NCBI GenBank assembly: GCA_947625285.1
Contig: CANQNS010000010.1
Location: 1-63,992 of the forward strand
Source: an uncultured Oscillospiraceae bacterium
GTDB lineage: Bacteria > Bacillota > Clostridia > Oscillospirales > Oscillospiraceae
Reading direction: 5' to 3'
Length of the DNA stretch: 63,992 nt
Under the pieces are notes generated by a model. It ran no database searches. It saw only the letters and a list, made by a program, of their open reading frames with translations, and was not told where the DNA came from. This document shows, in pieces, positions 1 through 63,992 of this stretch (positions are counted from its first letter, which is position 1; the number at the start of each line of letters is the position of its first letter). A program made the position numbers and the translations under genes.

Positions 1-171
1 GAGCTGAAGGCCCTGTATGACGACATCCTGGCCGACGAGGAAGTGGTGGAGTGGCTGCACGACACCATGCTCCTGGAGGTGGACACCATGGATGTGGACG
101 CCGTTGAGGAGCACGTTGCCAACGTGAAGGACATCGTGGAGCAGTACATCGACATCGTTCAGCCCGAATAA
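1..171 (+). CDS. C-terminal fragment, probable tripartite tricarboxylate transporter substrate-binding protein
   Basis: The window opens inside a reading frame whose last 56 codons end at a TAA at 169-171. The visible residues are acidic and helix-forming (ends ...IDIVQPE), as in the C-terminal helix of TctC/Bug-type solute-binding proteins. The assignment comes mainly from context: genes for the small (TctB) and large (TctA) membrane subunits follow directly, and tctC-tctB-tctA is a common order. TctC proteins capture carboxylated substrates outside the membrane and deliver them to TctAB. The start, signal peptide and binding pocket lie outside the window, so the ligand cannot be judged. Confidence 0.6.
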   Translation, partial: ELKALYDDILADEEVVEWLHDTMLLEVDTMDVDAVEEHVANVKDIVEQYIDIVQPE

Positions 172-215
172 GGGGCAACGATCGGATATCGCTCCCATTC
201 GATTTCAACTGTCTC

Positions 216-246
216 GGGGGAATGGGCGACGTGAGCCCATTCCCCC
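216..246 (+). terminator. stem-loop between tctC and tctB
   Basis: A perfect 12-bp inverted repeat (GGGGGAATGGGC / GCCCATTCCCCC) with a 7-base loop lies 45 bases after the tctC stop and is followed by a short pyrimidine tract (TCGTCTTTC). It looks like a partial terminator or mRNA-stabilising hairpin, which would give more binding protein than membrane subunits. The tctB ribosome binding site (AGGGAGG) sits just downstream. Confidence 0.6.
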
Positions 247-274
247 TCGTCTTTCCTGAAAGGGAGGTCGCATC

Positions 275-769
275 GTGAAAGACAAATTGGACCGGCTCGC
301 CGCCAGGCTGCAGCAAAAGGAGATACGCATCCCGGTGGATCTGACGGTGGGCATACTGTTTTTCCTCTTTGGCGGCGTAGTCCTGCTCATCATGCCCCAG
401 CAGGTGGCCGTATCGGAGAGGGACGTTGTCAACGGCCGGGCCTTTCCCACCCTGCTGATGGGGATCATGATGATCTGCTGCGCGCTGCTGATAGGCAAGG
501 AGATATATAAGCTCGCCAAAAAACAGCCCCTGGAGTACAAGACCGTGAATCTGCTGGTGGAGGTCAAGGCCCTCATCATCCTCGCCATCCTGATCGTCAG
601 CTATCTGCTGGCAAAGTGGACGGACCTGTTCGTGGTGGGGGCGGTGTTCTGCGCGCTGGCGTTCCTCATCTACTTCCGGTGCAAAAAGCCCAGCTATTAC
701 GCCATCACTGTGGGAATGGCCGTGGGCATCTGGGCCGCGTTCCGCTTCTTGCTGAACGTGCGCTTTTAA
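275..769 (+). CDS. TctB-family small membrane subunit of a tripartite carboxylate transporter
   Basis: 164 residues. Starts at GTG, preceded at good spacing by AGGGAGG. After a short basic N-terminus there are four to five hydrophobic segments (about residues 26-42, 60-76, 93-111, 118-132, 140-158), the pattern of the small, poorly conserved TctB subunit. It pairs with TctA in the membrane and, with a TctC binding protein, forms a secondary carboxylate importer driven by an ion gradient. The gene sits 15 bases before tctA. TctB proteins share little sequence, so the call leans on topology and position. Confidence 0.8.
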   Translation: MKDKLDRLAARLQQKEIRIPVDLTVGILFFLFGGVVLLIMPQQVAVSERDVVNGRAFPTLLMGIMMICCALLIGKEIYKLAKKQPLEYKTVNLLVEVKALIILAILIVSYLLAKWTDLFVVGAVFCALAFLIYFRCKKPSYYAITVGMAVGIWAAFRFLLNVRF

Positions 770-784
770 GGAGGGTAGGATCAA

Positions 785-2296
785 ATGCTGCAACACATCG
801 TTCCGGCCAGCGGGCTGCTGTTCACGCTGCAAAACATCCTCTGGATCAACATCGGCGTGTTCATCGGCGCGGTGTTCGCCGCCATCCCCGGCCTGACCGT
901 CATATTATGCGTCATCCTGTTTCTGCCGGTCACCTACTCCATGTCCGCCATCCCCGGCATGATGTTCCTGCTGGGCATCTACTGCGCCGGGGGCTACGGG
1001 GGCAGCGTGTCGGCCATCCTCATCAACACCCCGGGCACCCCCCACGCCGCCGCCACCATGCTGGACGGTCATCCTATGTCCAAGCAGGGCCGCACCAAGG
1101 CGGCGTTGAAGATCGCGCTGTACGCCTCCACCTTCGGCGGCATCTTCTCCGCGCTGGCCCTGCTGTTTCTGGGGCCCCAGGTGGCGAGATTCGCCGCCCA
1201 GCTCGGTACGCCGGAGTGCTTCATGGTGTGCGTGTTCGGCCTGACGATCATCGCGGGCGTGTCCGGCAAGAGCATGATCCGCGGCATCATCGCCGCGTGC
1301 CTGGGCCTGCTCATCGCCTGCATCGGCTCCGACCCCATGACAAGCTACGACCGATTCACCTTCGGCGTCGGCCGGCTGTATCTGGGGCTGGATCTGGCGG
1401 TGTGCCTCATCGGTCTGTTCGCCCTGGTGGAGATCGTGAGCCGGGCGGAAAAGAAGCCCGAGGAGCTGCACATGGACACCGCAAAGATGCACGACAACGG
1501 CCTCATCACCAAGGATGAGTACAAGCGCATGGCGCGGCCCACGATCCTGGGCTCCCTCATCGGCGTGATCGTGGGCATCATCCCCGGCACCGGCGCGTCC
1601 GAGGCATCCTGGTTCAGCTACAGCCAGGCCCGGAACTTGTCCAAGAAGCCGGAGGAATTCGGCCACGGCTCCGTGGAGGGCATCGCCGCGTCGGAGTCCG
1701 CCAACAACGCCGTCACCGGCGCCACCCTCATCCCCCTGCTGACCCTGGGCATCCCCGGCGACGGCACGGTGGCTATCATGCTGTCCGCGCTGATGATAAA
1801 CGGGCTGAACCCGGGCCTGTCGCTGTTCACCACCCAGGGCGACATCATGTACGCCATCATGCTGGGCCTCATCCTGGTGAACATCTTCATGCTCCTGCAG
1901 GGCAAGGTGTTGACGCCCCTGTTCGCCAAGGTGGTGTCCATCCCCCAGGAGATCCTGACGCCCATCATCGTCATATTCTGCTTCGCCGGGGCCTACTCGG
2001 TGAACAAAAACTACTTCGACGTGGCCGTGGCGCTGGTGTTCTGCGTGCTGGCGTGGCTGCTCCGAAAGCTGGATATGCCCCCGGTGCCCATCCTGCTGGG
2101 CCTGGTGCTGGGCAAGATGACGGAGACCAACTTCCGCCGTGCGCTGCTCATCTCCAACGGCAGCCCGTCCGTGTTTTTCAGCAGCGTTTACTGCTGGATA
2201 TTCATCGCCCTGATCGTGCTGGCGGTGGGCACCATCCTCCGCGGCAAGCTCAAGGAGAAAAAACCGCAGGCCCAGCCTGCCGCCAAGGAGGAATGA
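785..2296 (+). CDS. TctA-family large membrane subunit of a tripartite carboxylate transporter
   Basis: 503 residues, the usual TctA length, with about 10-12 membrane segments. Two family-typical glycine-rich stretches are present: GGYGGSVSAILINTPGTP near residues 76-93 and IPGTGASEASW near residue 265, followed by ASESANNAVTGATLIPLLTLG. These repeats carry the transport path in the family. The C-terminus is short, charged and cytoplasmic (KLKEKKPQAQ). The sulfatase gene starts two bases after its stop, with the shared AAGGAGG lying inside the end of tctA. Known family substrates include citrate, other dicarboxylates and, in some bacteria, sulfolactate. The substrate here is unknown; coupling to a sulfatase suggests a carboxylated sulfate ester. 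Confidence 0.92.
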   Translation: MLQHIVPASGLLFTLQNILWINIGVFIGAVFAAIPGLTVILCVILFLPVTYSMSAIPGMMFLLGIYCAGGYGGSVSAILINTPGTPHAAATMLDGHPMSKQGRTKAALKIALYASTFGGIFSALALLFLGPQVARFAAQLGTPECFMVCVFGLTIIAGVSGKSMIRGIIAACLGLLIACIGSDPMTSYDRFTFGVGRLYLGLDLAVCLIGLFALVEIVSRAEKKPEELHMDTAKMHDNGLITKDEYKRMARPTILGSLIGVIVGIIPGTGASEASWFSYSQARNLSKKPEEFGHGSVEGIAASESANNAVTGATLIPLLTLGIPGDGTVAIMLSALMINGLNPGLSLFTTQGDIMYAIMLGLILVNIFMLLQGKVLTPLFAKVVSIPQEILTPIIVIFCFAGAYSVNKNYFDVAVALVFCVLAWLLRKLDMPPVPILLGLVLGKMTETNFRRALLISNGSPSVFFSSVYCWIFIALIVLAVGTILRGKLKEKKPQAQPAAKEE

Positions 2297-2297
2297 C

Positions 2298-3650
2298 ATG
2301 CCCTGCAATATCGTTTTCTACTTCACCGACCAGCAGCGCTGGGACACCTGCGGCTGCTTCGGCCAGCCCCTGGATATCACTCCCAACCTGGATAAGCTGG
2401 CGGCGGAGGGCGTCAAATTCGACAACGCCTTCTCGCCCCAGCCGGTGTGCGGCCCCTGCCGGGCCCTGTTCCAGACCGGACGCTACCCCACGGAGACCGG
2501 CTGCTTCCGCAACAACATCATGCTGCCCTCCAACGTCAAGACCCTGGGCCAGTACATAGAGCAGGCGGGGTACGAGACCGCCTACATCGGCAAGTGGCAT
2601 CTTGCCAGCGACGGGGAGCTGGAAAAGCCCCCGGTCATCGACCACACCGTCACCGCCATCCCCCGGGAGCTCCGGGGCGGCTACACCGGCTACTGGCGGA
2701 CCGCCGACGTGCTGGAGTTCACCTCCCACGGCTATGACGGCTTCGTCTTTGACGAGAACGACGACCGCGTGGACTTCAAGGGCTACCGGGCTGACTGCAT
2801 CAACGACATGGCCCTGGCGTTTTTCGACACCTATGACCGCAAGAAGCCCTTTTTCATGACTATCTCCCAGATCGAGCCCCACCACCAGAACGACCACAGG
2901 CATTACGAGGGCCCGGAGGGCTCCAAGGAGCGGTTCAAGAACTTCGTGCTGCCCCACGACCTGGAGGTACTGAAGGGCAACGCGGCGGAGGAGTACCCGG
3001 ATTATCTGGGCCAGTGCGCCGCCCTGGACCAGAACCTGGGCCGGCTGGTGGACCGGCTGAAAAAGGAAGGGCTGTACGACAACACGGTCATCATCTTCGC
3101 CTCCGACCACGGCAGCCACTTCATGACCCGCAACCGGGACGAGCATCTGAACGGCTACGACGACTACAAGCGTTCCTGCCACGACGGGTGCCTGCACGTG
3201 CCGCTTGTCATCGCCGGCGGGCCCTACAAGGGAGGCGTTTCCGTACAGGAGCTTGTCAGCACCGAGAGCCTGCCCAAGACCATCCTCTCCATCGCGGGGG
3301 TGGACGTGGGCGACGCCATGATCGGCGAGGACCTGCTGGACGTGGTGGAGCACAAGGACCCGGACCGGCCCAACGAGGTCTTCGCCCAGATATCCGAGAG
3401 CCGGGTGGGCCGGTGCGTTCGCACGGCCGATTGGCTCTATTCCGTCTACGCCCCCGGCGTCAACGGCGGGGAGGCCGCGGCGGCGGATGTGTATGCGGAC
3501 GACTTTTTGTACGACCTGAAGGCCGACCCCTGGCAGCTGAACAACGTGGTCTCTGACCCGGCCTATGCCGGGGCCAAGGCCATGCTGCGGGAAAAGCTGC
3601 TGGCCTGGATCGAACGGGCGGAGGGCGTCCGGCCCGCCATCACCGACTGA
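2298..3650 (+). CDS. cysteine-type sulfatase, cytoplasmic
   Basis: 450 residues, sulfatase family S1 of the alkaline-phosphatase superfamily, hydrolysing sulfate esters (or related phosphonate/phosphate monoesters). The active-site consensus C-x-P-x-R is present as C51-G-P-C-R55; C51 is the residue converted to formylglycine. Metal ligands are visible as TDQQ (D11, Q12), GKWHLA, and ASDHGSH in the C-terminal half. The protein begins directly with the catalytic beta strand (MPCNIVFYFTDQQ) and has no signal peptide, so it should act in the cytosol on an imported small molecule. It is translationally close to tctA, and an anaerobic maturase gene lies 1.2 kb away on the other strand. Choline sulfatase or phosphonate monoester hydrolase activity are alternatives; specificity cannot be read from the sequence. 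Confidence 0.9.
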   Translation: MPCNIVFYFTDQQRWDTCGCFGQPLDITPNLDKLAAEGVKFDNAFSPQPVCGPCRALFQTGRYPTETGCFRNNIMLPSNVKTLGQYIEQAGYETAYIGKWHLASDGELEKPPVIDHTVTAIPRELRGGYTGYWRTADVLEFTSHGYDGFVFDENDDRVDFKGYRADCINDMALAFFDTYDRKKPFFMTISQIEPHHQNDHRHYEGPEGSKERFKNFVLPHDLEVLKGNAAEEYPDYLGQCAALDQNLGRLVDRLKKEGLYDNTVIIFASDHGSHFMTRNRDEHLNGYDDYKRSCHDGCLHVPLVIAGGPYKGGVSVQELVSTESLPKTILSIAGVDVGDAMIGEDLLDVVEHKDPDRPNEVFAQISESRVGRCVRTADWLYSVYAPGVNGGEAAAADVYADDFLYDLKADPWQLNNVVSDPAYAGAKAMLREKLLAWIERAEGVRPAITD

Positions 3651-3656
3651 CCGGCC

Positions 3657-4757
3657 ATGGCCCCGGAGAAAAAGACCGAGCAGGTCTACCGCTGGCTGCT
3701 GGCCTATATCGACGAGAACAAATTCGCCGGCAGCCAGAAGCTGCCCTCGGAAAACGCCCTGCGGCGGCGTCTCTCGGTCAGCCGGGAGACGGTGCGGGCG
3801 GCCTTCGACCGGCTGGCGCGGGACGGGGTCGTCTATAAGGTCAAGGGCAGCGGCACCTATTTCAACAAAGAGCTGGCCCTGTCCCGGGAGATGAGCGCCG
3901 GCAGCGCGCCGCGGCGCGTGGGGCTCATCCTCCAGGGCCAGGACGCCGACGCCAACTCCGCTCTCATCGAGGGGGTCAGAAGCGTGCTGTCGGAGGGGCA
4001 GGCCGATCTGCGCGTGTTCCTGACGGACAACAAGTTCGCCAACGAACGCCGGTGCCTGCAGACGGTGGTCCACCAGGATTTCAGCGGCTTTATCGTGGAC
4101 GGCGTGAAGGCCAGCCTCCTCAACCCCAATCTGGACTGCTATCAGGAGCTGTACCGGCGGCGCATCCCGGTGGTGTTTTACAACAACTACTACAAAAACC
4201 TCCGCTATCCCCGGGTCATCGTCAACGACCGGCAGTGCGCCGGCGAGCTCATCGACCTGCTGGTCGCCGCCGGGCACCGCCACATCGCGGGCGTCTTTGT
4301 CTACGACAATTACCAGAGCATCGAGAAATTCCAGGGCATGACCGCCGCGCTTCAGCGTCACGGCATAGAATACCAGGACGACTACATCAAGTGGTGTATC
4401 TCCAACGAGGCCCATGACGAGAGCTTCACCCGGGTCATCGAGCGGTTCCTGAAGGGCATCCCCCGGTGTACGGCGGTGGTGTGCTGCAACGCCATCATCT
4501 ACCGGCTGGTCCTGAAAGCCCTGGCGCGGATGGGCCGGCGGGTGCCGGAGGACTGTTCCCTGGTCTGCTTCGACTACTCCGGCGGCGACTGGGAGGCCGA
4601 GGGCGTCACCTGCTCGGTCTACCAGGGCCGCGAGATGGGGCGGCAGGTGGTCACAAGACTCCTTCGGATGATCGAGCTGCGGGACTGCGAGGACAAGGGC
4701 TATTCCCTTGTGATGAAGCCAAAGATCTATGTGGGCCGGTCCATCCAAACGCTTTGA
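3657..4757 (+). CDS. GntR-type winged-helix regulator with LacI-like effector domain
   Basis: 366 residues. The first ~70 carry a GntR winged helix (QVYRWLLAYIDE..., LPSENALRRRLSVSRETVRAA, typical of FadR/AraR readers) with the wing near GSGTYFNK. From about residue 82 a periplasmic-binding-protein-like domain follows (RRVGLILQGQDADANSALIEG), ending in the LacI/AraR-type VTRLLRMIELRD segment. AraR of Bacillus subtilis has this architecture and is a sugar-responsive repressor. The gene is six bases after the sulfatase, so it is likely the local regulator of tctCBA-sulfatase. The start has no obvious ribosome binding site and may be coupled to sulfatase translation. No cognate operator could be picked out inside the window. 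Confidence 0.88.
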   Translation: MAPEKKTEQVYRWLLAYIDENKFAGSQKLPSENALRRRLSVSRETVRAAFDRLARDGVVYKVKGSGTYFNKELALSREMSAGSAPRRVGLILQGQDADANSALIEGVRSVLSEGQADLRVFLTDNKFANERRCLQTVVHQDFSGFIVDGVKASLLNPNLDCYQELYRRRIPVVFYNNYYKNLRYPRVIVNDRQCAGELIDLLVAAGHRHIAGVFVYDNYQSIEKFQGMTAALQRHGIEYQDDYIKWCISNEAHDESFTRVIERFLKGIPRCTAVVCCNAIIYRLVLKALARMGRRVPEDCSLVCFDYSGGDWEAEGVTCSVYQGREMGRQVVTRLLRMIELRDCEDKGYSLVMKPKIYVGRSIQTL

Positions 4758-4769
4758 CCGAAAAACACA

Positions 4770-4802
4770 AAAAAGCGTCTCCCCCCTGGGGAGACGCTTT
4801 TT
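4770..4802. terminator. bidirectional rho-independent terminator
   Basis: A perfect 15-bp stem (AAAAAGCGTCTCCCC / GGGGAGACGCTTTTT) with a 3-base loop sits between the convergent regulator gene and the maturase gene. The T-run on one side and A-run on the other let it stop transcription from both directions. Confidence 0.93.
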
Positions 4803-4815
4803 GCCGCGATGATCA

Positions 4816-5931
4816 TTATCGGAACAGGGCCCGGGCCGCGGCCTGGAGCCGGGGCAGGGCATAGGGGAAAAAGGCCCGCAGAGAGGGGCAGTAATAGTTC
4901 GTCCGCCCGGCGGGGCCGTCCTCAAAGTCCCGGCGGCAGCCGCCCCGGCACAGGGGGGCATACGGACACCCGCCGCAAGCCTGGGGCCGCCGGGCCCCCT
5001 CGGCCAAAAACCGCTCCATGACGGGCGAGGCCAGGGCCTCGGATACGCCCATATCCCGGATGGCGCCGATGCGCCACTGGTCCAGAACGTAAAAATCGCA
5101 GGGATAGAGGCTGCCGTCCGCCTCCGCCGCCAGGTACCCACCGCAGCGGCCGGAGGCGGCGCAGGAGCCGGGCGGCAGGCCCGCCATTATCCGCAGAAGG
5201 TCGTCGAAAAACCGCACGCTGACGTATGTGCCCCGGCTCAGCTCCTCATACCAGCAGTCGAAAACGCCCTTTAAAAACCCGCCGTACGCCTCCGGCGTCA
5301 GGGACCAGGGCATACCGCCCCGGGGCGTCCTGAGCGGGTCCAGGCAGGGGATGAACTGCAGGGGGCGGTCCCCCAGCTTTCGCAGGGACTGCCAGACCTG
5401 CCGGGGCATTTTGGCGGCGTCGCCGGTGACGACGCACAGCAGATTCGTCTCCACGTCCTGCTCCGTCAGCAGTCTCAGAGCCCGGACCGTCCGGTCCCAG
5501 GTCCCGTTCCCGGCGGCGTCCCGGCGATAGCGGTCGTGGAGCGTCCTAGTCCCGTCCAGGGACAGGCCCACCAGAAAGCCGTTCTCCCGGAAAAACCGGG
5601 CCCAGTCCCCGTCCAGGGACCGGCCGTTGGTCTGGATGGAGAAGGACGCCTCCGCCCCGGTGGGGCACAGGTCCCTGGCGGTCCCCACAAAGGCCCGGAA
5701 GAACTCCAGCCCCGCCAGGGTGGGCTCTCCGCCCTGGAACAGAAAGTGGACGCTCCCGCCGGGGCCCGCGTAGGAAAAGCCCGCCCGGATGAGGGCCTCC
5801 GCCGTGGACGCGTCCATCCGCCCCAGGCTCCTGGCCTGCCGGCTGCCGGCCACATCCTCATAAAAGCAGTACCGGCACCGCATATCGCACAGGCCGGAGG
5901 CGGGCTTGACCAGAAATGTGACGTTTCCCAT
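4816..5931 (-). CDS. anaerobic sulfatase-maturating enzyme (radical SAM, SPASM)
   Basis: 371 residues, typical anSME length. The radical SAM cluster motif is at the N-terminus, C15-x3-C19-x2-C22 (CDMRCRYCFYED), in the anSME-typical opening VKPASGLCDMRC. The C-terminal half has the cysteine-rich SPASM region (CAASGRCGGY, YPCDFYVLDQW, and CGGCPYAPLCRGGC) for two auxiliary iron-sulfur clusters. The enzyme converts the active-site Cys or Ser of sulfatases to formylglycine without oxygen. It is the last gene of the leftward ABC-transporter/GH112 operon, 18 bases after the phosphorylase. The only sulfatase in the window is the one at 2298-3650, with a maturable C-x-P-x-R, so that is the likely client. 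Confidence 0.93.
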   Translation of the reverse strand: MGNVTFLVKPASGLCDMRCRYCFYEDVAGSRQARSLGRMDASTAEALIRAGFSYAGPGGSVHFLFQGGEPTLAGLEFFRAFVGTARDLCPTGAEASFSIQTNGRSLDGDWARFFRENGFLVGLSLDGTRTLHDRYRRDAAGNGTWDRTVRALRLLTEQDVETNLLCVVTGDAAKMPRQVWQSLRKLGDRPLQFIPCLDPLRTPRGGMPWSLTPEAYGGFLKGVFDCWYEELSRGTYVSVRFFDDLLRIMAGLPPGSCAASGRCGGYLAAEADGSLYPCDFYVLDQWRIGAIRDMGVSEALASPVMERFLAEGARRPQACGGCPYAPLCRGGCRRDFEDGPAGRTNYYCPSLRAFFPYALPRLQAAARALFR

Positions 5932-5949
5932 GGACGCCTCCCCGTTACC

Positions 5950-8112
5950 TCAAATGTCGAACCACTGGATCGCGCCGGGGGCCAGCTCCAGCGAGAGCGA
6001 TCCGCCGTCGGTGTGGACGGTGGTCCGCTGGGGCTCGTAGGTGTTGTTCACCACGCACCAGCGGCCGCTGCCCGGATAGGCGTGGACCTCCGTCCTCACG
6101 TTGGTGGAGGACCACTTTTCCATCAGCTCCTCGCCGTGGCTGCTCCAGAGCACGGCCCGGTGCAGGAGCCGGCAGTTCTGGAAGGAATAGGGCAGGCCGG
6201 AGATGTACACTGCCCGGCCCTTTCCGAAGTCGTTGACCGCCAGTTGCACCTCCCTGTCCCGCTGGACCAGCACCTTCGCGCCGGGCAGGGCGTAGATGTT
6301 CTTTTTGCCCTCTCCGAAATCCACCGGCCCCGACCCGTCCGCCAGGATGAAGTGGTCCGGGTGTTCGTCCCAGTTGTACTTGTCGTAGTTGAGGGTGAAG
6401 CCTGTCTCCTTCTCCACCCCCAGCACGCCGGCCAGCTGGATATACCGGCCCTGGTACTGGTGGCCGGAGGGCTCGCCCACGCCGATAAAGCCGCCGCCCG
6501 CCGCCACGAACCGCTTGACGGCGGCGGACAGGCGCGCATCCTCCCACACGGCGCCGCCGGTGTGGGCCGTGTCGCCGTCGCCCACGTTGATGAGCACGTC
6601 CACCCCGTCCAGCGCCGCCGGGTCCGCCAGGATATCGTCAAAGCTGAGGAACCGCACGTCATAGGGCGCGCCGGACAGGGCCTCGATGACGCCGGCATAG
6701 GAGTAATTCTGCTTTTGATACAGGGCGTGGTGGACCATGTGGCAGCCCCAGGACCGGGCCCTGCCCCAGCAGTTCAGGACCGCCACGGTCCTGACGCACC
6801 AGGGCCTCGCGCCGCCGATGCTGTCATAGAGCCGGCGGAACTCGCCGCACACGCCGCCCACATAGTCGATGAAATCCGGGAACTGGCAGGCCAGCTTCAG
6901 ATAGCCCCCGTAGCCGATCCGGTCGATGGGCTTGCGCAAAATGGCCCGCCGGGCGGTGAGCCAGTTGTCCCGCGCCTCCCGGACCGGGTCGCCGCCGGGG
7001 TGGAAGGTGTCCGGGAAGAAGTAGGGCAAAAACCGGCCCTCGGTGTACTTCACGCCGGGGATGTCGGCGATCAGCCGCAGGGTGGAGCCGTTGCCCACGC
7101 TGCCCACCACCGCGTCCAGGCCGATGGCGGCAAATTCCTCCAGGTATGGCTCCGTGCCGATCCAGTGGTCCCCCAGGAACATCATGGCCTCTTTGCCGTA
7201 CTGGTGGGTGATGTCCACCAGCTCCCGGGCAAGGGCGGCCACCTCCCGCCGCTGGAACGCCATGAAGTCCTTATACTCCCGGCTGGGGACCCGGTACTGG
7301 TTGTTGTAATACCCCTGGTCGATGATGTACTCCGGCCGGAAGGGATAGCCCGCCTCCCTCTCGAACCGCTCCAGGATATAGGGGCTCACGGAGGCGGAAT
7401 AGCCGTACCAGTCCACATACTTCTCCCGCTTCAGCTCGTCAAAGACCAGGGTGAACTGGTGGAAGAAGGTGGTGTAGCGTATCACGTCCACATAGGGGTG
7501 GGCCTCGATGAACCGGCGCAGCCGGTCCAGGGAATAGGCGTGGGTCTTGGGCTGGCGCACGTCGAAGGTGATCTGGTGTTCAAAGTCCTTCCAGCCGTTG
7601 GTGACGGCGTTGTACATATGCACCGGGTCCCAGATGAGATAGGCCAGAAAGCTCACCGTATAGTCGTGATAGCTCCCCGGCCTGTCGATGACCACGCAGC
7701 CGGTCCCGGGCTCATACCGCCACCTGTCCGGCGGCAGGGGCTCCCCCGTGGAGCGGTCCATGACCTCCCACCAGCGGCGGATGTCGTCCCGGTCGTTCAC
7801 CGCCATCAGCTCCGGGCTCACGCCCTGCATCAGCGGGATGGAAAGCGGCCCGTCCGTCGCGGTGTGAAAGCCCGTCATGATATAGCACTGCTGGACCTCG
7901 TCCGGGTTGGCTTTGGCCCAGGCGTTGTCCTTGCGGGTGGTGTAGTAGGTGGCGTAGATCTTCGCGTCCGCGTCCCGGAGCTCCGGGGGAAATTCCGTCC
8001 CGTCACAGTCCCGGAGGGCGTCCGCGCCCCAGCGGTCCATGATCTCCAGCGTGCGCCGCACCACATCCTCGTCGGTGGGTATGGTCACGCGGCCGTTGCT
8101 CTTTTTCTCCAT
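5950..8112 (-). CDS. GH112 beta-galactoside phosphorylase (lacto-N-biose/galacto-N-biose or galactosyl-rhamnose phosphorylase)
   Basis: 720 residues, matching the ~720-750 of GH112. The whole sequence has family character: YEPGTGCVVIDRPGSYHDYTV split over residues ~130-150, the TIM-barrel region with IRYTTFFHQFTL, and MFLGDHWIGTEPY, whose Asp (D315) is the likely general acid. The C-terminal part has the glutamine-amidotransferase-like and beta domains (VLINVGDGDTAHTGG, VGEPSGHQYQGRYIQLAGVLGV). GH112 enzymes split beta-1,3-galactosyl-HexNAc or beta-1,4-galactosyl-L-rhamnose with phosphate, releasing galactose-1-phosphate in the cytosol, without signal peptide as here. It lies directly after a sugar ABC transporter, so the disaccharide is probably imported intact. 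Subtype (mucin/milk-type versus plant rhamnogalacturonan) cannot be decided here. Confidence 0.9.
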   Translation of the reverse strand: MEKKSNGRVTIPTDEDVVRRTLEIMDRWGADALRDCDGTEFPPELRDADAKIYATYYTTRKDNAWAKANPDEVQQCYIMTGFHTATDGPLSIPLMQGVSPELMAVNDRDDIRRWWEVMDRSTGEPLPPDRWRYEPGTGCVVIDRPGSYHDYTVSFLAYLIWDPVHMYNAVTNGWKDFEHQITFDVRQPKTHAYSLDRLRRFIEAHPYVDVIRYTTFFHQFTLVFDELKREKYVDWYGYSASVSPYILERFEREAGYPFRPEYIIDQGYYNNQYRVPSREYKDFMAFQRREVAALARELVDITHQYGKEAMMFLGDHWIGTEPYLEEFAAIGLDAVVGSVGNGSTLRLIADIPGVKYTEGRFLPYFFPDTFHPGGDPVREARDNWLTARRAILRKPIDRIGYGGYLKLACQFPDFIDYVGGVCGEFRRLYDSIGGARPWCVRTVAVLNCWGRARSWGCHMVHHALYQKQNYSYAGVIEALSGAPYDVRFLSFDDILADPAALDGVDVLINVGDGDTAHTGGAVWEDARLSAAVKRFVAAGGGFIGVGEPSGHQYQGRYIQLAGVLGVEKETGFTLNYDKYNWDEHPDHFILADGSGPVDFGEGKKNIYALPGAKVLVQRDREVQLAVNDFGKGRAVYISGLPYSFQNCRLLHRAVLWSSHGEELMEKWSSTNVRTEVHAYPGSGRWCVVNNTYEPQRTTVHTDGGSLSLELAPGAIQWFDI

Positions 8113-8137
8113 AGGTCGATGTCCTTTTGGTCTTGTC

Positions 8138-8995
8138 TCAGCCCTTCACGCCGCCGGCGGTGACGCCGGAGATGATGCGGCGGCTCATGAACAGGTACAG
8201 CAGGAACGTGGGCAGGAACACGATGATCACCGCCGCGAACAGTCCGCCGTAGTTGCCGGAGTATTTCATGGAGTTGACGATCTGCAAAAGCCCCACGCCC
8301 ACAGGGGTCATGCTGTTGGAGCTGGTGAAGATCAGGGCCATGAAGAACTCGTTCCAGACGCTGAGGAAGTTGAAGATGGTGACCGTGATGATGGCCGGCT
8401 GGATCAACGGCAGCATGATGACCCAGAAGGTCTTGTTTGCCGAGCAGCCGTCGATGGCCGCGGCCTCCTCATAGTCGTGGCTCAGGGTGGCGAAGAAGTC
8501 CAGCATATAGATGGCCGTATAGGGCACCCGCATGAAGATGTACAGCGCGATAAGGAGTATGCGCCCCTTGATGCCCCACTTCACCGCCAGAGAGTACAGC
8601 GGCATGATGATCATGATGGCCGGCACGCTCATGGACACCACCAGGGCGATGCGGATGGTCCGGCTGCCCCGAAACTTCCACCGGCTCAACACATAGGCTG
8701 CCGGCGCCGAGATCAGCAGAACACCCGCGCAGGAAACAACGGAATACAGCAGTGAGTTTCCGAAGAATACGGACACGTTCTGGCTGTCCCAGGCCGTGGC
8801 ATAGTTCTCCCAGTGGAAGCCGCTCTTGAATTCCAGCACCTTACCGGTGAATATCTCCCGGGAGGTGGACAGACTGGCCCCAAAGATCCAGCCCAGCATG
8901 ATGACCATGAACGCCACGTATATGATCACCACCAGGTAGCCGGGAAGCATCTTCAGCTCACGTTTCCAATTGATCTTGCTCTTTGTCTTTTCCAT
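8138..8995 (-). CDS. carbohydrate ABC transporter permease, MalG type
   Basis: 285 residues with six membrane segments. The ATPase-contact EAA loop reads EEAAAIDGCSANKTFWVIMLPLIQP split around residue 185-205, the MalG-type consensus EAAxxDGA followed by a proline-rich turn. The C-terminus SGVTAGGVKG is typical of CUT1 MalG-like subunits. It forms the inner-membrane channel with the permease encoded immediately upstream (15-base gap). No ATPase gene is in the operon, as usual for clostridial CUT1 systems, which share an MsmK-type ATPase encoded elsewhere. Confidence 0.93.
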   Translation of the reverse strand: MEKTKSKINWKRELKMLPGYLVVIIYVAFMVIMLGWIFGASLSTSREIFTGKVLEFKSGFHWENYATAWDSQNVSVFFGNSLLYSVVSCAGVLLISAPAAYVLSRWKFRGSRTIRIALVVSMSVPAIMIIMPLYSLAVKWGIKGRILLIALYIFMRVPYTAIYMLDFFATLSHDYEEAAAIDGCSANKTFWVIMLPLIQPAIITVTIFNFLSVWNEFFMALIFTSSNSMTPVGVGLLQIVNSMKYSGNYGGLFAAVIIVFLPTFLLYLFMSRRIISGVTAGGVKG

Positions 8996-9010
8996 CGCTT
9001 CCCCCTCCTG

Positions 9011-9904
9011 TCAGTATTCCAGGTCGCTGCTCTTCAGCAGCTTCTCGGTGATCACATACACGACGATGATGATGAGCGTCAGCACCACGCCCACCGCCGC
9101 GCCGGCGCCCGCGTCGCGCTCCACCACGCCCTTGCCGCCGAACACGGTGTCATAGAGGTACACCACCGGCACGATGGTGGAGCCCTCCGTCTGGACCGGG
9201 CTGAACAGCTTCGACCACAGGTAGAAGGTGGCGGCGTTGATGGTCCAGAAGGTGATGGTGGTCTTGACGATGCCCTTCAAAAGCGGCAGGGTGATGCGGA
9301 AAAACTGGGTGGATTTCGTGGCCCCGTCGATGGTGGCAGCCTCGTAAAGATCCGTGGGGATGCCCTCGATGCCGCTGATATAGATGAGCATATAATAGCC
9401 GATGCTGCCGTAGATGAACGCGGCGATCATGGACCAGAGCTTGGCGTCCGTACTGAGCCAGCGCACCTTGTCAAAGCCGAGGAACGTGACGAGCTGGTTG
9501 AGCAGGCCGTAGTCGAAGTTGAATATGTACTGCACCCACATGGTCGCCAGAGCCACGGCCGAAACGATATTGGGTAGATATATGGCCGCCCGGAAGAAGC
9601 CCTGAAAACGGATGCCGCTGGTCAGGATCACTGCCATTAGCAGCGACAAGGCCAGGGTGAACACGCCGCCCACGATCCAGATGGCCAGGAAGTTCTTCAT
9701 GGACGTGATGAAGCCGGCGTTGTGCATGATCTTGAAGTAATTCGCCAGACCGTTAAAGGTCCAGTCGCTGGTGCTGGCCGTCAGGCTCTCCACATGGAAG
9801 AAGCTCATGATCACCGTCCGGACCACGGGATAGACATACATCAGCAGCAGACATATCACCGTGGGCGCCATGAACAGGAAGATCAATGTCTTGTTTTTCT
9901 TCAT
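9011..9904 (-). CDS. carbohydrate ABC transporter permease, MalF type
   Basis: 297 residues when started at the ATG at 9904 (MKKNKTLIFLFMAP...), which follows a good purine-rich site in the leader (AGGGGGGACCTTC, read on the minus strand). A longer in-frame opening to 10021 exists but would run back through the terminator hairpin and into the binding-protein gene, so it is rejected. Six membrane segments; EAA loop is YEAATIDGATKSTQFFRITLPLL split near residue 195-215. It partners with the MalG-type permease downstream. Confidence 0.93.
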   Translation of the reverse strand: MKKNKTLIFLFMAPTVICLLLMYVYPVVRTVIMSFFHVESLTASTSDWTFNGLANYFKIMHNAGFITSMKNFLAIWIVGGVFTLALSLLMAVILTSGIRFQGFFRAAIYLPNIVSAVALATMWVQYIFNFDYGLLNQLVTFLGFDKVRWLSTDAKLWSMIAAFIYGSIGYYMLIYISGIEGIPTDLYEAATIDGATKSTQFFRITLPLLKGIVKTTITFWTINAATFYLWSKLFSPVQTEGSTIVPVVYLYDTVFGGKGVVERDAGAGAAVGVVLTLIIIVVYVITEKLLKSSDLEY

Positions 9905-9928
9905 GAAGGTCCCCCCTCTCGCGCTATT

Positions 9929-9958
9929 AAAAAACAGGCGGCACCGAAGTGCCGCCTG
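9929..9958 (-). terminator. intra-operon terminator with UUCG tetraloop
   Basis: On the minus strand CAGGCGGCAC-TTCG-GTGCCGCCTG is followed by TTTTTT. The 10-bp stem with the very stable UUCG loop and U-tract is a textbook intrinsic terminator, placed just after the binding-protein gene and before the permease genes. Partial read-through would produce many binding proteins per membrane complex. Confidence 0.9.
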
Positions 9959-9971
9959 CCGCAGTTGGGAA

Positions 9972-11189
9972 TTACTCGTACAGCGCGTCCATGGCGGCGC
10001 AGAAGTCAGCGCCGGTGGCATACTTGCCCTCGAACAGCTCCGTGAACATGTCCTTCATGGTCTGCCATGCGGGATGGGTGTTCAGCTCGCCGCACCAGGT
10101 CATGGGCGCGTCGGCGGCCAGCAGGGTCTCCACAGCCCCGGGCAGAGAAGTGCACTCGTTGGTGGGGTCGGCAGGGATCTGGTGGCAGTCGTCAGCCAGC
10201 TTCTGACCCCACTCGCCGGTGGTCAGGAAGATGGCAAAGTCAAAGGCCTCCTGGGCGTGCTCGCTGTAGGCGGGGATAGCCAGAGAGTTGGCGCCCATGT
10301 AAGCGGCCGTGGGCGCCGCGCCGCCGTCAATGGCGGGATAGTTGAACAGGCCCCAGTTGACCTCGGTGCCGGTGTTGGCGTTGACCTCGGCGGTCACATA
10401 GTCGGCGCAAACGACCATCGCGGCCAGGCCCAGACCGATCTTGTTCTGGCTGGCAGGATACTCGTCGGGCGCGCCCTCGGCCAGATAGCCGGCGTTGACC
10501 AGGTCGATGATCTCCTGAGCGGCGGCGACAGCGCCCTCGCTCTCAGCCCAGCCGCCGTTCTCACGCAGCTCGGCGATGCCCTCCTCGCCCAGATGGCGGA
10601 CCAGCTGGTAGTAGAAGGAGAAGTTGGTGTACGCGCCGTCCTGCGCCAAGGGCGCGATCCCCGCGTCGGACAGCTTCTGGCAGACATCCAGGAATTCCTC
10701 CCAGGTGGCGGGCTCGGCCTCGATGCCGGCGGCCTCGAAAGCGTCCTTGTCATAGAACACGCCGCCCACGTTGGGCTGCTCCACGATGCTGTTCAGGTAG
10801 CCGGCCCACTTAATGGAGAAGTCGTTGAACACGGGATAGCTGTGGTCGGCGTAGCCGGCGGCCTCGGCCATCTCAGTCAGGTCATAGGTGTAGGGAGCGT
10901 CGACCTGGCCAATGCGGTTGAAGTCGTCTTCGAACAGGTCAAGGTCTTCCTTCGCCTCAAGGGCGGCGGTGATCAGGGTGTTCAGGTCACGGCCCTTCCA
11001 TTCGATGTTCACATGAACGCCGGTCTCGGCCTCATAGGCCTCGGCGGCCTCAGCGATGACGTTGGCCTGGGGCTCGCCCTCGTTCCACATGGACCAGAAA
11101 GTGATCTCCGCGCCGTCATCCGCCAGGGCGAACGCGCCCAGAGACAGGACCATGGCCAGCGCGAGGATCGTGCTAAGGATCTTTTTCAT
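9972..11189 (-). CDS. extracellular carbohydrate-binding protein of the ABC transporter
   Basis: 405 residues. An N-terminal signal peptide (MKKILSTILALAMVLSLGAFA) is followed by LADDGAEITFWSMWNEGEP, the start of a family-1 extracellular solute-binding domain (EITFWSMW is typical). There is no lipobox cysteine, so unlike many clostridial binding proteins it seems cleaved by signal peptidase I rather than lipidated; anchoring would then need another means. The start is preceded by AGGAGGG on the minus strand. It is first in a five-gene operon binding protein-permease-permease-GH112-maturase. Likely ligand is the disaccharide cleaved by the GH112 enzyme. Confidence 0.92.
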   Translation of the reverse strand: MKKILSTILALAMVLSLGAFALADDGAEITFWSMWNEGEPQANVIAEAAEAYEAETGVHVNIEWKGRDLNTLITAALEAKEDLDLFEDDFNRIGQVDAPYTYDLTEMAEAAGYADHSYPVFNDFSIKWAGYLNSIVEQPNVGGVFYDKDAFEAAGIEAEPATWEEFLDVCQKLSDAGIAPLAQDGAYTNFSFYYQLVRHLGEEGIAELRENGGWAESEGAVAAAQEIIDLVNAGYLAEGAPDEYPASQNKIGLGLAAMVVCADYVTAEVNANTGTEVNWGLFNYPAIDGGAAPTAAYMGANSLAIPAYSEHAQEAFDFAIFLTTGEWGQKLADDCHQIPADPTNECTSLPGAVETLLAADAPMTWCGELNTHPAWQTMKDMFTELFEGKYATGADFCAAMDALYE

Positions 11190-11253
11190 GGATAAACCCT
11201 CCTAAAATGATTTGTTCGTTGTGTACCGCTTGCTTCCAACTGTTCCTGGCACC

Positions 11254-11281
11254 AGTATATACTTTCGACCGGCGAATACAA
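11254..11281 (-). promoter_or_regulatory. probable promoter of the binding-protein operon
   Basis: Minus-strand -10 TATACT at 11254-11259 with a weak -35 TTGTAT at 11276-11281 and a 16-base spacer. The spacer contains one arm of the inverted repeat described for 11261-11355, so a bound regulator would contact the promoter directly. The -35 is poor, as expected for an activator-dependent promoter. Confidence 0.55.
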
Positions 11282-11355
11282 TAAATATATTGTTCTTCTT
11301 TTTATGTTTATTGCTATTTTTATATATTTTAACTTAATCATGCCGGGTCGAAAGT
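11261..11355. promoter_or_regulatory. inverted repeat, candidate AraC-regulator operator pair
   Basis: ACTTTCGACC at 11261-11270 is repeated as its exact reverse complement GGTCGAAAGT at 11346-11355; allowing one inserted base the match extends to ACTTTCGACC(C)GGC. The arms are 75 bases apart and enclose a very AT-rich stretch. One arm lies in the promoter spacer of the transporter operon. The whole 313-base gap between the binding-protein gene and the divergent AraC gene is accounted for by this element and the two promoters. Confidence 0.6.
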
Positions 11356-11432
11356 TTTTTATTCGTGAAATTTTAATAATTTGCTACGCAAAAGACAGCC
11401 CCGCGGACCGGGCCGGCGCGGCGGCGGGCGTA

Positions 11433-11461
11433 TTGCAAAGCGGCGCGAAAAAACGTATAAT
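11433..11461 (+). promoter_or_regulatory. sigma-A-type promoter of the AraC-family gene
   Basis: TTGCAA at 11433-11438, 17-base spacer, TATAAT at 11456-11461, 41 bases before the GTG start of the regulator. Confidence 0.8.
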
Positions 11462-11502
11462 ATCCCCGGCGAACGAACGCGCCGCGGAAGGAGGCGACAG
11501 CC

Positions 11503-12399
11503 GTGAGCACCCGGCAATACGCTCTTCCCCCGGAGGAGCCCGTCCCCGGCCTGGACGGTGCGCGGCTGCTGTATGTGACCCAGGCCCGGTACAGCCCCGA
11601 GTGGGACAGCGCGCCGCATATCCACGCCTGCACGGAGATGTTTTTCGTCACCGGCGGCAGCGGCTCTCTCCAGTTGCAGCAGGACACGGTGCCGCTGACG
11701 GCCGGGGACCTTGTGACCGTCGACCCGGGGGTGCCCCACACCGAGCACAGCCAGGCGGACGACCCGCTGCAATATGTGGTGCTGGGCCTGGACGGGTTCG
11801 CCCTGCGGGCGCCCGCCGGCGGATATGCGCTGCTGCACGGCTTTGCCCAGCAGCGGCAGACGGCCCTCTGCCTGGAGATGCTGCTGCACGAGGCCGCCGC
11901 CGGCCGGAGCGGCGGGGCCGCGCTGTGCCAGAGCCTGCTGCGGGTCCTGCTGATCCTGATGACGCGGCAGTATCAGTCCATACTCTTTCCCGTCTCCCCG
12001 GAGCAGCGGTCCAGCCGGGAGTGCGCCCTGGTGCGGCGGTATATCGACGGCCATTTCAAGGAGGGGCTCACCCTGGAGCAATTGGCGGCGGTGGCCCACC
12101 TGAACAAGTACTATCTCAGTCACGCCTTCCAGAAGGAGTACGGCGTCTCCCCCATCCGCTATCTTCTGCGCCGGCGCATCCAGGAGAGCCGTTTCCTTCT
12201 GGTCCGGACGGACCATTCCCTGTCCCACATCGCCCAGGTCCTGGGCTTTTCCTCGGCCAGCTACTTCTCCCAGTGCTTCCGCCGGGTGGAGGGCATGAGC
12301 CCCACGGAATACCGCCGCCGGCACCAGGCCGGGAGCACCCCGGACCTCCGGCCCCGGGCGGGGCAGGACCATTTCAACACAGGAGAGGAGGCGCTATGA
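11503..12399 (+). CDS. AraC-family transcriptional regulator with cupin sensor domain
   Basis: 298 residues. GTG start with strong site GGAAGGAGG. Residues ~20-110 form a cupin-like ligand domain (HIHACTEMFFVTGGSGSLQL, with the His pair of the barrel; LTAGDLVTVDPGVPHTEH). Residues ~190-290 are the two-helix-turn-helix AraC DNA-binding domain (LEQLAAVAHLNKYYLSHAFQ and LSHIAQVLGFSSASYFSQCF, then P-x-E-YR). It is divergent from the transporter/GH112 operon and most likely activates it in response to the imported sugar or a product. Effector unknown. Confidence 0.93.
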   Translation: MSTRQYALPPEEPVPGLDGARLLYVTQARYSPEWDSAPHIHACTEMFFVTGGSGSLQLQQDTVPLTAGDLVTVDPGVPHTEHSQADDPLQYVVLGLDGFALRAPAGGYALLHGFAQQRQTALCLEMLLHEAAAGRSGGAALCQSLLRVLLILMTRQYQSILFPVSPEQRSSRECALVRRYIDGHFKEGLTLEQLAAVAHLNKYYLSHAFQKEYGVSPIRYLLRRRIQESRFLLVRTDHSLSHIAQVLGFSSASYFSQCFRRVEGMSPTEYRRRHQAGSTPDLRPRAGQDHFNTGEEAL

Positions 12400-12403
12400 T
12401 ATC

Positions 12404-13009
12404 ATGATGGATCTGGACCAGTGGGAGTGGACCCGGGAGCCGGCGTCCTGCTCCGTGAAGGACGGCCGCATCGAGGTCATCACCAGGCCCCGCACCGATC
12501 TGTGGCAGCGGACGTACTACCACTTCCGAAACGACAACGCGCCGGTCTTTCAGATGCGCACGGAGGAGAAGTTTTTCTCCTTCACGGTCAAGACGGACTT
12601 CGCCAGCGGCCACCGCTTCGACCAGTGCGGCGTAGTGGCGTACCTGGACAGCGACAACTGGCTCAAGGCCTCCGTAGAATATGAGAACGAGCGGTTCCAG
12701 CACCTGGGCAGCGTCGTCACCAACCACGGCTATTCGGACTGGGCCACCACGGAGATCGACGCCCGCGTCAAGACCATGTGGTACCGCCTGAGCCGGCGGG
12801 AGGACGATTTCCGCATCGAATGCTCGCCCGACGGGGCGCGGTTCTCCCAGATGCGCGTGTGCCATCTGTGGGCGGCGGACGGCCCGGTCCGCTTCGGCGT
12901 CTACGCCTGCAGCCCGGAGGACTCGTCCTTCCGGGCCGTATTCACCCATATGGAGCTGAGCGAATGCAAATGGCCGGCCCACGACGGCCAGCAGCCGGAC
13001 GGGGACTGA
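12404..13009 (+). CDS. DUF1349-family concanavalin-like protein
   Basis: 201 residues. WEWTREP at the start, the central DQCGVVAYLDSDNWLKASVEYEN, and the end stretch GPVRFGVYACSPEDSSFRAVF are hallmarks of DUF1349, a beta-sandwich family related to concanavalin-like lectins and often found beside carbohydrate genes. No signal peptide, so cytosolic. The gene starts 4 bases after the AraC stop and is co-transcribed with it. Its role could be sugar binding; biochemical activity for the family is largely undefined. Confidence 0.85.
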   Translation: MMDLDQWEWTREPASCSVKDGRIEVITRPRTDLWQRTYYHFRNDNAPVFQMRTEEKFFSFTVKTDFASGHRFDQCGVVAYLDSDNWLKASVEYENERFQHLGSVVTNHGYSDWATTEIDARVKTMWYRLSRREDDFRIECSPDGARFSQMRVCHLWAADGPVRFGVYACSPEDSSFRAVFTHMELSECKWPAHDGQQPDGD

Positions 13010-13050
13010 ACGCGGAGAACCTCTCCGCTCTTTCTTCCGCGCCGAAAACG

Positions 13051-13059
13051 TGCTATACT
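13051..13059 (+). promoter_or_regulatory. extended -10 promoter element
   Basis: TGCTATACT (TGn plus TATACT) lies 41 bases before the small ORF at 13100. The -35 region (around 13031) is only T-rich. Confidence 0.5.
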
Positions 13060-13099
13060 GTCAGCGGCGGACCATTCCGCCCACAAGGGAGGCTAAAGC

Positions 13100-13387
13100 A
13101 TGATGAAATGGACAAAAACGCTGGTCTATCGTTCCAAGGACAGGGCCGACTGGGAGAAGGCCCGGCAATTGCTACAGGAGGCGGGACTGGAGTGCTTTCC
13201 CTTCGCCGGGGAGGAGCCTCCCGTGCCGGGCTGCGGCGCGAAGATCGACCCCAGGAAATTTATGAACCCGAACCCGGTGCCCACCACCCTTTATGAGATC
13301 AAGGTGGCCTCGGAGGACCGGGAAAAGGCGGCGGCCGCGCTGGAGGGCAAGGTGCTGCCGGTGCGAAGCTACGGCTTCGGCATCTGA
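13100..13387 (+). CDS. small protein, possibly DUF2007-like
   Basis: 95 residues, ribosome site GGGAGG upstream. The pattern KTLVYRSKDRADWEKARQLLQEAGLECFPF followed by a C-terminal DREKAAAALEG helix resembles the ferredoxin-like fold of DUF2007 'putative prokaryotic signal transducing' proteins; described here in pieces because no firm motif exists. A PGCGAKIDPRKFMNPNPVPT insert in the middle is distinctive. No membrane segment or signal. Function unknown. Own promoter suggests it is separate from the AraC unit. Confidence 0.65.
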   Translation: MMKWTKTLVYRSKDRADWEKARQLLQEAGLECFPFAGEEPPVPGCGAKIDPRKFMNPNPVPTTLYEIKVASEDREKAAAALEGKVLPVRSYGFGI

Positions 13388-13394
13388 CCCGCCC

Positions 13395-13439
13395 AAAAAA
13401 GGCGACGCCCGGACTGCCAATGGCAGTCCGGGCGTCGCC
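13395..13439 (-). terminator. strong terminator for the lipid kinase gene
   Basis: A perfect 18-bp stem (GGCGACGCCCGGACTGCC / its complement) with loop AAT. The U-tract is on the minus strand (A-run 13395-13400), so it stops leftward transcription of the kinase gene; in the rightward direction there is no T-run, though the hairpin follows the small ORF's stop. Confidence 0.92.
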
Positions 13440-13484
13440 ATGCTATTCCAAGAGCGCGTCCCGAGCGGAAAATATTATGTAAAC

Positions 13485-14405
13485 TTATCGCGAACCGCCG
13501 CCCACGCGGGCAGGCCGGTCCACTATGATCCGCACGGCGTGGCGGATGTTCTCGCACACCGCCTCCCGGCAGCTGCCGCCGTCCTCCCCGTCCAGGGTCC
13601 AGGAGACGGCCTGCTGGAAGGTGAAGCGCACGGTCTTGCTGCGCAGGAGCGTCACATACTCGCTGTCGAATTTGTTCGCCAGGATGTCCGTCACGATGGC
13701 CCCCAGCTGCAGCACGCTCTCCGGGGTCCGAATGAGGATGACCTCGAAAAGCCCGTCGCTGAGAGACACGCCCACGTCCTCCTTCAGCCGGATGACTCCC
13801 GCCACGGACCGGGCGTTTGTCACCGCGCCGAAGATGAAATCGTCCTCCAGCACGCCCCCGTCATACTCCACCCGGGCCCAGCGGTGGGTCAGGTTGGTGA
13901 TGCGGCTGACGCCGTCCAGAAAATAGGCGAACCGGCCCAGGGCGTTTTTCTGGTCCTGGGGCGTCTCGTAGGACACCTCTGTGAACGCGCCGAAGGCGGC
14001 CACATAGGTGAAAAATTTATCCTTGTTGAACCGGCCCACGTCCAGCTCCTGGGGCACGCCCTCCGCCGCGGTCCTGGCGGCGGCCGCCATGCCGTGGCTG
14101 AGGCCCAGGGTGGCGGCGCAGTCGTTGGTGGTGCCCATGGGGATATATCCCAGCTCCGGCCGGGGGGACACCTGCATCAGCCCGGAGACCGTCTCCCCCA
14201 GGGTCCCGTCGCCGCCTACGCACACGATGCGGTCATACTCCGCCGCCTCCTGGGCGGCGATGCGGGTCGCGTCCCCGTGGCCGTCCGTAAAGCGCACCGT
14301 GACGACGAAGCCCGCCCGGTGGAAGCGCAGCAGCGCCTCGGCCAGCCCGCTGCGAAATCCGCTTTTCCCCGCGTGGGGGTTTATCAGCAAAAGCAGCTTT
14401 CTCAT
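13485..14405 (-). CDS. diacylglycerol kinase-family lipid kinase (YegS/BmrU type)
   Basis: 306 residues. N-terminal LLLINPHAGKSG and VCVGGDGTLGETV give the nucleotide-binding DAGK catalytic domain; IPMGTTNDCAATLGL is the third conserved motif. The C-terminal half is the beta-rich lid (DGLFEVILIRTP, ending WTLDGEDGG). These cytosolic enzymes phosphorylate lipids such as diacylglycerol; DgkB of Bacillus recycles diacylglycerol released during lipoteichoic acid synthesis, but the substrate here is not proven. Monocistronic with its own promoter and terminator. Confidence 0.9.
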   Translation of the reverse strand: MRKLLLLINPHAGKSGFRSGLAEALLRFHRAGFVVTVRFTDGHGDATRIAAQEAAEYDRIVCVGGDGTLGETVSGLMQVSPRPELGYIPMGTTNDCAATLGLSHGMAAAARTAAEGVPQELDVGRFNKDKFFTYVAAFGAFTEVSYETPQDQKNALGRFAYFLDGVSRITNLTHRWARVEYDGGVLEDDFIFGAVTNARSVAGVIRLKEDVGVSLSDGLFEVILIRTPESVLQLGAIVTDILANKFDSEYVTLLRSKTVRFTFQQAVSWTLDGEDGGSCREAVCENIRHAVRIIVDRPARVGGGSR

Positions 14406-14425
14406 CCGTAGATCACCTTCGCCCT

Positions 14426-14454
14426 ATTATACCGACGCCGCCTGGAAAATGCAA
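14426..14454 (-). promoter_or_regulatory. promoter of the lipid kinase gene
   Basis: Minus-strand TTGCAT (14449-14454), 17-base spacer, TATAAT (14426-14431), 20 bases before the kinase start. Confidence 0.8.
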
Positions 14455-14511
14455 CCATGTTATGATCTGGCGGCGGAGGCAAAAATTTTTTGGGTTTTTT
14501 GTCCGAAAGCC

Positions 14512-14540
14512 TTGGCTTTATGTAAATTTCACGATATAAT
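14512..14540 (+). promoter_or_regulatory. promoter of the SH3b membrane protein gene
   Basis: TTGGCT at 14512-14517, 17-base spacer, perfect TATAAT at 14535-14540. It is back to back with the kinase promoter. Confidence 0.85.
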
Positions 14541-14613
14541 AGCCGCGTATGGACGGCTTTCGACAGATAACGTCTTTTCCGGCAGGGCCGGGATCGGGAG
14601 GTACATATTATTT

Positions 14614-15750
14614 ATGAGAGAGTGGACCGAACAGGAAGAACAGGAAATGATCGAGCGGGCCAAGGCCGGTGAGCCGGAGGCCAACTACGAGCTGAGCCTG
14701 TGGGCCCTGGCCCGGAGCGAGGAGGAGCCCGATGAGCCCCGGTGGAACCGGCTGGCGGCCAAATGTCTTGTGAAGGCCGCCCAGGCGGGGTACGGCCCCG
14801 CCCAGAAGCAGATGGCGGGGCTTTTGGAGAGCAGCGGCATCTCCGCCGACCAGTTCCGGCCCGCCGAGCCTCCGCGCCGGGCCGGACGGCAGCCCGCCGA
14901 GACCCGGGAGCCCGTTTCCATCCACGACGCCCGCCGCGCCGCCGGCGAGCGCAACGCCCGCCGGCCGGACGCCCCGCCCCGGCAGACCACCACCGCCCGC
15001 CGGCCCGAGCCGGAGGAGGAAGCGGATCAGGAGGAGCCGGAGGAATATGACGACGTTCCCCGGGCCAGGCATGTGTCCACGGCCCGGCGCGAGACGCCGG
15101 AACGCCGCGACCCGCCGCGCCGCCGGGCCCCGGAGCCGGAGGAGCATTACGACGACGAGGACGAGGACTATGAGCAGGACGGCTGGGACCGGCCCGCCAA
15201 GGGCCGCCCAAGCCAGGAGCGCAAGGCCAAAAAGGGCCCGGCGTCCAGGTGGGGCGACGCCCAGTGGCGCAGGCTGGAGCTGGTCTGCGTAGGCATATGC
15301 GTGGTGCTGCTGGTAGCCATCGCCGCCATGATCTTCACCAGCCGCCAGGGCGGCAGCGGCGGCGACACGCCCTCCGCCATACCCACCGCCGGAGAGGCGG
15401 CTCCCGCCGCGGCCACGGACACGCCGGCCCCCCAGGAGACCTATCCCGACGAGTCCATCCGGGCCGCCATCGAGGCGGCCGATCTGGACATCCCGCCCAT
15501 GGAGGAGGATTTCCGGGAAGGCCCCACCACCGCCACGGTCAGCGTCAACTCCGTCTCTCTGCGGCTTCGTAAGGGCCCCAACACCAGCTATCAGGAGATC
15601 ACCTCCATGCCCGACGGCAGTAAGGTGGAGGTCTTCGCGGACAAGAACGACTGGTCCCTGGTCCGCTATCAGGGCGACGAGGGCGCCGTTTACGGCTGGT
15701 GCAGCAGCACCTACCTGATCATCGACGCCACCCCGGCATCCATCGGATAA
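14614..15750 (+). CDS. single-pass membrane protein with Sel1-like and SH3b domains
   Basis: 378 residues from the ATG at 14614 (site GGGAGGT upstream; an open frame further upstream overlaps the promoter and is rejected). Residues ~20-72 look like Sel1/TPR-type helices (EANYELSLWAL..., LVKAAQAGYGPAQKQMAGLL). Residues ~85-205 are disordered, rich in R, E, P and D (EEHYDDEDEDYEQD). A membrane helix covers ~222-244 (LELVCVGICVVLLVAIAAMI), then a Thr/Ala/Pro linker, and residues ~308-375 form a bacterial SH3b domain (VNSVSLRLRKGPNTSYQEI, VYGWCSSTYL). The N-terminus is inside and the SH3b outside, where such domains bind cell-wall peptides. Function unknown; wall sensing is a guess. Confidence 0.8.
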   Translation: MREWTEQEEQEMIERAKAGEPEANYELSLWALARSEEEPDEPRWNRLAAKCLVKAAQAGYGPAQKQMAGLLESSGISADQFRPAEPPRRAGRQPAETREPVSIHDARRAAGERNARRPDAPPRQTTTARRPEPEEEADQEEPEEYDDVPRARHVSTARRETPERRDPPRRRAPEPEEHYDDEDEDYEQDGWDRPAKGRPSQERKAKKGPASRWGDAQWRRLELVCVGICVVLLVAIAAMIFTSRQGGSGGDTPSAIPTAGEAAPAAATDTPAPQETYPDESIRAAIEAADLDIPPMEEDFREGPTTATVSVNSVSLRLRKGPNTSYQEITSMPDGSKVEVFADKNDWSLVRYQGDEGAVYGWCSSTYLIIDATPASIG

Positions 15751-15905
15751 AAAAGCGGCGGACTGTGGTAACGCAGTCCGCCAAAGCATAGGGTTGTGGG
15801 ATAAAGATATGAGCCGGGCCCTCCAGGACCCATTGGATAAGCTGTACCCTGATAGTAACCCTTTTTTGCGCCTTTGTAAAGAGCGAAGGCGGTCGAAGGA
15901 CCACT
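15751..15905 (-). ncRNA. structured intergenic element, candidate small RNA (6S-like not excluded)
   Basis: This gap of ~200 bases is unusually rich in base-pairing. Read on the minus strand: a CGCCTT/AAGGCG hairpin (15869-15892 region), a long-range stem AGGGTT/AACCCT (15857-15862 with 15790-15795), an apical GGGTCC-TGGA-GGGCCC hairpin (15816-15831), then a terminator hairpin GGCGGACTG/CAGTCCGCC (15757-15782) with TTTTTT. The apical stem has a G-U pair on the minus strand but a C-A clash on the plus strand, favouring a minus-strand RNA. On the plus strand the AACCC arm is followed by T6, so a rightward terminator is also possible. Size and shape fit a 6S-type or other regulatory RNA, but I could not match a family and see no clear minus-strand promoter. 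Confidence 0.4.
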
Positions 15906-15948
15906 AGTTTTGTCGGAGAGAAAAAACCTGGAAAGGAGGCCGCCGGAT

Positions 15949-16308
15949 ATGGAGGCGAAGGCGTTGGCCTACGGCTTTGCCGACAGGGACTGGAAAACGC
16001 TCCGGGAGGTCTGCGGCCGGCTGGGCATCCGGCCCCGCCGGGTCACGGAGGCGGAGCAGGCCCTGCCGGTGGGGACCTTTTTCGGCCTGACGGCCCGCGT
16101 CCCGTCGGCCCAGACGGGGACCGTGCCCGGTCCCATGCTGGTGCTGGGCGGCTTCACGGACCGGCAGTTGGAGGCGTTCCTGTCCGCGCTGCGCACCGCC
16201 CGGGCGGGAGCCTGCCTGAAGGCGGTCCTGACGGAGCACAACGCCGGCTGGTCTGGCCCGGCTCTGTACGCGGAGCTCATGCGGGAACGGGCCGCCATGG
16301 GCGGCTGA
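15949..16308 (+). CDS. DUF3783-family protein
   Basis: 119 residues from the ATG at 15949, chosen because AAAGGAGG precedes it at proper spacing; 13 upstream codons back to a TTG lack such a site. The C-terminal part (PMLVLGGFTDRQLEAFLSAL, LKAVLTEHNAGWS, LYAELMRERAAM) matches the DUF3783 pattern common in Clostridia. No membrane segment. Function unknown. Ends in its own terminator, which overlaps the 3' end of mutS. Confidence 0.75.
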   Translation: MEAKALAYGFADRDWKTLREVCGRLGIRPRRVTEAEQALPVGTFFGLTARVPSAQTGTVPGPMLVLGGFTDRQLEAFLSALRTARAGACLKAVLTEHNAGWSGPALYAELMRERAAMGG

Positions 16309-16328
16309 GAGCGCGTCCGAAAGCAAAC

Positions 16329-16363
16329 GGCGCGCCGCGGAAACGCGGCGCGTCGGCTTTTTT
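16329..16363 (+). terminator. terminator of the DUF3783 gene
   Basis: An 11-bp G+C-rich stem (16329-16339 with 16344-16354) closed by a GAAA tetraloop, followed by a T-run at 16358-16363. Confidence 0.88.
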
Positions 16364-18941
16364 ATCCCTCGGCTTTCTTTTTGAGCTGATAGAGCAGGTT
16401 CAAAGCCTCCAGCGGCGTGACGGTGTTCAGGTCCAGGTCCCGCAGCTGTCTGGCAAGCTCGCCGCCGGCCACGTCCAGCATGGACATCTGCTCCCGGTCC
16501 GGGGCCGGGGCTGCCGCCGCCGGCCGGAGCGGTTCGCCGCCGGACTCCAGCTCCGCCAGGTACTGCTTGGCCTTTTTGATGACCGGGTCCGGCACGCCCG
16601 CCAGCTTCGCCACCTCGATGCCGTAGCTGTCGTCCGCGCTGCCGGGGACGATCTTCCGCAGGAAGATCAGGCTGCCCCCCTGCTTTTTGGCGGTGATGTT
16701 GTAATTTTTCACCCCGTCCAGGGTCCCCTCCAGGGCGGACAGCTCGTGGTAATGGGTGGCGAACATGGTCCGGGCGCCCAGCTTCCGCCTGTCGGCGCAG
16801 TACTCCAGCATGGCCCGGGCGATAGCCATGCCGTCGAAGGTGGAGGTGCCCCGGCCGATCTCGTCCAGCACCAGCAGGCTCGCCCCGGTGGCGTGGCGCA
16901 AAATGTCCGCCATCTCCGCCATCTCCACCATAAAGGTTGACTGGCCGCTGGCCAGGTCGTCCGACGCGCCGATGCGGGTGAACACCCGGTCCACCACGCC
17001 GATGGTGGCGCTTTTCGCCGGGACGAAACTGCCCATCTGGGCCATGAGCACGATCAGGGCCGTCTGGCGCATATAGGTGGACTTGCCGGCCATGTTGGGG
17101 CCGGTGATGATAGCCACCCGGTCGGTGGTGTCGTTCAAAAACGTGTCGTTGGGCACGAACAGGACGTTTTTCTGGGCCTGCTCCACCACCGGGTGGCGGC
17201 CCTCCCGGATCTGCACGGTCCGGCTCACGTCCACCTCCGGGCAGACGTAGCGGTTCCGGGCCGCCGCCTCCGCCAGAGAGCAGATGGCGTCCAGCTCCGC
17301 CACCCGGTCCGCGGAGGCCTGGAGCCGCGCCACCTGGGCGGCCACCCGCTCCCGCAGGGCGGTGAAGAGCTGGTACTCCCGCTCCGCGATCCTCTCCCGG
17401 GCGCCCAGGAGGGTGTTTTCCAGCTCCTTCAGCTCCGGGGTGAAGTACCGCTCGTTGCTGACTAAGGTCTGCTTGCGGATGTACTCCTCCGGCAAGGGCG
17501 CGTCCCCGGCGGACCGGGGCACGTCGATGTAGTAGCCAAAGACCTTGTTGTAGCCCACCTTCAGCTTCTTGATGCCGGTGCGCTCCCGCTCCCGGGCCTC
17601 CAGCTCCACCACCATGGACGCGCCGTTGTCCCGGACGTTCCGCAGCCGGTCCACCTCGGCGTCCGCGCCGGGCCGGAGGATGTTCCCCTCCCGGACGGAG
17701 AAGGGGGGATCGTCGGATATGACGGAGAGGATATCCTCCCGCAGCTCGTCCAGGGTGTCCACCGCCGCCGCGTCCCGCAGCATGGCGCTTTTCGCCCCGG
17801 AGAGCAGCTCCGCCAGGCGGGGCAGCCGGCTGAAATAATTGCCCAGGGCCAGCAGATCCCGGCCGTTGGCGGTGCCGTACACGCACTTGCCCGCCAGACG
17901 CTGGATGTCCCCGATCTCATGCAGGACCAGCCGCAGCTCCTGGCGCAAAATGGCGCCGGCGTGCAGCTCCGCCACGGCGGAGAGCCTGCGGCGGATGGCC
18001 ACCGGGTCCAGCAGAGGCCGCTCCACCCAGGAGCGCAGAAGCCGCCCGCCCATGGGGGTCCTGGTCTTGTCCAGCACCCACAGGAGGCTGCCCCGCTTCT
18101 CCCCGGTGCGGAGATTTTCCGTCAGCTCCAGGTTCCGGCGGGTGGTATAGTCCAGCTCCATGTACCGGCCCGGACCGAACCGGTCCAGACTGCGGATGTG
18201 GGAGATGTCGAATTTCTGGGTGTCGACGATGTAGCTCAAAAGGGCCCCCGCCGCCAGCGTCTCCTCCGGGGAGATCACCTCCTGGAACCGCTGGTAGACG
18301 AGCTCCCGGCAGCCGTCCGGCTCAAACCGCTCCGGCGCGCCGGTCTTCATGCAGTCCAGCTTGTCCAGAAACGCGCTCACGGAGGGGTCCGCCGCCGCTC
18401 CGGCGGACAGCACCGCCTCCCGGGGCGCGAACCGGCCCAGCTCGTTTTGCATATGCTCCGCCGCCTCGGCGGAAAAGCTCTGCACGCAAAACTCCCCCGT
18501 GGACACGTCGCAGAAAGCCGCCGCTCCGGCGTCCCCCTCCAGCCACAGGGCGCCAAGATAGTTGCTCCGGCCCTCCTCCAGCATGGAGCTCTCCGTCACC
18601 GTGCCGGGGGTGATGACCCGTATGACCCCCCGCTCCACCAGGCCCGTGGCGGCGGCCGGGTCCTCCAGCTGCTCGCAGATGGCCACCTTGTAGCCCTTGG
18701 CGATGAGCCGGGCGATATAGGCCTCGCTGGAGTGGAAGGGCACGCCGCACATGGGAGTCTGCTCCTCCTCCGGCTTGCCCCGGTCCCGTGTAGTCAGGGC
18801 CAGATCCAGCTCCTTGGAGGCCAGGCGGGCGTCCTCGTCGAACATCTCGTAAAAGTCGCCCAGCCGGAAAAACAGCAGGCAGTCGGGACACTGCTGCTTG
18901 ATCTCGTTGTACTGCCGCTTCATGGGGGTCAGTTCAGCCAT
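16362..18941 (-). CDS. mutS: DNA mismatch repair ATPase MutS
   Basis: 859 residues, normal MutS length. The mismatch-reading Phe-x-Glu is in LGDFYEMF (F-Y-E near residue 31). The core and clamp follow, then the ABC-type ATPase: Walker A GPNMAGKST near residue 615, Walker B LVLDEIGRGTSTFDG, and ATHYHELS. The C-terminal helix-turn-helix/dimerisation part is present. MutS recognises mismatches and recruits MutL, encoded on the other strand 1.6 kb away. It follows miaB by 45 bases in the same direction, so the two are probably one operon. Confidence 0.98.
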   Translation of the reverse strand: MAELTPMKRQYNEIKQQCPDCLLFFRLGDFYEMFDEDARLASKELDLALTTRDRGKPEEEQTPMCGVPFHSSEAYIARLIAKGYKVAICEQLEDPAAATGLVERGVIRVITPGTVTESSMLEEGRSNYLGALWLEGDAGAAAFCDVSTGEFCVQSFSAEAAEHMQNELGRFAPREAVLSAGAAADPSVSAFLDKLDCMKTGAPERFEPDGCRELVYQRFQEVISPEETLAAGALLSYIVDTQKFDISHIRSLDRFGPGRYMELDYTTRRNLELTENLRTGEKRGSLLWVLDKTRTPMGGRLLRSWVERPLLDPVAIRRRLSAVAELHAGAILRQELRLVLHEIGDIQRLAGKCVYGTANGRDLLALGNYFSRLPRLAELLSGAKSAMLRDAAAVDTLDELREDILSVISDDPPFSVREGNILRPGADAEVDRLRNVRDNGASMVVELEARERERTGIKKLKVGYNKVFGYYIDVPRSAGDAPLPEEYIRKQTLVSNERYFTPELKELENTLLGARERIAEREYQLFTALRERVAAQVARLQASADRVAELDAICSLAEAAARNRYVCPEVDVSRTVQIREGRHPVVEQAQKNVLFVPNDTFLNDTTDRVAIITGPNMAGKSTYMRQTALIVLMAQMGSFVPAKSATIGVVDRVFTRIGASDDLASGQSTFMVEMAEMADILRHATGASLLVLDEIGRGTSTFDGMAIARAMLEYCADRRKLGARTMFATHYHELSALEGTLDGVKNYNITAKKQGGSLIFLRKIVPGSADDSYGIEVAKLAGVPDPVIKKAKQYLAELESGGEPLRPAAAAPAPDREQMSMLDVAGGELARQLRDLDLNTVTPLEALNLLYQLKKKAEG

Positions 18942-18986
18942 GATACGCTTCTCTCTTTCTATGTGTTCGGCCCCGCTGGGGCCGCC

Positions 18987-20408
18987 TTACACGATCTCCC
19001 CGTCCAGGGCCCAGGTGCTGCTGCCGGTGATCTTCGCGTCCACGAACCGCCCCACCAGGGCCAGGTCCCCCGCCAGATGCACCAGCCGTCCGCCCCTGGT
19101 CCGGGCGGACAAATTATATGGCGTCTGGCCCGTCTGGCCGTCCACCAGCACCCGGACCGTTTTGCCCACATAGGCCGCGTGCTTTTCGCCGGAGATGCGG
19201 TTGGAAAGCGCCAGCAGCTCGTCGAACCAGACCTGCTTCTCCGCCCGGCTCACCGGGTCCGGCATGGCCGCCGCCGGGGTCCCCGGCCGGGGGGAGAAGA
19301 TGAAGGTGAACATGGCGTCGAACCGCGCCTCCTCCACCAGCGACAGCGTCTGGCGGAAATCCTCTTCCGTCTCTCCGGGAAAGCCCACGATGATGTCCGT
19401 AGTCAGCACCAGGTCCGGCATGGCCCGCCGGGCCGCCGCCGCCTTTTCCAGATACGCCGCCCGGTCATAGTGCCGGTTCATGGCCTTCAATATCCGGTCC
19501 GAGCCGGATTGCAGCGGCAGATGGATGTGGTGGGCGCAGTGGCCGCTGCCGCCCATGACCTGGAAAAGCCGCTCCGTGGCGTCCTTGGGGTGGCTTGTCA
19601 TGAACCGCAGAACGTAGTCCCCCGGTATCTGGTCCAGAGACTCCAGCAGGCCGGGGAAGTCCGCGCTCTCGTCCAGGCCCTTGCCGTAGCTGTTCACGTT
19701 CTGGCCCAGCAGGGTGATGTCCTTATAGCCCCGCTCCACCAGATCTTTGGCTTCCGCCAGGATATCCCCCGGCCGGCGGCTCCGCTCCCGGCCCCGGACA
19801 TAGGGCACCACGCAGTAGGAGCAGAAATTGTCGCAGCCGTTCATGATGGACAGCCATGCCTTCACCCCGCCGTCCCGCCGCCGGGGCAGGCCCTCCGCCA
19901 CCACGCCCTCGGAGGGCTCCGCCGCCAGGAGCCGGCCCCGGTCTCCCCGGCGGCCCCGCCGCTGCATGGTCCCCCACAAAAGCTCCGGGAACCGCCACAG
20001 CTCATGGGGGCCGAACGCCAGGTCCACCACCCGGTAGGAGCTTTTGATCCGCTCCCGCATGGTGGGCTGCTGGGTCATGCACCCGCCCACGCACACCAGA
20101 AGCTCCGGGTTCCGGGCCTTGCGGTGGGCCAGGGCCCCCACGTTGCCCAACGCCCGCTTTTCCGCGTGCTCCCGGACGGCGCAGGTGTTCACCACGATGA
20201 TGTCCGCCTTGGCCTCGTCCGCCGTCAGCTCATAGCCGCACCGGACCAGCCAGCCCCGGAGGATCTCGCTGTCGGACTCGTTTTGCTGGCAGCCGTAGGT
20301 GTCCACCAGGCCGTAATGGGTCCGGCCGGCCAGGCGGTCTTTTATCTTCTCGCAGAACTGCTCCTGGGCGATGCGCTCCTGGGTGGTTATCTCACGGCGT
20401 TGGTACAT
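18987..20408 (-). CDS. miaB: tRNA-2-methylthio-N6-dimethylallyladenosine synthase MiaB
   Basis: 473 residues from the ATG at 20408, preceded by AAGGAG; a second ATG five codons upstream has no ribosome site. The N-terminal MTTase domain has the cluster cysteines in TYGCQQNESD, VNTCAVREHA and VGGCMTQQ. The radical SAM motif is CDNFCSYC, followed by VPYVRGRERSR. A C-terminal TRAM domain ends the protein. It methylthiolates i6A37 of tRNAs, the base made by MiaA, whose gene lies in the divergent operon. The same frame stays open far upstream across mutL and miaA, which is a G+C artefact and not part of the gene. Confidence 0.97.
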   Translation of the reverse strand: MYQRREITTQERIAQEQFCEKIKDRLAGRTHYGLVDTYGCQQNESDSEILRGWLVRCGYELTADEAKADIIVVNTCAVREHAEKRALGNVGALAHRKARNPELLVCVGGCMTQQPTMRERIKSSYRVVDLAFGPHELWRFPELLWGTMQRRGRRGDRGRLLAAEPSEGVVAEGLPRRRDGGVKAWLSIMNGCDNFCSYCVVPYVRGRERSRRPGDILAEAKDLVERGYKDITLLGQNVNSYGKGLDESADFPGLLESLDQIPGDYVLRFMTSHPKDATERLFQVMGGSGHCAHHIHLPLQSGSDRILKAMNRHYDRAAYLEKAAAARRAMPDLVLTTDIIVGFPGETEEDFRQTLSLVEEARFDAMFTFIFSPRPGTPAAAMPDPVSRAEKQVWFDELLALSNRISGEKHAAYVGKTVRVLVDGQTGQTPYNLSARTRGGRLVHLAGDLALVGRFVDAKITGSSTWALDGEIV

Positions 20409-20439
20409 GCTCCGCTCCTTCATGTCGATATATAAGCAC

Positions 20440-20468
20440 TTTATATTAACATTTTTCTGTGTTATAAT
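20440..20468 (+). promoter_or_regulatory. extended -10 promoter of mutL-miaA
   Basis: TGTTATAAT, with TATAAT at 20463-20468 and a weak T-rich -35 (TTTATA) at 20440-20445. The minus strand of the same AT-rich stretch has TATAAA-type sequence that could serve miaB-mutS. Confidence 0.7.
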
Positions 20469-20504
20469 CAATGAAAAGTATCGGCGCGCAAAGGAGAACT
20501 TGCG

Positions 20505-22376
20505 ATGGCAGTGATCAACATACTCTCCCCCCACCTGGCGGACATGATCGCCGCGGGCGAGGTGGTGGAGCGGCCCGGCAGCGTGGTGAAAGAGCTTTTG
20601 GAAAACGCCCTGGATGCCGGGGCCCGGAACGTGACCGTGGAGCTCGCCGGCGGCGGGACCACCCTGATCCGCGTCACCGACGACGGCTGCGGCATGGCGG
20701 CGGACGACGCGGGCAACTGCTTTTTGCGCCACGCCACCTCCAAGCTCCATGACGAGCGCGGCCTGGAGGCCATCGAGACCATGGGCTTCCGGGGCGAGGC
20801 CCTGGCCGCCATATCGGCGGTGAGCCGGGTGGAGCTGCTCACCCGCCGGGAGCAGGACGGCGAGGGCACGTATGTGTCCGTGACCGGCGGCGAGATACAG
20901 CAGATGCGCCCGGCGGGCTGCCCGAAGGGGACCGTCTTTACCGTCCGGGATATCTTCTACAACACCCCCGCCCGGCTGAAGTTCATGAAGTCCGACCGGG
21001 CGGAGGGGTCCTGGTGCGTGCAACAGGCCGCCCGGGTGGCCCTGGGCCGGCCGGACGTGTCCGTGCGGTGCGTCAAGGACGGCAGGGAGGAGTTTTTCAC
21101 CCCCGGCGACGGCCGGGCGGAGTCGGCCATGTACGCCATCCTGGGCCGGGCCGCGGCCCTTTCCATGCTGCCGGCGGAGGGGGAGAACGAGGGCGTGGCC
21201 GTGACGGGCTTCGTCAGCTCCCCCGCCGCAGGCCGGGGCAGCCGGGCCATGCAGTTTTTCTTCGTCAACGGCCGGTCCATCCGCTCCCAGAGCCTCCAGG
21301 CCGCCTTGGAGCAGGCCTATAAAAACACCCTGATGGTGGGCCGGTTCCCCGCCTGCGTGCTGTATGTGACGCTGAGCCCCGGCGCGGTGGACGTGAACGT
21401 GCATCCCACGAAAAACGAGGTGAAATTCTCCTCGGAGAAGCGGGTGTTCGACGCGGTGTACTACAGCGTCCTGTCCGCCCTGCAGGGCGAGCGGGGCACG
21501 CTGGAGATGGACCTGTCCCGGTCCACAGAGAAGAAGCTGTTCCCCGCCGGCTACGGACGGCTGGCGGCGGACCGGCCCGACGCCGGAGAGCAGACCGCCA
21601 TGGACCTTCGGACCCCCGGCTCCGTCTACAACGCCTCCCCCGCCGCCGTTGTCAGCGCGCCCCGGCCCGCCCAGCTGCGGCCCCGGCAGTCCGGCCCGGC
21701 CATCACGCCGCCGGCGTCGTACCGTCCCCGGCCCCAGCCCTTCCACCCCGGTCCAGCGCGGCAGACGCCGGCCCGGTCCGATACGGGGCAGGCCGCCCCC
21801 GCGCCCCAGGCCCAGCAGGCCCCGCTGCGGCTGGTGGGCGAGCTTCTGCGCACCTACATCGTGGCGGAGCAGGCCGACCGGGTGCTGCTCATAGACAAGC
21901 ACGCCGCCCATGAGCGGATGATCTTCGACCGGCTGAAGGCCCGGGGCCGCCAGATCATGAGCCAGACCCTGCTGGTCCCCCAGACCTGGCGTCCGGGGCC
22001 GGAGGCCATGGAGATCCTTACCGCCAACGGCGCGCTGCTGACGGAGCTGGGCTTCGAGCTGGAGAGCTGCGGCGACGAGGACGTGATCGTCCGGGCGGTG
22101 CCGGACGCCATGGACCCGGGCCAGACCGTGGCGGCCCTGGAGGAGATATGCGAAAAGCTCAGGACCGGGGCGGCGGACCTGGCCCGGGACAGCGTGCTGC
22201 AGACCGTGGCCTGCAAGGCGGCCATCAAGGCCGGCTGGGACACGGACCAGGCGGAGCTGCTGGCGCTGGCGGAGAAGGTGGCCGCCGGGGAGATACGCTA
22301 CTGCCCCCACGGCCGGCCCGTGTGCGTGACCTTGACGAAAAAAGAGCTTGACCGGCAGTTCGGCCGCATAAAGTGA
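20505..22376 (+). CDS. mutL: DNA mismatch repair protein MutL (endonuclease type)
   Basis: 623 residues. GHKL ATPase motifs: ENALDAGA, DDGCGM, and GFRGEALAAISAV. A Pro/Ala-rich linker covers ~residues 350-440. The C-terminal domain contains DKHAAHERMIFD from D464, close to the endonuclease consensus DQHA(x)2E(x)4E but with Lys for Gln and Asp for the last Glu, plus ACKAAIKAG and CPHGRP, the other two metal-site motifs. It is therefore probably a nicking MutL, as expected in a bacterium without MutH. miaA starts six bases after its stop. Confidence 0.97.
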   Translation: MAVINILSPHLADMIAAGEVVERPGSVVKELLENALDAGARNVTVELAGGGTTLIRVTDDGCGMAADDAGNCFLRHATSKLHDERGLEAIETMGFRGEALAAISAVSRVELLTRREQDGEGTYVSVTGGEIQQMRPAGCPKGTVFTVRDIFYNTPARLKFMKSDRAEGSWCVQQAARVALGRPDVSVRCVKDGREEFFTPGDGRAESAMYAILGRAAALSMLPAEGENEGVAVTGFVSSPAAGRGSRAMQFFFVNGRSIRSQSLQAALEQAYKNTLMVGRFPACVLYVTLSPGAVDVNVHPTKNEVKFSSEKRVFDAVYYSVLSALQGERGTLEMDLSRSTEKKLFPAGYGRLAADRPDAGEQTAMDLRTPGSVYNASPAAVVSAPRPAQLRPRQSGPAITPPASYRPRPQPFHPGPARQTPARSDTGQAAPAPQAQQAPLRLVGELLRTYIVAEQADRVLLIDKHAAHERMIFDRLKARGRQIMSQTLLVPQTWRPGPEAMEILTANGALLTELGFELESCGDEDVIVRAVPDAMDPGQTVAALEEICEKLRTGAADLARDSVLQTVACKAAIKAGWDTDQAELLALAEKVAAGEIRYCPHGRPVCVTLTKKELDRQFGRIK

Positions 22377-22382
22377 CCGCCT

Positions 22383-23336
22383 ATGTACGATCTGATCGTG
22401 ATAACCGGCCCCACCGCCACGGGCAAGACCGCTCTGGGCGTGGCGCTGGCGAAAGAGTTGAACGGCGAGGTGGTCTCCGCCGACTCCATGCAGGTCTACC
22501 GGGGCATGGACATCGGCACCGCCAAGCCCACCGCCGCCGAGATGGAGGGCGTGCCCCACCACATGCTGGACGTGGCGGACCCACGGGAGAATTTCTCCAC
22601 GGCCAGGTACGCCCGGATGGCCGCCGCCTGCGTGGAGGACATCCGCGCCCGGGGCCGGTTCCCCCTGGTGGTGGGCGGCACGGGCCTTTATATCGACGGC
22701 CTGCTCCGGGGCACGGAGTACGCCGCCGCGCCTACGGACCCGGCTGTCCGCCGGGCTATCGAGGCGGAGTATGACGCGCTGGGCGGAGAGGCTTTTCGGG
22801 AGAAGCTGGCGGCGGTGGACCCGGACCGGGCCGCCGCGCTGCATCCCCGGGACAAAAAGCGGCTGGTCCGGGCCTGGGAGGTCTACGCCCTGACGGGAAA
22901 GCCCCTGTCCCGGCACGACGAGCTCTCCCGGCGGGCAAAGCCCCGGTACGACGCCTGCACCGTGGCGTTGGACTTCACCGACCGGGCCATGCTCTATGAG
23001 CGCATCGACTCGCGGGCCAGGGCCATGTTCCGGGCCGGGCTGACGGAGGAGGTCCGCGCCCTGCTGGACGCGGGCGTGGGTCCCGATACCACCGCCATGC
23101 AGGCCATCGGCTACAAGGAGGTGGCGGACTTCCTGGCCGGAAGGCGCACCCTGGACGAAGCGGTGGACGCGGTGTGCCGGGCCTCCCGCCGGTACGCCAA
23201 GCGGCAGCTCACCTGGCTGCGGAGCCGCCCGGACGTGCATTGGCAGCGTTGGGAGCACGGACCCGCCCCGGCGGATATCCGCGCCGCGGCGGAGGACATC
23301 AAAAAAGCCGTTTTTCCGATGCCCGGCTCGACCTGA
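22383..23336 (+). CDS. miaA: tRNA dimethylallyltransferase MiaA
   Basis: 317 residues. P-loop GPTATGKTA, then SADSMQVYRGMDIGTAKP, GGTGLYIDGLL and the C-terminal YAKRQLTWLR typical of MiaA. It transfers a dimethylallyl group from DMAPP to A37 of tRNAs reading UNN codons; MiaB then adds the methylthio group. Co-transcribed with mutL; hfq follows with its own probable promoter. The last residues (PMPGST) run into the region of the hfq upstream hairpin. Confidence 0.97.
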   Translation: MYDLIVITGPTATGKTALGVALAKELNGEVVSADSMQVYRGMDIGTAKPTAAEMEGVPHHMLDVADPRENFSTARYARMAAACVEDIRARGRFPLVVGGTGLYIDGLLRGTEYAAAPTDPAVRRAIEAEYDALGGEAFREKLAAVDPDRAAALHPRDKKRLVRAWEVYALTGKPLSRHDELSRRAKPRYDACTVALDFTDRAMLYERIDSRARAMFRAGLTEEVRALLDAGVGPDTTAMQAIGYKEVADFLAGRRTLDEAVDAVCRASRRYAKRQLTWLRSRPDVHWQRWEHGPAPADIRAAAEDIKKAVFPMPGST

Positions 23337-23361
23337 TCCGACAGCAACCGCCACACAAATG

Positions 23362-23411
23362 CCGTAAAATAGCCCCGTACAGAGAATTTGTACAAAATCA
23401 CTATTTTACGG
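23362..23411 (+). repeat. nested inverted repeat upstream of hfq
   Basis: CCGTAAAATAG (23362-23372) pairs perfectly with CTATTTTACGG (23401-23411); inside it GTACA (23377-23381) pairs with TGTAC (23389-23393). There is no T-run after it, so it is not an ordinary terminator. The right arm overlaps the -35 region of the likely hfq promoter. Confidence 0.75.
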
Positions 23412-23432
23412 GGCGGCAGACTGTGATACAAT
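23405..23432 (+). promoter_or_regulatory. probable hfq promoter
   Basis: TTTACG (23405-23410), 16-base spacer, TACAAT (23427-23432) preceded by TG at the extended -10 position (TGATACAAT). The start codon is 44 bases downstream. Confidence 0.65.
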
Positions 23433-23454
23433 TATTATCCAATTTTACGCTGTT

Positions 23455-23470
23455 CGTCCCGGAAGGGACG
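23455..23470 (+). promoter_or_regulatory. 5' UTR hairpin next to the hfq ribosome binding site
   Basis: CGTCCC-GGAA-GGGACG, a 6-bp stem with a tetraloop, ends five bases before the ATG (GAAAG-ATG). The purine-rich stretch AAGGGACGGAAAG that should pair with 16S rRNA is partly inside the stem, so the structure could limit hfq translation. Confidence 0.55.
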
Positions 23471-23475
23471 GAAAG

Positions 23476-23706
23476 ATGCAGAAAGCACAAAATCTTCAGG
23501 ACATGTTTTTGAACCAGGCGCGCCGGGAACGGGTCATGGTGACGGTGTTCCTTGTGAACGGCTTCCAGCTGCGGGGCACGGTGCGGGGCTTCGACTCCTT
23601 CGTGGTGTTCGTGGACTCCGACGGCAAGCAGCAGATGATCTACAAGCACGCCATCTCCACCATCGCCCCGGCCAGGAACCTGTCCTTGACAGAGGAGCCA
23701 GTGTGA
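23476..23706 (+). CDS. hfq: RNA chaperone Hfq
   Basis: 76 residues. Sm1 motif ([20 protein letters not shown], with the Q of the proximal pocket; [20 protein letters not shown]) and Sm2 (YKHAISTI) are complete, with a short acidic tail. Hfq forms a hexameric ring that binds A-rich and U-rich RNA. Its place behind miaA is conserved across many bacteria. The next gene starts almost at once, so read-through into the division cluster is likely. Confidence 0.97.
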
Positions 23707-23707
23707 G

Positions 23708-25228
23708 TTGAAAAAAACCGACACCCTCATCAAGATCACGTCCCTGCTGGTGTTCATCGCTCTGGCGGCATACCTGTCGGTATACATCGCCAGCCGGGCC
23801 ATGAACAGCGTGCAGACCGCCCTGACCGTGACGGCCACCATGAGCGACTCCGCGCCGCTGACCGGCCTGGTCATACGGGACGAGCTGGTGATCCGCAGCG
23901 ACGAGCAGTACATAGACGTCACCGCTCCCGACGGGTCCAAGGTGGCCGCCGGGGAAACGGTGGCCGTCTCCTACAGCTCCGAGGAGGCCCTGGAACGGGC
24001 CTCCCGGCTGCACGCGCTCAGCCAGGAGATCGCGGACGTGGAATCGTCGCTGGACGCGGCCGGCGGCGTGAAGGTGACGGGCGATCGGGAGCAGTCCATC
24101 TCCACCGCCATCCAGTCTCTGTCCTCCTGTCTGCGGGGGCTGGACCTGTCGGAGCTGGGCAGCCGCAGCGCGGCCCTGGCCAGCATCCTGTTCCCCACCG
24201 ATTCCGGGGACACCGATACCCAGGACTATCTGGCCCAGCTGGACGACGAGTATAACGAGCTGCGCAAGACCAGCGCCGGGGACACCGACGAGATCACCGT
24301 GGGCGAGAGCGGCACCTTCTCCACTCTTGTGGACGGCTACGAGGGCGTGGACATGGACTACGCCGCGGACCTGACTCCCGCCGAGCTGCGGGAGCTGATC
24401 GCCGCGGACCGGCGGGTGGACGGCAGCTCCATCGGCAAGCTCATCACCGATTACGACTGGTATTACGCCGCCATCATCCCCTGGGAGCATGGCCGGCATC
24501 TGCTGGAGGGGGACGCGGTGAAGCTCTCCTTCGGCCGGTACTACAGCGGCAGCCTGGACGCCACGGTGGAGCGTGTCGGCCGGGCCGAGCACGACGAGCA
24601 GGTGGTCATTTTCCGCATCGAACAGGGCCAGGCGGACATGCTGGCGGTGCGGGCCGTCTCGGCGGAGCTGGTATACCGGGAGTTCACCGGCCTGCGGGTG
24701 CCTTTGAAGGGCCTTTACCGCTACTACGCCGGGTATATGTCCGCCGAGGACGGCGGGACGCTGACCTCCGGCGACACGGTGACGCTGTCCATGGGCGGCG
24801 TGGACCGGGAGGTAGTGGTCTCGGAGGTGGGCGGCGCCAGCAAATACGGGGACCTGCCCGAAGGGGTGGAGCCCGACAGCGAAGAGGACACCCGTCCCTC
24901 CCGGCGGCTGGTGGTGTTCTGCTGGCCCTGGAGCGAGGACGAGGAACCCATCGACACCCGGGCCGGCTCCGGGAAGGTGACGGCCTTTGGCCAGGAGCCC
25001 ATGAACACCTGGAACTTCTACGACTATGACCCGGAGGACCCGGACAGCCAGGACCGGCTGTGCGTGTTCACCATGACCGGTATGCAGGCGGAGCGGAAGC
25101 TGGTGGATATGGTCTTTGCCGGAGAGGAGTACTGCCTTTTGTCCTCCACGGGCACCGACGCTCTGCGGGAGGGCAACGACGTGATCATCCAGGCCCACGG
25201 CCTTTATAACGGCCGGGTCTTTTCATGA
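23708..25228 (+). CDS. HlyD-like membrane-anchored adaptor protein
   Basis: 506 residues, starting at a TTG one base after the hfq stop, with GAGGAG about ten bases upstream. One N-terminal membrane helix (~residues 8-28) and a large outside part. IDVTAPDGSKVAAGETVAVSYS near residues 68-90 resembles the lipoyl/barrel-sandwich hybrid motif of HlyD-type adaptors, followed by a helical stretch (EEALERASRLHALSQEI) and a C-terminal beta region (LRVPLKGLYRYYAGYM). The position before yggS-sepF-divIVA corresponds to ylmD of Bacillus, but this is an unrelated protein. No partner transporter is near; a role in envelope assembly or division is possible but unproven. Confidence 0.7.
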   Translation: MKKTDTLIKITSLLVFIALAAYLSVYIASRAMNSVQTALTVTATMSDSAPLTGLVIRDELVIRSDEQYIDVTAPDGSKVAAGETVAVSYSSEEALERASRLHALSQEIADVESSLDAAGGVKVTGDREQSISTAIQSLSSCLRGLDLSELGSRSAALASILFPTDSGDTDTQDYLAQLDDEYNELRKTSAGDTDEITVGESGTFSTLVDGYEGVDMDYAADLTPAELRELIAADRRVDGSSIGKLITDYDWYYAAIIPWEHGRHLLEGDAVKLSFGRYYSGSLDATVERVGRAEHDEQVVIFRIEQGQADMLAVRAVSAELVYREFTGLRVPLKGLYRYYAGYMSAEDGGTLTSGDTVTLSMGGVDREVVVSEVGGASKYGDLPEGVEPDSEEDTRPSRRLVVFCWPWSEDEEPIDTRAGSGKVTAFGQEPMNTWNFYDYDPEDPDSQDRLCVFTMTGMQAERKLVDMVFAGEEYCLLSSTGTDALREGNDVIIQAHGLYNGRVFS

Positions 25229-25926
25229 GGACGGGAGCGATGGAAGAACTGACACTTTCCCAGCGGCTGGAGCGCATCCGCCAGACCATCGACCGGGCGG
25301 CGGGAGGCCGCGCCGTGACGCTGGTGGGCGCGGCCAAGACCAAGCCCGCATCGCTGGTGGCGGAGGCCATCCGGGCGGGCGTGACCGCTATCGGGGAAAA
25401 CTATGTCCAGGAGTTCCGGGAAAAGGACGCCGCCGGGGCTTACGCCGGCGCGCAGGTGCATATCATCGGCCATTTGCAGCAGAACAAGGTCAAGTACGTG
25501 GCCGGCAAGGTGGCCTTGATCCAGTCGGTGGACAGCGCGCCGCTGCTGGAGGCCATCGCCAAGCGGGCCGCGGGCCTGGGCGTGGTCCAGGACGTGCTCA
25601 TCGAGGTCAACATCGGCCGGGAGAGCGGCAAGAGCGGATGTCTGCCCGAGGCGTTGGACGAGCTGCTTGCCAGGGCCGGGGAACTGTCCGGCGTGCGGGT
25701 GCGGGGCCTGATGGCCATACCCCCGGCAGAAGATTCCAGGGCCTATTTTGGGCCTATGGCTCACCTTTTTGTTGACAATGGACAAAAAAAATACGATAAT
25801 GTCTCCATGGACTTTCTGTCCATGGGTATGTCGGACGATTACGCGGACGCCGTTTCCCAGGGCGCGAACATGGTCCGCATCGGTTCGCTGCTGTTCGGGC
25901 CCCGGGACTATGCACAGAGAAAGTAA
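25225..25926 (+). CDS. pyridoxal phosphate homeostasis protein YggS/YlmE
   Basis: 233 residues; the ATG overlaps the previous stop by four bases (ATGA), suggesting coupled translation. A second ATG five codons on (MEELTLSQRLERI) is a possible start. The PLP-binding lysine lies in VGAAKTKPA; IGENYVQE and HIIGHLQQNKVKYV are family signatures, as are the later EVNIGRESGKSG and SMGMSDDY. It binds PLP without known catalysis and keeps vitamin B6 and amino-acid pools balanced. In Firmicutes it is regularly beside sepF. Confidence 0.96.
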   Translation: MRTGAMEELTLSQRLERIRQTIDRAAGGRAVTLVGAAKTKPASLVAEAIRAGVTAIGENYVQEFREKDAAGAYAGAQVHIIGHLQQNKVKYVAGKVALIQSVDSAPLLEAIAKRAAGLGVVQDVLIEVNIGRESGKSGCLPEALDELLARAGELSGVRVRGLMAIPPAEDSRAYFGPMAHLFVDNGQKKYDNVSMDFLSMGMSDDYADAVSQGANMVRIGSLLFGPRDYAQRK

Positions 25927-25947
25927 GAAAGCAGGAGGCACATCACC

Positions 25948-26451
25948 ATGGGTTTTCTGGATGAATTGAAAAAACTGACGAAGCCTTACGACGAGGACGA
26001 CGAGTATTTCGGCGGCGAGGAGGTCCCGGAGGACGACGAGGACCCCACCATCATCGTGCCCAAGGTCGAACGCCAGGAGCGGCGCAACCCCTTTGACGAG
26101 GAGGATGTGGAGGCCCCCGTCTTTGAGGAACGGGCCGCCAAGCGGGACAACAAGGTCGTGAACATCCACACCACCACCGCTGTGCAGGTGGTCCTCTCCA
26201 AGCCGGAGCGGTTCGAGCAGGCGGCGGAGATCGCCGATCATCTGCGGGAGAAGCGCACCGTGGTCATGAATCTGGAGACCACCAACAAGGATGTGGCCCG
26301 CCGTCTGGTGGACTTTCTTTCCGGCGTGGCCTACGCCAACGACGGCAAGATCAAGAAGGTCGCCATCAACACCTACATCATCACCCCCTTCAACGTGGAC
26401 ATCATGGGCGACCTGATCGACGAGCTGGAAAACAACGGGGTCTACATCTGA
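25948..26451 (+). CDS. sepF: cell division protein SepF
   Basis: 167 residues. The N-terminal amphipathic membrane-targeting segment MGFLDELKKL is followed by an acidic linker (~residues 12-60) and the compact SepF core (VVLSKPERFEQAAEIADHL, VVMNLETTNKDVARRLVDFL, FLSGVAYANDGKIKKV). SepF rings bundle and tether FtsZ at the division site. Upstream yggS and downstream divIVA complete the expected cluster. AGGAGG precedes the start. Confidence 0.97.
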   Translation: MGFLDELKKLTKPYDEDDEYFGGEEVPEDDEDPTIIVPKVERQERRNPFDEEDVEAPVFEERAAKRDNKVVNIHTTTAVQVVLSKPERFEQAAEIADHLREKRTVVMNLETTNKDVARRLVDFLSGVAYANDGKIKKVAINTYIITPFNVDIMGDLIDELENNGVYI

Positions 26452-26498
26452 CCGGACCCTGTCGGCAAGCATAAAAGAGAAAGGATAGTGAGCGGAGC

Positions 26499-27200
26499 AT
26501 GATCACAGCACAGGACATCCAGGAAAAAGCATTTGAACGCGCCGGGAAGGGCTATAACATGGAGCAGGTGGACGAGTTCCTTGACGAGCTGGCCGCCGAC
26601 TTCACCGCTATGAGCAGGGAGAATGCCTCGCTCAAGAGCAAGATGAAGATGCTGGTGCAGAAGATGGACGAATACCGCCAGACCGAGGACTCCATGCGTC
26701 TGGCCCTGCTGTCCGCCCAGAAGCTCAGCTCTCAGATCGAATCGGAGGCCCGCGTGAAGTCCGACAGCATGATCGCTGACGCCAAGATGAAGGCCGAGCG
26801 TCTGACCCAGGAGGCCGCCGACGGCATCGCCAACGAGAACGCCAAGCTGGAGGAGGCCAAAAAGGCCACCGACCGCTTCTTCGACCATATGCGCACCGTC
26901 TGCCAGAAGCAGATCGAGTTTTATGACAAGCTGAGCCAGATGCACCTGGTCGGCGCCGCCGCCGAGCCGGAGGACAGCTCCTCCGAGCCGGAGGAGGAGC
27001 CCGCTCCCGCGCCTGTTCCGTCCCGCCGGGCCGCCCGGGCCGCCGCGCCCGCTCCCGCGCCGGAGCCGGAACCCGAAGCGGAGCCGGCCGGCGACGAGGA
27101 CGAGCCCACCCGCCTGTTCCCCGCCGGCAGCCAGGCCGCCAAGCCCACCAAGCGTAAACGCCGCAGCTTCGACGACTTCAGCTTCGACGACGATATCTGA
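26499..27200 (+). CDS. divIVA: DivIVA-family polar/septal protein
   Basis: 233 residues. The N-terminal lipid-binding domain is clear (ITAQDIQEKAFERAGKGYNM, then EQVDEFLDELAADF). A long coiled coil covers ~residues 30-145. The last ~85 residues are a low-complexity Pro/Ala/Glu tail ending in an RRSFDDFSFDDDI patch. DivIVA proteins collect at curved membranes at septa and poles and recruit other factors. GCGGAGC near the start is a weak ribosome site. Confidence 0.93.
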   Translation: MITAQDIQEKAFERAGKGYNMEQVDEFLDELAADFTAMSRENASLKSKMKMLVQKMDEYRQTEDSMRLALLSAQKLSSQIESEARVKSDSMIADAKMKAERLTQEAADGIANENAKLEEAKKATDRFFDHMRTVCQKQIEFYDKLSQMHLVGAAAEPEDSSSEPEEEPAPAPVPSRRAARAAAPAPAPEPEPEAEPAGDEDEPTRLFPAGSQAAKPTKRKRRSFDDFSFDDDI

Positions 27201-27216
27201 TCCAACAGCACCTTTC

Positions 27217-27243
27217 AGGGCGGAGTTTCTCAGGCTCCGCCCT
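27217..27243 (+). terminator. hairpin between divIVA and ileS
   Basis: AGGGCGGAG / CTCCGCCCT, a 9-bp stem with a 9-base loop. There is no T-run, so it is a weak terminator or processing site. The 77-base gap is too short for a T-box leader, so ileS here shows no sign of tRNA-controlled antitermination. Confidence 0.55.
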
Positions 27244-27277
27244 TGCAAACTATATCTAGCCTTGGAGAGTAACACAC

Positions 27278-30103
27278 ATGCCCACCGATTTTAACGCCAC
27301 CGTCAACCTGCCAAAGACTGATTTTCCCATGCGCGCCGGCCTGCCCAAGCGGGAGCCGGATATGCTCAAAGCGTGGGAGGAGATGGACCTTTACCACGAG
27401 CTTCTCAAGAAGAACCAGGGCCGGCCCCTGTTCATCCTCCACGACGGCCCGCCCTTTTCCAACGGCAACCTGCACATGGGCACCGCCCTCAACAAGTGCC
27501 TGAAGGACTTCATCAACCGCTACAAGTCCATGACCGGTTACCAGGTGCCCTACACCCCCGGCTGGGACAACCACGGCATGCCCATCGAGTCGGCCATCAT
27601 CAAGGAGCAGAAGCTCAACCACAAGGCCATGAGCGTGTCCGAGTTCCGCACCGCCTGCCACCAGTACGCCGAGCACTATCTGGACGTGCAGCGGCAGGGC
27701 TTCAAGCGGCTGGGCGTGCTGGGCGACTGGGACAGGCCCTATAAGACCATGGAGCCCAAGTTCGAGGCCCGGGAGGTCCAGGTCTTTGGCAAGATGTATG
27801 AGAAGGGCTATATCTACAAGGGCAAAAAGCCCGTGTACTGGTGCCCCAAGGACGAGACCGCCTTGGCGGAGGCGGAGATCGAGTACTCCGAGGACCCCTG
27901 CAAGTCCATCTATGTGAAGTTCCGTGTCACGGACGACCAGGGCAGGCTGGGCCGGTACTGCCCGCTGGACAGGCTCTATTTCGTCATCTGGACCACCACC
28001 ACCTGGACCATCCCCGGCAACCAGGCCATCTGCCTGAACGCCGAGCTCGACTATGTGCTGGCAAAGCAGCCCAACGGCGAGGTCTATATCGTGGCCCGGG
28101 ACCTGGCGGAGAATCTGCGCAAGGTCATGGGGCTGGAGAGCTTCGAGATCCTGGCGGAGATGAAGGGCGCGGAATTTGAGCTCATGACCGCCAAGCACCC
28201 CCTCTTTGACCGGCAGAGCGTGGTGATCCTGGGCGACCACGTGACCCTGGACGCCGGCACCGGCTGCGTGCACACCGCTCCCGGCCACGGCCAGGAGGAC
28301 TATGAGGTCTGCCGCAAATACGACGCCTCCGGCAAGACGGACATCGGCATCCTGGTCCCCGTGGACGACCGGGGCCGGATGAACGAGCTGGCCGGGCCTT
28401 ACCAGGGCCTGACCACCGACCAGGCCAACGAGAAGATCTTCGCGGACCTGCAGGCCTGCGGGGCCCTGGCCGCCAGCGAGGACATCATCCACCAGTACGC
28501 CCACTGCTGGCGGTGCCACAGCCCCATCCTCTACCGGGCCACGGACCAGTGGTTCTGCTCCGTGGACGCCTTTAAAGAGGACGCGGTCCGGGCGGCGCGG
28601 AAGGTAAAATGGAACCCCGAGTGGGGCGCGGACCGGATGGAGAGCATGATCCGGGAGCGGGCCGACTGGTGCATCAGCCGCCAGCGCCGCTGGGGCCTGC
28701 CCATCCCGGTGTTCTACTGCGGCGACTGCGGAAAGCCCGTCTGCACGCCGGAGACCATCGAGTCCGTATCCCGCGTCTTTGGCGAAAAGGGCTCCAACGC
28801 CTGGTTCGACATGACCGTGGAGGAGCTGCTGCCCGCAAACTTCACCTGCCCCTACTGCGGCGGCAAGGTGACGGAAAAGGAGACCGACACCCTGGACGGC
28901 TGGTTCGATTCCGGCTCCACCCACGTGGCGTCCATGGAGCTGGACGCCCCCGGCGTGTGGCCCGCGGACCTGTACCTGGAGGGCGGCGACCAGTTCCGGG
29001 GCTGGTTCCAGTCCAGCCTGCTGACCGCCGTGGCTACCAAGGGCCAGGCCCCCTATAAGGCCGTGCTGTGCCACGGCTGGACCGTGGACGGAGAGGGCCG
29101 GGCCATGCACAAGAGCCTGGGCAACGGCGTTTCCCCCGACGAGCTCACCGCCAAATACGGCGCGGACCTGTGCCGGCTGTGGGCCGCCAGCGCGGATTTC
29201 CGGCTGGATATGCGCTGCTCCGACGCCATCTTCAAGCAGCTTTCCGACAAATACCTGAAGATCCGCAACACCGCCCGGTTCATCCTGGGCAACCTGGACG
29301 GGTTCGACCCGGACCGGGACCTGCTGGACCTGGACCAGCTGCAGAGCATCGACCGCTGGGCCCTGAGCCGGGTCAACGCCCTGGTGGAGAAGTGCCTTGC
29401 CAGCTATGAGAAATATGAGTTCTGGTCCGTCACCTACGCCATCCACAACTTCTGCGTGGTGGATATGTCCAACGTGTATCTGGACGTGGTGAAGGACCGG
29501 CTGTACTGCGAGGCCAAGACCAGCCCCGCCCGGCGGGCCGCCCAGACGGCCATGTGGACCGTGCTGGACGCCATGGTGCGGCTGCTGGCCCCCATCCTGG
29601 CCTTCACCTCCAACGAGATCTGGCTCGCCATGCCCCACCGGGCCGCGGACGACGCCCGGCATGTGATGCTTAATGACATGCCCGCCCCCAACGCCGCCTG
29701 GTCGCTGACGGGGGAGGAGACCGCCTTCTGGGAGGACAGCCTGCGCCTGCGTACGGACGTGAACAAGGCCCTGGAGCTGGCCCGGGCCGACAAGATCATC
29801 GGCAAGCCCCTGGAGGCCAAGGTCACCATCCATGTGAAGCCGGAGGCCAAAGCCGCCATGGAGCGGGTGGCCCGGCAGAAGCTGGAGCCCTTCTTCATCG
29901 TCTCCGAGGCGGAGATCGTGGATGGCGAGGGACCCGGCTGGGCCGGAACGGAATTTGCCAGCGTGAACATCGCCGTGGAGCCCTCCCAGGCTCCCAAGTG
30001 CCCCCGGTGCTGGACCCACAGCCGCTCCGTTGGCAGCGACAGCGCCTATCCCGAGCTCTGCGCCCGGTGCGCGGCGGCTCTGCGATATCCCGCCGAAGCG
30101 TGA
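27278..30103 (+). CDS. ileS: isoleucyl-tRNA synthetase
   Basis: 941 residues. Class I motifs: HIGH-type GPPFSNGNLHMG near residue 55 and KMSKS-type MHKSLGNG near residue 610. The CP1 editing domain has WTTTTWTIPGN and TAPGHGQEDYEV. The C-terminal zinc finger is CPRCW...CARC. It charges tRNA-Ile and edits valine. The divIVA-ileS-lspA-rluD order is as in Bacillus. The start is preceded by TTGGAGAG. Confidence 0.98.
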   Translation: MPTDFNATVNLPKTDFPMRAGLPKREPDMLKAWEEMDLYHELLKKNQGRPLFILHDGPPFSNGNLHMGTALNKCLKDFINRYKSMTGYQVPYTPGWDNHGMPIESAIIKEQKLNHKAMSVSEFRTACHQYAEHYLDVQRQGFKRLGVLGDWDRPYKTMEPKFEAREVQVFGKMYEKGYIYKGKKPVYWCPKDETALAEAEIEYSEDPCKSIYVKFRVTDDQGRLGRYCPLDRLYFVIWTTTTWTIPGNQAICLNAELDYVLAKQPNGEVYIVARDLAENLRKVMGLESFEILAEMKGAEFELMTAKHPLFDRQSVVILGDHVTLDAGTGCVHTAPGHGQEDYEVCRKYDASGKTDIGILVPVDDRGRMNELAGPYQGLTTDQANEKIFADLQACGALAASEDIIHQYAHCWRCHSPILYRATDQWFCSVDAFKEDAVRAARKVKWNPEWGADRMESMIRERADWCISRQRRWGLPIPVFYCGDCGKPVCTPETIESVSRVFGEKGSNAWFDMTVEELLPANFTCPYCGGKVTEKETDTLDGWFDSGSTHVASMELDAPGVWPADLYLEGGDQFRGWFQSSLLTAVATKGQAPYKAVLCHGWTVDGEGRAMHKSLGNGVSPDELTAKYGADLCRLWAASADFRLDMRCSDAIFKQLSDKYLKIRNTARFILGNLDGFDPDRDLLDLDQLQSIDRWALSRVNALVEKCLASYEKYEFWSVTYAIHNFCVVDMSNVYLDVVKDRLYCEAKTSPARRAAQTAMWTVLDAMVRLLAPILAFTSNEIWLAMPHRAADDARHVMLNDMPAPNAAWSLTGEETAFWEDSLRLRTDVNKALELARADKIIGKPLEAKVTIHVKPEAKAAMERVARQKLEPFFIVSEAEIVDGEGPGWAGTEFASVNIAVEPSQAPKCPRCWTHSRSVGSDSAYPELCARCAAALRYPAEA

Positions 30104-30154
30104 ATCATCTGACCCCCGGCGTGGGGCCGTAGTCAGTCAGCAGGAGGAAACGTC

Positions 30155-31135
30155 ATGCTTTATGCCATCGTTGCCGTCCTGGTCCTGGTCTTGGACCAGG
30201 CGGTGAAGTTCTGGACCGTCAACAACATCGCCCCCATGGCCGTCGGCGGCGAGACCGTCAGCCTGATCCCCGGGGTCCTGCACATGACAAACGTGCAGAA
30301 CAACGGCGCCGCCTTCAGCATCATGGCCGAGCAGCGGTGGCTGCTCATCGGCGTGTCCGCGCTCTTCATCATCGCCATCATCGTGCTCATCAGCATGGAC
30401 ATCATCCACACCAAATTCGGCCGCTGGACGGCGGTGCTGGTGATGGCCGGCGCGCTGGGCAACTGCATCGACCGGGCGTTGTACGGCTATGTGGTGGATA
30501 TGTTCGAGTTCGAGATGGTCACCTTCGCGGTGTTCAATGTGGCGGACATCTTCATCACGGTCTGCGGCATCCTGTTCTGCATCCATGTGATCGTATACCG
30601 GGAGCCGGAGGAGGTCCGCACCGCCGTGCCGCCCAAGGCCGGACGCCGGACAAAGGCCCCGGAGCCGGAGGAGTATTACGACGACGAGCCCGCCCCCCAG
30701 CCGCAGCGCAGGCAGGGCGGCCGGGTCCGGGCCCGGGAGAAGGAGGACCCCTACGCCAACATCCCCCATCGGGACCGGAACGCGCACCGGACCCTGGCGG
30801 ACGAGCTGGCTCCCGCCGACCCGGACGATCCCTTTGCCGAGTGGGGCCTGGAGGACTATGACGCCCCCGCCCCCGCCAGAAAGACGCAGCCCGCCCCTCG
30901 GCAGAGCGCGCCCGCGAAGGCCCGGCCCGCCAGACGGCAGACCCCGCCCGCGGCGGAGTGGGACGACCTGGAGCTGGACGCGCCCGCCAAGCGCGGCGCC
31001 TCCGCTCCCCGGCAGAGCGCGCCCGCCCGCGGCCAGGCCCCGGCCCGTAGACCGGCCCCGGCAAAGCCCAGGCCGGACCCCGAGCTGGAGGAATTCTCCC
31101 TGGAGGACATCCTGTCCGAGTTCCGGGACCCGTGA
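30155..31135 (+). CDS. lspA: lipoprotein signal peptidase (LspA) with a long C-terminal disordered extension
   Basis: 326 residues, twice the usual ~160. Residues 1-150 are a normal LspA: four membrane segments, NNGAAFS, and the catalytic aspartates in GNCIDR (D106) and FNVADIF (D131). Residues ~150-326 are low-complexity, rich in Arg, Pro, Glu and Ala (EPEEYYDDEPAPQPQRR, DPDDPFAEWGLEDYD, repeated APARKTQPAPRQSAP-like units) and end in a short acidic helix (LEEFSLEDILSEF). LspA removes signal peptides from prolipoproteins after Lgt, also encoded in the window. The frame is continuous, with no frameshift sign. The tail would be cytoplasmic; its role is unknown. Confidence 0.95.
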   Translation: MLYAIVAVLVLVLDQAVKFWTVNNIAPMAVGGETVSLIPGVLHMTNVQNNGAAFSIMAEQRWLLIGVSALFIIAIIVLISMDIIHTKFGRWTAVLVMAGALGNCIDRALYGYVVDMFEFEMVTFAVFNVADIFITVCGILFCIHVIVYREPEEVRTAVPPKAGRRTKAPEPEEYYDDEPAPQPQRRQGGRVRAREKEDPYANIPHRDRNAHRTLADELAPADPDDPFAEWGLEDYDAPAPARKTQPAPRQSAPAKARPARRQTPPAAEWDDLELDAPAKRGASAPRQSAPARGQAPARRPAPAKPRPDPELEEFSLEDILSEFRDP

Positions 31136-32049
31136 TGGACACTCATATAGCGTTTACGGCACAGGAGAGCGGCGAGCGTATCGACGCTCTCCTGGCGCGC
31201 CTGGACCAAGTGCCCAGCCGCAGCGCGGCGGCCAGGCTGCTGGAGGCGGGCCGGGTCACGCTTGGCGGCGCGCCCGTGCGGAAAAACTACAAGGTCACGG
31301 TCGGGGACGCCTTTGAGCTGATCCTGCCCCCGCCGGCTCCCGCCAGGGCGGAGGCCCAGGCCATTGCCCTGGACGTGGTATACGAGGACGAGGACGTGAT
31401 CGTGGTGAACAAGCCCCGGGGCCTGGTGGTCCACCCGGCCCCCGGCCACCCGGACGGGACGTTGGTAAACGCCCTGCTGGCCCACTGCGGGCCCAGCCTC
31501 TCCGGCGTGGGAGGCCAGCTGCGCCCCGGCATCGTCCACCGCATCGACAAGGACACCAGCGGCCTTATCATCGCGGCGAAAAACGACCGGGCCCACGAGG
31601 CCCTGTCGGCCCAACTGAAGGACAGGACCCTCTCCCGGGTCTACGACGCGGTGTGCCACGGCGGTTTTCACGATGACGCGGGCACCGTGGACGCCCCCAT
31701 CGGCCGAGACCCCCGCGACCGCCAGCGCATGGCGGTGACGGACAAAAATTCCCGTCCCGCCGTGACCCACTGGCAGGTGCTGGCCCGGTACCCCCGCCAC
31801 ACCTATATCCGCTGCCGGCTGGAGACCGGCCGGACCCACCAGATCCGGGTCCACATGGCCCATACCGGCCACCCCCTGCTGGGGGACACGGTCTACGGCG
31901 GCCGCCGGGACAAGGGGCTGCAGACCCAGTGCCTCCATGCCCGGGGGCTGAAATTCATCCACCCCGCCACCGGCAAGGCCATCGAGCTGTGGACCGATCT
32001 GCCAGACTGGTTCAAGGACGTACTTTCCAAACTGGGCGCGCCGCTCTGA
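31135..32049 (+). CDS. rluD: RluD-family 23S rRNA pseudouridine synthase
   Basis: 304 residues from the ATG at 31135, which shares one base with the lspA stop (TGATG); a GTG one codon earlier is in frame. N-terminal S4 RNA-binding domain (ERIDALLARLDQVPSRSAA), then the catalytic RluA-type domain with HRIDKDTSGL (active Asp) and RTHQIRVHMAH. It converts uridines of helix 69 of 23S rRNA if truly RluD; the family also holds related specificities. Last gene of the conserved ileS-lspA-rluD group. Confidence 0.92.
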   Translation: MDTHIAFTAQESGERIDALLARLDQVPSRSAAARLLEAGRVTLGGAPVRKNYKVTVGDAFELILPPPAPARAEAQAIALDVVYEDEDVIVVNKPRGLVVHPAPGHPDGTLVNALLAHCGPSLSGVGGQLRPGIVHRIDKDTSGLIIAAKNDRAHEALSAQLKDRTLSRVYDAVCHGGFHDDAGTVDAPIGRDPRDRQRMAVTDKNSRPAVTHWQVLARYPRHTYIRCRLETGRTHQIRVHMAHTGHPLLGDTVYGGRRDKGLQTQCLHARGLKFIHPATGKAIELWTDLPDWFKDVLSKLGAPL

Positions 32050-32087
32050 CGGGCGCGGTCCGCTCCGGTGTGTTTTGAGGAACGCTT

Positions 32088-34010
32088 ATGCTTGCTCTGA
32101 TCGTATATCTGGCCTTCGGCCTGGACCTGGCCCGGCGCGTACTGCCCGCCCATCGCGGTGCGGTGAAGCTCTGGCTGGGCCTGGTTTTCGGCTGCATCGC
32201 GCTGATGTGGCTGCCCTGCGTGGCGGCGGTCTTCGTGGGCTTCACCATGACCGCCCAGTGGATCGGCCTGGCCGTGCCCCTGGCGGCGGAGGTCCTCTTT
32301 GCCGTCTGGTGCGGGGTAAAAAGGTCCCGGGCCCCGGCGGCGGAGCCGGAGGACGTCCCGGCCCGGCCCAGGCTGTCCCCGCCCTCCTATGACGAGCTGA
32401 CGGGACTGCTGCTGGCGGCGGCGGTCACGGCCTTCTGCACCTATCTTCTGCACACCCATGTGCTGCTGCCCCACGACGACGGCAGTCTCTGGGTGGGCCA
32501 GAGCACCTACGGGGACCTGGCTATGCACCTGGGCTTCGTGGAGAGCCTGTACCGGCAGGGCTTTTTCCCGCCGGAGTACAGCATCTTCCCCGGCGCGCCC
32601 CTGGACTATCCTTTCCTGGTGGACGCGGCGTCGGCCAGCCTGCGGTTTTTCGGGATGAGCCTGCGCATGGCGGTGATCGTGCCCAGCGTGGTGATGCTCT
32701 TTTGCGTGTTTTATGGCTTCTGGCTGCTGGCCCAGACCCTGGCGGAGAGGCTGGCCCCCACCCTGGCGGCCTGGCTGCTGTTCGTGTTCAACGGCGGGTT
32801 CGGCTTCATGCTGTTTTTGACGGGCAAGTACTCCTTCACCGATCTTATGGAGGGGTTCTATATCACCCCCACCAACCTGGTGGACGAGGACCTGCGGTGG
32901 GTGAACGTCATCTGCGATATGCTGATCCCCCAGCGGACCACCATGGCCGGCTGGTGCGTGGTCCTGGCGGCCATATACCTGCTGATCACCGCGCTGAAAA
33001 AGACCGTGGCGGAGGGGTCCGGCCAGCGGGAATTCGCGGTGCTGGCCGTGGTGGCCGGGTCCATGCCCATGATCCACACCCACTCCTTCCTGGCTCTGGG
33101 CGTGCTGTCCGCGGGCTGGTTTTTCGCCTTTCTGGACAAGGCGAAGAAAAACGGTCGTCTGCGCGGCCTGGTAAAAAACTACGTTCTGTACGGCGGGGTA
33201 TGCCTGGCGCTGGCCCTGCCCCAGCTGATCGTTTGGACCTTCGACGCGGCCAGCTCCGGCAACCTGCTGCGGCTCGGGCCCGGCTGGGTCCACGGGAATA
33301 TGAACTGGTTCTGGTTCTGGCTTGTCAACGGCGGCGTGGTGTTCTGCGTGATACCCGTCATGATGCTCTTCCTCCGGGGGGACGACGGGCGGCTTTTCTG
33401 GGGCGCGGCGGCCCTGTTCGCGCTGGCAAATCTGGTCCTGTTCCAGCCCAACCCCTATGACAACAACAAGCTGCTGTACATCTGGTACATGGTGGTGGAC
33501 ATCCTGGCCTGCAAATGGCTGTTCGGCCTTCTGAGCCAGATCCGCCTCCGGCCCCTGGCCTGGTCGGTGGCGGCCGCGGCGGTGATCCTGGGCACAGCCT
33601 CCGGCGGCATGACTATGCTCCGGGAGGCGGTCAGCGAGTACCAGCTGTTCTCCGCACCCCAGGTGGAGGCGGCCCGGTTCATCACGGAAAACACCCCGCC
33701 GGACAGCCTGTTTTTGACCTCCACCGCCCACACCAACCCCGTGGCCGTCCTCACCGGCCGGAACATCCTGTGCGGGCCGGGGCTGTATCTTTACTACCAC
33801 GGCATCGACTACCAGCAGCGGGAGTCCCAGATCGCCCAGATGTACTGGTCCGGCGCGGCCTTCGAGCATTTTGCCGAGCAGTACGGGGTGGATTATGTGT
33901 TCATAAGCGGCACCGAATACGCCGATTATCAGGTCAATTACGACTACTTCGCCCGGAACCATTCTTTAATTTATGAGAAGGACGGCATCAGCATCTTCCA
34001 AATCTCCTGA
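32088..34010 (+). CDS. polytopic membrane protein, GT-C glycosyltransferase-like
   Basis: 640 residues with about 12-14 membrane segments and a soluble C-terminal part of ~120 residues. After the second helical block comes a loop with acidic motifs (LPHDDGSLWVGQSTYGDLAMH and GAPLDYPFLVDAAS), as in GT-C enzymes, where such loops bind the lipid-linked sugar. The C-terminal part (AARFITENTPPDSLFLTS, FAEQYGVDYVFISGTEYADY) resembles the sugar-nucleotide-free domain in other large putative GT-C proteins. Start at ATG after GAGGAACGCTT. Likely role: transfer of a sugar from polyprenyl phosphate to an outside acceptor, in line with GtrA nearby; not proven. Confidence 0.65.
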   Translation: MLALIVYLAFGLDLARRVLPAHRGAVKLWLGLVFGCIALMWLPCVAAVFVGFTMTAQWIGLAVPLAAEVLFAVWCGVKRSRAPAAEPEDVPARPRLSPPSYDELTGLLLAAAVTAFCTYLLHTHVLLPHDDGSLWVGQSTYGDLAMHLGFVESLYRQGFFPPEYSIFPGAPLDYPFLVDAASASLRFFGMSLRMAVIVPSVVMLFCVFYGFWLLAQTLAERLAPTLAAWLLFVFNGGFGFMLFLTGKYSFTDLMEGFYITPTNLVDEDLRWVNVICDMLIPQRTTMAGWCVVLAAIYLLITALKKTVAEGSGQREFAVLAVVAGSMPMIHTHSFLALGVLSAGWFFAFLDKAKKNGRLRGLVKNYVLYGGVCLALALPQLIVWTFDAASSGNLLRLGPGWVHGNMNWFWFWLVNGGVVFCVIPVMMLFLRGDDGRLFWGAAALFALANLVLFQPNPYDNNKLLYIWYMVVDILACKWLFGLLSQIRLRPLAWSVAAAAVILGTASGGMTMLREAVSEYQLFSAPQVEAARFITENTPPDSLFLTSTAHTNPVAVLTGRNILCGPGLYLYYHGIDYQQRESQIAQMYWSGAAFEHFAEQYGVDYVFISGTEYADYQVNYDYFARNHSLIYEKDGISIFQIS

Positions 34011-34024
34011 GATTATGCTATACT
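33996..34024 (+). promoter_or_regulatory. extended -10 promoter of the lipoprotein gene
   Basis: TGCTATACT with TATACT at 34019-34024; -35 TTCCAA at 33996-34001 is weak and lies inside the end of the upstream gene. Confidence 0.6.
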
Positions 34025-34061
34025 GCCCTGTAGTTTCCCGTCTACGGAGGTTTATGCTTTC

Positions 34062-34442
34062 ATGAAAAAGACGCTCTCTCTATTGCTTCTCATAGCCCTG
34101 CTGGGCACGCTCTGCGCCTGCGGCCACAGCCAGGCCGCCCCCGCCACGCCCTCGCCCGCTCCCACGACGGAGGGCGTGGTCTCCGCCACGGATACGTCCT
34201 CCACCCCCCAGGCCTCCAGCACCGACACGGACGCCCAGTCCCATATGCAGGTGGCGCAAAACTACATAGGCCGGGAGACGCGGGATATGTACGCCGCCAT
34301 CGGTGAGCCCGTTGATTCCGCCTACAGCGCCTCCCAGGACCAGCCCGGGTCCGAGGACGGCATGCTCTTTTACGACGGCTTTTACATCTGGACCCTGCGT
34401 ACCGGGGAGAGCGAGATCGTTCAGGAAGTCTATCCGGAGTGA
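34062..34442 (+). CDS. small lipoprotein
   Basis: 126 residues. Type II signal peptide with lipobox LCAC (Cys-20 as acceptor), then a Ser/Thr/Ala/Pro linker (~residues 22-62) and a compact C-terminal part (QNYIGRETRDMYAAIGEPVDS, FYIWTLRTGE). That part is reminiscent of small SmpA/BamE-like or 'outer' folds that compare a predicted and computed value, but I recognise no family. Depends on Lgt and LspA, both encoded nearby. Function unknown. Confidence 0.75.
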   Translation: MKKTLSLLLLIALLGTLCACGHSQAAPATPSPAPTTEGVVSATDTSSTPQASSTDTDAQSHMQVAQNYIGRETRDMYAAIGEPVDSAYSASQDQPGSEDGMLFYDGFYIWTLRTGESEIVQEVYPE

Positions 34443-34451
34443 CCCGGCGTT

Positions 34452-34886
34452 ATGAAGAGATTGAAAGAGCTGTACTTTAAATACCGGGAGCCGGTGGACT
34501 ACCTGTTCTTCGGCGGCCTCACCACCGCCGTCAACTGGCTCGCCTACGCGCTGAGCGTGGGGGTCCTGGGCCTGTCCGTCACGGCGGGCAACATATTCAG
34601 CTGGGTCTGCGCCGTGGCGTTCGCCTTCGTCACAAACAAGCTGTGGGTGTTCCGGTCCAAGAGCTGGGCCTGGCCCCAGTGGGGGAAGGAGGCCGCCGCC
34701 TTTGTGGGCGGGCGGGTCTTCTCCGGGCTGGTGGAGCTGGCGGGACTGCCCCTGCTCATGAAGCTTGGCCTGGATCAGACCCTGTTCGGCGTGGAGGGCT
34801 TCGTGGCAAAGATCGCCATCAGCGTGGTGGTCATCATCCTCAACTACTTCCTCAGCAAGTTCCTGGCCTTCCGCAAGCCGAAATGA
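34452..34886 (+). CDS. GtrA-family membrane protein
   Basis: 144 residues, four membrane helices. GtrA signature: YLFFGGLTTAVNWLAYAL, NIFSWVCAVAFAFVTNKLWVF, and the C-terminal ILNYFLSKFLAFRK. GtrA proteins are thought to help move polyprenyl-phosphate sugars across the membrane or to partner with DPM-like synthases. No GtrB-like synthase is adjacent; two GT-C/GtrII-type proteins elsewhere in the window (32088-34010 and 50151-51743) could use such lipid-linked sugars. Confidence 0.92.
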   Translation: MKRLKELYFKYREPVDYLFFGGLTTAVNWLAYALSVGVLGLSVTAGNIFSWVCAVAFAFVTNKLWVFRSKSWAWPQWGKEAAAFVGGRVFSGLVELAGLPLLMKLGLDQTLFGVEGFVAKIAISVVVIILNYFLSKFLAFRKPK

Positions 34887-34892
34887 CCCTGA

Positions 34893-34947
34893 AAAACGAC
34901 GCGCCGCCGGGACCGTTCTGGTCCCGGCGGCGCCGTTTTCTCTTTTT
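34893..34947. terminator. bidirectional terminator
   Basis: A 14-bp perfect stem (34901-34914 with 34920-34933, GCGCCGCCGGGACC and complement) with T-rich sequence to the right (TTTTCTCTTTTTT) and an A-run to the left (AAAAA at 34892-34896). It separates the convergent gtrA and coiled-coil genes. Confidence 0.9.
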
Positions 34948-35451
34948 TCAGTTCCCGTCCGGCCCCGCGTCCTCCGGCTTGGGAGGCTCGGCGGGCGTTT
35001 CGGGCTCGGCGGGCGTTTCGGGCTCCGCCTGCGTCTCCGGCTCGGCGGGCTCCTCCACGGTGATCTCCACCTCCACGTCCGCCTGGGCGGCCGTCTCGTC
35101 CACCACGGAGGCGAAATCCGCCTCCTCGGCCTCCGGGCCGATCTCCGCCTTCAGAGCGGCGATCTCCTGCTCCATCCTGGCGATGGCGTCTTTCGCCACG
35201 CCGATCTCCTGGCAGGCCTGGGCCAGCTCCGCCGCCGGCGCGTCGGCATGGGCCTCATAGTACAGCCGGCCGATCTCCGCGTAGGCCTTCTTGATGGTAT
35301 CCTTCTGGGCGGAGATGTCCATGTTCAGCTTGGCGATGCGGCTGACCTGCTTGGTCTTGACGGCGGCCACATCGGCCAGATCCTTCGCTTTCGCGGCGGC
35401 CTTGGAAGCCAACGCCCCCGCCTTGTCCATAAAATCATTGAATCCAGACAC
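34948..35451 (-). CDS. coiled-coil protein with acidic PE-rich tail
   Basis: 167 residues, GTG start with AAAGGAGG eight bases upstream. Residues 1-50 are an Ala/Lys-rich amphipathic helix (AGALASKAAAKAKDLADVAA), and residues ~45-105 are heptad-like (NMDISAQKDTIKKAYAEIG, AIARMEQEIAALKAEI). The last ~45 residues are an acidic ETPAEP repeat encoded by tandem DNA repeats. No signal peptide. Similar short proteins with an N-terminal helical pair and a disordered tail occur in Clostridia without assigned function. Confidence 0.75.
   Translation of the reverse strand: MSGFNDFMDKAGALASKAAAKAKDLADVAAVKTKQVSRIAKLNMDISAQKDTIKKAYAEIGRLYYEAHADAPAAELAQACQEIGVAKDAIARMEQEIAALKAEIGPEAEEADFASVVDETAAQADVEVEITVEEPAEPETQAEPETPAEPETPAEPPKPEDAGPDGN
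34990..35025. repeat. two perfect 18-bp tandem repeats
   Basis: GGCGGGCGTTTCGGGCTC occurs twice head to tail, with a degraded third copy at 35026-35043. In the leftward gene each unit encodes ETPAEP-type residues. Copy number could vary between strains by slippage. Confidence 0.9.
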
Positions 35452-35512
35452 AGTGATTGCCTCCTTTTGATCTAGTCTATTTCATTTATTTTCGTTTACC
35501 ATTGGTACTTTT

Positions 35513-36370
35513 TTATGTCCGGTCCGGCTCCGGGCCCGCGGCGTCCCGCTCCGCCTGTTTTTCGACCCACAGCTTCCGGGGCCCCCGCCGGAGCAGCACC
35601 GCCAGGACCGCCACCGCCAGGACAAAGGTAGCTCCCGCCAGAAGCTGGCTCACCCGGATGCCGGTGCCGCCCAGGTACAGCGAGTCGGTCCGCAGCCCCT
35701 CGATCCAGACCCGGCCCAGGCCGTACCAGGCCACATAGGTGAGAAAATACTGTCCGTCGAACCGCCGCTTCGTCTTTTTCGACAGGATATGCAGGCCGAT
35801 GAAGCCCAGCAGGTTCCAGACCGATTCATACAGAAACGTGGGATGCACGAAAATGGTCTCGCCGTCCAGCGTCAGGCCCATGCGGCAGAAGATATCCGTC
35901 TCCGCCCCGTAGGCCTCCCGGTTGATGAAGTTGCCCCAGCGGCCCACGCTCTGGCCGATGAGAAAGCCGAAGCTCACCGTGTCCAGCAGGGCCAGGGGGC
36001 TGATCCTCTTCACCCGGCACACCGCGAACACCGTGAGCACCGCCGCGATCACCCCGCCGTAGATAGCCAGGCCCCCCTCCCAGATCTTGCACATATCCCA
36101 GAAGGAGTCATAGTGGCCGAAGAAGATCACATAGTAGATCCGTGCCCCGATCACCCCCAGAGGCACGGCGAACAGCAGATTGTCGGTCAGATCGTCCTGG
36201 CTGATGCCAAAACCCTCGCACCGGCGGGAGCAGTAGGCCACCGCCAGCAGGAACCCGCAGGCGATGATGACCCCGTACCAGTAAAAGGTGTGGCCGAAAA
36301 GGGTGAAGGAATTGGCGGGACACACGGACCAGTCCCCCAGCAGGGGAAAGGAGATGGCCGCGCCGCTCAT
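35513..36370 (-). CDS. lgt: prolipoprotein diacylglyceryl transferase
   Basis: 285 residues, seven membrane segments. The Lgt signature GRWGNFINREAYG is present near residue 140, with YGVIIACGF and GQYFLTYVAWYGLGR(V)WIE around it. It transfers diacylglycerol from phosphatidylglycerol to the lipobox cysteine, before LspA cleavage. The start overlaps the yfmH stop by four bases (ATGA), so it is the third gene of a yfmF-yfmH-lgt operon. Confidence 0.97.
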   Translation of the reverse strand: MSGAAISFPLLGDWSVCPANSFTLFGHTFYWYGVIIACGFLLAVAYCSRRCEGFGISQDDLTDNLLFAVPLGVIGARIYYVIFFGHYDSFWDMCKIWEGGLAIYGGVIAAVLTVFAVCRVKRISPLALLDTVSFGFLIGQSVGRWGNFINREAYGAETDIFCRMGLTLDGETIFVHPTFLYESVWNLLGFIGLHILSKKTKRRFDGQYFLTYVAWYGLGRVWIEGLRTDSLYLGGTGIRVSQLLAGATFVLAVAVLAVLLRRGPRKLWVEKQAERDAAGPEPDRT

Positions 36371-37653
36371 GCGCCGGCCTCCCGCCGGGGCAGCACCACC
36401 GACAGGGCCGTCCGCTCCGGCCGGATATGCTCCCGGACCCAGGCGGAGGCGTCCTCACAGGTGATGGCGTTCATGATCTCGAACCCGTCCAGGGTCCGAT
36501 ACCCGGCGAAGCAGCTCTCCGCCAGGCTCACGCCCAGGTTCCGAAAGTCCCCCAGGGCCCGCAGGCTGCTGCCGTAGGATGCCTTTTTCTGCCGCTGGAA
36601 CAGGGCCGGGTCAAAGCCCTCCGCCGCCACCTTTTCCGCCGCCGCCAGCAAAGCGTCCGCCGCGGCGTCCGGGTCCTTGGACTCGCCGCCGAACACCACG
36701 AAGCCCTCCCCGGCCGCATAGTCCGCGCTGCAGCCGAAGGTGCCGTTCAAAAGCCCCCTGCCGTACAGGTCCAGATAGGCCGGCGAGCTGCGGCCGTAGA
36801 GGCACTTCAGCGCCAGCCCCGCCGTGAGACGCTCCCGGTGGCCCGCCGGGCCGTGCCGGTCCTCTCCCAGCTTCAGCCCCGCCATGAACAGCGGCGCGGA
36901 GACCTCCATCCGCCGCTGGTTCCGCTTCCCCACCGGGTCCAGGCCCTCCGCCGGGCCGTAATCCCGCCCGGGCAGGGGCGCGGCCTCCGCCGTCAGCTCC
37001 TCCGCCGCCGTCCGCTCCACCAGCTCCGGGTCCACGTCCCCCACCACGCACAGCGCCATGTTGGAGGGGTGGTAAAAGACCTTGTGGCAGTCGTACAGCA
37101 CCTGGGGGGTGATGAGCTGGATGGACTCCACCGTGCCGCCCACGTCGTCCCGCAGGGGGCTGTGGGCGAACAGCAGCCGCATCAGCTCCATATACACCGC
37201 GTTGTCCGGGTCGTCCTCGTACATACGCAGCTCCTGGCCGATGATGCCCCGCTCCTTGTCCACGCTCTGCTGGGTGTAGTAGGGCACGGACACGAAGCGC
37301 AGCAGGGTCCGCAGGTCCTCCTCGAACCGCTGGGTGCAGGAGAAATAGTAGGCCGTCATGGTCTCGGAGGTGAAGGCGTTGGCGTTGGCCCCCGCCGCGT
37401 CCAGGATCATGAGGGCGTTGCCGCCGTCGGGGGTGTCGAACATCTTGTGCTCCAGATAGTGGGCCACCCCGGCGGGGGTGTCCTTCCGCTCCCCGTTCAG
37501 GGTGAAACGGCGGTCCGCGCCGCCGTAGTTGGTGACGAAGCAGGCAAAGCTCTTGCAGTAGCCGGGCTTGGGCACCACAAAGACGGGCAGGCCGTTGGGA
37601 AGCCTGCTCTCATACAGGGTCTCGCCGATGGCGGCGTAGTCGGTCTTACGCAT
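36367..37653 (-). CDS. M16 zinc peptidase, YfmH type
   Basis: 428 residues from the ATG at 37653 (GGGGAGG six bases upstream; earlier in-frame ATG at 37659 is too close to that site, and the longer frame lies in yfmF). The inverse zincin motif H-x-x-E-H is present as HYLEH in AGVAHYLEHKMF, with the third ligand region further on (ERGIIGQELRMYEDDP). It is the active member of an M16 pair; YfmF/YfmH homologues are known in Bacillus as factors associated with EF-P aminopentanol modification. Overlaps yfmF by 8 bases and lgt by 4. Confidence 0.92.
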   Translation of the reverse strand: MRKTDYAAIGETLYESRLPNGLPVFVVPKPGYCKSFACFVTNYGGADRRFTLNGERKDTPAGVAHYLEHKMFDTPDGGNALMILDAAGANANAFTSETMTAYYFSCTQRFEEDLRTLLRFVSVPYYTQQSVDKERGIIGQELRMYEDDPDNAVYMELMRLLFAHSPLRDDVGGTVESIQLITPQVLYDCHKVFYHPSNMALCVVGDVDPELVERTAAEELTAEAAPLPGRDYGPAEGLDPVGKRNQRRMEVSAPLFMAGLKLGEDRHGPAGHRERLTAGLALKCLYGRSSPAYLDLYGRGLLNGTFGCSADYAAGEGFVVFGGESKDPDAAADALLAAAEKVAAEGFDPALFQRQKKASYGSSLRALGDFRNLGVSLAESCFAGYRTLDGFEIMNAITCEDASAWVREHIRPERTALSVVLPRREAGA

Positions 37654-38947
37654 CTTCATCCTCCCCGGTGCCCCGCAGGAAATACACCGCGTCACACGCG
37701 ATACCGGCGGCGGCGCGGACCACGTCCTCCTTAGTCACATCCTCCACCAGCGCGGCCAGCTCGTCCGGGCCGTACTCCAGCCCCAGCAGGTTCTGCTCCA
37801 GCCAGAAGCTCTCCAGAGCCCCCGCGCTGTCCCCCGCGCTGAGAAGGTCGTTCACCAGCCCCAGCTTGGCCGCGGCCAGCTCCTCGTCGGTGATGTCCCC
37901 CTCCTGCACGGCCCGCAGCTGCCGGCCGATCTCCACCAGGGCCTGGTCGTAGTCCTTCACCTCGATGCCGCTGATCACCGCCATGACGCCCTTCATCAGA
38001 TCCAGGGCGGAGCTGGCGAAATAGCACAGGCTCAGTTTCTCCCGCACGTTCATGAACAGCTTGGAGCTGACGCCCGCGCCGAACACCGCGTTCATCACCC
38101 GCAGCGCGGCCATGTCCGGGTCCTCCATGGCGTCGCCCAGCCGATAACCGATAGCCAGCTTCCCCTGGTTCACGTCCATGTCGTCGGTGAAATACCGGGG
38201 GCCATCCTCCACCGTGTTCATGCGGATGTCGGTGCCCAGGTCCATGTCCAGCTCCCCCCGGGGCAGGGTAGCCAGCGCGTCCCGCACAGCGCGCTCCACC
38301 CGGTCCGGCGACGCGCTGCCGCAGTAGAATATCTCCACAGGCGACGAGGCCAGCAGCTCATGGTACCGGCGGGTCAGGGCCACATAGCCGATGGCCTCCG
38401 CCTCCTCCTCCGTGCCCAGCACGTCCACGGCGTAGTCCTCCGCCGGGCACATCAGCTCCGTGAGCCGATAGCGGCTGTAGGATATCTTGTCGTTGATCCG
38501 GGCCCGGATGTCCTCCAGGAGCTTTTCCTTCTCGCTGTCCACATAGGCGCTCAAAAGCAGGCCGCCCCGGGTCCGGGGCTCCAAAAGGACCTCTCCCAGC
38601 AGGGCCGCCACGTCCTCCAGCAGCCCCTGACCGTCGGGCAGGTATTTTTCATCCACGAAGTCCGCCCAGAAGCCCACGCACTGGATCTCGCCCTTCTTCC
38701 GGGCCACCGGCTCCAGCCGGGCCCCGTAAAGGCCGTCCAGCCGGGCCGCCAGCGCGTCCAGGTCCGGGCTTCGCACCGTGCCCCGGCGCAGCACGCTGGG
38801 GATCAGGGCGTTTTGCGCCGCCGTCTCCCGGCTGAGCCGGGTCAGAAGGCTCACGCTCAAAAGCCCCGTCTTGAATTTGTCCGTCCGCAGGCACGTCAGA
38901 TACGCGCCCGGCAGGATCTCTTTGCGCGTCCGCCGCACCGCTCTCAC
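37646..38947 (-). CDS. M16-like inactive partner, YfmF type
   Basis: 433 residues, GTG start. The fold pattern of M16 is visible (TGLLSVSLLTRLSRETAAQN, GLYGARLEPVARKKGE, and the C-terminal VMNAVFGAGVSSKLFMNVREKLSLCYF), but there is no HxxEH, so it lacks the zinc site and likely forms a heterodimer with the next gene product. The same active/inactive pairing is standard for YfmF/YfmH and for mitochondrial processing peptidase. The ATGCG start of yfmH is inside its last codons. Confidence 0.9.
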   Translation of the reverse strand: MRAVRRTRKEILPGAYLTCLRTDKFKTGLLSVSLLTRLSRETAAQNALIPSVLRRGTVRSPDLDALAARLDGLYGARLEPVARKKGEIQCVGFWADFVDEKYLPDGQGLLEDVAALLGEVLLEPRTRGGLLLSAYVDSEKEKLLEDIRARINDKISYSRYRLTELMCPAEDYAVDVLGTEEEAEAIGYVALTRRYHELLASSPVEIFYCGSASPDRVERAVRDALATLPRGELDMDLGTDIRMNTVEDGPRYFTDDMDVNQGKLAIGYRLGDAMEDPDMAALRVMNAVFGAGVSSKLFMNVREKLSLCYFASSALDLMKGVMAVISGIEVKDYDQALVEIGRQLRAVQEGDITDEELAAAKLGLVNDLLSAGDSAGALESFWLEQNLLGLEYGPDELAALVEDVTKEDVVRAAAGIACDAVYFLRGTGEDEDA

Positions 38948-38979
38948 CCACCGCTTTCTGGTAATATTTCTTTATCCAT

Positions 38980-39008
38980 ATTATAGCACACGCCGCCTGG
39001 TTTGAAAA
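38980..39008 (-). promoter_or_regulatory. promoter of yfmF-yfmH-lgt
   Basis: Minus-strand TGCTATAAT (TATAAT at 38980-38985, extended -10) with -35 TTTTCA at 39003-39008, spacer 17. The GTG start is 32 bases downstream. Confidence 0.75.
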
Positions 39009-39030
39009 TGACATTTCCGTGAATTTTAAA

Positions 39031-39065
39031 GGCCCCGTCCAGCGGTATCGCCGCCGGACCGGGCC
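39031..39065 (-). terminator. terminator after the glucan synthase-like gene
   Basis: A stem of three paired blocks (GGCCC/GGGCC, GTCC/GGAC, GCGG/CCGC) with two single mismatches, followed on the minus strand by TTTAAAATT. The U-tract is imperfect. Confidence 0.65.
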
Positions 39066-39070
39066 CGCCG

Positions 39071-42000
39071 CTATCGGATGATGACGCGGCCGTTTTTGAC
39101 CTTGATATGCCGGCCGCAGACATCGGCCTCGTAGCCGTCCCAGCCGGCGGGCAGATTGGGCCGGACCGTGAGCCGGCCATTCTCCAGCCGGATGCCCAGC
39201 AGGTCCTCCAGCGCCACCCGGAAAAACCACCCCGCCGCGCCGGTGTACCAGCTCCACATGGCCTGGCCGTAGTGGTCCGGGTTGGCGGACACGTCCGCCG
39301 CCAGGACCCAGCTCTCCGCGCCCCACAGGTCCCCGTCGTGCCGGGCCGGCAGCAGGTCCAGCAGCATGGCGGCCCCCAGGTCCGTAAAGCCCTCCCGCAG
39401 CAGGGCCGACGCCAGCCATACCGCGCCGTGGGTGTACTGGCCCCCGTTTTCCCGGAAGCCCGGCCCGCAGGAGCGGATATAGCCGGGGTCCCGGCCGGCG
39501 TCGGCAAAGGGGGGCGTGAACAGCTTCACCAGCCCGTGGGCCCGGTCGTACAGATGGTCCGCGCAGGCCGCCAGAGCCGTGCGGACCCGCTGGGCGTCCG
39601 CCCGGCCGCTGAAGGCCGCCCAGCTCTGGGCGATGGAGTCGATGGCGCAGGCGGCGTCGCCCACCCCGCCCAGGGGCGCGCCGTCGTCCCACCAGCCCCG
39701 CAGGTACCAGCTTCCGTTCCAGCTCCGCTCCGCCGCGGCGGTCAGGGCCTTTGCCGCGTCGGAGAACAGCTTCCCGGCACCGTCCTGCCGTCGGGCCAGC
39801 AAAGCCGCCAGGCGGTCGGCGGTGTGGATGAAGAACCAGGTCAGCCACTGGCTCTCGCCGCCCACCTTGTCCATGCCGTCGTTCCAGTCGCCGGAGCCGG
39901 TCAGCAGCAGCCCGTGCGGCCCCCGGCCCCGGGCCAGAACCCGCTCCGCCGCCCGGCGGGCGTGCTCCAGCACCGTGTCCTCGTCCTGGGAGGCATGGGG
40001 GATGAAATACCTATCCTTCTCCTCCGGGCCCAGGGGCGGCGCCTCCAGCCAGGGGGTCTTCTGGTCGCAGAAGTCCGTGTCCCCGGTCTTTTCCACATAC
40101 TCGCATACCGCCCAAGTCAGCCACAAGAGGTCGTCCGAACACCGGGTCCGGACCCCTCTCGGTCCCGCCGGGGTCTCATGCCACCAGTGGAGCACGTCCC
40201 CCTCCCGGAACTGGCGGGCGCAGCAGGTCAGGATGTGCCGCCGGGCCCGGGCGGGCGCGATCAATATGAGATTCGTCACGTCCTGGAGCTGGTCCCGGAA
40301 GCCATAGGCCCCTCCGGGCTGGTACATACTGGTCCGGCCCATGATCCGGCAGGACAGGGTCTGATAGGCCGCCCAGCCGTTCATCATCCGGTCCAGGTCC
40401 CGGTCCGGGGTGCGGATGTGGACCCGGCCCAGGGTGGCCCGCCAGCCGTCCCGGACCCGGACCAGCTCCTGCGCCGCCCGGTCCGGGTCCGCCAGGGCGC
40501 GCAGGGTCTCCGCGCTCTCAAAGCCGCAGACCAGCACGCTCACGCCGCCGCCTTTCCACAAGGCCCCAAAGCAGGGCCGCAGGCCCGCGCCGGTCCGGCC
40601 GTCCATCCGGCCGGACAGCCAGGCCGTTTCGTCGGCGGTGAAGCCGGACAGCTTTTTACTGCACAGGGCGCGGAACACCTCCCCCGGGTACAGGCCCCGG
40701 GGATTTTCCGCCGTCAGGCACCCCTCGGCCCAGCCGGTGATCACGCAGGGCGCGTCGGCGGCGTCGGCGGCCAGGCGCAGGGGCAGATGCCAGCCGATAT
40801 AGGCGTCGTCGCCCCCCTCGATGAGCATGATCCGGGCCCGATAGCCGTTGGGCACGAAGGCGGTGAGCTTCACGTCCTCATGCTCCCAGCGGGTCCAGCC
40901 GAAGCCGTTGATGACCCGGCAGGGGGCGTCCACGGCGAACAGGCTCCTGCGGCCCTGGGCCGTTACCAGCTCCAGGGTCTCCCCGCCGGAGGTAGCCATG
41001 GGGTCGTTCAGCCAGGGCCCCACCGGGCATTCCCGGGCGTTTTCCAGCCACATGAAGCCTGTGCCGCAGTCGGCGGCCAGGTACCCGAACCGGCCGTTGG
41101 ACAGCACGTTGCACCAGGCCCGGGGCGGCAGGGGCGGGGTCTGGTAGCGGACCGCGCCGCCGGGCAGATGCTCCACCTTCGGGGCCTGCCGGCCCCGGAC
41201 CGGGGCGGGACGCAGCCCCGGCAGGCCAGCGTATTTCCGCTCCTGGACGGGCCTGACTACCACCGCCGCGGCGGCGATGTCCTCCCCGCCGGCGAACCGC
41301 ACGCCGCCCCGAAGGTCCTCGAAAGCCCCCAGGCCGTACTTGTCCAGGTACCGGCGCAGCGCGTCCCGGCGGGGGTGCAGATAGGCCCCCTCCTCCCCGG
41401 TGTCGATCACCAGGTCCGCCCCCACGCCGCAGGCGGTGATGAGGGCGTGACGCTTGATGGTGCGCCGGGCCTCGTCGTCCGGGCCCTCCCGCGCCGGCAC
41501 ATACACGATGGGCAGGTCCCCGGACAGCCCCTTTTTCCAAAGCGCCTCCCGTGTGGAGCCGGGCCGGGCCTCCACCCGGGGCGAGCAGACCGCCCCGCAC
41601 AGCTCGAAGGCCGCCCGTATGCCGTCGGCGGTCATGCCCAGCAGAGAGGCCATGGCGGCCGCCATATCCGCCGCGCCGCCGGTCAGGATGCGCCGGGCGC
41701 CCTCCTCCGCCTCCACGCGGCTGCCGCCGCAGCACAGGGCCAGCACCGCGCACCCGCCCTCCGGCAAAACGGCTGTCACCGCCGCCGGCTCGTTCATCTG
41801 CCAGCCGCCGCCGGCGGCCAGGCGCAGATCCACCGTGGCCGCCAGACACAGCCACGTCTCCGGGAGCCGGTCCCGGGCCAGCCGGCGCACCAGCACCGCG
41901 CCCCGGTGGGCCGTGATCTCCAGCCCCAGCCGCCAGAAGGCCGGGTGGGCCGCGAAATCCTCCTGCCGGGCCAGCACCGGCTCGAACCGCACCGAGAGCT

Positions 42001-45000
42001 TCCCGCCGCTGGGACCGCTGACGCGCCGCAGCTCTCCCCGCTCGCCGCTGGCTACGGCCATGGAGGCGGACGAGACGGCCCCGGACCCGCTCTGCCGGGC
42101 GGTGAAGGTCAGGGTCCCGCTCTCATACCGCCAGGGGAAGAAGGCCGCCTGCCGCCGGGAGGGGGTCAGGGGCAGCCCCTCCACCGCCAGCTCGAACCCA
42201 TCCGGCCGGTACATCAAAAGCCCGCCGCTTTTGGCAAAGCAGCGGCCGTCGTCGCAGGCCAGCAGCGAATACACCCCGTTGGACATGGGGAACCAGGCCG
42301 GGGCCGCCGGCACATGGCCCGGTCCCTCCCACTGGAACGCGGGCAGCTCCTTCCGGCTCTCCGGGGGGCGGGCCAGAGGACTGCGGCTCCGGCGCAGCAC
42401 CGTCCCGCTCAAAGGCACCCGCTCCGCCAGCAGAGGCCGGAACGCCGCCATGGCACGGTCCGCCATGAAGTACCGCCGCAGAACGCCCCCCGCCAGGCAG
42501 TTGGCCGCGGCGCAAAGGCTCATGCCCAGATGGTGGCTCATGAAGCAGGCCACCACCTCGCCCCCCTTGCCAGTCCTTCCAGGGGTCATGTCCAGGGCCT
42601 CGTAGAAGCCGTACCGGCCCCACATGCCCATCCCTTTCAGCCGCCGCAGGTTCTTCACCGCCGCCTTGGGATGCACGCACAGCGCCAGGAAGCTGGCGTA
42701 TGGGGCGATCACCAGCTCCCCGTCCACGTCCCGCCGCAGGGCCAGCGGCCCGGCCCCGTGGGCCTTGTAGCGGTAATCCATCCCCGCGTCCAGGGAGAAG
42801 AACGCGCTCTCCGAGCAGCCCCAGGGGGCCTTGGCCCGGGCGCCTTTCCGCTTTTGGGCATACAGGCAGAACCGGGCCGTCTCCCACAGCATGGACCCGC
42901 CCACCAGGGGCAGGAACAGCTCCGGCATCAGATACTCGAACATGGACCCGGACCAGCTGGCCAGCCCCCGCCAGCCGTCCAGGGCAAGCTGGGCCCGGCT
43001 CAGGCTCTGCCAGTGGCGCACCGGGACCTCCCCCCGGGCGCAGGCCAGATAGCTTGTCAGCCGGGCCTCCGAGGCCATCAGGTCGTAATAGCCGGGACTA
43101 GGCTCGTCCGAGGCCGGGTCCAGACCGATGCGGAAAAGCCGCTTTTTCTCGTCGTACAGCGCGGCCAAGTCCATCCCGTCCGCCAGGGCCCGGGCCCGGT
43201 CCGCGATCTCCGGCCGGCCATGGGCGGCCATGCCGCCCGCCAGGCAGATCAGGCACGCGCACAGGTTGCCGCTGTCCACCGTGGACACATAGGCCGGCTG
43301 CAGGGGCGCGCAGGTGCGGGTATCGTACCAGTTATAGAGATGCCCCTTCCACTTGGGCAGCTTCTCCACCGTGGCAAGGAGCCGGTCCGCCAACGCCGCC
43401 GCGTCGCTCTCCGCCGCCGCGCCCAGCTCTATGGCCGCCAGGGCCGACGCCAGCGCCAGGCCGATGTTGGTGGGACTGGTCCGATGGGCGACCCCCTTGG
43501 GGGGCTGGACCTGGAGATTGTCCGGGGGCAGCCAGTGGTCGGCCCGGGTGCACAGGCCGCTGAAGTAGCCCCAGATGGCCTCGGCGGACTTCATGAGAAA
43601 GGCCCGGTCCGCGTCGGTCAGGTCGTTTTTCGCCCGCAGAGGCAGGCCGGAGGCATAGGCGAACGCCGGCGCCGCCAGCCACACCACCCCGGCGGCCTTC
43701 CCCGCCGGGCCGGGGGCCAGCAGGGCCATGAACGCCCCCAGCGCCACGGAGAACCACATGGCCGCGGGCCGGTCCCGGCCGCTCTCCGTCTGAGCCGCCG
43801 GCACCCACTGGAGCATATTTTTGTGGCTGACCTTCATGCGCCACAGGGCCGTGACCATGGCCGAGGCGCAGGTATAGCCCTCCCAGGGCAGAAAGATCGT
43901 CCGGGCGAAGAACCGGGTCAGGGACCCGCCCGCGCCCCGGAGCACCCCGCTCCGGCAGCGGAACCGGGCGTCGCCCACCCGCACGAAAAGGCCCGCGAAG
44001 GCGTCGTGGACCGCGTCGGAGCCCAGGCATACCAACGCCAGGGCGGCCGCCCACCGCAGGGATGGGACGAACGCCCCCAGCGCCACCGCCAGCAGGGTCG
44101 CCGGGGCCACCAGGCTCCGGCGCAGGCTGTCAAAAAGCCGGAACCGGTCCAACGCCGTCAGATCCTGCCCGGCCTTGCCCAGCCAGGGCAGGTTCTGCCA
44201 GTCGCCCCGGGTCCAGCGATGCAGCCGCCGGAACCAGGCCGCCGCCGTCACCGGGGCACCGTCCGTCAGCTCCACATCGCCCATATAGGCCCCCCGCAGA
44301 TAGGCCCCCTCCAGGGCGTCGTGGCTCAGGACCGTGTCATCCTCGAACCGGCCGTCCAGACAGGCCAGGTACGCCGCCGCGTCCACCACGCCCTTTCCGG
44401 CAAAGCCGCCCCGGTCGAACAGGTCCGTGAACAGCTCCCCCGTAGGCGCGCCGTAGGGGTCCGTGCCCCCCTGGCCCGCCCAGATCCGGGCAAAGTCCGT
44501 GGCCGTGGCCCGGTCCAGCTCCACCGCCATCCGGGGGTGGATGACCCCGTGGCCTTTGACCACCACGCCCTTTTCCACCACCGGCGCGTTCAGCGGGTGC
44601 ATGGCCGCGCCGATGAGCTGCCGGGCCGCCCCCGGCACCAGCCGGGTGTCCCCGTCCAGGCACAGCACGTACCGGGCCCGCAGGTCCTGGACGCTCCCGG
44701 CCAGGCACTTCAGCCGGTTGGGCCGGTCCTGGGTCAGCCGGACCAGCTCCAATATGGCCCCCCGCTTCCGCTCCCAGGGCGCGTATACCTCGTCGGCGTT
44801 GTTCCAGGCCGGGTCACGGGTCAGCAGGAAGAATCCGCCGCCGTATCTCTCGTTCAGCTCGTTCACCGCATCCCGCACCGGGTCCAGCCGGTCCGCCGTC
44901 TCCGGCGGGAACACCGTCCCGTCCGGCAGGTCCGCCAGCAGCGCGAATAAAAGCTGGTCCCCGCAGTCCCGGTTGGCCAGCTTATACTCCTCCAAACGCC

Positions 45001-45970
45001 GGACCAGCCGTGGGCCGGTCTCGCCGTCCGTCAGCAGGGCGGACACCACGCACACCGTCCGTCCCTCCGGGCCCAGGCCGTCCTCCAACGCCAGGCGCAT
45101 CAGCCGCCGGGGCGGGACGGCGCGCAGCAGCGCCGCGTCCAGCCACACCCGGGTCAGCTCCGACAGGGGCAGCAGCGTCAATACCGCCGTCCAGAAGCTG
45201 CCCGTCAGGCCCCAGGCCAGCGCCGCCAACGCCGCCGGTAAAAATACCCGCGCCGCCATATACCCCGCGCCGGTGCGCCGGGTCTGGGGAAACAGGTACT
45301 CATGCAGCCCCCGGTCCAGGGCCGTCCGCGCCATCTCCAGGGCCGGGACCTTTTCCTTTTTCGCCAAAAGCTGTATCCGCTCCCGGTACCGGGCCCGGCT
45401 GATCTCGTCCATGGCCGGGTATGTGCCGTCGGAGCGCAGCAGCGCGTCCACCGGGTCGGACTTCTCCAGCGCGTCGGTCAGGTCCATGTCCGCCACCGTC
45501 CGCAGGCTGGTGAAAAGCTCCGCCGCGGCCGCCGTGTCCACGCCCGGCTCGGCCAGGGCTTCGATAAGGGCCGCCCGCAGGGCCGCGCCCACCAACGCCC
45601 CCTCGTTCTCCGGCAGCTCCACCGCCCGGCGCGCGCCGGTGAGATAGGCCGTGACGCGCTCCTCCGTCACAGGCCCCGCCCCGGTCAGGCCCCGGCACAG
45701 CTCCACCAAAGCCGCTCCTCTGCGGCACCGGCGCAGCCGGCCCCCGGCCCGCAGGGCCGCCGCCGCCAGCTCCGTCTCCCGCCGGGCCAGATACTCGTTG
45801 TCCGCGAACCAGGCCGGCTCCTTCTCGTCCCGGCTCTTGGCCGCGACGGCCCCCATGGCCTTCTCCAGCCGCCGGGCCGTCCGGCGGCCCGATATCGTTC
45901 CTTTCATGGGGATGCTCATGGCCGCCTCGCCGCCCCATCCGGCCAGGCGTTGTGCGCTCATCTTTTCCAT
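39071..45970 (-). CDS. cyclic beta-1,2-glucan synthase-like protein (GT84 - glycoamylase-like - GH94)
   Basis: About 2299 residues from the ATG at 45970 (MEKMSAQRLAGW); the exact start is uncertain because no strong ribosome site is seen and further ATGs follow within 25 codons. Order: charged N-terminal region; membrane segments near residues 250-290; GT84 domain with DGDTRLVPG (~440), FEDDTVLSHDALEG and WTRGDWQNLPW (~587); membrane blocks to ~800; a glycoamylase-like domain (~800-1170, SLDAGMDYRYKAHG, FLALCVHPKAAVKNL); then beta-sandwich and GH94 domain (~1600-2299) with SDDLLWLTWAVCEYVEKTGD and GSGDWNDGMDKVGGESQ. Proteobacterial NdvB/Cgs are ~2800 residues; this is shorter. The family polymerises UDP-glucose into beta-1,2-glucan, and the GH94 part trims chains. 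Single-gene unit. Confidence 0.88.
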   Translation of the reverse strand: MEKMSAQRLAGWGGEAAMSIPMKGTISGRRTARRLEKAMGAVAAKSRDEKEPAWFADNEYLARRETELAAAALRAGGRLRRCRRGAALVELCRGLTGAGPVTEERVTAYLTGARRAVELPENEGALVGAALRAALIEALAEPGVDTAAAAELFTSLRTVADMDLTDALEKSDPVDALLRSDGTYPAMDEISRARYRERIQLLAKKEKVPALEMARTALDRGLHEYLFPQTRRTGAGYMAARVFLPAALAALAWGLTGSFWTAVLTLLPLSELTRVWLDAALLRAVPPRRLMRLALEDGLGPEGRTVCVVSALLTDGETGPRLVRRLEEYKLANRDCGDQLLFALLADLPDGTVFPPETADRLDPVRDAVNELNERYGGGFFLLTRDPAWNNADEVYAPWERKRGAILELVRLTQDRPNRLKCLAGSVQDLRARYVLCLDGDTRLVPGAARQLIGAAMHPLNAPVVEKGVVVKGHGVIHPRMAVELDRATATDFARIWAGQGGTDPYGAPTGELFTDLFDRGGFAGKGVVDAAAYLACLDGRFEDDTVLSHDALEGAYLRGAYMGDVELTDGAPVTAAAWFRRLHRWTRGDWQNLPWLGKAGQDLTALDRFRLFDSLRRSLVAPATLLAVALGAFVPSLRWAAALALVCLGSDAVHDAFAGLFVRVGDARFRCRSGVLRGAGGSLTRFFARTIFLPWEGYTCASAMVTALWRMKVSHKNMLQWVPAAQTESGRDRPAAMWFSVALGAFMALLAPGPAGKAAGVVWLAAPAFAYASGLPLRAKNDLTDADRAFLMKSAEAIWGYFSGLCTRADHWLPPDNLQVQPPKGVAHRTSPTNIGLALASALAAIELGAAAESDAAALADRLLATVEKLPKWKGHLYNWYDTRTCAPLQPAYVSTVDSGNLCACLICLAGGMAAHGRPEIADRARALADGMDLAALYDEKKRLFRIGLDPASDEPSPGYYDLMASEARLTSYLACARGEVPVRHWQSLSRAQLALDGWRGLASWSGSMFEYLMPELFLPLVGGSMLWETARFCLYAQKRKGARAKAPWGCSESAFFSLDAGMDYRYKAHGAGPLALRRDVDGELVIAPYASFLALCVHPKAAVKNLRRLKGMGMWGRYGFYEALDMTPGRTGKGGEVVACFMSHHLGMSLCAAANCLAGGVLRRYFMADRAMAAFRPLLAERVPLSGTVLRRSRSPLARPPESRKELPAFQWEGPGHVPAAPAWFPMSNGVYSLLACDDGRCFAKSGGLLMYRPDGFELAVEGLPLTPSRRQAAFFPWRYESGTLTFTARQSGSGAVSSASMAVASGERGELRRVSGPSGGKLSVRFEPVLARQEDFAAHPAFWRLGLEITAHRGAVLVRRLARDRLPETWLCLAATVDLRLAAGGGWQMNEPAAVTAVLPEGGCAVLALCCGGSRVEAEEGARRILTGGAADMAAAMASLLGMTADGIRAAFELCGAVCSPRVEARPGSTREALWKKGLSGDLPIVYVPAREGPDDEARRTIKRHALITACGVGADLVIDTGEEGAYLHPRRDALRRYLDKYGLGAFEDLRGGVRFAGGEDIAAAAVVVRPVQERKYAGLPGLRPAPVRGRQAPKVEHLPGGAVRYQTPPLPPRAWCNVLSNGRFGYLAADCGTGFMWLENARECPVGPWLNDPMATSGGETLELVTAQGRRSLFAVDAPCRVINGFGWTRWEHEDVKLTAFVPNGYRARIMLIEGGDDAYIGWHLPLRLAADAADAPCVITGWAEGCLTAENPRGLYPGEVFRALCSKKLSGFTADETAWLSGRMDGRTGAGLRPCFGALWKGGGVSVLVCGFESAETLRALADPDRAAQELVRVRDGWRATLGRVHIRTPDRDLDRMMNGWAAYQTLSCRIMGRTSMYQPGGAYGFRDQLQDVTNLILIAPARARRHILTCCARQFREGDVLHWWHETPAGPRGVRTRCSDDLLWLTWAVCEYVEKTGDTDFCDQKTPWLEAPPLGPEEKDRYFIPHASQDEDTVLEHARRAAERVLARGRGPHGLLLTGSGDWNDGMDKVGGESQWLTWFFIHTADRLAALLARRQDGAGKLFSDAAKALTAAAERSWNGSWYLRGWWDDGAPLGGVGDAACAIDSIAQSWAAFSGRADAQRVRTALAACADHLYDRAHGLVKLFTPPFADAGRDPGYIRSCGPGFRENGGQYTHGAVWLASALLREGFTDLGAAMLLDLLPARHDGDLWGAESWVLAADVSANPDHYGQAMWSWYTGAAGWFFRVALEDLLGIRLENGRLTVRPNLPAGWDGYEADVCGRHIKVKNGRVIIR

Positions 45971-46012
45971 ACCTGGGATTTTTCCCGCGGCCGGGGGAGA
46001 ATATACTCCGTC

Positions 46013-46060
46013 GGCTGTCAACGAAAAAGACTTGACAGCCCGCCGCCGATGGTGTATGAT
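46013..46060 (+). promoter_or_regulatory. ylxM-ffh promoter with overlapping inverted repeat
   Basis: Perfect -35 TTGACA (46032-46037), 17-base spacer, TATGAT (46055-46060). The -35 is part of a 9-bp inverted repeat GGCTGTCAA (46013-46021) / TTGACAGCC (46032-46040) with a 10-base spacer, so the site could be an operator. The left arm also supplies a TTGACA on the opposite strand toward the glucan synthase-like gene, but without a well-spaced -10 (TATATT is only 10 bases away). Confidence 0.8.
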
Positions 46061-46104
46061 AAGCAGGCTGTAAAGCAATAATCCTTAACACAAGGAGGCG
46101 CGGC

Positions 46105-46437
46105 ATGGACGCTTCCCCTCTGGACCGGTCCCTTTTGCTGGACTTTTACGGCGAGCTGCTGACGGAAAAGCAGCGGTCTGCCTGCGAGCTGCACTGGAAC
46201 GAGGACCTGTCTCTGGGCGAGATCGCCGCGCTGGGGGGCCTGAGCCGCCAGGGGGTGTGGGACAACCTGCGCCGGGCGGAGGCCGCCCTGCAGGAATACG
46301 AGGCAAAGACCGGCCTGGTCCGGCGGTATCTGGAGCGGCGGGAGGCCATCGCCGGCATCCGGGAGGAGCTGGCGGACCTGCTGCCGGAGGGCGAGCGGAG
46401 CCGGGCGGTGCTGGCCCGGCTGGAGGGATTGATGTAA
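46105..46437 (+). CDS. ylxM: YlxM-family SRP-associated helix-turn-helix protein
   Basis: 110 residues. DRSLLLDFYGELLTEKQRSA opens the UPF0122 family, and ELHWNEDLSLGEIAALGGLS plus RQGVWDNLRRAEAAL forms a sigma-4-like HTH. YlxM binds the signal recognition particle RNA/Ffh in Gram-positives. Site AAGGAGG upstream. The stop overlaps the ffh start by one base (TAATG). Confidence 0.95.
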   Translation: MDASPLDRSLLLDFYGELLTEKQRSACELHWNEDLSLGEIAALGGLSRQGVWDNLRRAEAALQEYEAKTGLVRRYLERREAIAGIREELADLLPEGERSRAVLARLEGLM

Positions 46438-47777
46438 TGGCGTTCGAGAGCCTGTCGGACAAGTTAAACGGCATCTTCAAAAAGCTCCGTGGCAAGGGCC
46501 GGCTGAGCCAGGCGGACGTGAAGGACGCCATGCGCCAGGTGCGGATGGCTCTGCTGGAGGCCGACGTGAGTTACAAGGTCGTAAAGGACTTTGTGAACAA
46601 TGTCTCGGAAAAGGCCGCCGGCCAGGAGATATTGGAGAGCCTGAACCCGGCCCAGATGGTCGTCAAGATCGTCAACGAGGAGATGACCGCCCTCATGGGG
46701 GGCCAGGCCGCCAGGCTCAACTACTCCTCCAGGGTGCCCAGCGTGGTGATGGTGGTGGGCCTGCAGGGCGCGGGCAAGACCACCAACACGGCCAAGCTGG
46801 CCGCCTTCGTGAAAAAGCAGCAGAACAAGCGGCCGCTGCTGGCCGCCTGCGACGTATACCGTCCCGCCGCCATCTCCCAACTGGAGACCGTGGGCGCTCA
46901 GGTGGGCGTCCCCGTGTTCCAGATGGGCCAGGCCGACCCGGTGGACATCGCCAGGGCCGCGGTGGAGCACGCCCGGCTCCACGGCAACGACCTGGTGTTC
47001 CTGGACACCGCCGGCCGGCTCCATGTGGACGAGGCCTTGATGGAGGAGCTCAAGCGCATCAAGGCGGCCGTGGACCCGGCGGAGATACTGCTGACGGTGG
47101 ACGCCATGACCGGCCAGGACGCGGTGAACGCGGCCTCGGCCTTTGACGAGGCTCTGGGCATCACGGGCGTGATGCTGACAAAGCTGGACGGCGACGCCCG
47201 GGGTGGCGCGGCCCTGTCGGTCCGGGCCGTCACCGGCAAGCCCGTGAAATTCGTCGGAACCGGGGAGAAGCTGGACGCCATCGAGGTGTTCCACCCGGAT
47301 CGGATGGCCAGCCGCATCCTGGGCATGGGCGACGTGCTCACCTTCATCGAGAAGGCGGAGCAGGCGGTGGACGAGAAGAAGGCCGCGGAGATGGCCGAAA
47401 AGCTCCTGAAAAACCGCTTCACCCTTCAGGACTATCTGGAGCAGCTCCGCTCCATGAAGGACATGGGGGACATGGAGGACCTGCTGGGCATGGTGCCGGG
47501 TCTGGACGCCAGGGCCTTGAAAGGGGCCAAGATCGACCCGAAGGCCATGGCCCGGACCGAGGCCATCATCCTGTCCATGACAGCGAAGGAGCGGGCCAAC
47601 CCCGCCATTTTGAACGCCAGCCGGAAAAAGCGCATCGCCGCCGGCTCCGGCACCAGCGTGGTGGAGATCAACCGGCTCTTGAAGGGCTTCGACGCCATGA
47701 ACGCCATGGTAAAGCAGATGTCCGGCACCCGGCGGGGCCGCCGGATGGGCAGGAAGATGGGTATGTTCGGCCTGTGA
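46437..47777 (+). CDS. ffh: signal recognition particle GTPase Ffh
   Basis: 446 residues from the ATG at 46437 (MAFESLSDKLNGIFKKL); upstream in-frame codons lie inside ylxM. N domain, then G domain with GLQGAGKTTNTAKLA (P-loop), DTAGRLHVDEAL and TKLDGDARGG, and the Met-rich M domain from ~residue 300, ending MVKQMSGTRRGRRMGRKMGM. It binds signal sequences and 4.5S/6S-type SRP RNA and docks to FtsY. Confidence 0.98.
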   Translation: MAFESLSDKLNGIFKKLRGKGRLSQADVKDAMRQVRMALLEADVSYKVVKDFVNNVSEKAAGQEILESLNPAQMVVKIVNEEMTALMGGQAARLNYSSRVPSVVMVVGLQGAGKTTNTAKLAAFVKKQQNKRPLLAACDVYRPAAISQLETVGAQVGVPVFQMGQADPVDIARAAVEHARLHGNDLVFLDTAGRLHVDEALMEELKRIKAAVDPAEILLTVDAMTGQDAVNAASAFDEALGITGVMLTKLDGDARGGAALSVRAVTGKPVKFVGTGEKLDAIEVFHPDRMASRILGMGDVLTFIEKAEQAVDEKKAAEMAEKLLKNRFTLQDYLEQLRSMKDMGDMEDLLGMVPGLDARALKGAKIDPKAMARTEAIILSMTAKERANPAILNASRKKRIAAGSGTSVVEINRLLKGFDAMNAMVKQMSGTRRGRRMGRKMGMFGL

Positions 47778-47840
47778 TTTCAACATTCATTTTTTGAATT
47801 TGAAAAATAAAAAACCAACTGTATTTTGGAGGAACGAAAA

Positions 47841-48158
47841 ATGGTCAAGATCCGTTTGAAGAGACAGGGCGCGAAGAAGGCCCCCTATTACCGCGTGGTA
47901 GTGGCGGACAGCCGCTCTCCCCGGGACGGCCGCAACATCGAGGAGCTGGGCACCTATGACCCCATGGTCAAGCCCGCCGCCATCGACATCGACCTGGAGC
48001 GCGCCAAGTACTGGATCGGCTGCGGTGCCCAGCCCACCGACACCGTCCGCGGTCTGCTGAAGCTGGCCGAGGCCGGTCAGCCCAAGGCGGAGGCCGAGCC
48101 CAAGGCCCAGGCCAAAGCGGAGGCCGAGCCCAAGGCCGAGGCCGACGCCGCGGAATAA
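47841..48158 (+). CDS. rpsP: ribosomal protein S16 with charged C-terminal repeat
   Basis: 105 residues from the ATG at 47841 (GGAGG at 47828-47832); an upstream TTG in the same frame lies in that site. Core S16 motif [40 protein letters not shown]. Residues ~80-105 are an extra [20 protein letters not shown] tail. Component of the 30S subunit body. AT-rich 60 bases after ffh may carry a promoter. Confidence 0.97.
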
Positions 48159-48170
48159 GGCGGCAGCCCC

Positions 48171-48401
48171 ATGAAGGAACTTCTCACCTATATCATCCAG
48201 AGCCTGGTGGACGACCCCGGCCAGGTGACCGTCACGGAGCGCGCCGGCTCCGGCGGCACCGTGCTGGAGGTGCGCGTGGCGGACGGGGACATGGGCAAGG
48301 TCATCGGCCGCCAGGGCCGGATCGTGCGCCAGATCCGGGTGCTGATGAAGGCCGTGGCCCAGCGTCAGGGCAAAAAGGTCTCCGTCGAGATACTGGATTG
48401 A
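48171..48401 (+). CDS. khpA: KhpA, KH-domain RNA-binding protein (YlqC)
   Basis: 76 residues, one type II KH domain with the GxxG loop in GKVIGRQGRIVRQIR. In Firmicutes KhpA works with KhpB in RNA binding and affects division; the place between rpsP and rimM is standard. Confidence 0.95.
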   Translation: MKELLTYIIQSLVDDPGQVTVTERAGSGGTVLEVRVADGDMGKVIGRQGRIVRQIRVLMKAVAQRQGKKVSVEILD

Positions 48402-48883
48402 AAAAGCGATATTTAGAGGCGGGGCGGATCGTGAACACCCACGGCGTCCGGGGCGAGGTACGCATCCAGCCCTGGGCGGACGAGGCGGCGTTTCTGACCC
48501 GCTTCCGCCGTTTTTACGTGGACGGCCGGGCCGTTGCCGTGCGCTCCTGCCGGGTCCACAAGGATATGTGCGTGGCCGCGCTGGAGGGCATTGACGACGT
48601 GAACGCCGCCATGGCCCTGAAGGGCAAGGTGCTGTTCATCGACCGGGACGACGCCCATCTGCCCGCCGGGGCCGTGTTTTTGCAGGACATCATCGGCGCG
48701 AAGGTGGTGGACGAGGCCGGGAAAGAGCTGGGTGTGCTGGCCGACGTGATGAGCGAGCCCGCCGCCAGCGTGCTGGTGGTAAAGGGTGACCGGGAGATCC
48801 TGATCCCCGACGTGCCGGCCTTCGTGCTGAAAAAAGACCCGGACAACTGCGTCGTCACTGTGCGGCTGATAGACGGTATGTAA
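48398..48883 (+). CDS. rimM: 16S rRNA processing protein RimM
   Basis: 161 residues, TTG start overlapping the khpA stop (TTGA). N-terminal barrel (EAGRIVNTHGVRGEVRIQPW) and C-terminal PRC barrel (DIIGAKVVDEAGKELGVLAD, ILIPDVPAFVLK). It assists maturation of the 30S head with ribosomal protein S19. Confidence 0.95.
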   Translation: MKKRYLEAGRIVNTHGVRGEVRIQPWADEAAFLTRFRRFYVDGRAVAVRSCRVHKDMCVAALEGIDDVNAAMALKGKVLFIDRDDAHLPAGAVFLQDIIGAKVVDEAGKELGVLADVMSEPAASVLVVKGDREILIPDVPAFVLKKDPDNCVVTVRLIDGM

Positions 48884-48885
48884 CT

Positions 48886-50154
48886 ATGCGCATCGACATC
48901 CTGACCCTGTTCCCGGAGGCGGTGCGGCCCATGATGGACTCGTCCATCCTGGGCCGGGCGGCCAAAAAGGGACTGATCGAGATCAACTGCATACAGATAC
49001 GGGACTTCACCGACAACAAACAGCAGCAGGTGGACGACTATCCCTATGGGGGCGGCTGGGGGTGCGTGATGATGGCCCAGCCGCTGAAAGCCTGTCTGGA
49101 CCACGTGACAGCCCAGGCGGGGCCCCGCAGACGGAGGGTCATCTATATGTCCCCCCAGGGGGCCCGGTTCGACCAGGGCCACGCCCGGCGGCTGGTGTCG
49201 GAATATGACCATCTGGTGCTGGTCTGCGGCCACTACGAGGGCGTGGACGAGCGGTTCATCCAGCTTTGCTGCGACGAGGAGCTGAGCGTGGGCGACTTCG
49301 TGCTGACCGGCGGGGAGATCCCGGCCATGGCCGTTGCGGACAGCGTGTGCCGGATGGTGCCGGGGGTGCTGTCGGACCCGGCCTGTTACATGGGCGAGAG
49401 CCACTGGGACGGTCTTTTGGAGTACCCCCAGTACACCCGGCCGGAGACCTGGGAGGGGCTCACGGTGCCGGAGGTGCTGCGCCGGGGGGTCCACAGGGAC
49501 ATCGAGGCCTGGCGGCGGGAGCAGCAGCTCATCCGCACCAGGGAACGCCGGCCGGATCTGTTCGAGGCCTTCCGGCCCCAGACCGAGGCGGACAAGCGCA
49601 CCGTGGACCGGCTCACCGGCCGGGAAAAGCTCGTCTACGACTGCCGCCCGGCCGCGGCGGAGGACATCCCCGCCCTGCTGTCCATCACGGCGGAGGCGTC
49701 GGCCTACATGAAAGAATGCGGCGTGGACCAGTGGCAGGACGGTTTCCCCAACGCGGAGGTGTTCGCCCGGGACATCGCCGCCGGGGGCTGCTGGCTGTTC
49801 ACCCATAACGGCGCCCCCGCCGGGGTAGTCAGCCTGTACATGACGCCGGAGGCGGACTATGCCCGCATCCGGGGCGCGTGGCGGACCCAGGACCGGCCCT
49901 ATGCCACCGTCCACCGGACGGCGGTGAAGGCCGCCTACCGGGGCCGGGGCCTGGCGGACGAGATGCTGCAGCTCTGCGAGGACCTGGCCCTGGGCCGGGG
50001 CGTCGGCAGCGTCCGGGCGGACACCCACGCGAACAACGCCGCCATGCGCCGGCTTTTGGAAAGGCGGGGCTACGAATGCTGCGGCTCCGTGACCCTGACA
50101 GACACCGTAGAAAAGGACCCGGAGCGGGTCTGCTATGAAAAGGTGCTTTTATGA
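48886..50154 (+). CDS. trmD: fusion of tRNA (guanine-N1-)-methyltransferase TrmD with a GNAT acetyltransferase
   Basis: 422 residues in one uninterrupted frame. Residues 1-~230 are complete TrmD: ILTLFPEAVRPMMDSSILGRA, YGGGWGCVMMAQPL, the trefoil-knot AdoMet site LVCGHYEGVDERF and FVLTGGEIPAMAVADSVCR, and the distal ESHWDGLLEYPQYTRP plus WRREQQLIRT. After a ~20-residue linker, residues ~250-422 form a GNAT domain (RPAAAEDIPALLSITAEA, VDQWQDGFPNAEVFARDI, acetyl-CoA loop KAAYRGRGLADEMLQ, NNAAMRRLLERRGY). TrmD makes m1G37; normal TrmD ends at about 240-250 residues. The GNAT substrate is unknown and could be a small amine or a protein. The next gene overlaps its stop by 4 bases. Confidence 0.93.
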   Translation: MRIDILTLFPEAVRPMMDSSILGRAAKKGLIEINCIQIRDFTDNKQQQVDDYPYGGGWGCVMMAQPLKACLDHVTAQAGPRRRRVIYMSPQGARFDQGHARRLVSEYDHLVLVCGHYEGVDERFIQLCCDEELSVGDFVLTGGEIPAMAVADSVCRMVPGVLSDPACYMGESHWDGLLEYPQYTRPETWEGLTVPEVLRRGVHRDIEAWRREQQLIRTRERRPDLFEAFRPQTEADKRTVDRLTGREKLVYDCRPAAAEDIPALLSITAEASAYMKECGVDQWQDGFPNAEVFARDIAAGGCWLFTHNGAPAGVVSLYMTPEADYARIRGAWRTQDRPYATVHRTAVKAAYRGRGLADEMLQLCEDLALGRGVGSVRADTHANNAAMRRLLERRGYECCGSVTLTDTVEKDPERVCYEKVLL

Positions 50155-51743
50155 AAGAGACTATAAAAAATCCGTCGGCTGCTCTCCGCTTCAAGATCGT
50201 CGTTTTTTACACCCTCGTTTTCAGTCTGGCCGCCCACGCCTATATGTACTTCTCTCTGGCCCCCAGCCACGACTCCCTCTCCACGCTGATCAATTCCCCC
50301 GGCGACGGCCAGCACCAGCTCTCTCTGGGCCGGTTCATGCAGCCGCTCTATTGGCTGCTCCGGGGCCGGCTGCCGGCGCCCTGGCTGGTGGGGATGCTGG
50401 CGACGCTTTTCATCTGCCTATCGGTCTGCTTTCTCGCCGCCGCGCTCGATATCGTACGCAAAAGCTCCCTTATCATCCTGTGCGGCGTCCTATCCACCTG
50501 CCTCACCGTCACGACCATCAACGCCACGTATATGTACTGCGCGGACAGCTATATGCTGGCGCTGCTCCTGGCCTGCGCGGGCGTGTGGCTTTGGGAGCAC
50601 TATCCCGATAAGCGCGGCGTCCTGGCCGCGATGCCGCTGTTTGCCCTGTCCATGGGGCTGTACCAGGCCTTTTTCGACGTCGCCATCGGCATGGCGTTGA
50701 TACTGCTCATCAAGGCCGTCATGGATGGAGAGACTTTCCCCGTCCTTTGGAAGCGGGCCCTGCGGTACGCGCTCAGCCTGCTGGGCGGCGGCGTGCTCTA
50801 CTTTGTCTGCGTCGAGCTGGTCATGAGGCTGTCCCATATCGGTATGTCCTCGGACTACGCCGGGCTGCAGCAGATATTTGGAAACGGCTCCGTCAGCATC
50901 CTGCCCTTGCTGAAGCTCATACCCTATGCCTACTTCAACTTTGCCGCGTTCTTCTTCTCTCCCCTCCGGGCCCACAACACCCCCGCGCTGTGTCTGCTCC
51001 GGCTGGCGATGATCTTCTTCGGCCTGTGTATGTGGGTCCGCTGCATCCGCCGGCGGCATATCCGGGGCCCGGAGCTGGCCGTGCTGCTGCTGTGCGCGGC
51101 GCTGCTGCCCCTGGGGCTGAATTTCGTGTACGTACTGAACGGCGGCAACGTACACCAGTTGATGACCTATAGCTATTATTTGGCCTACGCCCTTTTGTTC
51201 ATGCCCATGGAGCTGCGTCCCGCGCTCTCTGAGGGCCGGGAAACGGAAGCTGCGCCGGGACGCCGGATCGGCTGGCCCCGGCTTTGCCAGGGCGCGGCGG
51301 TGGTCCTCTGCGCTTTCATGGTCTTTCACAACATCGTCTTTGCCAACGGGGCCTACTACTACAAGCGGATCGTTTACGACGCATCCAGCCGGTACGCCTT
51401 TTCCATCGTGGAGACCATTGAGCGGCAGCCCGATTATGAGCCCGGCGTGACGCCGGTGCTGATCGTGGGCAGTTTCCGCGATTCCAATGTGGCCCGCGCC
51501 GAGGATGATATCTTCGCCCAGTACCGGCACACGACCGGGATGTGGAACAGCACCTCCGTCACATATGACGGCTCGTTCCGGGCCTTTTCCAGCTTGCTTC
51601 TGGGCCACCCGATCAATATCACCGTTCCCTCGCCCCAGCGGGAGGAGCTCCTCTCCCTGCCGGCGGTCCAGGATATGCCCGTTTTCCCCCAGGATGGTTA
51701 TTGCCGTTTGATCGACGGCGTTATCGTAGTCAAGCTCTCCTGA
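50151..51743 (+). CDS. GtrII-like membrane glucosyltransferase
   Basis: 530 residues with ~11 membrane segments. DGQHQLSLGRFMQPLYWLL near residues 49-68 and the following helices are the pattern of the glucosyltransferase GtrII family (Pfam Glucos_trans_II type), which adds glucose from polyprenyl-phosphate-glucose to cell-surface polymers. The C-terminal ~130 residues are soluble and outside. It starts inside the trmD stop (ATGA) and takes the place where rplS is usual. A GtrA flippase-like gene is at 34452-34886. Confidence 0.8.
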   Translation: MKETIKNPSAALRFKIVVFYTLVFSLAAHAYMYFSLAPSHDSLSTLINSPGDGQHQLSLGRFMQPLYWLLRGRLPAPWLVGMLATLFICLSVCFLAAALDIVRKSSLIILCGVLSTCLTVTTINATYMYCADSYMLALLLACAGVWLWEHYPDKRGVLAAMPLFALSMGLYQAFFDVAIGMALILLIKAVMDGETFPVLWKRALRYALSLLGGGVLYFVCVELVMRLSHIGMSSDYAGLQQIFGNGSVSILPLLKLIPYAYFNFAAFFFSPLRAHNTPALCLLRLAMIFFGLCMWVRCIRRRHIRGPELAVLLLCAALLPLGLNFVYVLNGGNVHQLMTYSYYLAYALLFMPMELRPALSEGRETEAAPGRRIGWPRLCQGAAVVLCAFMVFHNIVFANGAYYYKRIVYDASSRYAFSIVETIERQPDYEPGVTPVLIVGSFRDSNVARAEDDIFAQYRHTTGMWNSTSVTYDGSFRAFSSLLLGHPINITVPSPQREELLSLPAVQDMPVFPQDGYCRLIDGVIVVKLS

Positions 51744-51745
51744 CA

Positions 51746-51793
51746 AAGCTCTCCCCCGGCGGGATCGTCCCGCCGGGGGAGAGCTTCTTTTTT
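51746..51793. terminator. strong intrinsic terminator
   Basis: A perfect 19-bp stem (51746-51764 with 51768-51786), 3-base loop TCG, then CTTTTTTTT. It ends the ylxM-to-gtrII operon and faces the convergent channel gene. Confidence 0.95.
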
Positions 51794-51795
51794 TC

Positions 51796-53001
51796 TCAGA
51801 TATCCCCGTCCCGGTCCGCGGAGACGTGCCGCTGGGTGTACAGCAGCACCGTGTCCCCCTCCCGGAGACGCAGGCCCCCCTCCGGGGCCAGCAGCCGTCC
51901 TTCCCGCCGGACCAGTACGATCATGGTCCTGCGGGAGATGTCCAGGTCCCGGATAAGCTGTCCCACCCAGGGGTTCCGGGTCCGCAGGACCACCCTTTTC
52001 AGGCTGATGCCCAGCTCGTCCCGGCTGGCGTCGGCCCCCAGCACCAGGCCGTCCCCCGGCAGCAGGACCTCCTCCGCCCGGGGCAGCAGCGCCCGGCCGC
52101 CCCGCTGGATCACCGCCGGGACCAGATCCGGCGGCAGAGGAAGCTGGTCCACCCGCCTGTTCCGCCAGGGGTGGTCCGGGCCTACCTCCAGCCGGACGAA
52201 GCGCACGTCCGTGCCCACGCTGTCCAGCTTCTCCAGCCGCCGGTACTGCTCCACGAAGCCGGCGGACAGGATGCCGGTGGGGATAGCCACCATCCCCACG
52301 CCCAAAAACGTCAGGATCGTGCCGAAAACGCGCCCCGCCACCGTGACCGGGTAGATGTCCCCGTAGCCCACCGTCAGCAGGGTGGACACCGCCCACCACA
52401 TGCCGGAAAAGGCGTTGGCGAACACCTCCGGCTGGGCCTCGTGCTCCAGACCGTACATGATCAGGGACGAGGCCGTCATCAGCACCAGGATGATGAAGAT
52501 GGAGCTGACGAGCTGGTCCCGCTTGCTGCGCAGCACCGCCCCGATCACGTTCAGGGCGTCGTAGTAGGCGTTGACCTGGAACAGCCGAAGGATGCGCACC
52601 ACCCGGAACATCCGGAACGCCACCGCCCCTTGGGGCAGGAACACCGGCAGATAATAGGGGAAAAAGCTCAAAAGGTCGATGATCCCGTTGAAGGAGGTCA
52701 TGTACTTGACCGTGGCCCGCAGAGGGGTGGCCGTGGGGTACAAAAACTCCGCCGTCCACAGCCGCAGCAGGTACTCCGCCGTGAAGGCCAGCACCGTCGC
52801 CAGATCGATCCGCTCGATGAGGGCGTGGTAGGGCCTGGAGCAGTCGAAGGTGGCGAAGATGGCGATGAACAGGTTCAGCGCGATCAGCACGATCAGCACG
52901 ATATCGAAAAGCCGGCTGGGCCAGTCGTTCCGATTGCCGATCTGGATGATGTCGAATATGCGCTTTTTTCGGGCCCGGATGGCTTCCACCGCCCCGCTCA
53001 C
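51796..53001 (-). CDS. voltage-gated-type potassium channel with TrkA-C domain
   Basis: 401 residues, GTG start. Six membrane segments in the first ~240 residues, with a basic S4 (FRMFRVVRILRLFQVNAYYD) and the pore filter TVGYGDIYPVT. After the S6 hinge, RCK/TrkA-C-like regulatory sequence follows in two parts (LEVGPDHPWRNRRVDQLPLP... and VVLRTRNPWVGQLIRDLDIS). A Kv/Kch-type channel gated by voltage and by a cytosolic ligand. First residues are basic; the start is not certain within a few codons. Confidence 0.9.
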   Translation of the reverse strand: MSGAVEAIRARKKRIFDIIQIGNRNDWPSRLFDIVLIVLIALNLFIAIFATFDCSRPYHALIERIDLATVLAFTAEYLLRLWTAEFLYPTATPLRATVKYMTSFNGIIDLLSFFPYYLPVFLPQGAVAFRMFRVVRILRLFQVNAYYDALNVIGAVLRSKRDQLVSSIFIILVLMTASSLIMYGLEHEAQPEVFANAFSGMWWAVSTLLTVGYGDIYPVTVAGRVFGTILTFLGVGMVAIPTGILSAGFVEQYRRLEKLDSVGTDVRFVRLEVGPDHPWRNRRVDQLPLPPDLVPAVIQRGGRALLPRAEEVLLPGDGLVLGADASRDELGISLKRVVLRTRNPWVGQLIRDLDISRRTMIVLVRREGRLLAPEGGLRLREGDTVLLYTQRHVSADRDGDI

Positions 53002-53068
53002 CTGCCTTGTGATGTGCTCTGCCGGGAGCGGCGGGTCCCGGTCCGGGCGCCGCCCCCGCTGGGAAATG

Positions 53069-54697
53069 TCATTTGAAAAATCCGCCTATCAGGTCGCTTA
53101 CCATGTTGCCGGCGAACTGGCTGGCCGCGTTGCGCACGCTCTTGCTGGAATTGCCCAGAAGCCCCCGGGTGATGGACTTTGTCAACTGCCGGCCCATGCT
53201 CTTGGCGGTGTTCCGGCTGGCCCGGACGATGCTCTGCTCCATCTTGGTGCGGCCGTACTTGTCCCGGCCCTCGGCCTTGTACTGGGCCTGGAGAGCCCGT
53301 TCCTCGGCCCGGCGGGCCTTTTCCTCCTCCTTGGCGGCCTTCTCGGCGGCCTTGGCCTCCGCCTCCGCCTGCTTGGCGGCCTCTTCCTCCGCCTTCTCGG
53401 CAGCCTGGGCCTCGGCCTGCTCCTCCAATATCTCATAGGCGGAGCGTTCGTCCACCGCCTCCTTGTACTTGCCGTACAGGGCGTCGTTCGCCACCACCAT
53501 GGCCTTGGCGGCGTCGTCCATGGCGCTCATGCAGCTGCTGGGGGGACAGATGGTGGTCTGCTCCACCACGGTGGGCACGCCGTCCGCGTCCAGCACGGAG
53601 ACCAGGGCCACGCCGGTGCCCAGCGAGCCGATGGCCTCCTCGGTCTTGAAGGCGGGGTTGGCCCGGAAGCTGGCCGCCGCCGCCTTCACCGCCTTCTGCT
53701 CGGCGGGGGTGTAGGCTCGCAGGGCGTGCTGGATGCGGTTGTTGAGCTGGGCCAGCACCTCGTCCGGGATGTCGGAGGGGCTCTGGGTGATGAAATAGAT
53801 GCCCACGCCCTTGCTGCGGATCAGCTTTACCACCTGCACCACCTTGTCCACCAACGCCTTGGGCGCGTCGGAGAAGAGCATGTGGGCCTCGTCAAAGAAG
53901 AACACCAGCTTGGGCTTGTCCCCGTCGCCCACCTCCGGCAAGGCCTCGTACAGCTCCGACAGCATCCACAGCATGAACGTGGCGTACAAAAGGGGCTTCT
54001 GGGACAGCTCCACACAGTGGAGGATATTCACCATGCCCCGGCCGTCGGGGGCAACCTGCATCCAGTCGCCGATGTCCAGGCTGGGCTCCCCGAAAAAGTC
54101 CGCCGCGCCGTCGTTCTCCAGGGCCAGCAGGGCCCGCTGGATGCCGCCCACGCTCTGGCTTGTCACGTTGCCGTAAGTATTGGCGAATTCCCCGTGGTGC
54201 TCGCCCATCCAGGTCAGCATGGCCCGCAGGTCCTTGAAGTCGATGATCTCCCAGCCGTTGTCGTCCGCCAGCCGGAAGGCGATGTTCAGCACCCCCTCCT
54301 GGGCGTCCGACAGGTCCAGCAGCCGGCTCAGCAGCAGCGGCCCCACGTCCGTGACCGTTGCCCGGACGGGGATGCCGCCCTTGCCGAACACGTCCCAGAA
54401 CCGGCAGGGATAGCCGGCATACTTGAAGCTGGCCGGGTCCACCCCCACGTTTTTCAGCCGCTCCTGCATCTTCTCATTATCGGCGCCCGCCAGGGCCGTG
54501 CCGGACACGTCGCCCTTGATGTCCGCCAGGAACACCGGCACGCCCATGTCGGAAAAGCCCTCCGCCAGCACCTTCAGCGTGACGGTCTTGCCGGTGCCGG
54601 TGGCCCCGGCGATGAGCCCGTGGCGGTTTGCCATCCCGGGCAGCAGATAGACGGGGTCTTCCCCCTTGCCGATCAGTATTTTGCCATCCTGAAACAT
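53069..54697 (-). CDS. HerA-like ATPase, DUF853
   Basis: 542 residues. Walker A GATGTGKTVTLKVLAEGF near residue 30, Walker B LVFFFDEAHMLFSDAP, and sensor-type FITQSPSDIPDEVLAQLNN. These define the HerA/FtsK-superfamily DUF853 proteins. Residues ~405-475 are a long Ala/Glu/Lys coiled coil, and the C-terminus is a small, Ser/Gly-rich amphipathic segment (RNAASQFAGNMVSDLIGGFF). Related HerA ATPases pump DNA in end resection or antiphage defence, but DUF853 proteins have no settled role, and no NurA nuclease gene is near. Confidence 0.9.
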   Translation of the reverse strand: MFQDGKILIGKGEDPVYLLPGMANRHGLIAGATGTGKTVTLKVLAEGFSDMGVPVFLADIKGDVSGTALAGADNEKMQERLKNVGVDPASFKYAGYPCRFWDVFGKGGIPVRATVTDVGPLLLSRLLDLSDAQEGVLNIAFRLADDNGWEIIDFKDLRAMLTWMGEHHGEFANTYGNVTSQSVGGIQRALLALENDGAADFFGEPSLDIGDWMQVAPDGRGMVNILHCVELSQKPLLYATFMLWMLSELYEALPEVGDGDKPKLVFFFDEAHMLFSDAPKALVDKVVQVVKLIRSKGVGIYFITQSPSDIPDEVLAQLNNRIQHALRAYTPAEQKAVKAAAASFRANPAFKTEEAIGSLGTGVALVSVLDADGVPTVVEQTTICPPSSCMSAMDDAAKAMVVANDALYGKYKEAVDERSAYEILEEQAEAQAAEKAEEEAAKQAEAEAKAAEKAAKEEEKARRAEERALQAQYKAEGRDKYGRTKMEQSIVRASRNTAKSMGRQLTKSITRGLLGNSSKSVRNAASQFAGNMVSDLIGGFFK

Positions 54698-54769
54698 GGT
54701 CCGTCCTCCCGTTCGATGTTTTCTTTAGGAATAGGATATCACGTTCCGCGAAAAAAGAAAAGGACCCGT

Positions 54770-56119
54770 TTATATGGCCCCGCGGGTCTTTCTCCACAGC
54801 AACGCCCCCAGGGGCGCGCCCGCGCATTCCGCCAGCAGGAAAGCGGCCCACATGAGCCACAGCGACCCAAAGGGCCGCAGCGCCAGGGCGGCGGCCACCG
54901 GCAGCGCCGCCTGCCGTGCCATAGTCAGGGCCATGCTCCGCAGACCCTGGCCCAGCCCCTGGAGCGCGGCGGCGTAGATCATGCCCGGAATGGACAAAAA
55001 CCAGGCCGCCGCGAAGATACGCAAAGCCTGCGCGCCCATGGCGGACATGCTCTCCGACGCATCGAACAGCCGCAGTATCGGCCCGGGAGCCAGCTCCAGC
55101 GCCGCGAAGATCACCGCGTAGATGCAGGCGGAATACACGCAGGCCCAGCGGACGGCCTGGTCGATGCGCTCATATTTTTTCGCCCCCAGATTATAGGCCA
55201 CGATGGGGATCAGGCCGTTGTCGATGCCGTGGGTCCCCACGGTCACCAGGCCCCGGATCTTCGTCATCACCCCATAGACCGCCACAGCCGTGGCGGAAAA
55301 GCCCAGAAGCAGCGAGTTCATCACCACGGTGAGCAGGGCGGTGAGGATGTCGATCATGGACGAGGGCACGCCGATGCGCAGGATCTCCTTCACGCACTTC
55401 CCATCCGGCCGGGGCGGGATGGAAAACGGTATCTCCCGGTTCCACCGGCGGTTGATGACAATGCCCGCCAGCAGCCCCACGATCTGGCCGATCACCGTGG
55501 CGATGGCGGCCCCCCGCGCCTCCATCCGGGGCACGCCGAACAGCCCGAAAATAAAGATGGGGTCCAGAACAAGATTCGTCAGCGAGGCGGCGGACAGGGT
55601 GAACAGGAACAGGTGCCCCTTGCCGCTGGCCATGACGAACCGGTCAAAGACCCACTGGCCCATCTGCCCGAACGAGAATAGCATACAGATCGTGAGATAG
55701 TCCCGGCCATAGGCGGCGATGGTCTCGTCCCCGCCGGACTGCCAGTCAAAATACCGCCGCACCCCCGCCAGACACAGCACGCAGATGAGCCCCCAGGCGC
55801 ACACCGCCAGAAAGATCGCGCTGTCCGCCGCCCGCTTCACCTTGTCCCGGTCCCCCTCTCCCAAGGCCCGGGAGATCACCGCGTTCAGCCCGATGGCGTT
55901 GCCGAAGCCCAGGGCCGAGCAGAAAAGCTGCACCGGCCAGGCCAGACTCAGGGCCGTCAACGCCTGCTCCGAGATCCGGGAGACGAACACCGAGTCCACA
56001 AAGTTATAAAGGGAATTGATGAGCAGGCTCACCATCAGCGGCACGCCGGTGACGATCACCAGACGGCTCATCTTTTCCGTGCCCATCTTATTTTCTCTCT
56101 CCAACACGTTCTCCGCCAT
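54770..56119 (-). CDS. MATE-family multidrug/metabolite exporter
   Basis: 449 residues, 12 membrane segments in two pseudo-repeats. Characteristic LVIVTGVPLMVSLLINSLYN, FVDSVFVSRIS, and AVISRALGEGD near residue 80; the second half has ALLTVVMNSLLLGFSA and GIDNGLIPIVAYNLGAKKYE. It exports cationic drugs or metabolites with Na+ or H+. Site GGAGG upstream of the ATG. Confidence 0.93.
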   Translation of the reverse strand: MAENVLERENKMGTEKMSRLVIVTGVPLMVSLLINSLYNFVDSVFVSRISEQALTALSLAWPVQLFCSALGFGNAIGLNAVISRALGEGDRDKVKRAADSAIFLAVCAWGLICVLCLAGVRRYFDWQSGGDETIAAYGRDYLTICMLFSFGQMGQWVFDRFVMASGKGHLFLFTLSAASLTNLVLDPIFIFGLFGVPRMEARGAAIATVIGQIVGLLAGIVINRRWNREIPFSIPPRPDGKCVKEILRIGVPSSMIDILTALLTVVMNSLLLGFSATAVAVYGVMTKIRGLVTVGTHGIDNGLIPIVAYNLGAKKYERIDQAVRWACVYSACIYAVIFAALELAPGPILRLFDASESMSAMGAQALRIFAAAWFLSIPGMIYAAALQGLGQGLRSMALTMARQAALPVAAALALRPFGSLWLMWAAFLLAECAGAPLGALLWRKTRGAI

Positions 56120-56149
56120 GGCGCGCCTCCTTTCCCGTTCTTTTTCCCA

Positions 56150-57091
56150 TCAGCCCAGCGCCCGCAGCCAGTTATTGAAGAAAATGTCCTCCAGCAGCCC
56201 CGGGCCATAGCCCCGGTCTGCCAGGGCGGCCCACAGGGCCGGCAGGTCCTGGACCCCCCTCCAGCCGAAGGAGAGCTCGCACCCGTCCCAGTCGCCCCCC
56301 AGGGCGACGGCCTTTTCTCCGTCCAGCTCCATGAAATGGTCCACGTGGCGCACCGCGTCGTCCAGCGTATGGGCCCCGCCGATGAACCCCTCGTACATAT
56401 TGAGCCCGGCCACGCCGCCGCTGTCCCGGACGGCCTTGAACATATCGTCCGTCAGGTTCCGGGGATGGCCGCAGACGGCCCGGGCGTTGGAGTGGGTCGC
56501 CACGATCGGCCCCAGGCCCATCTCCGCTATGTCCCAGAAGCCCGGGTCCGACAGGTGGGACACGTCCGGCAGCACCCCCAGGCCGTAGGCCGCCTCCACG
56601 AAGACCCGGCCCCGGTCCGTGAGCCCCCGGTCCGGCTGCTCGACGTTGGTGCCGGACAGGGCGTTGACGTGGTTCCAGGTGATGTTCACGAGCCTTGCGC
56701 CCCAGCCGGCGGCGAGCTCCAGCTTCTCCGGGTCGCAGTCCAAAAGCTCCGCCCCCTCCACGCTCAGCAGCGCGGCCACCTTGCCCGCCCCGTGGGCCGC
56801 CGCGATGTCCGCCCCCGTCCGGCAAAAGGCCGCTGTATCGGCGTTTTCCGCCAACTGGCGCACGAATACTTCATGCTGTTTCTGGCACTCGGCCCACAGG
56901 GTCCCCGCCGGTGATCTTTCCGCGTCGGCAAAGAGCGCGAACACCTGCGCCGCCTTTTGAAATCCCCCCAGCCGCTCCAGGTCCAGATGGCCCTCGTTCC
57001 TTCGCAGGGACCAGCCCCGGTGGGTGCATTCGCTGATGGTATCGCAGTGCCCGTCAAAATAGGGGATGGACCCCCCGGATATGCCCGCCAT
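56150..57091 (-). CDS. M19 membrane dipeptidase family protein
   Basis: 313 residues from the ATG at 57091 (GGGAGG six bases upstream); a TTG seven codons earlier lacks a site. Metal ligands H-x-D are in FDGHCDTISE near residue 10, with a bridging Glu in SVEGAELLD and His in DVSHLSDPGF and ATHSNARAVCGHPRN. Family members split dipeptides, including D-amino-acid ones, with two zincs. No signal peptide, so it acts in the cytosol, as is usual in Firmicutes. Confidence 0.94.
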   Translation of the reverse strand: MAGISGGSIPYFDGHCDTISECTHRGWSLRRNEGHLDLERLGGFQKAAQVFALFADAERSPAGTLWAECQKQHEVFVRQLAENADTAAFCRTGADIAAAHGAGKVAALLSVEGAELLDCDPEKLELAAGWGARLVNITWNHVNALSGTNVEQPDRGLTDRGRVFVEAAYGLGVLPDVSHLSDPGFWDIAEMGLGPIVATHSNARAVCGHPRNLTDDMFKAVRDSGGVAGLNMYEGFIGGAHTLDDAVRHVDHFMELDGEKAVALGGDWDGCELSFGWRGVQDLPALWAALADRGYGPGLLEDIFFNNWLRALG

Positions 57092-57247
57092 AGTACGCCT
57101 CCCGTCGCTCAATGGTCTCGCCTGTAAGTATATGTCAATGTCCGCCCTCCGTCAACAGCCGTTTGCCCACGGAACAAGTCGTGATATTTTCCAATTTTTG
57201 GGGCGGATTTTGTAAACTATTCCCTGTAAAAGAATTTGCCAAAACGC

Positions 57248-57276
57248 TTCCATTTAGTGGCAGGCTTTGTTATAAT
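57248..57276 (+). promoter_or_regulatory. extended -10 promoter of prs-pth-glgCD
   Basis: TGTTATAAT with perfect TATAAT at 57271-57276 and weak -35 TTCCAT at 57248-57253. The gap 57092-57347 is AT-rich and holds no further gene. Confidence 0.8.
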
Positions 57277-57347
57277 GTTATCAGAGACTTCATGGACAAT
57301 TTTATATAGCTATAAATATACATACGCCTTCGGGCAGGGGGTAATTT

Positions 57348-58310
57348 ATGATTTCCCACGGAAAAGAGATCAAGGTCTTTACCGGCAACGCCAATCCCGC
57401 TCTGGCGCAGGGCATATGCGACTGTCTGAACATCTCCATGGGCGACGCGGTCTGCACCCAGTTCGCGGACGGGGAGTGCTCGGTGTCCGTGTACGAGCCG
57501 GTGCGCGGCGCGGACGTGTTCCTGGTCCAGTCCACCTGCGGGCCGGTGAACGACAACCTGATGGAACTTCTGGTGATGATCGACGCCATGCGCCGGGCCT
57601 CCGCGGGCCGCATCACCGCCGTGATCCCCTATTTCGGCTATGCGCGGCAGGACCGCAAGGCCAAGAGCCGCGACCCCATCTCCGCCAAGCTGGTGGCTAA
57701 CCTGATCACCGAGGCCGGCGCAGACCGGGTCCTGACTATGGATCTGCACGCCTCCCAGATCCAGGGCTTTTTCGACATCCCCGTGGACAATCTGGCGGGG
57801 GGCGCGCTGTTCGCCAACCACTACAAGAAACGCTTCGACCTGGCAAGCGGCGAGTATATGGTGGTCTCCCCGGACGTGGGCAGCGTGGCCCGTGCCCGGA
57901 CCTTTGCCATGAAGCTGGGCGTGGGCCTTGCCATCGTGGACAAGCGGCGGGAGAAGGCCAACCAGTCCGAGGTCATGAACCTGATCGGCAAGGTCCGGGA
58001 CAAGAACGTCATCATCCTGGACGACATGGTGGACACCGCCGGGTCCCTGGTGGGCGCGGCCAAGGCCATCAAGGAGCTCGGCGGGGCCAACAAGATCTAC
58101 GCCTGCGCCAGCCATGGGGTGCTGTCGGGACCGGCCCTGGAGCGGATCGAAAACAGCGTGCTGGAAGAGCTGCTGCTGTTCGACACCATCCCCTATCCCA
58201 AGGATCAGCCCCGGGTGGAGAAGATCCACTATCTCTCCGCCGCGCCGGTGTTCGCCGCGTCCATCCACCGCATCTATGAGGACGAGTCTCTGTCGTCCCT
58301 GTTCGACTGA
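57348..58310 (+). CDS. prs: ribose-phosphate pyrophosphokinase
   Basis: 320 residues. N-terminal phosphoribosyltransferase fold with FADGECSVSVYEPVRG, the ATP-flexible region PYFGYARQDRKAKSRDPI, MDLHASQIQGFF, and the PRPP loop VIILDDMVDTAGSL. Makes PRPP from ribose-5-phosphate and ATP for nucleotides, His and Trp. pth starts on its stop codon. Confidence 0.97.
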   Translation: MISHGKEIKVFTGNANPALAQGICDCLNISMGDAVCTQFADGECSVSVYEPVRGADVFLVQSTCGPVNDNLMELLVMIDAMRRASAGRITAVIPYFGYARQDRKAKSRDPISAKLVANLITEAGADRVLTMDLHASQIQGFFDIPVDNLAGGALFANHYKKRFDLASGEYMVVSPDVGSVARARTFAMKLGVGLAIVDKRREKANQSEVMNLIGKVRDKNVIILDDMVDTAGSLVGAAKAIKELGGANKIYACASHGVLSGPALERIENSVLEELLLFDTIPYPKDQPRVEKIHYLSAAPVFAASIHRIYEDESLSSLFD

Positions 58311-58903
58311 TGTTCCTGCGGGGCGGCTCGGTCCGGTGGCTGGCGGTGTTTCTGGGCAATCCGGGCCCCAAATACGCCGGCACCCGCCACAACGCGGGCT
58401 TTCTGGCGGCGGACGCGCTGGCAAGGGACAAGGGTCTTTCCGTGAGCCGGCTGCGCTTTCACGCCCTGACCGCCCGGTGGGACCTGGAGGACGGGACCGG
58501 GGTGCTGGTCATGAAGCCCCAGACCTATATGAACGAATCCGGCCAGGCCGTGGGCCAGGCGGCGCGGTTTTATAAGCTGCCGCCGGAGCGGGTGCTGGTT
58601 ATCTCGGACGACATCAACCTGCCCTGCGGGCGGCTGCGGGTCCGGGAGCGGGGCTCCGCCGGCGGCCATAACGGGCTGAAGAGCATCATCGCCCATCTGG
58701 GCTCGGAGGACTTCCCCCGGGTGCGGATCGGCGTAGGCGCGCCGCCTCACGGGGGCGCGGAGCAGATCGACTGGGTGCTGGGCGTGCCCCGGAACGAGGA
58801 CTGGGACGCCTTTTCCCAGGGCTGCGCCCGGGCGGCGCAGGCGGCGGAGGAATACATCCGCCGGGGCCCCCAGCGGGCCATGGAGATCTATAACCGGCAG
58901 TGA
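58310..58903 (+). CDS. pth: peptidyl-tRNA hydrolase
   Basis: 197 residues; ATG overlaps the prs stop by one base (TGATG). Pth motifs: FLGNPGPKYAGTRHNAGF with catalytic His, KPQTYMNESGQAV, and SDDINLPCGRLRVRERGS-type loop plus GGHNGLKSI. It frees tRNA from prematurely released peptidyl-tRNAs. The N-terminus carries about 8 extra residues (MFLRGGSV) versus the family. Confidence 0.97.
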   Translation: MFLRGGSVRWLAVFLGNPGPKYAGTRHNAGFLAADALARDKGLSVSRLRFHALTARWDLEDGTGVLVMKPQTYMNESGQAVGQAARFYKLPPERVLVISDDINLPCGRLRVRERGSAGGHNGLKSIIAHLGSEDFPRVRIGVGAPPHGGAEQIDWVLGVPRNEDWDAFSQGCARAAQAAEEYIRRGPQRAMEIYNRQ

Positions 58904-58966
58904 CCGACATCTTGTGCATCACGCGCCATGGCGGGGCGCGAATCAATATGGCAAGGAGGTCTGTAT

Positions 58967-60163
58967 GTGAAGAAGGAATGCATCGCCATGCTCCTGGCAG
59001 GCGGTCAGGGCTCGCGGCTGTACGCGCTGACCGCAAACGTGGCAAAACCCCATATCCCCTTTGGCGGTAAGTACCGCATCATCGACTTTCCCCTTTCCAA
59101 CTGCGCCAATTCCGGCATCGACACCGTGGGCGTGCTGACCCAGTACCGGCCCATGAAGCTCAACGCCTATCTGGGCACCGGTCAGCCCTGGGACCTGAGC
59201 GCGGACGACGGCGGCGTGTTCGTCCTGCCGCCCTATATGTCCGCCGGGGAGAAGGGCAACTGGTTCTCCGGCACGGCCAACGCCATCTATCAGAACATCG
59301 ACTTCATCGATGTGCGGGACCCGGAGTATGTGCTGATCCTCTCCGGCGACCACATCTATAAGATGGACTACTCCGACATGCTCCGGGAGCACAAGGAGAA
59401 GGGCGCGGCCTGCACCATCGCGGTGATCCAGGTGGGCATGGACGAGGCCAAGCGGTTCGGCATCATGAACTGCGGCGAGGACGGCTATGTGGTGGACTTT
59501 GAGGAGAAGCCCGCCCATCCCAAGAGCGACCTGGCCTCCATGGGCATCTACATCTTCACCTGGTCCAAGCTGCGCCAGGCCCTGATCGACGACAACGCCG
59601 ACCCCAACAGCTCCCAGGACTTCGGCAAGAACATCATCCCCAACCTGCTGAGCGCCGGGGAAAAGCTCTGGGCCTACCGGTTCAAGGGCTACTGGCGCGA
59701 CGTGGGCACCATCACCAGCCTGTGGGACGCCAACATGGATATGCTGAGCCCGGAGCTGATCGACCTGTACGACAGCAGCTGGCCCATCATGAGCCGCAGC
59801 CCCATCCGGCCGCCCCATGTGGCGGGCCCGGAGGCGGATATCCGCCACTCCATCGTGACGGAGGGCTGCGTGGTGGACGGGTCGGTGTTCAACAGCGTCC
59901 TGTCCAACCAGGTAGTGGTGGAAAAAGGCGCCCATGTGGAATACAGCGTTCTGATGCCCGGCGCGGTGGTAGAGGCCGGGGCGGAGGTGCGCTTCGCCAT
60001 TTTGGGCGAGAACGTCCGGGTCTGCAAGGGCGCCCACGTGGGCACGGAGCCGGACGGGACGGATAGCTGGGGCGTAGCTACCTGCGGCCCGGATGTGACT
60101 GTTGGCCCCGGCGCGCAGGTCGCGCCCGGCGCCATGCTCTATGATGATCTGGTGGCGACATGA
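58967..60163 (+). CDS. glgC: glucose-1-phosphate adenylyltransferase, catalytic subunit
   Basis: 398 residues from the GTG at 58967, chosen because AAGGAGG lies seven bases upstream; a nominal ATG at 58928 is upstream of that site. Nucleotidyl site [14 protein letters not shown] and [15 protein letters not shown]; sugar site [10 protein letters not shown] and [11 protein letters not shown]-terminal left-handed beta-helix. It makes ADP-glucose for glycogen and is partnered by GlgD, encoded next with a 4-base overlap. Confidence 0.97.
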
Positions 60164-61278
60164 GAAACGATCTGCATGGTATCATTTATACTTTGAGCTC
60201 CGAGCCCGCGCTCCGGGAGCTGGTGGAGCACCGCAACAGCGCCTCCATCCCCTTCGGCGGCCGTTACCGCCTCATCGACTTCGCCCTGTCCGCTATGGTC
60301 AACGCGGGCGTCCGGGACGTGGGCGTCATTATGGAACGGGACTACCAGAGCCTGCTGGACCACCTGTCCAACGGCGCGGACTGGGGTCTGGCCCGGCGCA
60401 CCGGGGGCCTGCGGCTGCTGCCGCCCTTCGGTCTGCGGGAGGCCCACTCCGGCAACTTCAACGGCTGCATGGAGGCCCTTCGGTCCGTCAGTTCCTACAT
60501 CCGGGACATCCCCCAGGAGAACATCGTGCTGTGCGCCGCCGACTGGGTGGGCAACATCGATCTGGGCAAGGCCGTGGACGTGCATATGCGGACCGGCGCG
60601 GACATCACCGCCGTCTGCTCCGAGGGCTACGGCCCCTTCCCCCACCACCGGCTGGTGCCGGACGGGGACGGCTTAGCCCGCAAGCTGCTGTTTTCCGAGG
60701 GCGGCCCGGGACCGGGCCTGTTCTCCCGTGAGATCTACATCCTCAAGCGGGACTTCCTGCTGGAGCTGATGGACTACTGCTCCGACATGGTCCACGACCA
60801 CTTCCACCGGGACGCGCTGGCCCACTATCTGGCCGGCGGCGGCAAGATAGCCGTCTACGAGCACAACCAGTACGCCCGGCGTATCACCTCCGTCCGGGAC
60901 TACTATGACGCCAGCATGGAGCTGTTCCAGCCCAAGATGTTGGCGGAGCTGTTCCCTGCGGACGGGCTGCCCATCCGCACCAAGGAGCGGGCGGAGGTCA
61001 GCACCTATTACGGCGAGCAGGCCAAGGTCAGCGGCTCGCTGGTGGCCGACGGCTGCTACATAGAGGGCCAGATCGAAAACTGCATCCTCTTCCGGGGCGT
61101 CCGAGTAGCCAAGGGCGCCAGGCTGAAAAACTGCATCATCATGCAGGACACCGCGATCCAGGCGGATGCCCGGCTCAGCAGCGTCATCGCAGACAAGGAC
61201 TGCGTGATCACCCAGGGCACCGTCCTCACCGGCACGGACACGCTGCCCATCGTGGTCCCCAAGGGCACGACGGTCTGA
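60160..61278 (+). CDS. glgD: glucose-1-phosphate adenylyltransferase regulatory subunit GlgD
   Basis: 372 residues, homologous to GlgC ([21 protein letters not shown]) but without the GGxGxR nucleotide loop at the N-terminus, as usual for GlgD. Other GlgC-like parts remain ([28 protein letters not shown]), and the C-terminal beta-helix is complete. GlgC/GlgD heteromers are typical of Firmicutes and raise ADP-glucose synthesis. Confidence 0.95.
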
Positions 61279-61304
61279 CCGGCCGCGTCCCCCATTCGTA
61301 AAAC

Positions 61305-61347
61305 CGAGCGATCTGCCTCCGCCCCGCGGGGCGGGGGCAGAAGCTCG
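61305..61347 (+). terminator. stable intercistronic stem-loop between glgD and glgP
   Basis: An inner 13-bp stem (61313-61325 with 61328-61340, one T-G pair) inside a CGAGC/GCTCG outer stem. No T-run. The glgP ribosome site (AAAGGAG) follows 26 bases later. It may protect or separate the two messages. No other promoter was seen in the 105-base gap. Confidence 0.6.
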
Positions 61348-61383
61348 CCAACTTTCGCATTCTTTCTCTAAAGGAGTTCATAT

Positions 61384-63780
61384 ATGTCAGAGATCACAAG
61401 AGACGAGCTGCACGCAGCCATAGAGGATAAGCTGTTCGCCCACTTCGGCACCACCAGCGCCAACGCCACGGACGAGCAGGTGTTCCTGGCCTCCGCCCAG
61501 GTGATCCGGGAGATCATGAGCCGGATCATCGCCGTACAGCGGGAGCAGAAGGACCAGCGGCAGGTGCATTACCTGTCCATGGAGTATCTGCTGGGCCGGA
61601 GCCTGATGAAGAACGCCTACAACCTGGGCGTGGGCAAGGAGCTGACCGGCGCGCTGGAGGACATGGGCCGCAGCGCGGCGGACATCTTCGAGCTGGAGCC
61701 GGACGCGGGCCTGGGAAACGGCGGCCTGGGCCGTCTGGCCGCCTGCTATTCCGATTCCATGGCCACGCTGGATATCCCCGCCTGGGGCTATTCGCTGTGC
61801 TATGAGCTTGGCCTTTTCAAGCAGGTGATCCAAAACGGCGTCCAGACCGAGACAGCCGACAGCTGGTCCCTGGGCGCGCTGGGCTGGCTGGTGCCCCGGG
61901 AGGAGGACACCCGGGAGGTCCGCTTCGGCGGCCAGGTGGAGGAGGAGTGGGACCACTCCGGCGTCTGCCGCACCACCATGAAAAACTACACCAGCGTGCT
62001 GGCGGTGCCCCGGGATATGCTGATCGCGGGCTATGAGGGCAAGCGCGTCAACATCCTGCGGCTGTGGGAGGCCCGGAGCAACCAGGATCTGGACCTGTAT
62101 CTGTTCTCCGGCGGCAAGTATGTGGAGGCCATGGAAAAGCGCACCATGAGCGAGGTCATCACCAAAGTGCTCTACCCCGCCGACGACCATATGCAGGGCA
62201 AGGAGCTGCGGCTGAAGCAGCAGTACTTCTTCGTGTCCGCCACCGCCCAGGACCTGGTGAGCAAGCACCGCCGGGACTGGGGGGACGTGCGCTCGTTCCC
62301 GGAGCACCATGTTATCCAGATCAACGACACCCACCCCACCCTGATCATCCCGGAGCTGATGCGCATCTTCATGGACGAGGACGGCCTGGGCTGGGACGAG
62401 GCCTTTGAGGCCGTACGCAATTCGGTGGCCTACACCAACCACACCGTCATGAGCGAGGCCCTGGAGAAGTGGCCCCAGAGCCTGGTCCAGACCCTGCTGC
62501 CGCGGGTGTGGCAGATCATCCGGGAGCTGAACATCCGCTGGAGCAGCCAGCTCAACGCCTGGTTCCCCAACGACAGCGCGAAGGTGGAGCGGAACCTGAT
62601 CCTGTCCGGCAACCAGGTCCATATGGCAAACATCTGCCAGGCGGTCTGCTATAAGATCAACGGCGTCTCCTCCCTCCACGGGCAGATCCTCATCAGCCGC
62701 CTTTTCAACGACGTGTACGCCATCCGGCCGGAGCGGTACACCTATGTGACCAACGGCATCGACCACCGCCGGTGGCTGGACCAGATCAACCCCGGCCTGT
62801 CGGGGCTGGTGCGGGACCTGATCGGCGACGGCTTCCTGACCCATCCCGAGGAGCTGAAAAAGCTCCGGCAGTATGAAGACGACAACGCCGTCCTGGACCG
62901 GCTGAACGAGATCAAGGCCCAGAACAAGCAGCGTCTGGCCGCATGGCTGCTGAAGGACCAGAACGCCGTTCTGGACCCGGCTGCGGTGCTGGACGTGCAG
63001 GTGAAGCGGCTGCATGAGTACAAGCGGCAGCTTCTGGCCGCCATGCTCATCACCAGTCTGCAGCAGCAGCTGCGCAGCAACCCCGGCCAGGAGTTCCTGC
63101 CCCGGACCTTCATCTTCGGCGCCAAGGCCGCCGGTAGCTACGTCACCGCCAAGCGCATCATCGAGCTGATCAACTCCCTGGCCGCAGACATCGCCGCGGA
63201 CCCGGCCTGCAAGGGCAAGCTGCAGGTGTTGTTCGCCGCCAACTACCGGGTGTCCATGGCGGAGATGCTCATGCCCGCCGCCCAGGTGTCCGAGCAGATA
63301 TCCACCGCCGGCACCGAGGCCAGCGGCACCGGCAACATGAAGCTGATGATGAACGGCGCCATCACCATCGGCACCCTGGACGGGGCCAACGTGGAGATGC
63401 ACGAGCATCTTGGCGACGAGAATATGTTCCTGTTCGGACTGAAAGCCGAGCAGGTCCAGCAGCTCAAAGCCCAGGGCTACCAGCCCCAGAACTACGCCAA
63501 CTCCGACCCGGTCACCCAGGCGGTGCTGGACCGGTTCCGCAACGGCTTTGCCGACGGCAAGAGCTACGCGGACCTGGTGAGCAACCTACTGTATAACGGC
63601 GACCAGTATATGCTCCTGGCGGATTTCGCTGACTACCGGCGGGCCCATGAGGACCTGTACCGGCTCATGGCCGACCCCCGGGCCTCCGCCCGGATCAGCC
63701 TCATCAACATCGCCGAGTCCGGCGTTTTCGCCGCGGACCGGGCGGTGGCAGAGTACGCCAAACATATCTGGAACGTATAG
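61384..63780 (+). CDS. glgP: glycogen/alpha-glucan phosphorylase
   Basis: 798 residues. GT35 family: YLSMEYLLGRSL, GNGGLGRLAACYSDSMAT, and the pyridoxal-phosphate lysine in EASGTGNMKLMMNGA. Catalytic region PEVWQIIREL... is VWQIIRELNIRW here, and KRLHEYKRQLL closes the site. It releases glucose-1-phosphate from glycogen, feeding the same pool that GlgC uses for synthesis. The usual glgA and glgB genes are not in the window. Confidence 0.97.
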   Translation: MSEITRDELHAAIEDKLFAHFGTTSANATDEQVFLASAQVIREIMSRIIAVQREQKDQRQVHYLSMEYLLGRSLMKNAYNLGVGKELTGALEDMGRSAADIFELEPDAGLGNGGLGRLAACYSDSMATLDIPAWGYSLCYELGLFKQVIQNGVQTETADSWSLGALGWLVPREEDTREVRFGGQVEEEWDHSGVCRTTMKNYTSVLAVPRDMLIAGYEGKRVNILRLWEARSNQDLDLYLFSGGKYVEAMEKRTMSEVITKVLYPADDHMQGKELRLKQQYFFVSATAQDLVSKHRRDWGDVRSFPEHHVIQINDTHPTLIIPELMRIFMDEDGLGWDEAFEAVRNSVAYTNHTVMSEALEKWPQSLVQTLLPRVWQIIRELNIRWSSQLNAWFPNDSAKVERNLILSGNQVHMANICQAVCYKINGVSSLHGQILISRLFNDVYAIRPERYTYVTNGIDHRRWLDQINPGLSGLVRDLIGDGFLTHPEELKKLRQYEDDNAVLDRLNEIKAQNKQRLAAWLLKDQNAVLDPAAVLDVQVKRLHEYKRQLLAAMLITSLQQQLRSNPGQEFLPRTFIFGAKAAGSYVTAKRIIELINSLAADIAADPACKGKLQVLFAANYRVSMAEMLMPAAQVSEQISTAGTEASGTGNMKLMMNGAITIGTLDGANVEMHEHLGDENMFLFGLKAEQVQQLKAQGYQPQNYANSDPVTQAVLDRFRNGFADGKSYADLVSNLLYNGDQYMLLADFADYRRAHEDLYRLMADPRASARISLINIAESGVFAADRAVAEYAKHIWNV

Positions 63781-63806
63781 TCAAACAAATGCAAGCATTT
63801 GTTTGA
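63781..63806. repeat. 12-bp perfect palindrome immediately after glgP
   Basis: TCAAACAAATGC and GCATTTGTTTGA with AA between them, starting on the base after the stop. No clear T-run, so it may be a processing or stabilising hairpin, or half of a two-part terminator with the next stem. Confidence 0.7.
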
Positions 63807-63834
63807 AAAGGCTGCAGCCCGCTGCAGCGCAAAG

Positions 63835-63859
63835 CGCCCCCATCCATCGGATGGGGGCG
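63835..63859 (+). terminator. glgP terminator-like hairpin
   Basis: CGCCCCCATCC / GGATGGGGGCG, an 11-bp perfect stem with loop ATC, followed only by TTCACGTTTG. The T-run is weak. Confidence 0.65.
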
Positions 63860-63992
63860 TTCACGTTTGCGGGCTGATGAGAGTTTTTTCCGAGGCACAT
63901 GTCCCCGGAAAAAACGATCTGAAGATTTACAAAATAAGTGCAACAGGGTAAAGAAAAGGGGTGACTCAAGGGAAGAAAGCTTCTAAAATGGT
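63860..63992 (+). other. intergenic tail
   Basis: No gene is supported. A GTTTTTTCCG (63883-63892) / CGGAAAAAAC (63906-63915) 10-bp hairpin is visible, whose left arm carries T6 just after a stem and so may add to termination of glgP. The window ends in AAAATGGT with a purine-rich GGGAAGAAAG upstream; the ATG at 63987 might be a start of a gene that lies outside. Confidence 0.5.

Follow-up and report, generated by a model that had tools for sequence, protein, structure and literature searches.

In many bacteria, TrmD is essential and serves as a drug target. Standalone TrmDs of solved structure, namely 3ky7 of S. aureus and the 1uaj series of H. influenzae, are without a C-terminal domain, unlike the protein described here, although 3ky7 aligns end to end with residues 1–238 of that protein (240 bits). 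Fusions of TrmD to a second enzyme are on record: TrmD-Tm1570 proteins (PF01746-PF09936) have already been published (PMC11187310, PMC1829167), and in the example from Calditerrivibrio nitroreducens (8b1n) the second enzyme domain sits at the C-terminus of TrmD, as it does here. The partner in TrmD-Tm1570 is a SPOUT methyltransferase, whereas the partner in our protein is a Gcn5-type N-acetyltransferase (GNAT); PF09936 had no match in our protein at E ≤ 1, so it is not a TrmD-Tm1570 fusion.

On the acetyltransferase side, the closest described protein is a GNAT of Streptococcus agalactiae (2pc1, NP_688560.1). It shares the DQWQ, YPN/FPN, HR, DTH, and CG positions with our GNAT domain but is a standalone protein, and the title of its entry names no substrate. 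The fold also resembles that of SbzI, the N-acetyltransferase of altemicidin biosynthesis (8zt3 and 8zt4; query TM 0.73–0.79). Identity to SbzI is 20–22%, the latter has a carrier-protein partner and a biosynthetic role, and no membership is claimed. TrmD fusions and the GNAT superfamily are both known, and the TrmD-GNAT combination was not found in the literature searched, where no paper on such a fusion appeared by title or abstract and subscription journals were thinly covered.

The fused gene and its two domains

We analyzed a window (the whole stretch of 63,992 nucleotides from an uncultured Oscillospiraceae bacterium) in which trmD continues into a GNAT domain (Table 1). The initial annotation had taken this for a real fusion without frameshift, set in a translation operon, joined at about residues 241–252 and provided with a complete acetyl-CoA loop, and all of this was borne out. 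Translation of the gene gave 422 residues and then the stop, with 0 internal stops. The N-terminal part matched TIGR00088 (trmD, an equivalog model) over residues 1–237 (298.2 bits, cut-off = 195), and the C-terminal part matched PF00583 (Acetyltransf_1) over residues 281–396 (54.6 bits, cut-off = 20.7). A frameshift or assembly artefact is ruled out by the same architecture in at least 60 of 300 genomes of the family. The joint falls in the linker, rpsP and rimM lie upstream, and the loop sequence fits R/Q-x-x-G-x-G/A, which we take to be the acetyl-CoA loop pattern.

Table 1. Positions of the fused gene, its parts, and its neighbors in the window
Feature	Coordinates	Strand	Remarks
rpsP (ribosomal protein S16)	47826..48158	+	PF00886 93.9 bits; listed ORF, true start may be internal
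rimM	48398..48883	+	Directly 5′ of the fusion gene; PF01782 71.3 bits
trmD-GNAT fusion gene	48886..50154	+	422 aa; ATG start, TGA stop
TrmD part	48886..49605	+	Residues 1–240; TIGR00088 and PDB matches
Linker	49606..49641	+	Residues 241–252; 29 residues between fixed points 226 and 254
GNAT domain	49642..50151	+	Residues 253–422; PF00583, domain model, 2pc1 fold
Signature H343 R344	49912..49917	+	Each kept in 105 of 113 fused proteins; also in the standalone consensus
Acetyl-CoA pyrophosphate loop (predicted)	49939..49956	+	Residues 352–357, RGRGLA
Signature R377-x-D379-T380-H381-x-x-N384	50014..50037	+	Conserved across 113 fused proteins
GtrII-like glucosyltransferase gene	50151..51743	+	Next gene, not rsmA; PF14264 126 bits

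The stop of the fused gene and the start of the GtrII-like gene overlap as ATGA. In its own genome (97% complete) the window protein had a single match, to itself, so the TrmD of this cell is very likely the fused form. Between residues 216 and 290, the in-frame ATG, GTG, or TTG codons are GTG 240, ATG 275, and GTG 280. The last two lie inside the GNAT domain, which leaves GTG 240 as the only candidate start ahead of it from residue 216 on. Separate translation of the GNAT is unlikely, because the purine-rich stretch nearest to this sole candidate (GAGG) is 14 bases 5′ of it, farther than usual as judged by eye. On the minus strand 5′ of the operon (39071–46078) is an ORF of 2335 aa that, by eye, looks like a cyclic-glucan synthase or glycoside phosphorylase.

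The N-terminal part would be the cell's TrmD, methylating N1 of G37 in tRNA as other members of its family do. It matched 27 distinct PDB sequences at E ≤ 1e-20, the best being 3ky7. R156, which we take to be the conserved catalytic arginine of TrmD, and E118 (both numbered as in the fused protein) are present in all 159 aligned TrmD sequences. Residue 171 (49396–49398) aligns with the Asp of standalone S. aureus TrmD that is presumably the general base (D169 in E. coli). Glu occupies this position in the window protein and in 158 of the 159 aligned TrmDs, fused or not, with Asp only in L118, and Glu for Asp appears to be a conservative change across the lineage.

Further GNAT models above their cut-offs were PF13302 (31.8 bits, cut-off = 25.4), which gave the longest match (residues 254–396), and PF13508 (29.4 bits, cut-off = 27). 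Modeled alone, the domain reached a pLDDT of 96.2 and a pTM of 0.90. Its closest fold was 2pc1 (TM = 0.86, 32% identity), which is also the closest solved relative by sequence (E = 4.3e-20). The full-length single-chain model had a mean pLDDT of 84.6 and a pTM of 0.53, with pLDDT of 88–98 in the GNAT blocks; the TrmD-Tm1570 structure 8b1n was among its Foldseek matches. Parts of the TrmD active-site region were of low confidence, so this model leaves the relative placing of the domains unsettled.

Consensus sequences of 45 A-type fused, 14 B-type fused, and 41 standalone GNATs have the QW, HR, DT-x-x-x-N, and G positions in common. By these positions we assign the window GNAT to a 2pc1-like family of standalone GNATs, a grouping of our own that has no library name. 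The C-terminal part would be a Gcn5-type N-acetyltransferase of this 2pc1-like kind, marked by QW, HR, and DTHxxN, and the fold model and cofactor loop suggest that it binds acetyl-CoA and acetylates an amine. Two more specific identities were rejected. The S18-alanine acetyltransferase RimI does not fit (TIGR01575: 17.2 bits, cut-off = 86.4). Nor does the GNAT stand in for TmcAL (ac4C34), because PF05636 was present in 80 of 80 genomes, fused or not (40 fused and 40 unfused, four of the latter with decayed tails).

Distribution of the fusion and constraint on the GNAT

In a survey of 300 family genomes that were not selected for the fusion, the window protein was matched in 287, and full-length fusions occurred in at least 60, from 22 of 106 genera among the matches listed, at 51–100% identity. 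The 60 include proteins with partly altered GNAT signatures (e.g., L159 in G191 and L156 in G248) and one, in G129, that was counted as fused and is cut by the contig start. A chance, one-off fusion, which the initial annotation had left as an option, is not supported, given this spread over genera; the frequency is far beyond chance, and the fusion is widespread within one family of gut bacteria. A scan of a species-level collection returned 136 stretches, 124 of them relatives; of the 124, the best 80 are mostly titled Oscillospiraceae. Both domains were in one ORF in 110 of 110 stretches (L001–L110; 91 distinct proteins), a proportion biased by the query, as these were fetched with the fused protein and include copies.

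Beyond the family, near-full-length matches listed at the order level (394 genomes) all fell within the window's family. The GNAT profile matched 28 of 299 phylum genomes at 1e-12 and lay in the TrmD frame only in G000 and G066, both members of the window's family. TIGR00088 matched 147 of 149 phylum genomes, with a TrmD frame of at least 350 aa in 10. These comprised G000 and G066, with a GNAT or GNAT-derived tail, four with PF09936 fused to TrmD (4 of 149 genomes), and four without a C-terminal domain.

We aligned the GNAT region of 113 of the 115 distinct fused proteins, dropping two short ones and including L111–L114. Nine cofactor and signature residues were checked, which are conserved positions in the 41 standalone relatives too. 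Beyond the two in Table 1, those kept were G353 in 104 proteins, G355 in 94, R377 in 112, D379 in 104, T380 in 106, H381 in 109, and N384 in 109. All nine were kept in 86 of 113 (Ala allowed at 355); one was changed in 17 proteins, two in 4, three in L156, four in L159, seven in L111, and eight in L112–L114. Decay of GNAT motifs in relatives, the objection foreseen by the initial annotation, thus holds for the minority that departs at one or more residues (27 of 113) and fails for the 86.

TrmD is the more conserved part, with at least 98% conservation at 109 of 240 positions against 10 of 170 in the GNAT (90 fused proteins). We estimated dN/dS by the Nei-Gojobori method against 28 relatives (identity ≥ 70%, at least 400 aligned codons). 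It ranged from 0.106 to 0.216 in TrmD and from 0.215 to 0.622 in the GNAT, where it was below 1 in all 28 pairs, and dN of the GNAT exceeded that of TrmD in 28 of 28. The GNAT appears to be under purifying selection, the constraint being moderate and weaker than on TrmD because its dN is consistently the higher and its dN/dS reaches 0.622.

The ORF is uninterrupted in L111–L114 and in L159, and in the decayed region of L112–L114 (genus g67) dN/dS is still 0.14–0.24. This low ratio, despite the loss of eight of nine residues, suggests a non-catalytic role for the tail in these proteins. The C-terminal part of L112 had no Pfam match at E ≤ 5, and the tail of L111 passes the PF00583 cut-off (21.0 bits, cut-off = 20.7). 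In L103 and L097 (L024 in part), other residues stand at H343 and D379 and the remainder is intact; taken with L156, these are proteins in which H343 and/or D379 is changed and the signature otherwise largely kept, which may mean an altered substrate or lost activity. L123 (G112) has a 148-residue TrmD tail that is degenerate and GNAT-like (PF13302: 22.4 bits, below the cut-off of 25.4) and unlike the other fused GNATs.

Separate genes, gene order, and history

In genus g4 (L126, L127, L128, and L189), the order is trmD, a Fumble/PanK-like gene, the GNAT, and rsmA, each a gene of its own. The GNAT stands two places downstream of trmD and scores 204–216 bits against the fused-GNAT profile, and the TrmD of g4 nests inside the fused TrmD clade in a quick tree. 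A gene likely to make CoA is thereby placed beside a user of acetyl-CoA. Separate GNAT genes in relatives, which the initial annotation proposed to look for, were found both in this operon and elsewhere in family genomes.

Among the 106 distinct fused loci for which 600 or more bases of downstream sequence were available (five more had fewer), rsmA lay within 400 bases in 63 and farther away in 2, and a PanK-like gene followed by rsmA in 6. Neither was found in 35, among them L017, L022, and L092, in which an rsmA frame is present and overlaps beyond the limit of our script. The window's genus is one of the 35, so the argument from the operon is weaker for the window itself.

Reading by eye of L171–L187 and L212–L240 (45 of 46 loci, L233 being left out, and with the GNAT misdrawn by the ORF picker in several) found no conserved neighbor of the standalone GNAT family. 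Standalone GNATs close to the fused B group are divergent from a miaB-like gene in L174 (radical SAM, UPF0004, and TRAM by Pfam) and L176 (by eye), and these loci have a mutS-like gene too (by eye). Also by eye, the gene directly ahead of the standalone GNAT is rlmH-like in L212 and rsmI-like in L215. Of 30 loci fetched for one family, 8 have rsmI next to the GNAT, and these 8 are close copies; L249 is a loose case, with rsmI at about 1.2 kb.

All trees were built by a quick method without bootstrap. In the TrmD tree, 57 of 59 fused rows fell in one large group, of which 37 rows made up one side of a branch (SH-aLRT = 96) after removal of long rows and of the unfused rows nested in the group. 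The unfused L129 (G028) was nested in the fused clade with weaker support, and g67 (L155, L158, and L112–L114) stood outside the main clade, together with the unfused L168. The GNATs formed two groups, A with 45 rows and B with 14, the window's genus included. The linker between fixed points was 33 or 34 residues in 66 of 69 A-type proteins and 29 in 30 of 44 B-type proteins. Standalone rows lay among the B-type fused rows in quick GNAT trees; in a thinned tree, one branch set off all of A and another all of B (support of 89 and 90).

AU tests rejected neither all fused TrmDs as one clade (p-AU = 0.524), nor all fused GNATs as one clade (p-AU = 0.625), nor B-type TrmDs as one clade (p-AU = 0.363). 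For the GNAT test, 12 prefixes (long branches, L112–L114, L159, and L178) were dropped after L111 and two copies; for the TrmD test, 10 were dropped (g4, L129, L111, L123, and long outgroups); and in both, A-type GNATs and fused TrmDs, named ones excepted, were thinned by half. A single origin of the fusion is not rejected by these alignments. Several origins, to which the placement of g67 and the mixed GNAT trees might point, are not claimed, the single-origin constraints having stood.

Identity between L007 and L093 was 81% in TrmD and 41% in the GNAT, and between the window and L007 it was 73% and 49%. Exchange of the GNAT between lineages is suggested and not established, because B-type TrmDs as one clade were not rejected. 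The linkage of TrmD and GNAT appears not to be strictly inherited, given the A/B pattern and the unfused rows inside the fused clade.

Possible roles of the fusion

We consider it fairly probable that the protein is bifunctional, both of its domains being active side by side, and is made from one translation operon. The GNAT would have been captured by fusion from the standalone family within lineages titled Oscillospiraceae and then kept by purifying selection, and joint expression in the trmD operon (often trmD-rsmA) is probably the main reason why the two domains stay linked. The tether may be helpful and yet not indispensable, being replaceable by co-transcription, because in g4 the operon encodes the two separately. 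A strict tether between TrmD and GNAT is disfavored by several results. As acceptor of the acetyl group, we judge a protein N-terminus, a peptide, or a small amine to be more likely than tRNA. Counting against two working domains, L111–L114 have lost seven or eight of the nine residues and L159 four, and the domain is still present.

Such persistence of the domain, together with dN/dS of 0.14–0.24 in L112–L114 and the other degenerate GNAT-like tail in L123, is what would be expected if the GNAT served mainly as a C-terminal cap or stabilizer of the TrmD dimer, with catalysis dispensable. We regard this as distinctly unlikely for the fusion at large: keeping all nine residues in 86 of 113 proteins would be needless for a passenger, relatives have TrmD without a GNAT, and even the L111 tail is still above the PF00583 cut-off. 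A substrate-channeled translation enzyme, in which TrmD brings tRNA or the ribosome and the GNAT acetylates tRNA, aminoacyl-tRNA, or a ribosomal protein, seems to us unlikely, though it has points in its favor. In 22 of 106 genera (among the matches listed) the GNAT is joined to a tRNA enzyme that is encoded in a translation operon, the split genus g4 keeps its GNAT between the PanK-like gene and rsmA, and a few standalone relatives adjoin RNA-modification genes (L174, L176, L212, and L215). However, most other standalone loci have unrelated neighbors by eye, the adjacency to rsmI comes from close copies, TmcAL is not replaced, and the tether can be absent, as the separate genes of g4 show.

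Charge divides on channeling. Net charge per 100 aa was +0.9 in A-type GNATs, −4.2 in B-type GNATs (the window's type), and −1.4 (21 rows) or −2.6 (28 rows) in standalone GNATs. A-type GNATs were more basic than standalone ones (Mann-Whitney test: P = 3.9e-10, with related rows), which favors channeling, but B-type GNATs were more acidic (P = 0.001), which does not. As a sign of RNA binding, basic charge was rejected for this inconsistency, going up in A-type and down in B-type. There is a slim chance that TrmD docks a tRNA or translation complex and that the tethered GNAT acetylates it, for example at the amino group of an aminoacyl-tRNA or near the anticodon loop. Such docking would link m1G37 to a new step of control or modification that depends on acetylation, one that some lineages would since have lost or turned structural.

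A widespread TrmD-GNAT protein would mean that the m1G37 step is bound to acetyl-CoA chemistry in part of a gut-bacterial family. Since fused, separate-in-operon, decayed, and unfused forms all occur in nature, the reason why enzymes fuse can be tested directly, the question being whether selection keeps joint expression, the tether, or structure.

It is highly improbable that the fusion is a near-neutral read-through into whichever gene lies downstream of a trmD 3′ end prone to such events. Other partners do exist, namely Peptidase_M29 (L124 and L125) and PF09936 in the four phylum genomes above. Against this stand the 22 genera (among the matches listed), the kept active-site residues, and a dN/dS that stayed below 1 in every one of the 28 pairs. 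In L124 (G018) and L125 (G090), the TrmD frame continues into an aminopeptidase, Peptidase_M29, that is complete (534 and 525 bits), to all appearances a second kind of TrmD fusion. In L163, L165, and L191, what looks by eye like the same peptidase is a separate gene next to trmD.
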